NCBI GenBank assembly: GCA_018883165.1 | Contig: VEQN01000007.1 | Coordinates: forward strand, 1-33,930 | Length of the DNA stretch: 33,930 nt | DNA from: Candidatus Tayloriibacteriota bacterium | Lineage (GTDB): Bacteria > Patescibacteriota > Minisyncoccia > Phycocordibacterales > CAIZLB01 | Direction of reading: 5' to 3' | Part shown: positions 1 to 33,930 of the stretch, piece by piece | How positions within the stretch are numbered: the stretch's first letter is position 1 | Layout of the letters: every line of letters begins with the position of its first letter | Program-made: the position numbers and the translations under genes | Notes under the pieces: generated by a model | Databases searched by the model: none | What the model was told of the DNA's origin: nothing | What the model saw: the letters and a program-made list of their open reading frames with translations, nothing else

Positions 1-823
1 CCATAACAAGGAAAAGAGAGTACATTACGTAAGTTCTGAAAGGTTTACTATCGACTACATCAATTCAGTACAAACAAACAAAGTAAACAACTTCAAGGAG
101 AAGTATAGAAAGTATGATGTATTAATCATTGATGATATCCAATTCCTTTCAGATAAAGAGAAAACCCAGGAAGAACTCTTCCATCTATTCAACCATATGT
201 ATGATGGTAATAAACAAATCATCTTTTCATCTGATGTTCACCCGAACCACCTACAGAATCTAGAGGATCGTTTAAAGTCTCGATTCATGGCTGGAATGAT
301 TATTGATATTTCACCTCTTGATACAGAATCAAAGATTGCAATCCTTCAAAATAAGGCCAAAATCAACAATTTCAAACTAGACCAAGAAATCGCCTATTAT
401 ATCGCCTCTGTAGTGCATGGAAGTATCCGAGAACTTGAAGGTACACTTAACGCTGTAATCTGCCAAAGCCAACTAAAAGGCCGTGATTTAAGCCTAAATG
501 AGGTAAAACAACTTACAAAAGATGCTACAAAACCTCAAAAAACAGTGTCTGTTAAGGATGTAGTAAAGGCGGTTTCAGCTTTTTACAACATAGATGAATC
601 GAATATTTACAACAAAACAAGGAAGCAGGAGGTTGTAAAACCAAGACAATTAACCATGTATATCCTGAGAGAGGATTACAACATCTCTTTCCCATCAATA
701 GGACAAAAACTAGGGAACAGAGACCATACCACTGTTATGCACTCTTGTGACAAGATAAAATCAGAGCTCAAATCTAATCCTGATCTTATAAACGAACTGA
801 ACCAGATACGAGCATTAATCTAA
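1..823 (+). CDS. dnaA: Chromosomal replication initiator DnaA, C-terminal part (5' end outside window)
   Basis: Frame is open from base 2 (HNKEKRVHYVSSERFTIDYINSVQ...VLIIDDIQFLSDKEKTQEELFHLFN) and joins ORF 197-823. Walker B DDIQF, sensor region and C-terminal domain IV signature GNRDHTTVMHSCDKI. Confidence 0.97.
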   Translation, partial: HNKEKRVHYVSSERFTIDYINSVQTNKVNNFKEKYRKYDVLIIDDIQFLSDKEKTQEELFHLFNHMYDGNKQIIFSSDVHPNHLQNLEDRLKSRFMAGMIIDISPLDTESKIAILQNKAKINNFKLDQEIAYYIASVVHGSIRELEGTLNAVICQSQLKGRDLSLNEVKQLTKDATKPQKTVSVKDVVKAVSAFYNIDESNIYNKTRKQEVVKPRQLTMYILREDYNISFPSIGQKLGNRDHTTVMHSCDKIKSELKSNPDLINELNQIRALI

Positions 824-1151
824 TATAGGCCTATAATAAAAGACAGAATTAAAACCTCTGTCTTTTATATTTGTCTTATTCACATGTGTATAACCCTGTG
901 GATAAAACCTGTATATCGTTATAAAAACTGTGAGAAACTTGTGGTTATTATAAGAATTACTTGTTTATAAATTAAGGGTTAGGTGGTATCCTTAGAAACA
1001 GAGCAAAGTTACCTACATTTGAATTCACAGGTTTGAAATTTTTTTTCACACCTTTCATGTAGTAAAACTTACCTCTAGAGAACTTATCCACATTTCCACG
1101 GTACTAATAGTAGTAATAGTCTTTTTTAAAAAATAATTTATTAATTAATAC
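824..1151. promoter_or_regulatory. oriC: Probable replication origin (oriC) in dnaA-dnaN intergenic region
   Basis: DnaA boxes matching TTATNCACA: TTATTCACA 876-884 (+), TTATACACA 885-893 (-), TTATCCACA 897-905 (-), TTATCCACA 1084-1092 (+). The last is followed by TAC TAA TAG TAG TAA TAG (1102-1119) and an AT-rich tract 1120-1151. Confidence 0.85.
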
Positions 1152-2261
1152 ATGAAGATAGAAACCACAAAAGATAGATTAGCTGATGCACTACAGAAAG
1201 CTGAAAAGGTCACAGCTAAAAATGCCAACCTCCCTGTCCTAAAGTGTGTTCTTTTAGAAGCATCTAAAGGAAGTCTTTTTGTACGATCTACGAACTTAGA
1301 TATAGGACTAGAAATCTCTGTACCAGTAAAAATTGAAGAGGAGGGAATTGTTGCAGTACCTGGAAACATCCTCTCAAGTTATATTTCTCAATTACCAGTA
1401 GATAAGTCTATTCAGATTGAACATAAGGTTATAGGTGGTTTAAAGGTTTCTACTACTAAAAACAGTACAAGTATTAAAACATTCTCACCAGAAGAGTACC
1501 CACCTATTCCAAAAGTAGATACAGATACCTCTAAAAGCTTCAAAATTGAGGCTAGAGCCTTTGTATCTGGTCTTAAGGCTGTTTGGTATAGCTCAGCTAA
1601 TTCAAACATAAAACCAGAGCTCTCAAGTGTTAGAGTGTACCCTGATGGTAACAACCTTGTTTTTGTTGCAACTGATGGATTTAGACTTGCAGAAAAGAAG
1701 GTGAAAATTGATCAGATGCCTGATTTTACACATATTTTGATTCCAGTAAGGAATGCATCTGAAATAATTAGAATATTCGATGGTGTAGATGAAACTGTTG
1801 AGGTATTTATTGATGATAATCAGATAGCAATTAAATCAGGTAGTATTTACCTAGTTTCAAGAACCATTGAAGGTAATTTTCCAGATTACAAAGCAATTAT
1901 CCCTAAAGAGTTTGTAAGTACTGTTGTAGTGTTAAAACAAGATCTTTCAAATGCATTCAAAATAAATACATTATTCAGTGATTCTTTCTACCATATTTCA
2001 TTCTCCATTGACCCTAAAGAGAAGAAGTTTACTTTAAGTACTAAAAACAATGAGGTTGGGGAGAGTTCTACAGATGTACCTTCCACACTCGAAGGAGAGT
2101 CTTTGCAGATAAACTTTAATTATCGATATATTAACGATTGTTTGGCTAGTATGAACACTGATAGTTTGTCTTTTGAGTTTAGTGGTTCAAACCGTCCACT
2201 GGTAATTAGGCCTGTTCAAGACACTTCATTCTTGTACTTGGTGATGCCAATGAATAGATAA
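1152..2261 (+). CDS. dnaN: DNA polymerase III beta subunit (sliding clamp)
   Basis: Full-length 369 aa ORF directly after dnaA; conserved clamp features (LPVLKCVLLEA, EYPPIP, ATDGFRLA, C-terminal LVMPMNR). Confidence 0.97.
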   Translation: MKIETTKDRLADALQKAEKVTAKNANLPVLKCVLLEASKGSLFVRSTNLDIGLEISVPVKIEEEGIVAVPGNILSSYISQLPVDKSIQIEHKVIGGLKVSTTKNSTSIKTFSPEEYPPIPKVDTDTSKSFKIEARAFVSGLKAVWYSSANSNIKPELSSVRVYPDGNNLVFVATDGFRLAEKKVKIDQMPDFTHILIPVRNASEIIRIFDGVDETVEVFIDDNQIAIKSGSIYLVSRTIEGNFPDYKAIIPKEFVSTVVVLKQDLSNAFKINTLFSDSFYHISFSIDPKEKKFTLSTKNNEVGESSTDVPSTLEGESLQINFNYRYINDCLASMNTDSLSFEFSGSNRPLVIRPVQDTSFLYLVMPMNR

Positions 2262-2264
2262 AGT

Positions 2265-2519
2265 ATGAAAAACATAGGAGATTTCTTATCTAAATTTAAG
2301 ATAATAAGAAACCCTAAAGAAAATCGGGAGCAAATTTCAATTATATTAAAGAACTCTATACAATTAGATGTTTCTGAATCAGAAATTAAAGTTGAGAAGG
2401 GTGTAATATATCTTTATACACATCCTGCTGTAAAAAACGTTATATTTCTAAACAAAGAAAAGATTCTTGTGATAATAAAAGAAAAACTACCTGATCTTTA
2501 TGTTGTAGATATCAGGTAG
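2265..2519 (+). CDS. DUF721/DciA-like small protein
   Basis: 84 aa ORF 3 nt after dnaN. Size, position and pattern (HPAVKNVIFLNKEKILVIIKEKLP) resemble DUF721/DciA proteins. Family call is by eye. Confidence 0.5.
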   Translation: MKNIGDFLSKFKIIRNPKENREQISIILKNSIQLDVSESEIKVEKGVIYLYTHPAVKNVIFLNKEKILVIIKEKLPDLYVVDIR

Positions 2520-2525
2520 TTTTTA
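2481..2525. terminator. Bidirectional intrinsic terminator overlapping the end of the DUF721-like CDS
   Basis: Inverted repeat AAAAACTACCTGAT ... ATCAGGTAGTTTTT between convergent genes. Confidence 0.75.
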
Positions 2526-2530
2526 CTTGT

Positions 2531-5005
2531 TTATTGTGATACAGAGAAGAATATCTTCGATTCGGTGTATTTACCTAATCTATCAATCATCACTGCTTTA
2601 AGCTCGTTTTCCGGGTCTATACCTTGTGTTGATGATGGTATAAATGAGAATGAGAACGGACTTTCAGTGGACTTTCCAATCAATGTTCCATTGATATGGT
2701 ATTCAACTTGAGATGTCTGAGCTGAAGTTCCTGAAACAGATATTGTTACTCTTTCATTAGCTCCTACTGAACTATTAGGTACAGGATTTACTATTCTAAA
2801 ACCAACCGCATTATTCACAATATTCATGTTTGAAATAAGTGCATATCCTTGTGTGTATGCCCAGTTTTGAACACCTGCTTCAAAGTTTTTAAACAATGAA
2901 TCTCTTGAACTGTATCCAGGTGCTTCACCCTGAGGATCTGCTTTGTTTATCCAATACAATTCTGAGTGTACCTCATTCCCAGGCCCTTGCCATACACCCC
3001 TTAAGAATGGCTTTACTGAACTTGATGTTGGTTCAGGTAATTCAAAGGTTTCATCTGGTATTTTTGTAAGTACCCAATCCATGAATTCTTTCCACATTGG
3101 CCCAATAATTCGGGCAGATGCTTGTTGTACCATCGGAGTGTTATTGTTATTACCCATCCATGCACCAACAGAAATACTTGGTGTATAACCGATTACCCAA
3201 GCATCACGTGAGCTGTTTGTTGTTCCTGTTTTAATTGCAACTTGTCTATCACCAAAATATCTTGAACCAAATATTGGTGCGCGTGCGTATGGGTCTGCGA
3301 GAACATCATTCATGAGTTGTGCAGTTTGTGTTGGTATAACCTGTTTAGGATTTGCTTTAAATTTCTCAATCTCAACACCTTCACTCGTTTTAATTTCTAA
3401 GATTGCATTAGATTTTTCTCTTTCGCCGTTGTTTGCAAATACTCCATATGCACTTGTCATATCAAGGAGTGAAACTTCACCACCTCCAAGTGCTAATGAA
3501 AGACCGTACTGTTCAGCAGATGTGAGGTTTTGAATACCCATAACCTCTGCTGTTTTAATTGAATCAGAAACACCAACAAGGTGTAATAATCTTACAGCGG
3601 GAATGTTTCTTGATTCTGCCAATGCTTTTCTTAAACTCATTAAACCTTTGTATCCACCTTCATAGTTTTGAGGGCTATAACACTTCGCATCACCACTAAG
3701 TGGTTTTCCATCAGTTCCACACGATGCATTAAATTCGGTTGGTACATCGTATGTTGGTGTATCAGGTGTAAACCCTTTACTAAATGCGGTTGCATATACA
3801 AAAGGTTTAAATGCTGATCCTGGTTGTCGCCTTGATGTTGCGGTATTGAAGTTACCATCAATCTCTTTGTCGAAATAGTCTCGAGATCCAACCATTGCGA
3901 GTATTCCTCCAGTATTTGGATCAATTGCTACAAGTGACCCGTTTGAAGCATTAAACTTCTTTTGATTATCTTTCACATATCTTCCTACAATTTCCTCTGC
4001 TTTTTGTTGCATTTCCCAATCTAATGTGGTCACAACACTAAACCCTCCTTCAGCAAGCATTTTTTCACCATACTTCTGTTCTAGGTAATCTTTTACATAC
4101 ATTACAAAATGAGGGGCTTTAATACCACCTACTGTTTTGGGTTGAAAAATAACATTCTCTTCAAGTGCTTTACTGTACTCTTCCTCAGTGATTAGTCTGT
4201 TTTCATACATTTTTTTAAGTACCAAATTCTTTCGATCTACAAGAGCTTTAAGGTTTTTACCGTATGGTGAATACAATGAAGGTGCTTGGGGGAGTGCAGC
4301 AAGATATGCAGCCTCTGCGAGGGTTACATCTGAAGATTTTTTAGCAAAAAATACTTGTGATGCTTCTTCAATCCCATATATATTTCCACCATATGGTGAG
4401 TCGTTTAAGTACAAGTTGAGAATAGAATCCTTATCGGTTGTTCTTTCAAGTTTAACAGCAAGAATCCATTCCTTTAATTTTCTTGAAATATCTTTATCTT
4501 TGGTAAGTAGGGAGTTTTTAACTACTTGTTGAGTAATTGTAGAACCTCCTTGGCTAAATCTTAGTGTAGTAATATTTGCAATGACTGCTCGTATGATGGA
4601 TGTTGCTTTAATACCTTTGTGGTTATAGAAATCAATATCTTCAATGGCAATTGTTGCTTTTTTAATATACGGAGATATCTCATCAAATGGAACTACTGTT
4701 CTTCGCACTCTTTGACTTAGGTCGTATAGGAGTACTTTACCTGTTCTGTCATATATTTTAGCTGACTGTCCAAGTAACCGGTCATCAAACGAGGTTAGAT
4801 CTGGGGTTTTAAGTGTTGCTGCCCAAAGGATGAACCCTGAAATGAAGAATATTGCTATAGCAAAGAATATGAGGATGGTATCCCTAAAGAAATGTTTCTT
4901 TTTCTTAGCTTTCTTTACTGTCTTGAATGTTTTGTGTATTTGCCATTCAATCACTGACGATATTCTGTCGATTATTTGAATTGCCTTCCTGAAGAAATTC
5001 TTCAT
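2531..5005 (-). CDS. Class A penicillin-binding protein (transglycosylase/transpeptidase, PBP1A family)
   Basis: 824 aa. N-terminal TM; transglycosylase motifs (EDIDFYNHKGI, GGSTITQQVVKN); transpeptidase SxxK (RQPGSAFKPFVYA), SRN-type motif and KTGTTNSSRDAW. Confidence 0.95.
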   Translation of the reverse strand: MKNFFRKAIQIIDRISSVIEWQIHKTFKTVKKAKKKKHFFRDTILIFFAIAIFFISGFILWAATLKTPDLTSFDDRLLGQSAKIYDRTGKVLLYDLSQRVRRTVVPFDEISPYIKKATIAIEDIDFYNHKGIKATSIIRAVIANITTLRFSQGGSTITQQVVKNSLLTKDKDISRKLKEWILAVKLERTTDKDSILNLYLNDSPYGGNIYGIEEASQVFFAKKSSDVTLAEAAYLAALPQAPSLYSPYGKNLKALVDRKNLVLKKMYENRLITEEEYSKALEENVIFQPKTVGGIKAPHFVMYVKDYLEQKYGEKMLAEGGFSVVTTLDWEMQQKAEEIVGRYVKDNQKKFNASNGSLVAIDPNTGGILAMVGSRDYFDKEIDGNFNTATSRRQPGSAFKPFVYATAFSKGFTPDTPTYDVPTEFNASCGTDGKPLSGDAKCYSPQNYEGGYKGLMSLRKALAESRNIPAVRLLHLVGVSDSIKTAEVMGIQNLTSAEQYGLSLALGGGEVSLLDMTSAYGVFANNGEREKSNAILEIKTSEGVEIEKFKANPKQVIPTQTAQLMNDVLADPYARAPIFGSRYFGDRQVAIKTGTTNSSRDAWVIGYTPSISVGAWMGNNNNTPMVQQASARIIGPMWKEFMDWVLTKIPDETFELPEPTSSSVKPFLRGVWQGPGNEVHSELYWINKADPQGEAPGYSSRDSLFKNFEAGVQNWAYTQGYALISNMNIVNNAVGFRIVNPVPNSSVGANERVTISVSGTSAQTSQVEYHINGTLIGKSTESPFSFSFIPSSTQGIDPENELKAVMIDRLGKYTESKIFFSVSQ

Positions 5006-5120
5006 AAATGTACTTTTAAAGCTAAAAATAAGGATTTTAAAGGGTTAATATATGTAAGAATACCAAATAGGGGTTAAATATGCTAGATTTATAACCATAT
5101 ATAAATAGAAGGTACGTAAT

Positions 5121-6329
5121 ATGAATAATACAAATACACAACAAGATGCTTTAGAAAATCTCCTCCATCGAGGGGTTCAGGAAATATTGCCATCTGCTGA
5201 GTATTTCAAAAAAGAACTTACCGCAAGGAAACTTAAGATTTATGCAGGTATTGATCCAACTGGCCCAACACTGCATATCGGACATGCGATTGTAATAAAG
5301 AAACTGAAGCAATTTCAAGATTTAGGCCATGAAGTAATCCTTTTGATAGGGGACTTCACAGCAACCATTGGTGACCCTACTGACAAGATGGCTACTCGTA
5401 AGGTACTTACGGATAAGGAAATTAAGCAGAATTTGAAACAATACAAGAAACAAGCAAGTGTTTTCTTAAGATTTTCAGGTAAGAATAAGGTTAAAATTGC
5501 ATATAACTCTAAGTGGCTCAGAAAGCTTAACTTCAAAAATATGCTTGAGTTAACATCCCTCATGACCGTGGATCAGATGCTTAAGCGACATATGTTTGAC
5601 CAGAGAATGAAGGAAAACAAACCCATATACATACATGAATTTTTGTACCCGGTACTTCAAGGGTATGACAGTGTTGCTATGGGTGTTGATGTTGAAGTTG
5701 GTGGAAATGACCAAATGTTTAACATGATGGTTGGAAGAGACTTCTTAAAGAAATTAAAAAATAAAGAGAAGACATGTATCACCATGAAACTTTTGGCTGA
5801 TGCATCTGGAAAGAAGATGGGTAAGACAGAGAATAATATGGTTGCTCTTAGTGATACACATACTGAGATGTTTGGAAAAATTATGAGCTGGACTGATGGT
5901 ATGATTCTTCCTGGATTTGAGCTCTGTACAGATGTATCGATGACTGAAATCGCAGAGATTAAAAAGGTATTAGAGGATCCTGCTTTAAATCCAAAACATA
6001 TTAAGGTGAGACTAGCAAAAGAAATTGTATCTATATACCATGGGGTAGAAAAAGCTGAAGAAGCAGCTGAGAATTTCGAGAAAACTTTCTCTAAAGGAGA
6101 TGTTCCAGATGATATTGAAGAAGTTTTTGTTACTCTAAATACACCTCTTGGTCTTATACTTCAAAATGAAAAAATAGTTGCCTCACAAGGTGAATACAAA
6201 CGTTTGGTTAAAGAAGGTGCAGTGAATACTACAGAAGGTGAAGAGATTAAAGATTTTAATTACTGCATATCAAAACCTGTGGTGGTTAAAGTGGGGAAGA
6301 GAAGATTCTTAAATATAAAGGTGAAGTAA
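5121..6329 (+). CDS. tyrS: Tyrosyl-tRNA synthetase
   Basis: 402 aa. Class I HIGH motif (PTLHIGHAIVIKKL), GGNDQMFNMMVGRD, KMSKS-equivalent KKMGKTENN, C-terminal S4-like domain. Confidence 0.95.
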   Translation: MNNTNTQQDALENLLHRGVQEILPSAEYFKKELTARKLKIYAGIDPTGPTLHIGHAIVIKKLKQFQDLGHEVILLIGDFTATIGDPTDKMATRKVLTDKEIKQNLKQYKKQASVFLRFSGKNKVKIAYNSKWLRKLNFKNMLELTSLMTVDQMLKRHMFDQRMKENKPIYIHEFLYPVLQGYDSVAMGVDVEVGGNDQMFNMMVGRDFLKKLKNKEKTCITMKLLADASGKKMGKTENNMVALSDTHTEMFGKIMSWTDGMILPGFELCTDVSMTEIAEIKKVLEDPALNPKHIKVRLAKEIVSIYHGVEKAEEAAENFEKTFSKGDVPDDIEEVFVTLNTPLGLILQNEKIVASQGEYKRLVKEGAVNTTEGEEIKDFNYCISKPVVVKVGKRRFLNIKVK

Positions 6330-6331
6330 TA

Positions 6332-6361
6332 ATAAAACCCCGGAATTCCGGGGTTTTATTA
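6332..6361. terminator. Bidirectional intrinsic terminator
   Basis: 30-nt perfect palindrome AATAAAACCCCGGAATTCCGGGGTTTTATT between convergent tyrS and the acidic protein gene. Confidence 0.9.
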
Positions 6362-6362
6362 T

Positions 6363-6695
6363 CTAGAATGCGTTTGAATCGTCTGATAGTTCTTCTTCGT
6401 CATCTCCAAAATAATCCTCTTCTTCGTCATCTCCAAAACCACTTGGTGCGCCAACTCCATATGGATCTAGTTGAGATTCATCAACTGATTTTGCTGAATT
6501 AAATGCTGCTTCATGCGGATCCTCTTCATCTTCTCCGATATCATCTGAAAAGCTTGATGATGCAACTGAAGTTAAATCCACTTTATCCTCCTCGAGTTCA
6601 CCTTCTTCTGGAATTTCTCCTTCTGGGATATCTATTTCTTCATGTTCAGTATCTTCATTCAATTCTCCCTCTTCGATTTTGTCATCATCAACCAT
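6363..6695 (-). CDS. Highly acidic low-complexity hypothetical protein
   Basis: 110 aa ORF dominated by D/E, between the terminator and a TATAAT-like hexamer upstream of its ATG. Confidence 0.65.
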   Translation of the reverse strand: MVDDDKIEEGELNEDTEHEEIDIPEGEIPEEGELEEDKVDLTSVASSSFSDDIGEDEEDPHEAAFNSAKSVDESQLDPYGVGAPSGFGDDEEEDYFGDDEEELSDDSNAF

Positions 6696-6792
6696 TTTGA
6701 TTTATGTGATTATACTTGTTAATTATGCTGATATATTTAACATATCAAGAAAAATATGCAAGAAGAAAAATACCTTTATTTACAAAGACAAT

Positions 6793-7275
6793 TTAGAGTA
6801 TCTGCTTTTCGTATGCAAAGAATGCGAGACCAATAGCAATGGCGTCATATTCATCATCTAGAGCTTTGTCTTTAATATTTTTCACAAGCATCTTAACCAT
6901 TCTTATCACCTGATCTTTCCCACTTTTACCGTCACCGGTTACTGCAAGTTTAATTTGCAGAGGGGTGTACTCCTTAACTGAAAGATTAAACTTTTTCGCA
7001 AGGTATATTAAAACTCCTCGTACCTCGGCAACTCGCATCGCAGTCTTTTGATTGTTACTGATAAAAAGATTTTCGATCGCTAGTGCTTCAGGTGTATGTT
7101 CTTCTAAGATACGTTCGATGGAATTACCAATTTGATGAAGTCTGTCTTCGAAGACCAAATCACTTGATGTACGTATGCAATCTGAATATATAACAGTTTC
7201 TTTTTGTGTTCTTGTCTTTTCTATTATCGCAACCCCTAGTCTTTCATATCCTGGATCAATTGAAATGATTCTCAT
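6793..7275 (-). CDS. ruvC: Holliday junction resolvase RuvC
   Basis: Probable start at internal Met (MRIISIDPGYERLGVAII); conserved IENLFISNNQKTAMRVAEVRGVL and DEYDAIAIGLAF. Confidence 0.93.
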   Translation of the reverse strand: MRIISIDPGYERLGVAIIEKTRTQKETVIYSDCIRTSSDLVFEDRLHQIGNSIERILEEHTPEALAIENLFISNNQKTAMRVAEVRGVLIYLAKKFNLSVKEYTPLQIKLAVTGDGKSGKDQVIRMVKMLVKNIKDKALDDEYDAIAIGLAFFAYEKQIL

Positions 7276-7276
7276 G

Positions 7277-8341
7277 TTATTCAAATAGCTTCCTGTCCTC
7301 CGTATACTCAATTTTTAAATGTGCATACCCTGATTCTGTAACAGTTCTCCCCCGTGGAGTTCTCTCAATGAAACCTAGTTGAATTAGATATGGTTCATTA
7401 AACTCCTCGATAGTTGCTTGGTCTTCTGAAAGAGAAGCGGCGATGGTGTTTAATCCTACTGGTCCACCTTTGTATTTTGTAATGATTGTCTCAAGAATCA
7501 TCCTATCTGAGTGTGTTAAACCTTTCTCGTCAATTCCAATAAGTGAGAGGGCGTCAGACACAACCTCTTTTGTTAAGGTTGTTTTCTTTACCTGTGCATA
7601 GTCTCTACATCGCTTGAGGAGATAGTTTGCGGTTCGGGGAGTCCTTCTGCTTCTTTTTGCAATTTCAGAGTACGCAGTTTTGTCTGCTTGTATGTGTAAT
7701 ATATTTGAACTTCTTCTAACAATCTCTTCGATTTCTTCCTCAGTGTAGAACTCGAGTCGAAAGACTCCACCGGAAAACCTTGATCGAAGTGGTGAAGAAA
7801 CCATAGCGATTCTTGTTGTGGCAGCGATTAGTGTAAATGGTGGCAAGTCTAGTTGGATACTTCTTGCAGAAGGGCCTTTACCAATTATGATATCAATCTG
7901 TCCTGATTCCATGGCGGGGTAGAGGACCTCTTCTACAGTTTTATTCAATCGATGTATTTCATCGATGAATAGAATGTCACCAGGGGATAGGTTTGTGAGT
8001 ACAGACGCAAGATCGCCTACTCGCTCAATCGCAGGACCTGAAGTGATTTTCATCTGTGCACCAGTTTCTTTTGCGATGAGGTGAGCGAGTGTTGTTTTAC
8101 CCAAACCAGGTGGTCCATAGAAAAGAATATGTTCTGGAGGATGTTTTCTTTCTTTGGCAGCTTCCAGGAGAATACTCAAGTTGTCTTTAATGTTTTTTTG
8201 ACCAATGTATTCATTAAATGAAGAGGGTCGTAGAGTTTGATCCAGTACCTTATCACTAATTATCTCTAAATTATCTCCAGAACTCATATTTTCAGCCATA
8301 TTTTGAGGGTCTAAATTTGTTTGGTCTGAAACGCTTGACAT
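7277..8341 (-). CDS. ruvB: Holliday junction branch migration ATPase RuvB
   Basis: 354 aa. LRPSSFNEYIGQ, Walker A GPPGLGKTTLAH, Walker B FIDEIHRL, C-terminal winged helix (PYLIQLGFIERTPRGR). Confidence 0.97.
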   Translation of the reverse strand: MSSVSDQTNLDPQNMAENMSSGDNLEIISDKVLDQTLRPSSFNEYIGQKNIKDNLSILLEAAKERKHPPEHILFYGPPGLGKTTLAHLIAKETGAQMKITSGPAIERVGDLASVLTNLSPGDILFIDEIHRLNKTVEEVLYPAMESGQIDIIIGKGPSARSIQLDLPPFTLIAATTRIAMVSSPLRSRFSGGVFRLEFYTEEEIEEIVRRSSNILHIQADKTAYSEIAKRSRRTPRTANYLLKRCRDYAQVKKTTLTKEVVSDALSLIGIDEKGLTHSDRMILETIITKYKGGPVGLNTIAASLSEDQATIEEFNEPYLIQLGFIERTPRGRTVTESGYAHLKIEYTEDRKLFE

Positions 8342-8370
8342 AAAAAATATAGTATGTTAGGATATTCACA

Positions 8371-8645
8371 GTTCGCAGGAAAATGATTGTTCGAAAGTTT
8401 TCTCTTGAATAATCATTTCTCTGCGATTATCTGTTTATATTCTGTTACTCGGTCCGTTTCAACGGCTCCTTAAATCTCTAAGCAATAGAAATTTTACGGT
8501 TTCAATCGGTTTTTCTTGAAGGACGTTTTGGTGCTAGCTTTTGCTAGTTCCTGGAACTATCCTTAAAGGGCTATCGGGCTTTCAATCTTAGGATCGAAAG
8601 CATTGCTTAGAGATTTAAAGAGCTGTTTTTTATTTGAACAGATTT
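8371..8645 (-). ncRNA. Unclassified structured RNA or long structured leader upstream of ruvB
   Basis: 346-nt non-coding gap. Perfect 17-bp stem TTAAATCTCTAAGCAAT (8470-8486)/ATTGCTTAGAGATTTAA (8601-8617), internal hairpins GCTTTCGATC-CTAA-GATTGAAAGC and CTAGC-AAAA-GCTAG, plus a second long hairpin at 8374-8425. Promoter-like TTGACT-N17-TATTGT on the minus strand (8680..8652). Confidence 0.6.
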
Positions 8646-8687
8646 GATATAACAATATTCTCTTAAGGAACCAAAGTCAATTGACAC

Positions 8688-10559
8688 TTATACACTAGGT
8701 GTGTTTAGTTCTGGAGCTGATATTTCAACACTTTGTTCATCAGTGGTATAGGAAGGAACAGAAACAAGTTTCTCTTCTTTTACAGGTTCGGGTGTAGGTT
8801 CTGTTGGTATTTCTTTAAATGCATCCTCTGGATTGTATACAGGAGGGATTTCTTCTTTAGGTACAGTTGCAATTTCTTCAGCAATATCCACCACACGTTC
8901 TAGTTCATCAAAAGAGGTAATACCCTGAAATACTTTAATTAAACCATCTTGTTTCATGGTGAGGATTCTTTGTGAAGCAGCAGCTTGTCTGATTTCACGC
9001 TCACTTGGGTTTTCTCGTACAATGAATTCAATATTCTTGTCTGCAAGAATGGCTTCGTATACACCAATTCGTCCTTTGTATCCTGTGTTGTTACATTTTT
9101 CACAACCAACCGCTGAATATGCTTCTGTTGGTTTTGTGGGGAAGTATTTAATCTCCTCATATCCATCAAGGGAGTTATATAGCTCATCTGCAAGTGCTTG
9201 TCTTTCTGGTGGAATTGGACCTTTCTTCTTACAATCGTTACATAGTTTTCGTACAAGTCGTTGCGCCATAGCAACTCGAATTGCAGATGTGAGTACTTTT
9301 GGGTCTACACCAAGATCTACAAGTCGTGTAAATGTTCCAGCAGCGTTGTTGGTGTGAAGTGTTGAGAATACTAAGTGACCAGTGAGGGAAGCCTGGATAG
9401 CAGTTGATGCGGTTTCTCCATCTCGGATTTCTCCCACCATAATTACATCAGGGTCTTGTCGAAGTGCTGCGCGGAGCCCTGATTCAAAGTTGTAGTTCTT
9501 CCTTTCTTCTACCTGAGTCTGAACAATGCCAGGCAGGTGATATTCGATAGGGTCTTCAATGGTAATGATTTTCATTTCAGGGCTCTGAACACTTCGAAGG
9601 AAGGCATACAATGTTGTTGTTTTACCAGATCCTGTTGGTCCTGTTGTGAGAATCAAGCCGTTTGGTCTAGCTATTTCAGTATTTAATATTTTTAAGAGTC
9701 TCTCTGGGAATCCAAGTTCTTCCATTGGTGTAGAAATGCTCTTTGGGTTAAGGATTCTCATCACAATTGATTCACCATATGATCCAGGAACTGTAGATGT
9801 TCTGATTTCAATATCACTCATGTAAATTTTTACAGTAAATCGTCCATCTTGTGCCATTTCTTTGATGTTTAGCTTCAATCCTGAGAGAAGTTTGATTCGA
9901 GAGAGTAATAATCTATATGTATCCATATCAAACTTAATCACTTCGATAAGTACACCATCAAGTCGATATCTTACTCGTGCACTGTCTACTTCTGCTTCAA
10001 TGTGAATATCAGAAGCTTTGGTTGAAAGTCCTCCAGCCATGATTATGGCAATGAGCCTTGATACTTTGTGACTCTTTTTAATACTGAGTGCTTCTTCGAT
10101 GAGGGTTGAAATATCCCCAAGTTTCTTTGTTTTTTCAATCAGTTGTTCAATTTCATCATTTGAAATATCCAATGATCCGGCTTCTGTTTCAAATGCAAAA
10201 GAAAGATCTTTGTATCGATCCCAAGCTTTTTCGATACTGTGTTTTGAAGCAAGAAATACCGCAGTTTCGTATCCTTTCTGTTGAAGGTTTCGAATTGATT
10301 GAATAGTTGGTGCGTAACCAGGAGAGTGAATTGCAATTGATATTCGTTTACCAATGATATCAAACACAGCCATGGTATTGTCGCGAGCTTCTTGTTCTGG
10401 AATCAAACGAAGACCGTCGGTGTTGATTGGAACTCTGGTAAGGTCAATATATGGTAGTCCATACTTTTCAGATACGAGTTGCACGGACTTTTCTTCTTCC
10501 TCTAGTCGGAGGAGTTTTAGTCGCAGATTCTGTTTGTCTTCATCAAAGTGAATTGTCAT
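8688..10559 (-). CDS. pilB: Type IV pilus assembly / type II secretion ATPase (PilB/GspE family)
   Basis: 623 aa. Walker A GPTGSGKTTTLYAFL, IEDPIEYHLPGIVQTQV, RQDPDVIMVGEIRD, CxxC zinc motifs (CNDC...CEKC). Confidence 0.93.
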   Translation of the reverse strand: MTIHFDEDKQNLRLKLLRLEEEEKSVQLVSEKYGLPYIDLTRVPINTDGLRLIPEQEARDNTMAVFDIIGKRISIAIHSPGYAPTIQSIRNLQQKGYETAVFLASKHSIEKAWDRYKDLSFAFETEAGSLDISNDEIEQLIEKTKKLGDISTLIEEALSIKKSHKVSRLIAIIMAGGLSTKASDIHIEAEVDSARVRYRLDGVLIEVIKFDMDTYRLLLSRIKLLSGLKLNIKEMAQDGRFTVKIYMSDIEIRTSTVPGSYGESIVMRILNPKSISTPMEELGFPERLLKILNTEIARPNGLILTTGPTGSGKTTTLYAFLRSVQSPEMKIITIEDPIEYHLPGIVQTQVEERKNYNFESGLRAALRQDPDVIMVGEIRDGETASTAIQASLTGHLVFSTLHTNNAAGTFTRLVDLGVDPKVLTSAIRVAMAQRLVRKLCNDCKKKGPIPPERQALADELYNSLDGYEEIKYFPTKPTEAYSAVGCEKCNNTGYKGRIGVYEAILADKNIEFIVRENPSEREIRQAAASQRILTMKQDGLIKVFQGITSFDELERVVDIAEEIATVPKEEIPPVYNPEDAFKEIPTEPTPEPVKEEKLVSVPSYTTDEQSVEISAPELNTPSV

Positions 10560-10637
10560 TTACTATATTGTATCTCTTTTTTGTATTTTTAGTAGTATCT
10601 TTACTATATATACACACTATGTTTATATACCCATATC

Positions 10638-11102
10638 ATGAAACTCATATCTGGAAACACATACACTGTCTCTGAAAGTGAAATGCACGCATTCGCTGAG
10701 TCTTTTGTGTTGTATGTACAAGAGAAGTACAAAGACATTCTTTCTTCTCGAGCGGTCTTTGTTTCTCTGTCTGGAAACTTAGGTGCAGGAAAGACGACGT
10801 TTTCAAAAGAAATTGCACAGGTTCTTCGGGTGGAAGAGTCGGTTACAAGTCCCACTTTTGTCATTCAAAAGACATATGTCACTAAAAATTCTGAAATTAA
10901 AAGAATTGTGCATATAGATGCATATCGACTCGAGGCAGACAGGGAATTAGAAGCTCTGCAGTTTAAAAAAACTGTAGAACAAATGAATACTATGGTTTTA
11001 CTTGAATGGCCAGAAAAAGTACCCGAAATCTCAAAAAACGCTGATATTTCATTGGTATTTGAAGTTGTTGATCAGAACTTAAGGAAGATTACTGTGCTAT
11101 AA
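10638..11102 (+). CDS. tsaE: tRNA threonylcarbamoyladenosine biosynthesis ATPase TsaE
   Basis: 154 aa. LSGNLGAGKTTFSKEIA, SPTFVIQKTY, HIDAYRLE, LLEWPEKV. Confidence 0.93.
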   Translation: MKLISGNTYTVSESEMHAFAESFVLYVQEKYKDILSSRAVFVSLSGNLGAGKTTFSKEIAQVLRVEESVTSPTFVIQKTYVTKNSEIKRIVHIDAYRLEADRELEALQFKKTVEQMNTMVLLEWPEKVPEISKNADISLVFEVVDQNLRKITVL

Positions 11103-11160
11103 AATCATAGTGGCTTTTGTACAGTATCGAATATGTTGAGGTGGGGTATAATACGTATTA

Positions 11161-13587
11161 ATGAAGGAAAAAAGGAAAACCTTAGTACTCCTCGATTCTC
11201 ACGCGATTATCCATCGTGCATATCATGCACTCCCTGATTTTGCTTCAAGTAAGGGTGTTCCAACCGGAGCTTTGTATGGTCTTTCAACCATGCTCATGGG
11301 AATCATTGAGAAATTCAAACCTGACTACATTGCTGCCTGCTATGACCTACCAAAGCCAACATACAGACATGAGGCATATGAGGGATACAAGGCTGGAAGA
11401 AAGAAGAGTGATGATGAACTCATAGAACAGCTCAAAACCTCAAGACAGATTTTTGAGGCTTTTCGTATTCCAATGTATGACCGAGAGGGGTTTGAAGCTG
11501 ATGATATGCTCGGAACCATCACTGAAGAAATATTAAAAGATGCAAGTTGCACAGATGTCGATGTAGTCATTGCATCAGGAGATATGGATACACTGCAACT
11601 GGTTGTGGGTACACGGGTGCGAGTATTCACATTAAAGAAGGGAATTAAAGATACAATTACATACGATGAAGATGCGGTTAAAGAAAGATTTGGTTTCTTG
11701 CCAATTCTTCTACCCGACTATAAAGGTCTTCGTGGTGACCCATCAGACAATATCGTTGGTATTCAAGGTATTGGTGAGAAAACAGCTTCTACACTCATCT
11801 CAACGTTTGGAACAATAGAAGAGATATATGTGGCACTTGAAAAAGATGAGGCACAATTTAAAAAAGCAGGCATATCAGACAGAATGGTGGAGTTGTTGAA
11901 GAACAACAAAGAAGAAGCGTTGTTTAGTAAAATGCTAGCGACCATTCGAAGAGATGCACCTATAGATTTTAAATTACCAGAAACAGTTTGGAAGGATCAT
12001 TTTAATCCTGAGAAAGCAGAGGAGATATTTAGAGAGTTTGAATTCAGATCACTCATACCTCGAGCGAAGAATATTAAGAATATATATGAGGGTGTTGCTG
12101 TAAAACAAAATGAACATGTACCAAGTGGTGAGCTAGAAGAGATAGAACCAGAGAAAGATACTCCATATGTTGGAATTGAGAAGAATCTTGAAAAAAGGCT
12201 TAAAATAATGGTCTCTTTGCTACAGCCGCAATTTTCAAATCCAACTCTCGAAGATGTATATGCATTTACACGAGAATCTGATGCTAAGAAAGCTGAAGAA
12301 AAACTGCTTCAAGAGATTACGCATAACAACCTTACACGTGTATGTGAAGAAATCGAGTTGCCACTCATTCCGGTGGTTGAACGAATGCAAGAAGTTGGAA
12401 TCAAGATTGATGTATCGCTTTTAAATACATTAAGTAAGGAATACCATAAAAAGATATCTGAACTTGAAAAGAAAATTTGGGAGTATGCCGGTGAAGAATT
12501 TAATGTAAGCTCACCAAAACAACTTGGGGAAATTCTGTTCACTAAGCTGTCACTTGGTGGTAAGAATATTAAAAAGACATCAACAGGTGCAAAATCTACT
12601 AAAGAATCTGAATTGGAAAAACTAAAAGGTTCGCATCCAATCATTGATTTAATTATGGAATACAGAGAATTAACTAAGTTGGTTGGAACATACATTGATG
12701 TTCTTCCAACATTGGTTGATTCACAAAACAGAATACATGCAACATTCCTTCAAACGGGAACAACAACCGGGAGAATGTCTTCACAAGATCCAAATCTTCA
12801 GAATATTCCGATAAAATCAGATGCAGGAAGGGCAATTCGGGCAGCATTTGTATCAGAGAAGGGATACAAACTTGTATCTTTTGATTATTCACAAGTAGAA
12901 CTTAGAATCGCAGCAATTCTCTCTGAAGATGAGCATTTGATGAATATTTTTAAAGAGGGAACAGATGTACACTCAGGTGTCGCCGCGAGAGTGTTCAATG
13001 TTCCTGAAGCTGAGGTCACCAAGAATATGCGTAGACAAGCGAAGGTTATAAACTTCGGCATCTTGTATGGAATGGGAGTAAATGCATTAAAAACCAACCT
13101 TGAGAGTACTAGAGAGGAGGCTCAAAAATTTTATGATGAATACTTTAAAACATTCACGGGTCTCGCATCATACCTTGAAGAAACAAAGCGTTTGGCTGCA
13201 AAAAATGGCTATACCACAACGCTCTTTGGGAGAAAGAGATACTTTGAAGGTATCAGATCAAAACTTCCATTCATTAGAGCTGCAGCTGAACGAATGGCAA
13301 TCAATGCTCCAATTCAAGGAACTAATGCTGATATGGTTAAGATGAGTATGCGATTAGTACATGAATATTTGGTAAAGAATAATTTACTGGATAAGGTAAG
13401 ACTACTTCTCCAGGTACATGATGAATTGGTGTTTGAAATATCAGAAGATGTCTTAGGTACTGTGATACCAGTAATTAAAAATATTATGGAAAGTATCCTT
13501 TCTAAAGAAGAATCAAAAGGTGTGCCAATTGTTACATCAGCAAATGTCGGTGATAATTGGGGAGAGATGGAACCATTTAATATATAG
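11161..13587 (+). CDS. polA: DNA polymerase I (5' nuclease + polymerase; 3'-5' exonuclease domain not recognisable)
   Basis: 808 aa. N-terminal 5' nuclease (DSHAIIHRAYHALPDF, ASGDMDTLQLV); Pol motifs (TTGRMSSQDPNLQNIPI, VSFDYSQVELRIAA, RRQAKVINFGILYGMG, QVHDELVFE). Confidence 0.97.
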   Translation: MKEKRKTLVLLDSHAIIHRAYHALPDFASSKGVPTGALYGLSTMLMGIIEKFKPDYIAACYDLPKPTYRHEAYEGYKAGRKKSDDELIEQLKTSRQIFEAFRIPMYDREGFEADDMLGTITEEILKDASCTDVDVVIASGDMDTLQLVVGTRVRVFTLKKGIKDTITYDEDAVKERFGFLPILLPDYKGLRGDPSDNIVGIQGIGEKTASTLISTFGTIEEIYVALEKDEAQFKKAGISDRMVELLKNNKEEALFSKMLATIRRDAPIDFKLPETVWKDHFNPEKAEEIFREFEFRSLIPRAKNIKNIYEGVAVKQNEHVPSGELEEIEPEKDTPYVGIEKNLEKRLKIMVSLLQPQFSNPTLEDVYAFTRESDAKKAEEKLLQEITHNNLTRVCEEIELPLIPVVERMQEVGIKIDVSLLNTLSKEYHKKISELEKKIWEYAGEEFNVSSPKQLGEILFTKLSLGGKNIKKTSTGAKSTKESELEKLKGSHPIIDLIMEYRELTKLVGTYIDVLPTLVDSQNRIHATFLQTGTTTGRMSSQDPNLQNIPIKSDAGRAIRAAFVSEKGYKLVSFDYSQVELRIAAILSEDEHLMNIFKEGTDVHSGVAARVFNVPEAEVTKNMRRQAKVINFGILYGMGVNALKTNLESTREEAQKFYDEYFKTFTGLASYLEETKRLAAKNGYTTTLFGRKRYFEGIRSKLPFIRAAAERMAINAPIQGTNADMVKMSMRLVHEYLVKNNLLDKVRLLLQVHDELVFEISEDVLGTVIPVIKNIMESILSKEESKGVPIVTSANVGDNWGEMEPFNI

Positions 13588-13589
13588 AT

Positions 13590-14306
13590 ATGCTTTACGT
13601 CATTCACGGCACAGATACTGATAAGGTGAGAAAAAAGACTACTCAATTAGTTGAGATGCTTCAAAAGAAACGACCGGATGCATCTTTGTTTCGTGTTAAC
13701 CAAGATACGTGGAGAGAGGATTTTCTTGAGGAAATAATACCCTCAATATCTCTTTTCTCACCTAAAAACATAATCGTATTAGATTTCTTGTTTGATAACG
13801 AAGAGGCTGCGAAGAAAATAATTGATAACCTCAGTCATCTTAAGGAAACAGAGCATGTCTGTATTGTTGCCGAAGGGAAACTTACAAAAGAAGAACTAAA
13901 AAAACTCACAGCTAAAGCTGAGAAGGTTGAGGAGCATAATAAAGGCGAGGTAATACAAAAGAAAGAATCACCTAAGACATTTGCACTTGCATCTGCACTT
14001 ATAGAAAAAAACAACCGAAAAGCCTTTGAAATATTTCAAGAGCTTCAGAAAGAGGGAATTCCTACAGAAGAAATACATGGAGTACTGTGGTGGCAATTCA
14101 AAGCATTGTATTTAACTGTGACAACAAAAAGCGCAAAGGAAGCAGATCTTAATCCGTTTGTATATTCAAATTGCAAAAGAGTTGCGAACAACTGGAGTCC
14201 TGAAGTTGTATCTAAATACCTAGAAAGGTTAATGGACATGTACCATAAGGCACACAGAGGAGGGTTAGATTTTATAGCTGAGCTTGAATTGTTAACCCTG
14301 CGGTGA
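13590..14306 (+). CDS. holA: DNA polymerase III delta subunit-like (HolA)
   Basis: 238 aa. N-terminal MLYVIHGTDTDKVRKK, clamp-loader delta-like layout with C-terminal helical domain. Confidence 0.7.
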   Translation: MLYVIHGTDTDKVRKKTTQLVEMLQKKRPDASLFRVNQDTWREDFLEEIIPSISLFSPKNIIVLDFLFDNEEAAKKIIDNLSHLKETEHVCIVAEGKLTKEELKKLTAKAEKVEEHNKGEVIQKKESPKTFALASALIEKNNRKAFEIFQELQKEGIPTEEIHGVLWWQFKALYLTVTTKSAKEADLNPFVYSNCKRVANNWSPEVVSKYLERLMDMYHKAHRGGLDFIAELELLTLR

Positions 14307-14324
14307 AAAGTATAATATATCTAT

Positions 14325-15167
14325 ATGGAAACATCTCCTGAAAGACACATACACAAAGAAAGAGAAATTAGAGAGAAATTTCATCCTATGGTTGAGTTTG
14401 GGTTAGATGCAAAATTGGAAGTATTTGTAGGTGATTTGAAAGAACAGATACAAGAAAGTGGTGGTCAGGTGTTAATTCTCATGCATCCTTTCTATGAAGA
14501 CGTGGCAGGCCTTCCACCTGCAATGCAAGGGGATTCTCAACAAGCTCAAGTGTTAAGAAGTAATCTTGAGATATTTGATACAGCCATAGAGCTTTGGTTA
14601 TCAGATATGAAAAAACCCACAATCATACTGGAACAACGTGATTTCATGAATGCTACCGCTGATAGGTGTGTTGCAAAAGAAATTGTTCCAAATAGAAACA
14701 TATATACCATTCCGACAGTGAAAAAGAATGGAACTCCATTCTTTCCGTTTGTATGTGAAAATGTTGATACAATGAATTTAGGCGTAATACACCCAGCCGT
14801 CATTGAAAACCATAGAGAATGGGTGGGTCGTAATGGATATGGAAAAGAATACCAGTCGGCAGCTATGAGAAACGTGGATAATAGTACTACAACTCTTTCT
14901 TGGGCTGTATTACATCATATTTTAGTTGACTCACTTGGGGTAAAAAAAGTGTTTTTGGGTGGAAAATATATCGATGTTGTTGAGTCAGAAAATGGTGACT
15001 TTTTAGGGAAGTGCCTCGGGGAAGCGTACAACTATATGGATCTTCTCTCTCATTCATCTAAAGAAGCAGAGTTGGAGGTGGTACTCTCCGATGCAATATT
15101 TCCAGCAACGAAGGAAGGTTTGAAGGGTACACCATTACTTAGAAAAGGTGGAATATTTGAGGAGTAA
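14325..15167 (+). CDS. Hypothetical protein
   Basis: 280 aa ORF with TATAAT at 14311-14316 just upstream; no family recognised. Confidence 0.75.
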   Translation: METSPERHIHKEREIREKFHPMVEFGLDAKLEVFVGDLKEQIQESGGQVLILMHPFYEDVAGLPPAMQGDSQQAQVLRSNLEIFDTAIELWLSDMKKPTIILEQRDFMNATADRCVAKEIVPNRNIYTIPTVKKNGTPFFPFVCENVDTMNLGVIHPAVIENHREWVGRNGYGKEYQSAAMRNVDNSTTTLSWAVLHHILVDSLGVKKVFLGGKYIDVVESENGDFLGKCLGEAYNYMDLLSHSSKEAELEVVLSDAIFPATKEGLKGTPLLRKGGIFEE

Positions 15168-15173
15168 TTCTAG

Positions 15174-15246
15174 TCCGCTCGATAGGAATCGAACCTATGA
15201 CCCTCTGCTTAAAAGGCAGGTGCTCTACCGACTGAGCTACGAGCGG
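15174..15246 (-). tRNA. tRNA-Lys (anticodon TTT)
   Basis: Cloverleaf on minus: CCGCTCG-TA-GCTC...CTTTTAA loop...ATAGG-TTCGATT-CCTAT-CGAGCGG-A; no encoded CCA. Confidence 0.95.
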
Positions 15247-15302
15247 ATATCTTCAGTTAATAACCGAATGTAGAGATTTATAACATAAAGTTATAAAGAA
15301 TG

Positions 15303-15707
15303 CTATAGAGGAAAATCAATAGCCATAAAACCAGCACCGCTAAGGATCAAAGAGGTAGCGATGACAGAAATGAGGATGTATTCAGTGACACTTCGAAGCT
15401 TTAGATCTGGCTGCTTTACAGCAAGTACGATAGAAACGAGTGTAATGATTAATGCAATCAAAGCAGCTATCTGTGTAAGTGTTCCAGTAATAAATAGTAG
15501 ACCTAGTACAATTTCAACACCACCAAGTGTCTGTACAATCGTTCGCGCGGGATTAATTTTAATTGAAGAAAGAAACTCACTTAGATGTTCTTTGTGTGAA
15601 TTGTATTTCTGATACCCAAGGAACACAAAAAGGATACCGATGGTAATCCGAAGAATGCTTGGAGCCATGAATCCATAGTCGAGTAGTTCGGGGAATATGT
15701 TTAACAT
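15303..15707 (-). CDS. DoxX-like membrane protein
   Basis: 134 aa, four hydrophobic segments, RITIGILFVFLGYQKY and GGVEIVLGLLFITGTLTQIAAL. Confidence 0.75.
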   Translation of the reverse strand: MLNIFPELLDYGFMAPSILRITIGILFVFLGYQKYNSHKEHLSEFLSSIKINPARTIVQTLGGVEIVLGLLFITGTLTQIAALIALIITLVSIVLAVKQPDLKLRSVTEYILISVIATSLILSGAGFMAIDFPL

Positions 15708-15758
15708 GGATACATTGTACCATGTTGATTCTAATTTTTGGTGTGGTACATTCAGGGT

Positions 15759-16259
15759 ATGATTAAAGGAGAAATTGCTGCATTCCTGCCAAATATTCGA
15801 AGCTCACATAATGTGGGATCAATATTTAGAACATCTGACGCACTCGGTATCTCAAAGATTTTCTTAGCAGGTTATACACCTTGTCCCGTTGATAGATTTC
15901 AGAGAGTGCAAAAAGAAATTGCAAAAACTGCATTGGGTGCTGAAAAAAATATACCATGGGAATATATCAAAGATATACCGGGGTGTTTTAAAAAACTAAA
16001 GAAAGAAGGATACCTTGTTGTCGGAATTGAACAAGATGGGAAGTCTATTGATTACAAAAAATTTAAATTAAACAAAGTGCTAAAGGAATCTGGATACACG
16101 AAAGTTGTTTTTGTTGTAGGTAATGAAGTTGATGGTTTGTCACAAAAGGAAAAATCATTTTGTGACTACATTGTGGAAATACCCATGAAAGGGGAGAAAG
16201 AGTCTATGAATGTCGTTGTTTCTTTTGGGATTGCCGTCTCAAGAATATTAAATGTCTAA
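15759..16259 (+). CDS. SpoU/TrmH-family RNA 2'-O-methyltransferase
   Basis: NIRSSHNVGSIFRTSDALG, VVGNEVDGLSQ, IPMKGEKESMNVVVSFGIA. Start chosen at MIKGE (15759) because a TACATT hexamer overlaps the longer ORF start. Confidence 0.9.
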   Translation: MIKGEIAAFLPNIRSSHNVGSIFRTSDALGISKIFLAGYTPCPVDRFQRVQKEIAKTALGAEKNIPWEYIKDIPGCFKKLKKEGYLVVGIEQDGKSIDYKKFKLNKVLKESGYTKVVFVVGNEVDGLSQKEKSFCDYIVEIPMKGEKESMNVVVSFGIAVSRILNV

Positions 16260-17185
16260 AGCATTTTTTGATGCATTGAGCAAAAATGTGCGCTCCTGCC
16301 TCTAACTACTTTTCGCAGTATGGTTCCGTTACAACCCCTCTTTTTGCAAGGATCACCTGTCTTTCTGTATGCATTATGTTCCCCTTGGAATAGTCCACGT
16401 TCACCTTTAATATTTCGGTAATCCGACATTGAATCACCACCAAAATCTATTCCTTTTTTAAGTACCAAAATTACCGACTCGTGTAGTTTTTTCAATACAT
16501 TTCTCTTGTGTAATATATGTTTAACCTTCTCTTCTGGGTGTAAACCAGTGAGCCACAACGCTTCATCTGAATATATATTACCAACACCTGCAATGATGGT
16601 TTGATCCATTAGGACACTTTTGATTGGTCCTGTTGGTTTCTTTGAAATTCTTTCCACAAACAAAGAAAAGGTAAATTCTTTACTTAGTGGATCAGGTCCA
16701 ATATGTGACAGGTGTTTGTTGTCTAAAGAATCAATGAGGGTAACCTTTGCAAACTTCCTCATGTCCGAGAGTGATAGATGTTTGTGATTTGAAAGACTAA
16801 AGACTAATCTGATGTGTCTGTTGAATGGATCTTTCAAAGCTTGCGTTTCAGATTCGGAAGGCTTCCATGGATCTTTCCGGTGTTCTTTTGAAGTGTTAAA
16901 AACATATGTTCCATACAAAAGATGGCCAGTCATCTTCATGTGTATGAGGATAATCTTTTTGTTACTTAGGTGAATGAGTATATTTTTTGCAATTCTCTCA
17001 GCCTTAACAATTCTTTGACTAATAATTTCTTTTTTAAATAAGTTAAAGAATGTAACATCTTTAACCGTATGTTTGTGAGGTTTGAATGAACTTTTGTAGT
17101 TGGTCCATACGTCTGTGATTGTTTTACCAACAACTGTTTCGTTCAACCCATCAACAGTTGTTTGTACTTCAGGGAGCTCTGGCAT
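16256..17185 (-). CDS. mutM: Formamidopyrimidine-DNA glycosylase
   Basis: N-terminal MPELPEVQTT, GVGNIYSDEALW, C-terminal zinc finger (CKKRGCNG...RSAHFCSMHQ). Confidence 0.96.
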   Translation of the reverse strand: MPELPEVQTTVDGLNETVVGKTITDVWTNYKSSFKPHKHTVKDVTFFNLFKKEIISQRIVKAERIAKNILIHLSNKKIILIHMKMTGHLLYGTYVFNTSKEHRKDPWKPSESETQALKDPFNRHIRLVFSLSNHKHLSLSDMRKFAKVTLIDSLDNKHLSHIGPDPLSKEFTFSLFVERISKKPTGPIKSVLMDQTIIAGVGNIYSDEALWLTGLHPEEKVKHILHKRNVLKKLHESVILVLKKGIDFGGDSMSDYRNIKGERGLFQGEHNAYRKTGDPCKKRGCNGTILRKVVRGRSAHFCSMHQKML

Positions 17186-17187
17186 AC

Positions 17188-17757
17188 CTATCGACTTAGA
17201 TTTTTAAGAGCAGATTTAATCTTCTCAGCGGTATCTGTGATGTCTTTAGGGATTTGTTCCAAGGCATCCTTTGCTTCTTTGTGTGTATACCCAAGCGATT
17301 TAAGTGCCTCAATTGCATCAATATCACCACTTGATTCAAATGCGCCAATTTTTTCAATACCAACCTTTCCTTTAAGTTCCAGTACAATCTTTTCGGCAAC
17401 TTTTTTACCAACACCTGAAATCTTTGTTAGGTATGCTGTTTCACCAGTAGATACCGCTTCTCGAAGTGCGCTCACTGATGCTGCACCTAGGATACCAAGA
17501 GCCGATTTAGGGCCAATGCCGGAGATGGTAAGAAGAAGTTCGAAGAAATCTAATGTTTCCATGTCTTTGAAACCATACAGGTCAATTGAGTTTTCTCGAA
17601 CCGCTGTGTATACCCAGAGAGTGCCAGGGTTACCCTCATGTAGGTTTACTAAGGTGTCTGTTGTAGAGAATACTTTGTACCCAACACCTCCAGATGTCTG
17701 AATTACAGCATATTTAAGGTCTTTATGGATCACAATACCGCTAATGTATGAAATCAT
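17188..17757 (-). CDS. ruvA: Holliday junction DNA helicase subunit RuvA
   Basis: 189 aa. MISYISGIV, VRENSIDLYGF, two HhH motifs (LLTISGIGPKSAL, LTKISGVGKKVAEKIVLELK). Confidence 0.95.
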   Translation of the reverse strand: MISYISGIVIHKDLKYAVIQTSGGVGYKVFSTTDTLVNLHEGNPGTLWVYTAVRENSIDLYGFKDMETLDFFELLLTISGIGPKSALGILGAASVSALREAVSTGETAYLTKISGVGKKVAEKIVLELKGKVGIEKIGAFESSGDIDAIEALKSLGYTHKEAKDALEQIPKDITDTAEKIKSALKNLSR

Positions 17758-17837
17758 ATGTGTGTATTGTATCAGTTGTGGCTAGAGAGGGAATAGCTTG
17801 CTAAACCCGCTATTCTTTGATACATTTGTGCTCACAT

Positions 17838-18101
17838 ATGCCAATTATTCAATCAGCAAAAAAGGCTCTACGAAGTTCTGAAAAGAAGCGGGTATACAAT
17901 ATCCGACGACAGAAGAACGTTGATGAAGCTCTTAAGACAATCAAGAAGCTTGTAGCGGAAAAGAAAATCAAAGAAGCTACAGCTCACGTATCAGCTGCGT
18001 ACAAGGCGCTTGATAAAGCAACAAAGGCAGGTACTCTCAAAAAAGGTACAGCAAGCCGAAAGAAATCAAGAATCGTCGCTCTCATAAAGAGAAGTAAGTA
18101 A
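17838..18101 (+). CDS. rpsT: 30S ribosomal protein S20
   Basis: MPIIQSAKKALRSSEKKRVYNIRRQ ... KGTASRKKSRIVALIKR. Confidence 0.95.
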   Translation: MPIIQSAKKALRSSEKKRVYNIRRQKNVDEALKTIKKLVAEKKIKEATAHVSAAYKALDKATKAGTLKKGTASRKKSRIVALIKRSK

Positions 18102-18102
18102 C

Positions 18103-18133
18103 AAAAAACCACCCAACCGGGTGGTTTTTTGTT
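18103..18133. terminator. Bidirectional intrinsic terminator
   Basis: AAAAAACCACCC-AACC-GGGTGGTTTTTT between convergent rpsT and the PH-domain gene. Confidence 0.9.
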
Positions 18134-18134
18134 A

Positions 18135-18689
18135 TCAGCGCTTTAATCCTTCTCTACGCTCTTCTTTGTCGGCAAGCTCCATGATCACATCTTTGACGTC
18201 CTGTGGTCTCGGTACTTCCTCAAATGTAAAATGCTTGTCTGTTGCTGCTGTTTGAACTTCTACATATCCAAAATTTAAGAAAGTTGGTACTAAACCTGAA
18301 AGTGTAACTTTAATATCCTGAATGCTACTCAAATCAAGCTCAGAGATTGTTCGATCAAAAAAACCATTCTGTTTGTTGTCAATAATTCGTTCGTCGGTAA
18401 CAATCCAATAGTCTAATGTGTACATGGTGAGAGAGTAGAATATTAAAAACCAGATGAGCATAAGGAAGCTTGCCCATGCAAGCATGAAGTATGGTAATAG
18501 GTTGTTATCAACAATGATTTTTCCAAATATAAGGAACACAACAAGGGGGATTATTGCACCAAGTGCTATGAATATTACTTTGTTTGTAATTCCAAACCAG
18601 TGTCTATGAAGAAACAATTCAACGTTTTCGTCTCCTTTTTTACCCTCAAAACTATATGATGTTTGTGAAATGAAGTCGAAGAATTTCAT
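18135..18689 (-). CDS. Bacterial PH-domain (bPH2/YdbT-like) membrane protein
   Basis: 184 aa. Two TM segments, then WIVTDERIIDNKQNGFFDRTISELDLSSIQDIKV. Confidence 0.75.
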   Translation of the reverse strand: MKFFDFISQTSYSFEGKKGDENVELFLHRHWFGITNKVIFIALGAIIPLVVFLIFGKIIVDNNLLPYFMLAWASFLMLIWFLIFYSLTMYTLDYWIVTDERIIDNKQNGFFDRTISELDLSSIQDIKVTLSGLVPTFLNFGYVEVQTAATDKHFTFEEVPRPQDVKDVIMELADKEERREGLKR

Positions 18690-18690
18690 G

Positions 18691-18906
18691 TTAGTTCATT
18701 AACGCTATTTGTGCGAAGAATAATGTTGCAATCAGTGAAAGGGCGAGGGATCCGGCAAAGAAAATGATTGCAATCTTCTTTGGTTGCATACCAACACCGA
18801 ATCGTATGAGGTGATATAGAAGTACAAATGCTCCTGTCCAGTAGGCGAGAATCACAAATGTAAATATGATATATGCAATCTGTTGAATATGTACCCCTTC
18901 AATCAT
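18691..18906 (-). CDS. Small membrane protein, hypothetical
   Basis: 71 aa with two hydrophobic segments, 1 nt upstream of the PH-domain gene; -10-like TACAAT upstream. Confidence 0.65.
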   Translation of the reverse strand: MIEGVHIQQIAYIIFTFVILAYWTGAFVLLYHLIRFGVGMQPKKIAIIFFAGSLALSLIATLFFAQIALMN

Positions 18907-18965
18907 GGGTGTATTGTAGCATTATTGTCACAATCTTTGCATCTTGGGTGAGAAACCGTTGGTGG

Positions 18966-19037
18966 TGCCCTCGGCAGGAATCGAACCTGCATTACAACTT
19001 CCGCAAAGTTGCGTCCTATCCATTGAACGACGTGGGC
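18966..19037 (-). tRNA. tRNA-Arg (anticodon GCG)
   Basis: GCCCACG-TC-GTTC...CAACT-TTGCGGA-AGTTG...GCAGG-TTCGATT-CCTGC-CGAGGGC-A. A20 and C35 fit Arg identity. Encoded CCA follows (18963-18965). One A-A mismatch in the acceptor stem. Confidence 0.85.
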
Positions 19038-19064
19038 TGATACTGGAAAAGTATCATAAAGGAA

Positions 19065-19535
19065 TTAAAAACCAAAATACTCTAGAATCTTTTGACCTAA
19101 TGGCTCAACATGGTGATTCTCAAGGAGGTGATCCATAAGGAAATCTCTCACTTCTTCAGGATTAACCTCTCCGAGGGGGAGTGCTATAAGGGGTACAACC
19201 ATTCGTCTAGATTTGATGATAAGTTTTGATGGTTTACCAACGTGACGGTTATCCTCAACCCAGAATGATTCGAGTGTACCAAAAGGATAGAGTGTATTAT
19301 CGATCATGATACCTTTTTTACTTACTTCAAAACGGACAACACTTGGTCTTTTTGAACCAAAAAGAGCAAGTGCAAATGTACTGAGCAGTATAAGTAATGA
19401 AAAGAGAGCATTGCTGAATATTACTGCGAGTACTGATATTGAAACTCCGATAATACCAACCGCCCAATACCAGTCAGATGTTTTTTCTTGGAAATAATAT
19501 TCTTCTGTTTCCCAAATGAACGGACCTTTAGCCAT
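19065..19535 (-). CDS. Hypothetical membrane protein with two TM segments
   Basis: 156 aa, hydrophobic pair WYWAVGIIGVSISVLAVIFSNALFSLLILLSTFALALFG. Confidence 0.7.
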   Translation of the reverse strand: MAKGPFIWETEEYYFQEKTSDWYWAVGIIGVSISVLAVIFSNALFSLLILLSTFALALFGSKRPSVVRFEVSKKGIMIDNTLYPFGTLESFWVEDNRHVGKPSKLIIKSRRMVVPLIALPLGEVNPEEVRDFLMDHLLENHHVEPLGQKILEYFGF

Positions 19536-19593
19536 ATAACTGACATTGTATCATACATGATATACTTTTTGTGTTACTACTTAATACACATAT

Positions 19594-21411
19594 ATGGAAT
19601 TCATATTATTAATTGTCCTAATCTTCTCACTTGTTTCGATGAGTAATCTGTCTAACAGAGTCTCTAAACTTGAAAAAAGATTGATGAGTGCTGAACAAGA
19701 GAGAGCAGATGGTATTGCAGAGAATGTTTCCGTGTCTGAGGTGAAAACGAAGACCATGGATATGTCTGTAGAAGAGCACGCAACAGAGCCTTCTCTCTAT
19801 ACAGATTTTCCTTCCAATTCTTTGGGTCTGGATAAGCCAAAAGAACTTACCAATGAAGAAGTTGGTGGAAGACTACTTGGAAAGATTGGTATTTTTGCTG
19901 TTCTCATAGGGCTCGCAATATTTATCAAATATGCTTTTGATAATAATTGGGTAGGACCCGTTGGAAAAGTGATGGTTGGTATGATGATTGGTGTACTGGG
20001 TATAATCCTTGGAAGTACACTTCGAAAAAAGTATGAAAACTACTCTGATGTGTTAATGGGCGGTGGACTCGGTGTATTGTACCTCTCTTCATATAGTGCG
20101 TTCTTCTTCTATCATCTCTTAAGTTCAAATGCAGCGTACGTTATTTTAATGCTCATCACAGGTGTGTCGGTGGTATTGAGTATTCATAACAACACTAAAG
20201 CATTGGCGATTGTTGGTATTGTGTGTGGTTTCCTTACACCAGTTCTTGTTTCTGTACAAACACCTACTTTCGTGGAGTTGCTCACATACATACTCATTCT
20301 TGATGTTGGTGTAGTAATGGTGTCATATGTATATAAATGGATACAACTCAATCACATTGCTTTTGTGGGTACCATGGCGGCATTCATTGTATCTGCAGCG
20401 CAGCATGTCGATCAGATTAGTGTGGGATACAAGATGACATCAATTACATATTACTCATATGCATTCGTGTATTTCCTCATATTCCTTGCGGCATCTATTG
20501 CACATCATGTTGTGAGAAAAGAGAATTCAAATCAGGATGATATTGTGTTTATTGCGCTCAATGGCCTAAGTCATGCACTTCTTGGATATATGCTTTTGTA
20601 TCCAATATATCCAGGGCTCATGGGATATTTCATGCTTTTCTTGGCGGTAATATATTCAGTTGTAGCGTACCTCTCATTTGAAACACACAAAGGAGACGAG
20701 GTGCTTAACAAGTTTTTGGCAGGTATGGCAGCACTCTTCCTTACAACTGCGATACCTCTTCATTTTGACGGTGTTTGGATTGCACTCTTCTGGTTTATCG
20801 AAGCCATAATATTCTATGTTGTAGATAAGAGTTTGAAAGGACAGAATCTATATAGTTACGGATCAATGGTGTATGTACTAGGACTCATTCAGGTATTTAC
20901 ATATACAGGGATTCGATATGGAGAGAATCCTGCGGTATTTATAAACAAATCATTTGGTTTGTATCTTGTTGCAACCATAACTGCATATGTGTTGGCATAT
21001 ATTCTCCATGTTGATGAAAACAAAACAGAAAAGACAAAACAACTCACAGGTATGTATATTGGTGCTGCACAGGTTTTGACCCTGATTGCAATTACTGCAG
21101 AGATTTCTAGATTCTATGGGTACAAGATACAAGAAGGGTATCGAGTGTATGGTGAGAGAGATACGGTGATATCAATATTCTGGATGCTATATGCAATATT
21201 TTTGTTGGTGGTCGGATTCATGAAAAACACAAGGTTCTTTAGAATCTTTGGTTTGATACTGTTTGTACTAACAGCAGCAAAGATATTCATTCAGATATTC
21301 ACCCTTGGGCCACTCTACGCAATCATTGCATCAATTACGTTAGGTGTTCTGGCCCTCTTGGCATCGTTTGGGTATGCAAAATATAGTGAGAAGTTAAAAC
21401 AGTTAATGTAG
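19594..21411 (+). CDS. DUF2339-family multi-pass membrane protein
   Basis: 605 aa. GGRLLGKIGIFAVLIGLAIFIKYAFDNNWVGPVGKV and MGGGLGVLYLSSYSAF, many TM helices. Confidence 0.85.
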   Translation: MEFILLIVLIFSLVSMSNLSNRVSKLEKRLMSAEQERADGIAENVSVSEVKTKTMDMSVEEHATEPSLYTDFPSNSLGLDKPKELTNEEVGGRLLGKIGIFAVLIGLAIFIKYAFDNNWVGPVGKVMVGMMIGVLGIILGSTLRKKYENYSDVLMGGGLGVLYLSSYSAFFFYHLLSSNAAYVILMLITGVSVVLSIHNNTKALAIVGIVCGFLTPVLVSVQTPTFVELLTYILILDVGVVMVSYVYKWIQLNHIAFVGTMAAFIVSAAQHVDQISVGYKMTSITYYSYAFVYFLIFLAASIAHHVVRKENSNQDDIVFIALNGLSHALLGYMLLYPIYPGLMGYFMLFLAVIYSVVAYLSFETHKGDEVLNKFLAGMAALFLTTAIPLHFDGVWIALFWFIEAIIFYVVDKSLKGQNLYSYGSMVYVLGLIQVFTYTGIRYGENPAVFINKSFGLYLVATITAYVLAYILHVDENKTEKTKQLTGMYIGAAQVLTLIAITAEISRFYGYKIQEGYRVYGERDTVISIFWMLYAIFLLVVGFMKNTRFFRIFGLILFVLTAAKIFIQIFTLGPLYAIIASITLGVLALLASFGYAKYSEKLKQLM

Positions 21412-21420
21412 ATAAAAAAG

Positions 21421-21450
21421 AAAAACCCGAGTCAGAGACTTGGGTTTTTC
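21421..21450 (+). terminator. Intrinsic terminator after DUF2339 gene
   Basis: AAAAACCCGAGTC-AG-AGACTTGGGTTTTT stem followed by pyrimidine-rich sequence. Confidence 0.8.
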
Positions 21451-21456
21451 TATATG

Positions 21457-21465
21457 TGCGGAGGA
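21457..21465 (+). repeat. Left att core repeat TGCGGAGGA
   Basis: Identical to 28219-28227. Confidence 0.8.
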
Positions 21466-21563
21466 CCGTTGAGGCTGTTAGAACTTGGTACATGGAACAA
21501 GATGAATCATTTTATATACCCAAACTAGAAAAAGTGGTCCAGATGGGGCCCTTTACCCCGTAA
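21466..21563 (+). pseudogene. Displaced 3' coding end of the serine recombinase (C-terminal tail of the circular form)
   Basis: In frame with the recombinase when the repeats are joined: ...LMLRR|TVEAVRTWYMEQDESFYIPKLEKVVQMGPFTP*, stop TAA at 21561-21563. Confidence 0.7.
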
Positions 21564-21632
21564 AATGACCGCCACAGGGTGGAACAAGTCGCCATGAGAC
21601 TTTTATCTTAAATAGGTATAAAATGTTGAATT

Positions 21633-23087
21633 ATGCTAGAAAAACTAAATGGACTTGTAATCGACCATCTACTTGCGAACCCGGAAGAAGATGAAAGAGT
21701 TGAGTTTAAAGAAAATTATTGTGAAAGTCATAAGCTAGGAGAAATACTCTCGGCTGTTTCTAATAGTGCTAATTTGCTCAATACACAATCTGGATACATC
21801 GTATTTGGTGTTAATAATGAAACTAAGGAGGTGATTGGAACAACTTTCAGACCAAAAGACGTTAAAGTGGGTAATGAAGAGTTGGAACATTGGTTGGTTC
21901 AGAAACTAACTCCAAAAGTTAATCTGAGTATTTATGAAATTGAAAAGAAAAAGAAAAGATTAGTGGTTTTTAAAATAGACGCAGCGGTAGACAGGCCTAC
22001 TTTATTTGACCAAGTGGGCTATGTAAGAGTTGGATCTTTAACCAGAAATATTAAGGATTTTCCTAAAAAAGAGGGGCAGATTTGGCAAAACTTACATCAT
22101 CGAAGTTTTGAGAAACAGACAGCGTATGAATGTGTAGACGAAGACGAAGTGATTAAAATGATTGATTACCCATCATTTTTCCAGACGACCGAATATCCGT
22201 TACCTGAAACAAAAAAACTCATAATTGAGAAACTAAAAGAAGCTGGGTTGGTTAATTATCAAGATGGGGTGTATTTAATAACAAATCTTGGTGCAATTCT
22301 GTTTGCCAGAGATCTACGAAAAATAAAATCTTTAGCCAGAAAATCTCCAAGAGTGATTATTTATGAAGGGACCGATAAGTCCAGTGCAATTCTTGAACAA
22401 GTTGGTATCAAGGGTTACGCAACCGCCTTTCCTCTGCTTTTAGAGTTTATTAATGATAGGTTACCTTCAAATGAGGTCATTACCAGAGCATTAAGACAAT
22501 AGAGAAAAATGTACCCTTTGATAGCAATTAGAGAGTTGGTTGCTAATGCACTGGTACACCAAGATTTTTTCGAGACAGGGACTTCTCCAATGATAGAAAT
22601 TTATAAAGATAGGATTGAGATAGTTAATCCTGGAAAATCTCTTGTTGAAGCGGAAAGATTTATAGACCATATGCCTCGTTCACGAAATGAAGACCTGGCA
22701 TCCTTTATGCGACAAATAAAAATATGTGAAGAGCGTGGCAGTGGAATAGATAAGGTGATAAAAAGTGTAGAGGCTTATCAGTTGCCCGCCCCGAAGTTTG
22801 AAGTGAATGAAGATTTTACAAAGGTAACACTTTACTCCTATAAAAAACTACAAGATATGGACAGGGATGACAAAATTAGAGCCTGTTATCAGCACTGTGT
22901 TTTAAGGTATGTATCGAATGATCCCATGAATAATTCATCACTAAGAAACCGTTTCAATATCAAGGAAAAAAATTACTCAATTGCATCGAGAATAATCAGT
23001 GAGACTGTAAAGCAAGGGTTGATTAAGGTTACAAGTGATAAGACTTCTAAAAAATATATCACTTACGTACCTTTTTGGGCTAAATAG
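21633..23087 (+). pseudogene. AlbA_2 (Schlafen-like) / RecG-C HATPase_c_4 family protein, interrupted by in-frame TAG at 22500-22502
   Basis: ORFs 21633-22502 and 22509-23087 share a frame separated by one TAG. N part: VEFKENYCESHKLGEILSAVSNSANLLNTQSGYIVFGV; C part: MYPLIAIRELVANALVHQDF...IEIYKDRIEIVNPG. Confidence 0.85.
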
Positions 23088-23326
23088 TCTTATGTGATTG
23101 GTAAGTCTCCATAAGCCACTTTTTTGCATTAAAATGGCTATAAATAAGAATATTCTTATGTGACGGTCATGTGATTGTTGTGCTTATACAAAGACATTTC
23201 TTCTAAACACCATAAGTAAAGGGATTTATGCAAATTAAGCGATTAATATCAAGAACGTGTCTTCAGGTCGGGGTGTCTTGATGGGTAAAATTTTGTGTAA
23301 ATTATATATCTGAGCTTGTATTTTAA

Positions 23327-23725
23327 TTAAAACTGATCACAACCAGGGCACACCTCTTGAAGATAGCTTGGATTTCCTCCGGAACCAGATGTCTGCCACA
23401 TCAATAGAACAAGAATGGCAACAATCACTACAATTCCAATATAAATACTTTTTATTTTTTCTTTGAGCCTAAATTCTATTTCTTCTGCGTATTGCATCAC
23501 ATACTCTGCATTATTTCTATAGGCGTGTGGTTTTTCTAAATAAAGTTTGTATTCATTCTCAATTATTTCTTTTAAGACTTTAGTTTTAGTTTCTGAATCG
23601 AATTTGTAACCACAACGTGTAAGATAATCCAATCGTTTTTTATAGTCTATCTTCAAACCTTCATGATGTTCTGTTTCAAATTGATGAAGGGACAAGATGT
23701 GACCTTTTTTGTAAAGTATTTCCAT
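23327..23725 (-). CDS. Hypothetical protein with C-terminal TM segment
   Basis: 132 aa; SIYIGIVVIVAILVLLMW TM near the C-terminus. Confidence 0.6.
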   Translation of the reverse strand: MEILYKKGHILSLHQFETEHHEGLKIDYKKRLDYLTRCGYKFDSETKTKVLKEIIENEYKLYLEKPHAYRNNAEYVMQYAEEIEFRLKEKIKSIYIGIVVIVAILVLLMWQTSGSGGNPSYLQEVCPGCDQF

Positions 23726-23797
23726 CGGCGTATACCTATTTTAGTAAACAGACACATGAAGAGCTTTATGAGACACAAAAAGCCCACCACATGAGTT

Positions 23798-23878
23798 GGT
23801 GACTTGCGTCACCTATACCAGTTTCCCGGTACAGCCTAGGAAGACAACCCCATATGATGGGTTCTTTATCTTCCTAGG
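23798..23878. other. Two adjacent strong hairpins (candidate structured RNA or bidirectional terminator)
   Basis: GGTGAC-TTGC-GTCACC (23798-23813) and CCTAGGAAGA...TCTTCCTAGG (23835-23878) with nested AACCC/GGGTT. Confidence 0.6.
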
Positions 23879-23978
23879 ACTTGCAACCATACCTTAGATA
23901 AAATTTATCAAAGGGTTAGGTCGTCTTTTATTTAGTTGTATTGCCATTATTACAGAAAAAGATATCATTTTCAATAAT

Positions 23979-24623
23979 ATGCGTCCTATTAAGATAATTG
24001 CTCGGAAAAATAAAATCATTAAACAGAATATTGATTCTGTAATAGAAAGTCGTGTTTTTGAAGATGCGGTTAATTGGTTTCGAAAAAAGTACAAAATAAA
24101 GACCATCGGTGAGGATACAAAGCGCAAATTTGAAGCACAGGATGTTGATGAGTATGGATATTATCCTTGGCATAAAGACATCCATGAGGCCTTAAGAAGA
24201 GCATCGCTAGATCACCAGTGGTATTTGATATTTTTTGATTATGTAATGACAGGGAATTATGATCCGGTTCTCGACCCTGAGGGAGTAACTATTTTTGAAG
24301 ACGACTTTAATACAGTGAGGGGAAAAAAGAAAGACTACTACATTAGAATCCATCCGATGACAACAAAAAGAGACTTAATCGATGCTTACACCTACGTTCA
24401 TAAGGAGATAAACGGAAAGAGGGTAACAAAACGAAGATTTGCAAAGAATTTTGAAAGGGACAAAGATGTTTTTTATCTTTTTAGACAAGGTTTAAGACCA
24501 GCTCAGATCGCAGTAGAGATAGAAAAAAAATATTCTGACCCAAACTTCTCAATTTCAAATGTATACAGAATTATTTCTCAGCATTCTAAAAAGATAAAAG
24601 GCGAGAAAAAATTTAAAGCTTAG
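23979..24623 (+). CDS. Hypothetical protein, possible C-terminal helix-turn-helix
   Basis: 214 aa; C-terminal LRPAQIAVEIEKKYSDPNFSISNVYRIISQHSKK resembles HTH. Confidence 0.7.
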   Translation: MRPIKIIARKNKIIKQNIDSVIESRVFEDAVNWFRKKYKIKTIGEDTKRKFEAQDVDEYGYYPWHKDIHEALRRASLDHQWYLIFFDYVMTGNYDPVLDPEGVTIFEDDFNTVRGKKKDYYIRIHPMTTKRDLIDAYTYVHKEINGKRVTKRRFAKNFERDKDVFYLFRQGLRPAQIAVEIEKKYSDPNFSISNVYRIISQHSKKIKGEKKFKA

Positions 24624-24679
24624 GTGTATTGGGTCCAATTAGCCTGAAGCACTTTTTTGTGAATGGTATTTAATTGATT

Positions 24680-24761
24680 GCGAACATCACGGATTAGTGT
24701 TCGCGTCCAGTGCACATCCTCGAAGGTAAGTCAGGACGCGACTTGTCTTTCGGGATGTGCA
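24680..24761 (+). promoter_or_regulatory. Pseudoknot-capable structured leader upstream of the element operon
   Basis: Interleaved stems CGCGTCC 24702-24708/GGACGCG 24734-24740 and TGCACATCC 24711-24719/GGATGTGCA 24753-24761. Alternative hairpin GCGAACA 24680-24686/TGTTCGC 24698-24704 competes for 24702-24704. Confidence 0.7.
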
Positions 24762-24765
24762 TTTT

Positions 24766-24942
24766 ATGGTTGATAAGAAAAAATACATCCTAAAATTTAA
24801 AAGCCTTTATGAACAAAAGAATAAAAAAACTTTATCCGAAGATAAGGCTCTTGAATATTTTGAAAATTTAATCTGCCTTGTGTCGGCGATCACAAACCAT
24901 ATCCCTGTTAACAAGATAATTATCCCTAAAAATGAAAAATAA
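24766..24942 (+). CDS. Small hypothetical protein
   Basis: 58 aa from ATG 24766 (alternative ATG 24757 lies within the pseudoknot strand); overlaps the start of the ATPase gene. Confidence 0.6.
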   Translation: MVDKKKYILKFKSLYEQKNKKTLSEDKALEYFENLICLVSAITNHIPVNKIIIPKNEK

Positions 24943-26077
24943 ACATGAGAGGTTGAAAGAATACATTGATTCCTTAGAAGGGGCTGGAGAGGAGGTGAGT
25001 CTTGATCCACAAGAAGAGAAAACACCACAGCCTTTTTCTTGGAAAGAAATAAATTCAATGATTTTTCCTGAGGATCGGTGGAGGGTTGAAAATTTATTAC
25101 CCATTGAGGGTATTTCAATTCTTGCGTCAGCCTCTGGTGAGGGTAAAACCATAATGATGATGGATCTTATAAAAAGTATTACAAATGGAACACCCTGGCT
25201 TGGACAGTTTAAAATTAAAAAGGCAAAACTCCTGTATGTTAATTTGGAGATGTCGGTCAGTGAGATTCAGCGACGAGGTAGAAAGATAGGTTTTGATGTG
25301 GATGATAATAATCTGATTATTCTAAATGAAGATGACTTTAATTTAAATGAAGGGATCGGACAAGAAGATATGAAATATAAGTGGCTACTTAAATTCATAT
25401 ACGATAAAAAGATTGAGGTTGTCATTATTGACACGTTTAGAGCGGCTTCTGGTGGTTTGAAAGAAGAAAAGGCGGAAGAAATCAGAAAATTTTTTCAGAA
25501 ATTCCAAATTCTTAAAAACTCTGGTGTGTCGGTGGTGTTTCTTGAGCATGTTCGAAAACCGACACAAATCGAAGGTAAAATACCAAAGAAAGAGCAATTG
25601 CTTGGTAGTCAAGATAAGACTGCTAATGCGGAGGTGTTGCTCATGATTCGCAAGGATGATGTGACGGGTAATATAAATGTGTATCAAAGAAAAAATCGAA
25701 TCGGGATTGAGGTACCGCCTTTTGCAATTAGAATGGTTGATATTGTGAAGGATGATGGTACGGAACGAATTGAATTTCAATATGTTGGCGAAATTGATGA
25801 TGACACGAATAAAAAAGAAGAGGCAAAAGACTTGGTCATGCAGATTCTTTCAACAGGAGAAATAAAGACACGGAAGGAACTTGGAGAACTTACAAAGAAA
25901 CAGGTCGGAGATAGAAATCTCAGAGTGGGACTCAAAGAATTGGTACATATGAATATGATTGATTACTTCAAAGACGGAAAGTGTCACTGTTATTTTATAC
26001 CTAAAGAGAAAAAAGAAGAGGAAACAGAAGAGGAATCCTTACTTAATCAAAAGAATGTGGATTTTTTTGATATTTAA
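24932..26077 (+). CDS. RepA-like/AAA_25 RecA-fold ATPase (possible replicative helicase)
   Basis: 381 aa. Walker A ILASASGEGKTIMMMDL, Walker B VVIIDTFRAASGG, LLYVNLEMS, VVFLEHVRKP. Confidence 0.85.
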   Translation: MKNKHERLKEYIDSLEGAGEEVSLDPQEEKTPQPFSWKEINSMIFPEDRWRVENLLPIEGISILASASGEGKTIMMMDLIKSITNGTPWLGQFKIKKAKLLYVNLEMSVSEIQRRGRKIGFDVDDNNLIILNEDDFNLNEGIGQEDMKYKWLLKFIYDKKIEVVIIDTFRAASGGLKEEKAEEIRKFFQKFQILKNSGVSVVFLEHVRKPTQIEGKIPKKEQLLGSQDKTANAEVLLMIRKDDVTGNINVYQRKNRIGIEVPPFAIRMVDIVKDDGTERIEFQYVGEIDDDTNKKEEAKDLVMQILSTGEIKTRKELGELTKKQVGDRNLRVGLKELVHMNMIDYFKDGKCHCYFIPKEKKEEETEEESLLNQKNVDFFDI

Positions 26078-26179
26078 TATATGTGCTACCACTTTGCCAC
26101 TTTAGATTTCTTCCTTTTGGTATATGGGTGGCAAATTGGCAAGTATCTATTACCAAATAATAAAAGTTACCAACAAAAT

Positions 26180-26527
26180 ATGAAACATATATACAAAATA
26201 GAAGATATTGAACACTATCATGATGATTGGGACAGAAGTCACAAAAGCTCTTGTGATTGGTGTTGGATTGGAATAAATGACCTGGGTATTCCCCAGTGTC
26301 GAGACTGTCTAGCTTTGTTTAATTGGAAACGAGATAAAATACTCATTATGAAATACCTCAGTGAACAATTTGGAGAAGAATTCTCCAAAGATGAGTGGTT
26401 GGTGCTAAAAAAGGTTCAAGAGTTGCTCCATACCAGAATGTTTTCCCAGCTTATCTGTGTCCTATATACATATACTGATAATAATGGGAAAATTAAGACT
26501 GACAGACAATTCTATGATAAAAAATAA
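26180..26527 (+). CDS. Small zinc-ribbon-like hypothetical protein
   Basis: SSCDWCWIGINDLGIPQCRDCLALF (two CxxC pairs). Internal ATG 26180 (MKHIYKIEDIEHYHD) preferred over 26081. Confidence 0.6.
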   Translation: MKHIYKIEDIEHYHDDWDRSHKSSCDWCWIGINDLGIPQCRDCLALFNWKRDKILIMKYLSEQFGEEFSKDEWLVLKKVQELLHTRMFSQLICVLYTYTDNNGKIKTDRQFYDKK

Positions 26528-28232
26528 TGAACTAAAATTTTTTGAATACACACGAAAATCAAGTGAAGATTCCCAACGACAAGTTGCTTCTATTGGTGAT
26601 CAAATAGATATTATGCAGAAAATTGTGGAAGGAGAAAATTTATGCGTGGTGGATATTTTTAAGGAAGAAATGAGTGCTAAACAGCCTGGCAGACCTCTTT
26701 TCAATGAAATGTTGGAACGAATAGAAAAAGGCGATGCTAATGCAATTTTGTGTTGGGATATCGACAGGATGTACCGTAACCCATTAGACGAGGGTCGCTT
26801 GAGGTGGATGCTTCAGAAAGGAATCATAAAAGTAATTAAAACCCCCTACAGGCAGTTTTACCCCGATGACGCGGGCCTTTTGATGGGTGTAGAGGGTGGG
26901 CGAGCTACAGACTATGTTATTCGTCTATCAAAGAATGTTCGGCGTGGCCTAAGTTCAAGAATTGCAAAGGGTTGGAGACCCAACCTCGCTCCTATTGGAT
27001 ATAAAAACGAAGGTGTCAAAGGCGAGAAGATTATTGTACCTGATGGTACCAATTTTGAATTGGTTCGTAAAATGTGGGACTTACTTTTAACAGGTTCATA
27101 TTCTGTATCAAAGATACTAGATACAGCTAATAACGAGTGGGGTCTAAGGACAACAGTCCGTAGACGTTTAGGAGGTAAACCACTAAGTCAGGCACAGATT
27201 TATAAAATGTTTAATGACCCATTTTATTACGGATATTTTTGGTGGACCAATCCTTCCACTGAGCAAAAAGAACTCATAAAAGGTAGTCATCAAGCCATGA
27301 TTACCGATAAGGAATACTGGAGAGCACAGACCCTTTTAGGAAGAAAGGGTAAGCAACAGCCAAAAACTAGAGAATTTTATGTTACAGGGCTTATGAAATG
27401 TGGTGAATGTGGTGGAAATGTTACAGCAGAAGAAAAGCATCAAATTATCTGTACTCAGTGTAAATACAAATTTGGATATGAAAACAAAACTGCATGTCCC
27501 AAATGCAGTATAGAAATATCTGAAATGAAAGACGCAACAATTATGGACTACACGTATATCCACTGTACAAAAAAGATAAATAAGAATTGTACACAACGGT
27601 CAATTCGGCTTGATGAACTAGAGAAACAATTTGATGCAAAGCTTGCTGATTTAAAAATAGATGAGGATTATTTACAAATCGCCCTTGATTATCTCCAAGA
27701 AAAACAGCAAAGCTCTGGAAATGCAGAACAAAAGACTAGAGAGTCTCTGCAGACCGCTTATGATAACTGTCAGACTCGTATTAAGAATCTTCATAGAGAA
27801 TATACTTCGCCTCAAAATCTAAATCACGTCCTCTATACACCAGAAGAATTTGCGGAGGAAAAGAAAACTCTTGTCATTGAACGTTCTAGTATTGAGAAAC
27901 ACCTTAAAGAAATAAAAGAAAATTTTGACCATTCTCTTGAGGCGACAGAAAGAACCTATAACTTTTGTGCCTTTGCGCGCCGAAATTTCGACACAAAAGA
28001 TATTCAGAAGAAAAGAGAAATATTTTCTACTATCGGCTCGAACTTAATTTTGAAAGACAAAATACTCAATATTGAAAAGCTACATCCGTATTTACTCATC
28101 GAAAACGAGTTAAAGGCACAAAAAGCCCTGTTTGCTTCGCTCGAACGTAAGAAAATAACCAATCCTGAAGCCCTAAAAACAGAAAAGGACGCCCTATTAC
28201 AGGCGTCACTTCTCATGTTGCGGAGGAGGTGA
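26514..28232 (+). CDS. Large serine recombinase (resolvase + recombinase + zinc ribbon + coiled coil)
   Basis: FEYTRKSSEDSQRQVASIGDQI catalytic region, LCWDIDRMYRNPLDEGRL, GLMKCGECGGNVTAEEK...CTQC...CPKC zinc motifs. Start at 26514 overlaps the upstream CDS; stop lies inside tRNA-Ser. Confidence 0.95.
   Translation: MIKNNELKFFEYTRKSSEDSQRQVASIGDQIDIMQKIVEGENLCVVDIFKEEMSAKQPGRPLFNEMLERIEKGDANAILCWDIDRMYRNPLDEGRLRWMLQKGIIKVIKTPYRQFYPDDAGLLMGVEGGRATDYVIRLSKNVRRGLSSRIAKGWRPNLAPIGYKNEGVKGEKIIVPDGTNFELVRKMWDLLLTGSYSVSKILDTANNEWGLRTTVRRRLGGKPLSQAQIYKMFNDPFYYGYFWWTNPSTEQKELIKGSHQAMITDKEYWRAQTLLGRKGKQQPKTREFYVTGLMKCGECGGNVTAEEKHQIICTQCKYKFGYENKTACPKCSIEISEMKDATIMDYTYIHCTKKINKNCTQRSIRLDELEKQFDAKLADLKIDEDYLQIALDYLQEKQQSSGNAEQKTRESLQTAYDNCQTRIKNLHREYTSPQNLNHVLYTPEEFAEEKKTLVIERSSIEKHLKEIKENFDHSLEATERTYNFCAFARRNFDTKDIQKKREIFSTIGSNLILKDKILNIEKLHPYLLIENELKAQKALFASLERKKITNPEALKTEKDALLQASLLMLRRR
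28219..28227 (+). repeat. Right att core repeat TGCGGAGGA
   Basis: Identical to 21457-21465; overlaps both recombinase CDS and tRNA-Ser 3' end. Confidence 0.8.
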
Positions 28233-28307
28233 GATTCGAACTCACGGTCCCCGTAAAGGGACTCTTGTTTTCAAGACAAGCGCAATCGACCACTCTGCCA
28301 CTCCTCC
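28221..28307 (-). tRNA. tRNA-Ser (anticodon TGA)
   Basis: GGAGGAG...CTTGT-CTTGAAA-ACAAG, long variable arm AGTCCCTTTACGGGGACC, GTGAG-TTCGAAT-CTCAC, CTCCTCC-G; no encoded CCA. Confidence 0.95.
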
Positions 28308-28368
28308 GAGGAAGACTATATCGGAAAACGGTATTTTTTTCAAGTTTTGTGATATATTCACCATATAT

Positions 28369-28842
28369 ATGACAAATGAAGAAGAAAAGACAGACGTGTT
28401 ACCTGGTCAGGATCCAAGGGATAGAGCAGGTGTTTGTGTCGGCTTAGACTATGGTACCAAGCGAATCGGTGTGTCTGTGAGCGACAAAGAGTGGAAAATG
28501 GCATTTCCACTTGAGGTGGTCAAAAACGGCCCATCAAAGATGGAGAGAGAGTCGGCACTGAACAATATTCGTAGTATTTGTGATTCCCATGATTCAAATG
28601 TCATTGTTATGGGTGAATCAAAAGATTTTAAAAACAAAGACAATGCGATCATGGAAGAGGTGAGAGGCTTCAAAGAGTACTTAGAAGAAGAATTCGGATT
28701 TGAGGTGGTGTTTGAGCCTGAGATGCTCTCAACACTCCAGGCCTCCAGAATTCAGGGGGAGCATGACAGAATTGATGCATCTGCTGCAGCAATAATATTA
28801 CAAAGCTATTTAGACCGTATACAATTTAAAAACAACATATAA
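28369..28842 (+). CDS. ruvX: YqgF/RuvX-type Holliday junction resolvase homologue
   Basis: VGLDYGTKRIGVSVSD, VIVMGESKD, C-terminal HDRIDASAAAIILQSYLD. Confidence 0.92.
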   Translation: MTNEEEKTDVLPGQDPRDRAGVCVGLDYGTKRIGVSVSDKEWKMAFPLEVVKNGPSKMERESALNNIRSICDSHDSNVIVMGESKDFKNKDNAIMEEVRGFKEYLEEEFGFEVVFEPEMLSTLQASRIQGEHDRIDASAAAIILQSYLDRIQFKNNI

Positions 28843-28846
28843 ACAT

Positions 28847-29203
28847 ATGAGTGAAGAACAAACACAGTCTGAAAAGACATATATAACAATAGATGATTTT
28901 GCAAAGGTTGAGATTCGAATTGGTAAGATTTTAAATGCTGAGCCTGTTGAAGGATCTGAAAAATTACTCAAGCTTTCTGTTGATTTTGGGGAAGAGTCAC
29001 CAAGACAGGTTTTTTCTGGTATCGCAAAATTTGTTAGTGTTGATAGCTTGATCGGATCACTTTGTCCATTCGTCACAAATCTTCAACCTCGAAAGATCAT
29101 GGGTATGGAAAGTCAGGCAATGATTTGTGCGGTAAATGACGATCAGAACTTTGCACTTCTCAAGCCAACAGTTGATATAAAACCTGGAACACTCATAAAA
29201 TAA
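28847..29203 (+). CDS. Stand-alone tRNA-binding OB-fold protein (MetG C-terminal/Trbp111-like)
   Basis: 118 aa. IDDFAKVEIRIGKILNAEPVEGSEKLLKLSVDFGEESPRQVFSGIAKF, NLQPRKIMGMESQAMICA. Confidence 0.88.
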   Translation: MSEEQTQSEKTYITIDDFAKVEIRIGKILNAEPVEGSEKLLKLSVDFGEESPRQVFSGIAKFVSVDSLIGSLCPFVTNLQPRKIMGMESQAMICAVNDDQNFALLKPTVDIKPGTLIK

Positions 29204-29257
29204 TTTCACATGGTGTATATAGGTGAGTAAAAGATTTTATCGTATAATATAAGGGCT

Positions 29258-30346
29258 TTGAAATTCGTACAGAATCTTTTTAAACATTTTCCAACTCCAA
29301 AATATATGGCTATGCCACATGTGGGTATAGATATTTCAGCAAATGATATTCGGTTTGTTGAACTAATTAGACGTCCTTCGGGGTTAGAGCTTGGTAAGTT
29401 TGGTATACAAAAAATACCAACACCTGTCTTATTTAATGAACCGTTGGTTACAAACAAAGACCTTGTTGCTGCTCTTAAAAAAGTACAGAGAACAAATCGA
29501 TTTCAATTTGTTGAAGTCTCAATACCAGAAGAGAAATCATATCTGTTTACAACAGAAGTCCCATCAGGTGACCCAGAGACTGTTAGAAACCATATAGAAT
29601 TTCATCTTGAGGAAAACGTTCCAATCTCTCTTTCGGATGCTGTTTTTGATTATCACATCATTCACAGGGATAACAAAAAGGGTGTTGATTTTGCTTCAGT
29701 ATCTGTGGTGCCACAACAAATAATTGATCAATACATTGATGTCTTTAAGATGGCTGGTATGACCCCGGTATCGTTTTTGATTGAAAATCAGGCCTTAACA
29801 AAAGCCATTATCCCTGAAGATGATAAATATATGTATTTGGTGGTACATATCGGTGATAAGAAGACCGTACTTTCAATTGTGAGTGAGGGTGCAGTACAGT
29901 TCACCTCAACTGTCACTGTTGGTGGTGATGATTTTACAAATGCAATTGCAAAAGAATACGGTATTTCATTTGAAGAAGCTGAAAGAATGAAGAAAGAAAA
30001 AGGTTTTACGAGAACAACAGAGAATACTACATTCTTCATGCTCCTCATTAACTCAGTATCAGCACTCCGAGATGAAATTCAAAAGGCATATATGTATTGG
30101 TTGTCCCATATTGAAAAGAATGGAAAGGATGCAAGTGTTCCGCTCAAAGTAATTTTGGCAGGAAGAGACGCGTCAATCATTGGTTTTAGAGACTACATGT
30201 CACTGTCATTGAAGGTTCCTGTAGAACTTGCAAATGTGTGGGTGAATGTACTTTCTTTCGACAAAGAAATACCTCCAATTGAATATCTAGAATCGTTAGA
30301 CTATGCAACTGTTATTGGTTTGGCACTACCAAAAAATTCTCGTTAG
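29258..30346 (+). CDS. pilM: Type IV pilus assembly protein PilM-like (TTG start, alternative ATG 29306)
   Basis: HVGIDISANDIRFVELIR, FHLEENVPISLSDAVFDY, IGDKKTVLSIV, TVGGDDFTNAIAKEYGISFEEAERMK. Confidence 0.9.
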   Translation: MKFVQNLFKHFPTPKYMAMPHVGIDISANDIRFVELIRRPSGLELGKFGIQKIPTPVLFNEPLVTNKDLVAALKKVQRTNRFQFVEVSIPEEKSYLFTTEVPSGDPETVRNHIEFHLEENVPISLSDAVFDYHIIHRDNKKGVDFASVSVVPQQIIDQYIDVFKMAGMTPVSFLIENQALTKAIIPEDDKYMYLVVHIGDKKTVLSIVSEGAVQFTSTVTVGGDDFTNAIAKEYGISFEEAERMKKEKGFTRTTENTTFFMLLINSVSALRDEIQKAYMYWLSHIEKNGKDASVPLKVILAGRDASIIGFRDYMSLSLKVPVELANVWVNVLSFDKEIPPIEYLESLDYATVIGLALPKNSR

Positions 30347-30365
30347 CGTACAATATATGTAACTT

Positions 30366-30983
30366 ATGTTGCACCTTTTGCCTGAGTATCATAAACAACA
30401 AGTAATTAAAGAGTATAAAAGTAGAGTGCTTACAATTTTCTCGATTGGGGTTTTGATACTTGTGTTAATTAGTTCTGCCTTCTTAATCCCTGTGTATATG
30501 AGTACACACGGAAGGTATTCCGCAGTCATGCAACAGAAAAAGGAAATGGAACTACAGATTAGTAAGAGAGAGAATAATGATGATGCTGAGAAGGTTAAAG
30601 AGATTGTTTCAGCTGTTGAGATACTTAAAAAATATAAGATGAAAGAGCTTCCTAGTGAAGTCATGACAAGAATTATTCGAGATAAGCCACGAGGGGTTAC
30701 TGTTCTTGGTTTCATATATACTCCTCCGGCAAATCAAGTAGAGTCTACAGAGGAACTCTCTACTATAGATATTTCTGGTGTAGCATCTACTCGAGTTGCT
30801 TTGTCATTATTTAGTGAGACCTTGAAGAAGGATAAAGTGTTTAAGAGTGTCTTTATACCTATATCTAGCTTTGCGAAAGATAAGAATATTGCTTTTACGG
30901 TTAAACTTACAATTAGTAAAAACCCATCAGATTGGTCGTATCAAGATGGTAGTGCCCTGAGTAGTACTAGTACCGCGCAATAA
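30366..30983 (+). CDS. PilN-like type IV pilus protein
   Basis: 205 aa after pilM, MLHLLPEYHKQQVIKEY then one N-terminal TM, coiled region. Confidence 0.7.
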   Translation: MLHLLPEYHKQQVIKEYKSRVLTIFSIGVLILVLISSAFLIPVYMSTHGRYSAVMQQKKEMELQISKRENNDDAEKVKEIVSAVEILKKYKMKELPSEVMTRIIRDKPRGVTVLGFIYTPPANQVESTEELSTIDISGVASTRVALSLFSETLKKDKVFKSVFIPISSFAKDKNIAFTVKLTISKNPSDWSYQDGSALSSTSTAQ

Positions 30984-30984
30984 G

Positions 30985-31605
30985 ATGAACAAAACAACCA
31001 GAACAATTTCAATTATAAGTATAATACTGGCCATCTCGGCAGTATCAGGATATATATATGTAACGAGATATATCGAAGGTTTGACGCAAAAGACGGTTGA
31101 AACAAAAGATGAGCTAGAGATTTTAAACGTTAGGCTCGGTCATCTAAAAGCCTTGCATCAAGCTGCGCAAGATACTAATGATAGTAAGGCAAAAATTGGT
31201 AGCTATCTCATTAAATCAGGTGGATCAGTTCCTTTCATTACAGAGTTTGAGCAGTTGGCGTCATCAATTGGTCTTACATATACTACAGATAGAATCGAGT
31301 CACGAGGCGTTCCTGATCTTGAAACGCATCAGAAAGAGTTGCTTGTAGTTTCATTTACAGTGAATGGATACTGGAGCTCGGTCTTTAAATTTATCAAGTT
31401 GGTAGAGCTTATGCCGTACAGTTTGGTCATTGAAAGAATTGAATTAACAACTCAAGATGTGTCAAAAAAAGAAGGGGTTGTGTTAACGAAAGACTTAGGA
31501 ACTACTACCGCATCTACTACACCTGAGGTGCAAAGGGTAGTAAGTAAAGAATCAATATGGAAGGCAAATATACTTTTTACAGTTGTTAAGAATAAAGATA
31601 ATTAA
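30985..31605 (+). CDS. PilO-like type IV pilus protein
   Basis: 206 aa, N-terminal TM, coiled region and C-terminal ferredoxin-like region (LLVVSFTVNGYWSSVFKFIKLVELMPYSLVIERIEL), in the pilM/N/O order. Confidence 0.7.
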   Translation: MNKTTRTISIISIILAISAVSGYIYVTRYIEGLTQKTVETKDELEILNVRLGHLKALHQAAQDTNDSKAKIGSYLIKSGGSVPFITEFEQLASSIGLTYTTDRIESRGVPDLETHQKELLVVSFTVNGYWSSVFKFIKLVELMPYSLVIERIELTTQDVSKKEGVVLTKDLGTTTASTTPEVQRVVSKESIWKANILFTVVKNKDN

Positions 31606-31606
31606 T

Positions 31607-31921
31607 ATGCAAGAATCACTCAAAAAAATTGTACAAAAGATATCTTTCTTTACCACCAAGCCAGATGTTGATTGGAGGAGGATGTTTACCATTCTTATTC
31701 TAGTTGCAGTAGTCTCACTAGGATGGAATGTATATTTTTATTTTGTTGTTCAAAGACAAATTGCAGAGTCTGAGATTGTAATGAAGAATAAAGTTGGTAC
31801 AAGTGGTGCGCGTGAAGACGAAGTTCAGGAGGTTGTTAATCAATATGAGAAGAGAAAGGCTGATCAAACTAGCCTAATCACAAACAAGTCTTTCAAGCTG
31901 GAAGACCCTTCAGTCTTGTGA
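31607..31921 (+). CDS. Small single-TM protein in pilus cluster
   Basis: About 104 aa from ATG 31607, TM RRMFTILILVAVVSLGWNVYFYFVV. Confidence 0.65.
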   Translation: MQESLKKIVQKISFFTTKPDVDWRRMFTILILVAVVSLGWNVYFYFVVQRQIAESEIVMKNKVGTSGAREDEVQEVVNQYEKRKADQTSLITNKSFKLEDPSVL

Positions 31922-31976
31922 TACACTCCGAAGACTATCCTTGAAAAAGGTTAGATAGGTGAGGTATAATCCTTCT

Positions 31977-32288
31977 GTGCCTTATAAAAATAAAGAAGAT
32001 TTGTACTTAGCACAAAAGAGACATCGTATAAGAATTAGGAGGGCCGTGTATGAGTATCTTAGAACCAGGTGTTGTGTTGATTGTGGTGAAAAAGATCCAA
32101 TAGTACTAGAATTTGATCATGATGGAAAAAGTGGAAAATTTAAAACGATCAACAAAATGCTCTCGGGCCACTATTCTTGGAAATCTGTGCTTAATGAGAT
32201 CAATAAGTGTGATGTCCGGTGTGCAAATTGTCATCGAAGGAAGACATATAGAGAATTGGAAACTTTTAAAATTAAAATGCCCCTGTAG
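31977..32288 (+). CDS. HNH endonuclease-like protein (GTG start; ORF track starts 31959)
   Basis: CCVDCGEKDPIVLEFDHDG ... NKCDVRCANCHRRKTYREL. TATAAT at 31965-31970 argues for start at 31977. 3' end overlaps tRNA-Arg by 10 nt. Confidence 0.75.
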   Translation: MPYKNKEDLYLAQKRHRIRIRRAVYEYLRTRCCVDCGEKDPIVLEFDHDGKSGKFKTINKMLSGHYSWKSVLNEINKCDVRCANCHRRKTYRELETFKIKMPL

Positions 32289-32350
32289 TTAAATGGATAT
32301 AACTGCGGACTTCTAAGCCGTTATTGTAGGTTCGATTCCTACCGGGGGCA
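32279..32350 (+). tRNA. tRNA-Arg (anticodon TCT)
   Basis: GCCCCTG-TA-GTTA...CTTCTAA loop...GTAGG-TTCGATT-CCTAC-CGGGGGC-A; no encoded CCA. Confidence 0.93.
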
Positions 32351-32355
32351 CAGCA

Positions 32356-33528
32356 ATGAAAGTGGTTTCGAAAGCGTCAGAATATTTCCACTCACTAGAC
32401 ACGTTAAGATTTGTTGCATTCTTTTGTGTATTTATTTCACACGTATTTGTATTTTCTGGTATATCATCAGGTAATTCTGTTATTGAAATCCTGACACCAT
32501 ATCTTTTTACACAAGGTAACCTTGGCGTATCTCTTTTCTTTGTCCTTAGTGGATTTTTAATTACATGGTTATTATTTAAAGAGAAAGAAAAAAATGAGGG
32601 TTTGGCAATTAGAAAATTCTACATGCGTAGAATTTTAAGAATTTGGCCAGTATATCTATTGGTTTTGTTTGTTGGGATGATGGTAATTCCTTTTTTACTA
32701 GTTAACATAAACGATTCTGTATTCATTGGAAGTGGTCTTCTTGAATACACACCTTCTGGTTTGTGGAAGTATGTGTTTTTCGCAATGAATTCATACATGG
32801 TTGATATTGGAAGAATACCTTTTTATATAGCCATACTTTGGTCTATATCCATTGAAGAACAATTCTACTTTGTGTGGCCGTGGATTGTGAAGATGTTTAA
32901 TAAATCAAAATTACCCATACTTTTCATATTCCTTATAATATCTTCTACGTACTTTAGGTTTAATAATATTCACGATATGGAATATATTAGGTATGCAACA
33001 ATGAGTGTGTTGTCCGATCTGGTAATGGGAGCTTTTGGTGCGTATCTTGTATTGTACCTGCCTAGATTGAAAGAATGGTTCATCGAACAACGAAAATATA
33101 TTGGATATATACTCCTCATATCTGTTCCGGTTGTATTTTATGTCTTTAAAATCATTGAGTTGCATTCTGTATCTACTGATACTATATTTCCTGATCTAGT
33201 TTTTACACTCTCGTCCACGGCCATTTCAATATATTTCTTGTATATTGTGTTGTTTGTAACATACAACAAACATGCATATCTTAAAGTACCATTGAAAAGA
33301 ACATGTGAATTTCTCGGTCAAAGATCATATGGCTTGTATTGCTATCATGCATTTGGGTTACTTCTTACAAATATATTGATACGTGCAGAGGTGTTACCTG
33401 TGTCAAACACCACCTTGTCCTTGCTCATATATATGATTGTCTCGTTTGGTATTACACTGGTGATTACCGTGACTTCGTATTCATATGTTGAAAAGCCGAT
33501 ACTTAAGTTGAAAGAGAGGTTTGTGTAA
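32356..33528 (+). CDS. Acyltransferase 3 family (OafA/YrhL-like) membrane protein
   Basis: 390 aa. LDTLRFVAFFCVFISHV, GVSLFFVLSGFLITWLL, FYMRRILRIWPVYLL, WSISIEEQFYFVWP. Confidence 0.93.
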   Translation: MKVVSKASEYFHSLDTLRFVAFFCVFISHVFVFSGISSGNSVIEILTPYLFTQGNLGVSLFFVLSGFLITWLLFKEKEKNEGLAIRKFYMRRILRIWPVYLLVLFVGMMVIPFLLVNINDSVFIGSGLLEYTPSGLWKYVFFAMNSYMVDIGRIPFYIAILWSISIEEQFYFVWPWIVKMFNKSKLPILFIFLIISSTYFRFNNIHDMEYIRYATMSVLSDLVMGAFGAYLVLYLPRLKEWFIEQRKYIGYILLISVPVVFYVFKIIELHSVSTDTIFPDLVFTLSSTAISIYFLYIVLFVTYNKHAYLKVPLKRTCEFLGQRSYGLYCYHAFGLLLTNILIRAEVLPVSNTTLSLLIYMIVSFGITLVITVTSYSYVEKPILKLKERFV

Positions 33529-33534
33529 GAATAT

Positions 33535-33570
33535 GAAAAAACCGCACCAGGCTTTCGCTAGGTGCGGTTT
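33535..33570. terminator. Bidirectional intrinsic terminator
   Basis: AAAAACCGCACC-AGGCTTTCGCTA-GGTGCGGTTT between convergent genes. Confidence 0.85.
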
Positions 33571-33592
33571 GAATCAGATGATTTGTTCCTGG

Positions 33593-33922
33593 TCAGGTGG
33601 TCCCGAGGAAACCAGCTGTTCTGAGGAAATCCACATCGTCATCAAGAACTTCAGTTCCTGGTCGCTTGTTTTGGTACACCCCTGAAAGAGCGAATTCGTC
33701 GATGACATCTTTTTTGTCGAATTGTTCGACCGACGGGGTGATTTCAGGGTGACTCTCAGAAACGTGATTGAAGAGTCGCCCTGCAATTTTGCAGAAACCT
33801 GGAACCTCCGGCATGGCAAGCCTGTTCGGCATGCCATACTCGACTGCTCCGATGATGTCCGCATTGTCCGTGAAGAACTTCAGGACATTTTCCATACCAA
33901 CCCAGGCTGCGATGTGGACCAC
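33593..33922 (-). CDS. Hypothetical protein (GTG start at 33922, or 5' end beyond window)
   Basis: 109 aa ORF ending just after the terminator, protein-like composition (VPGFCKIAGRLFNHVSESHPEITPSVEQFDKKDVIDEFALSG). Confidence 0.55.
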   Translation of the reverse strand: MVHIAAWVGMENVLKFFTDNADIIGAVEYGMPNRLAMPEVPGFCKIAGRLFNHVSESHPEITPSVEQFDKKDVIDEFALSGVYQNKRPGTEVLDDDVDFLRTAGFLGTT

Positions 33923-33930
33923 AGCAGCAT

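Follow-up and report, generated by a model that had tools for sequence, protein, structure and literature searches.

Integration of an element into a tRNA-Ser gene very probably trims that element's own recombinase. In the model we favour, attP lies in the 3′ end of the recombinase gene, and insertion would cut a 603-residue enzyme to one of 572 residues. Comparison with relatives strongly supports the view that such integrase genes, which contain attP and lose their tail when the element inserts, are widespread. The element occupies positions 21466-28219 (6.76 kb) of the stretch of DNA that we analysed, hereafter the window: 33,930 nt of contig VEQN01000007.1 (GCA_018883165.1), forward strand, from a Candidatus Tayloriibacteriota bacterium with a 0.75 Mb genome (30 contigs, 99.7% complete).

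The recombinase gene, as it now stands, occupies 26514-28232 on the plus strand. Read from the ATG at 26514, it encodes 572 residues ending in LMLRRR, and its 3′ end runs CTT CTC ATG TTG CGG AGG AGG TGA, with the stop at 28230-28232. The product is a large serine recombinase: it carries the Pfam domains Resolvase (PF00239), Recombinase (PF07508) and Zn_ribbon_recom (PF13408), its profile matches include the SPbeta YokA, A118 and phiC31 integrases, and the model of a homologue (L033) matches 9dxd (E=2e-20; overall TM-scores are low). The reading frame ends antisense within the gene for tRNA-Ser(TGA) (28220-28307, minus strand; ARAGORN), which covers the stop and the 10 coding bases before it, and the synteny from tRNA-Ser to a RuvX-like gene is kept in relatives. 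A 9-bp core, TGCGGAGGA, is found at 28219-28227, within both the recombinase 3′ end and the tRNA gene (attR), and identically on the plus strand at 21457-21465, the host/element junction (attL).

Joining 28227 to 21466 opens a longer gene. The frame continues from LMLRR into TVEAVRTWYMEQDESFYIPKLEKVVQMGPFTP for 32 codons, the first of them completed by A21465, and stops at 21561-21563; the orphan 3′ end that encodes this tail and its stop spans 21466-21563 on the plus strand. The joined enzyme has 603 residues. The integrated form lacks the last 32 and gains one Arg and a stop; 571 of the 603 residues remain in a single ORF, and the resolvase, recombinase and zinc-ribbon domains are all retained (Pfam). 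The expected junctions read CTTCTCATGTTGCGGAGGACCGTTGAGGCTG for the circle and TATATGTGCGGAGGAGGTGAGATTCG for the empty site. An initial annotation of the window had described the recombinase end within tRNA-Ser, the pair of identical cores and the 32-codon open join; frame reading and ARAGORN reproduce the recombinase end to the base, and the coordinates of the cores and the join are likewise exact.

The 9-bp core alone is weak evidence because a third copy (the three begin at 21457, 27851 and 28219) lies inside the recombinase gene, at 27851-27859, and an open frame of 32 codons could well arise by chance. Short cores are common, and repeat and frame could fit by accident. Two regularities described below, the enrichment of matches at an offset of 20 and a protein motif at fixed spacing in relatives, put the join far above chance and refute this reading, to which we give next to no credence. 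The third copy was also considered as an alternative att site and rejected: it sits within the body of the gene, and upstream of the window recombinase the scan at offset 20 picks only 21458.

The left boundary has a host landmark. A terminator-like hairpin with runs of A and T (21421-21449) flanks the left junction on its host side and ends seven bases 5′ of the left core. In the empty relatives L045, L049 and L056, a similar hairpin directly adjoins the tRNA 3′ end. Because these relatives put the hairpin right beside the 3′ end of tRNA-Ser, we take 21457 as the probable left junction. The element-free layout in five relatives is a homologue of the small protein of 19065-19535, then tRNA-Ser(TGA), then a RuvX-like gene, an order that does not place the boundary anywhere other than where the initial annotation had drawn it. 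Support for this boundary is good rather than perfect, because in relatives the DUF2339 gene, which intervenes in the window, does not adjoin this site. DUF2339 synteny failed as a boundary test, its homologues being located elsewhere, and the order o156 / tRNA-Ser / RuvX was taken instead.

Three further genes of the element, all on the plus strand, can be described. An AlbA_2/HATPase_c_4 ORF (21633-23087; PF04326, PF13749) is matched over both halves by phrog_12156; a single in-frame TAG at 22500-22502 breaks it into 289 and 192 residues in the same frame, and it may be either a pseudogene or a case of readthrough. A RepA/DnaB-like AAA_25 ATPase follows (24932-26077; PF13481, E=4e-29). The third, an uncharacterised ORF at 26081-26527, overlaps the start of the recombinase; Pfam and further family searches gave no match for it, and it is a possible partner or directionality factor of the recombinase.

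The two ends of the element have the geometry of serine integrase sites. In the A118 family, attP has its zinc-ribbon (ZD) motif 5 bp further from the centre than attB does (PMC3783163). In the window, TTCGAAC, the antisense of the tRNA T-loop (28235-28241, plus strand), lies 15 nt from the first G of the core, as in attB, and TTAGAAC, a ZD-type motif of the P′ arm (21478-21484, plus strand), lies 20 nt from it, as in attP. This difference equals the 5-bp attB/attP shift of published large serine integrases (PMC3783163). The T-loop motif recurs at the matching 15-nt spacing in the 57 other tRNA-truncated loci examined.

For 58 recombinases we scanned the upstream sequence, up to ~10 kb in most cases and further for a few, the window's among them, for a shared core with the motif. 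An offset of 20 gave 23 matches, spread over 14 of the 58 loci and including the window site at 21458; every other offset from 10 to 30 gave 0-4, as did each offset on the reverse strand. An independent second set of loci gave 6 matches at offset 20 and 0-3 at the others. The inverted motif of the P arm left a weak signal, and the exact DNA motif GAGGCTRTTAGAACTTGG occurs, among 380 genomes, in the window genome only. The Trp that is frequent in the xWL ending reads as antisense of a tRNA 3′ CCA that comes from the element.

Orphan tails are not confined to the window. Thirteen other elements, at genes for tRNA-Asn, Gln, His, Pro and Tyr, have at the far end an orphan tail in frame with the recombinase. 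The tails share a pattern of VRT, 10 residues, and then [FIV][YFH][IV]P at fixed spacing, with a Pro 13 residues past the Arg of VRT (or its replacement) in all orphan tails listed here. They read RTVEAIRTWIATRSDDFYVPNL in L058, whose recombinase is 60% identical, TAEAIRTWISAEKSTFHVPEL in L059, HIVADIRTYWQSGGEHFFIPRL in L076, QTVDNVRTAVQSYNGYIYIPSF in L086, RVVDEIGTAFKDFDKFIYIPDL in L089, RVVNSVRTIIQQQNEYIYIPDL in L094, RIVRDVRMIIQQQDEYIYIPDF in L317, IDSIRTFCGSNDKHFHVPTY in L318 and VLEDVRTELINSLVPIYIPNL in L322; those of L087, L088, L092 and L115 fit in frame with weaker cores. The window tail as a tblastn query matched L058:52-126 (E=2e-4). Moreover, natural homologues outside tRNAs carry the tail segment uninterrupted (VITFWKTNKEHIYIPNY in L033, TVDTVRTFLRENKDIEIADL in L064).

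Part of the common VRT signal belongs to the DNA, because the ZD-type motif (GTTCGAAC/TTAGAAC) that encodes this segment is also where the recombinase binds. The tail as a whole might even be the mere translation of a DNA half-site, conserved through recombinase binding and not as protein; the V-R-T coding and the near-identity of the DNA there in the window, L058 and L059 would fit. However, [FIV][YFH][IV]P lies ~30-45 nt past the motif, at fixed spacing, and third codon positions vary. Past the att half-site, the ten core-bearing tails have a mean pairwise BLOSUM62 score of 1.57 when read in frame; the other two frames give -0.16 and -0.23, and random positions -1.27 ± 0.17. The Pro is invariant in 10 of 10, with CCC, CCA, CCG and CCT all in use (positions 1-2 fixed, 3 varying), in a set of tails picked after the motif was seen. 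The test over all sites is less biased: the motif stood at the fixed spacing in 10 of 29 core-bearing sites, 5 of 1697 core-less sites (Fisher p 9e-16) and 2 of 1558 reverse-strand sites (5e-17).

The half-site account is thus improbable; it appears largely refuted for long-tail elements and possible for short-tail ones. Judged by these comparisons, the tail beyond the half-site, with its YIPxL motif, is evidently kept by selection on the protein in 14 elements. The initial annotation had taken the tail for genuine protein, and the homologous orphan tails and the motif test contradict the alternative of no similarity in any homologue. Its two further proposals, that attP lies within the recombinase gene and that the circular form would encode a C-terminus 32 residues longer, exchanged on integration for one Arg and a stop, are likewise supported, the former by the join, the att geometry and the homologous orphan tails.

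In the model we favour, the recombinase gene would be continuous in the circle and would encode the 603-residue enzyme, with the P′ half-site written into the first codons of the tail (TTAGAAC as V-R-T). Recombination between this attP and the attB in the 3′ end of the tRNA-Ser gene would split off the last 32 codons. These would persist at the opposite end of the element as an orphan that is apparently not translated; the new Arg and stop of the 572-residue form would come from the tRNA gene. The full-length enzyme is presumably the form that integrates, and the tail presumably has a job in the circular state. After integration, an enzyme lacking that job may be re-used less, or may change its partners or direction.

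What the tail does is where two readings of this anatomy part. The gene may overlap attP for economy alone, as a compact layout in which the truncated enzyme works equally well. Some relatives have short tails after VRT (LEDIRTCLLI in L034, REAVRTYIYA in L308); because they exist, the long tail is apparently not required by all relatives. The 572-residue form keeps every recognised domain, and in the L033 model a helix (566-585) sits behind a linker predicted to be disordered, with pLDDT ~50 or below, which suggests that the tail is a peptide on a tether and not a domain of the core. Truncation of the integrase of phage Mx8 left it active, in the account of a review (PMC6070905). We find economy alone a serious possibility, if a little short of an even bet. 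Set against it, the long tail is strongly conserved across 14 elements, although it is not translated with the integrated gene. Such conservation implies that the tail matters when the circle exists: as the orphan is untranslated with the recombinase in the integrated state, selection would act via the circular state, and the full-length enzyme would therefore be made and matter there.

Alternatively, tail loss may be a switch favouring integration over excision, a possibility that the initial annotation had raised; the tail would then be needed for attP × attB recombination or for an integrating mode, and its removal would shut off or redirect the enzyme. Conservation of the tail despite its orphaning, the recurrence of one design across many lineages and tRNA targets, and precedents in which attP inside a gene alters the C-terminus of its product all favour such a switch. 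Serine integrases, however, are already directional without a tail device (PMC3783163), and the short-tailed relatives also count against it. We hold a true switch to be plausible, with the balance somewhat against it.

The anatomy recurs well beyond the window. Homologues of the recombinase include those of L057 (67% identical) and L058-L063 (55-61%), and the nearest lie mostly in genomes of Parcubacteria and other candidate phyla. Among recombinases of species genomes, 52 of the 80 closest terminate antisense in or just past a tRNA or tmRNA gene called by ARAGORN. Their targets are tRNA-Asn (18), His (14), Gln (6), Ser (6) and Trp (4), with Pro, Gly, Asp and tmRNA once each. A longer tail is retained in 12 of the 80; among the remainder, several have ends that resemble tRNA. 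The recombinase genes of L109 and L116 share 95% DNA identity up to GGCTCC, after which L109 has a tail and L116 tRNA-Asn. The L109 tail is that of the next element in a tandem array, which suggests that tails are exchanged between elements.

The intact tails of L109 and L060 were considered as free forms and rejected: a second recombinase and a tRNA lie downstream, as in tandem arrays, and the intact-looking tails belong to the neighbouring element of the array. Tandem arrays or remnants at one tRNA are visible in L059 (59-4300, where as many as six P′ arms follow one another), L036 (1277-3350), L060, L109 and L039 (857); in L060 and L109 the recombinase is fused to the tail of the next element.

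Several other loci depart from the common layout. The recombinases of L067, L078, L100, L130, L133 and L140 end in tRNA-like 3′ halves that ARAGORN did not call, some of them followed by sequences such as GTGGACTATATCAT, and the tRNA genes there look interrupted, possibly by introns. A Verrucomicrobia/Limisphaerales-like group (L066, L068, L072, L073, L074, L077, L079, L137) has a longer conserved tail, DDVRTYGYKAERAAALIYAHFKKEFG, and attP-type spacing in the recombinase gene. The close relatives L057 (6770-6870) and L061 (11680-11740) appear to be integrated outside tRNA genes, with a TTCGAAC-like motif near attB-type spacing and a recombinase stop shortly past the core. In the genome of the window itself, another recombinase (L043, G000:C14, 2318-3877) ends in antisense tRNA-Ala, DPSGFEPLTSSVQMRRSTN.

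Free circles of the window element or its relatives were absent from IMG/VR, scanned with three alignments, and from plasmid and phage collections. Terminal overlaps that mark circular contigs were absent among the loci checked, and the circle junction was absent from viral contigs, searched with junction patterns, and from the window's own assembly.

The closest precedent is Myxococcus phage Mx8. In this phage attP lies within int, and integration alters the C-terminus and specificity of the integrase without inactivating it; the primary work (Tojo 1996, Magrini 1999) is taken here as summarised in one review (PMC6070905). The window element and its 13 relatives, as reconstructed from their DNA, resemble Mx8 in having attP in the integrase coding sequence and a new 3′ end on integration. 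Whereas the Mx8 integrase is placed among the tyrosine integrases (Islander, PMC4383910), the window enzyme is a large serine recombinase. The changed Mx8 enzyme was assayed, with altered specificity in the reviewed account.

A second parallel is the integration-dependent immunity of mycobacteriophages, in which attP lies in the repressor gene, attB lies at a tRNA 3′ end and a stop at the junction trims 20-35 C-terminal residues, the repressor typically losing an ssrA-like degradation tag in a system with a tyrosine integrase (PMC9262239, PMC8092301). An attP in a gene, an attB at a tRNA 3′ end and C-terminal trimming by a junction stop are common to both systems. Here, by contrast, it is the serine integrase itself that is trimmed and not a repressor, and the tails of the window and its relatives share no ssrA-like -AA end (GPFTP in the window; LSVQ, ELV, NNS and ALTS in others).

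Integration of the archaeal SSV viruses splits the integrase gene into two parts. The gene of these integrases extends across attP (PMC4383910). In the window element, unlike SSV, only the last 32 codons leave, no two large fragments result, and the enzyme is of the serine family. In domain order, structural match and the 5-bp ZD shift it resembles the large serine integrases A118/LI, SPbeta YokA, Bxb1 and phiC31, for which neither an attP in the integrase's own gene nor tRNA T-loop targeting is described in the literature searched. Nor did the open-access literature, to which this search was largely confined, describe any serine integrase whose gene contains its own attP; priority is therefore unproven. 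The Islander study of 2014 recorded only tyrosine integrases as targeting tRNA genes, and allowed overlap of tRNA sites with integrases on account of Mx8 and SSV (PMC4383910). Window-type integrases are an exception to its tyrosine-only statement.

The anatomy is, as far as these genomes indicate, confirmed and general, and the switch is a good hypothesis; because short-tailed relatives exist, no universal switch should be assumed. Use of the tRNA T-loop as an attB motif accounts for the range of tRNA genes open to a single family. In every integrated copy of such integrases, gene callers would report the trimmed C-terminus only. Large serine integrases serve as the principal tools for inserting large DNA, and the control of their direction is an open question. 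Tentatively, and with the odds against us, we suggest that the full-length and truncated forms make up a state-dependent integrase, of a tRNA-targeting class that needs no separate factor to set its direction or to shut itself off; as part of the same tentative reading, recombination in this class would trim a conserved C-terminal module, and the class would be common in Patescibacteria and present elsewhere. The free and integrated forms are predicted to differ by that conserved module, and many natural pairs could be compared.
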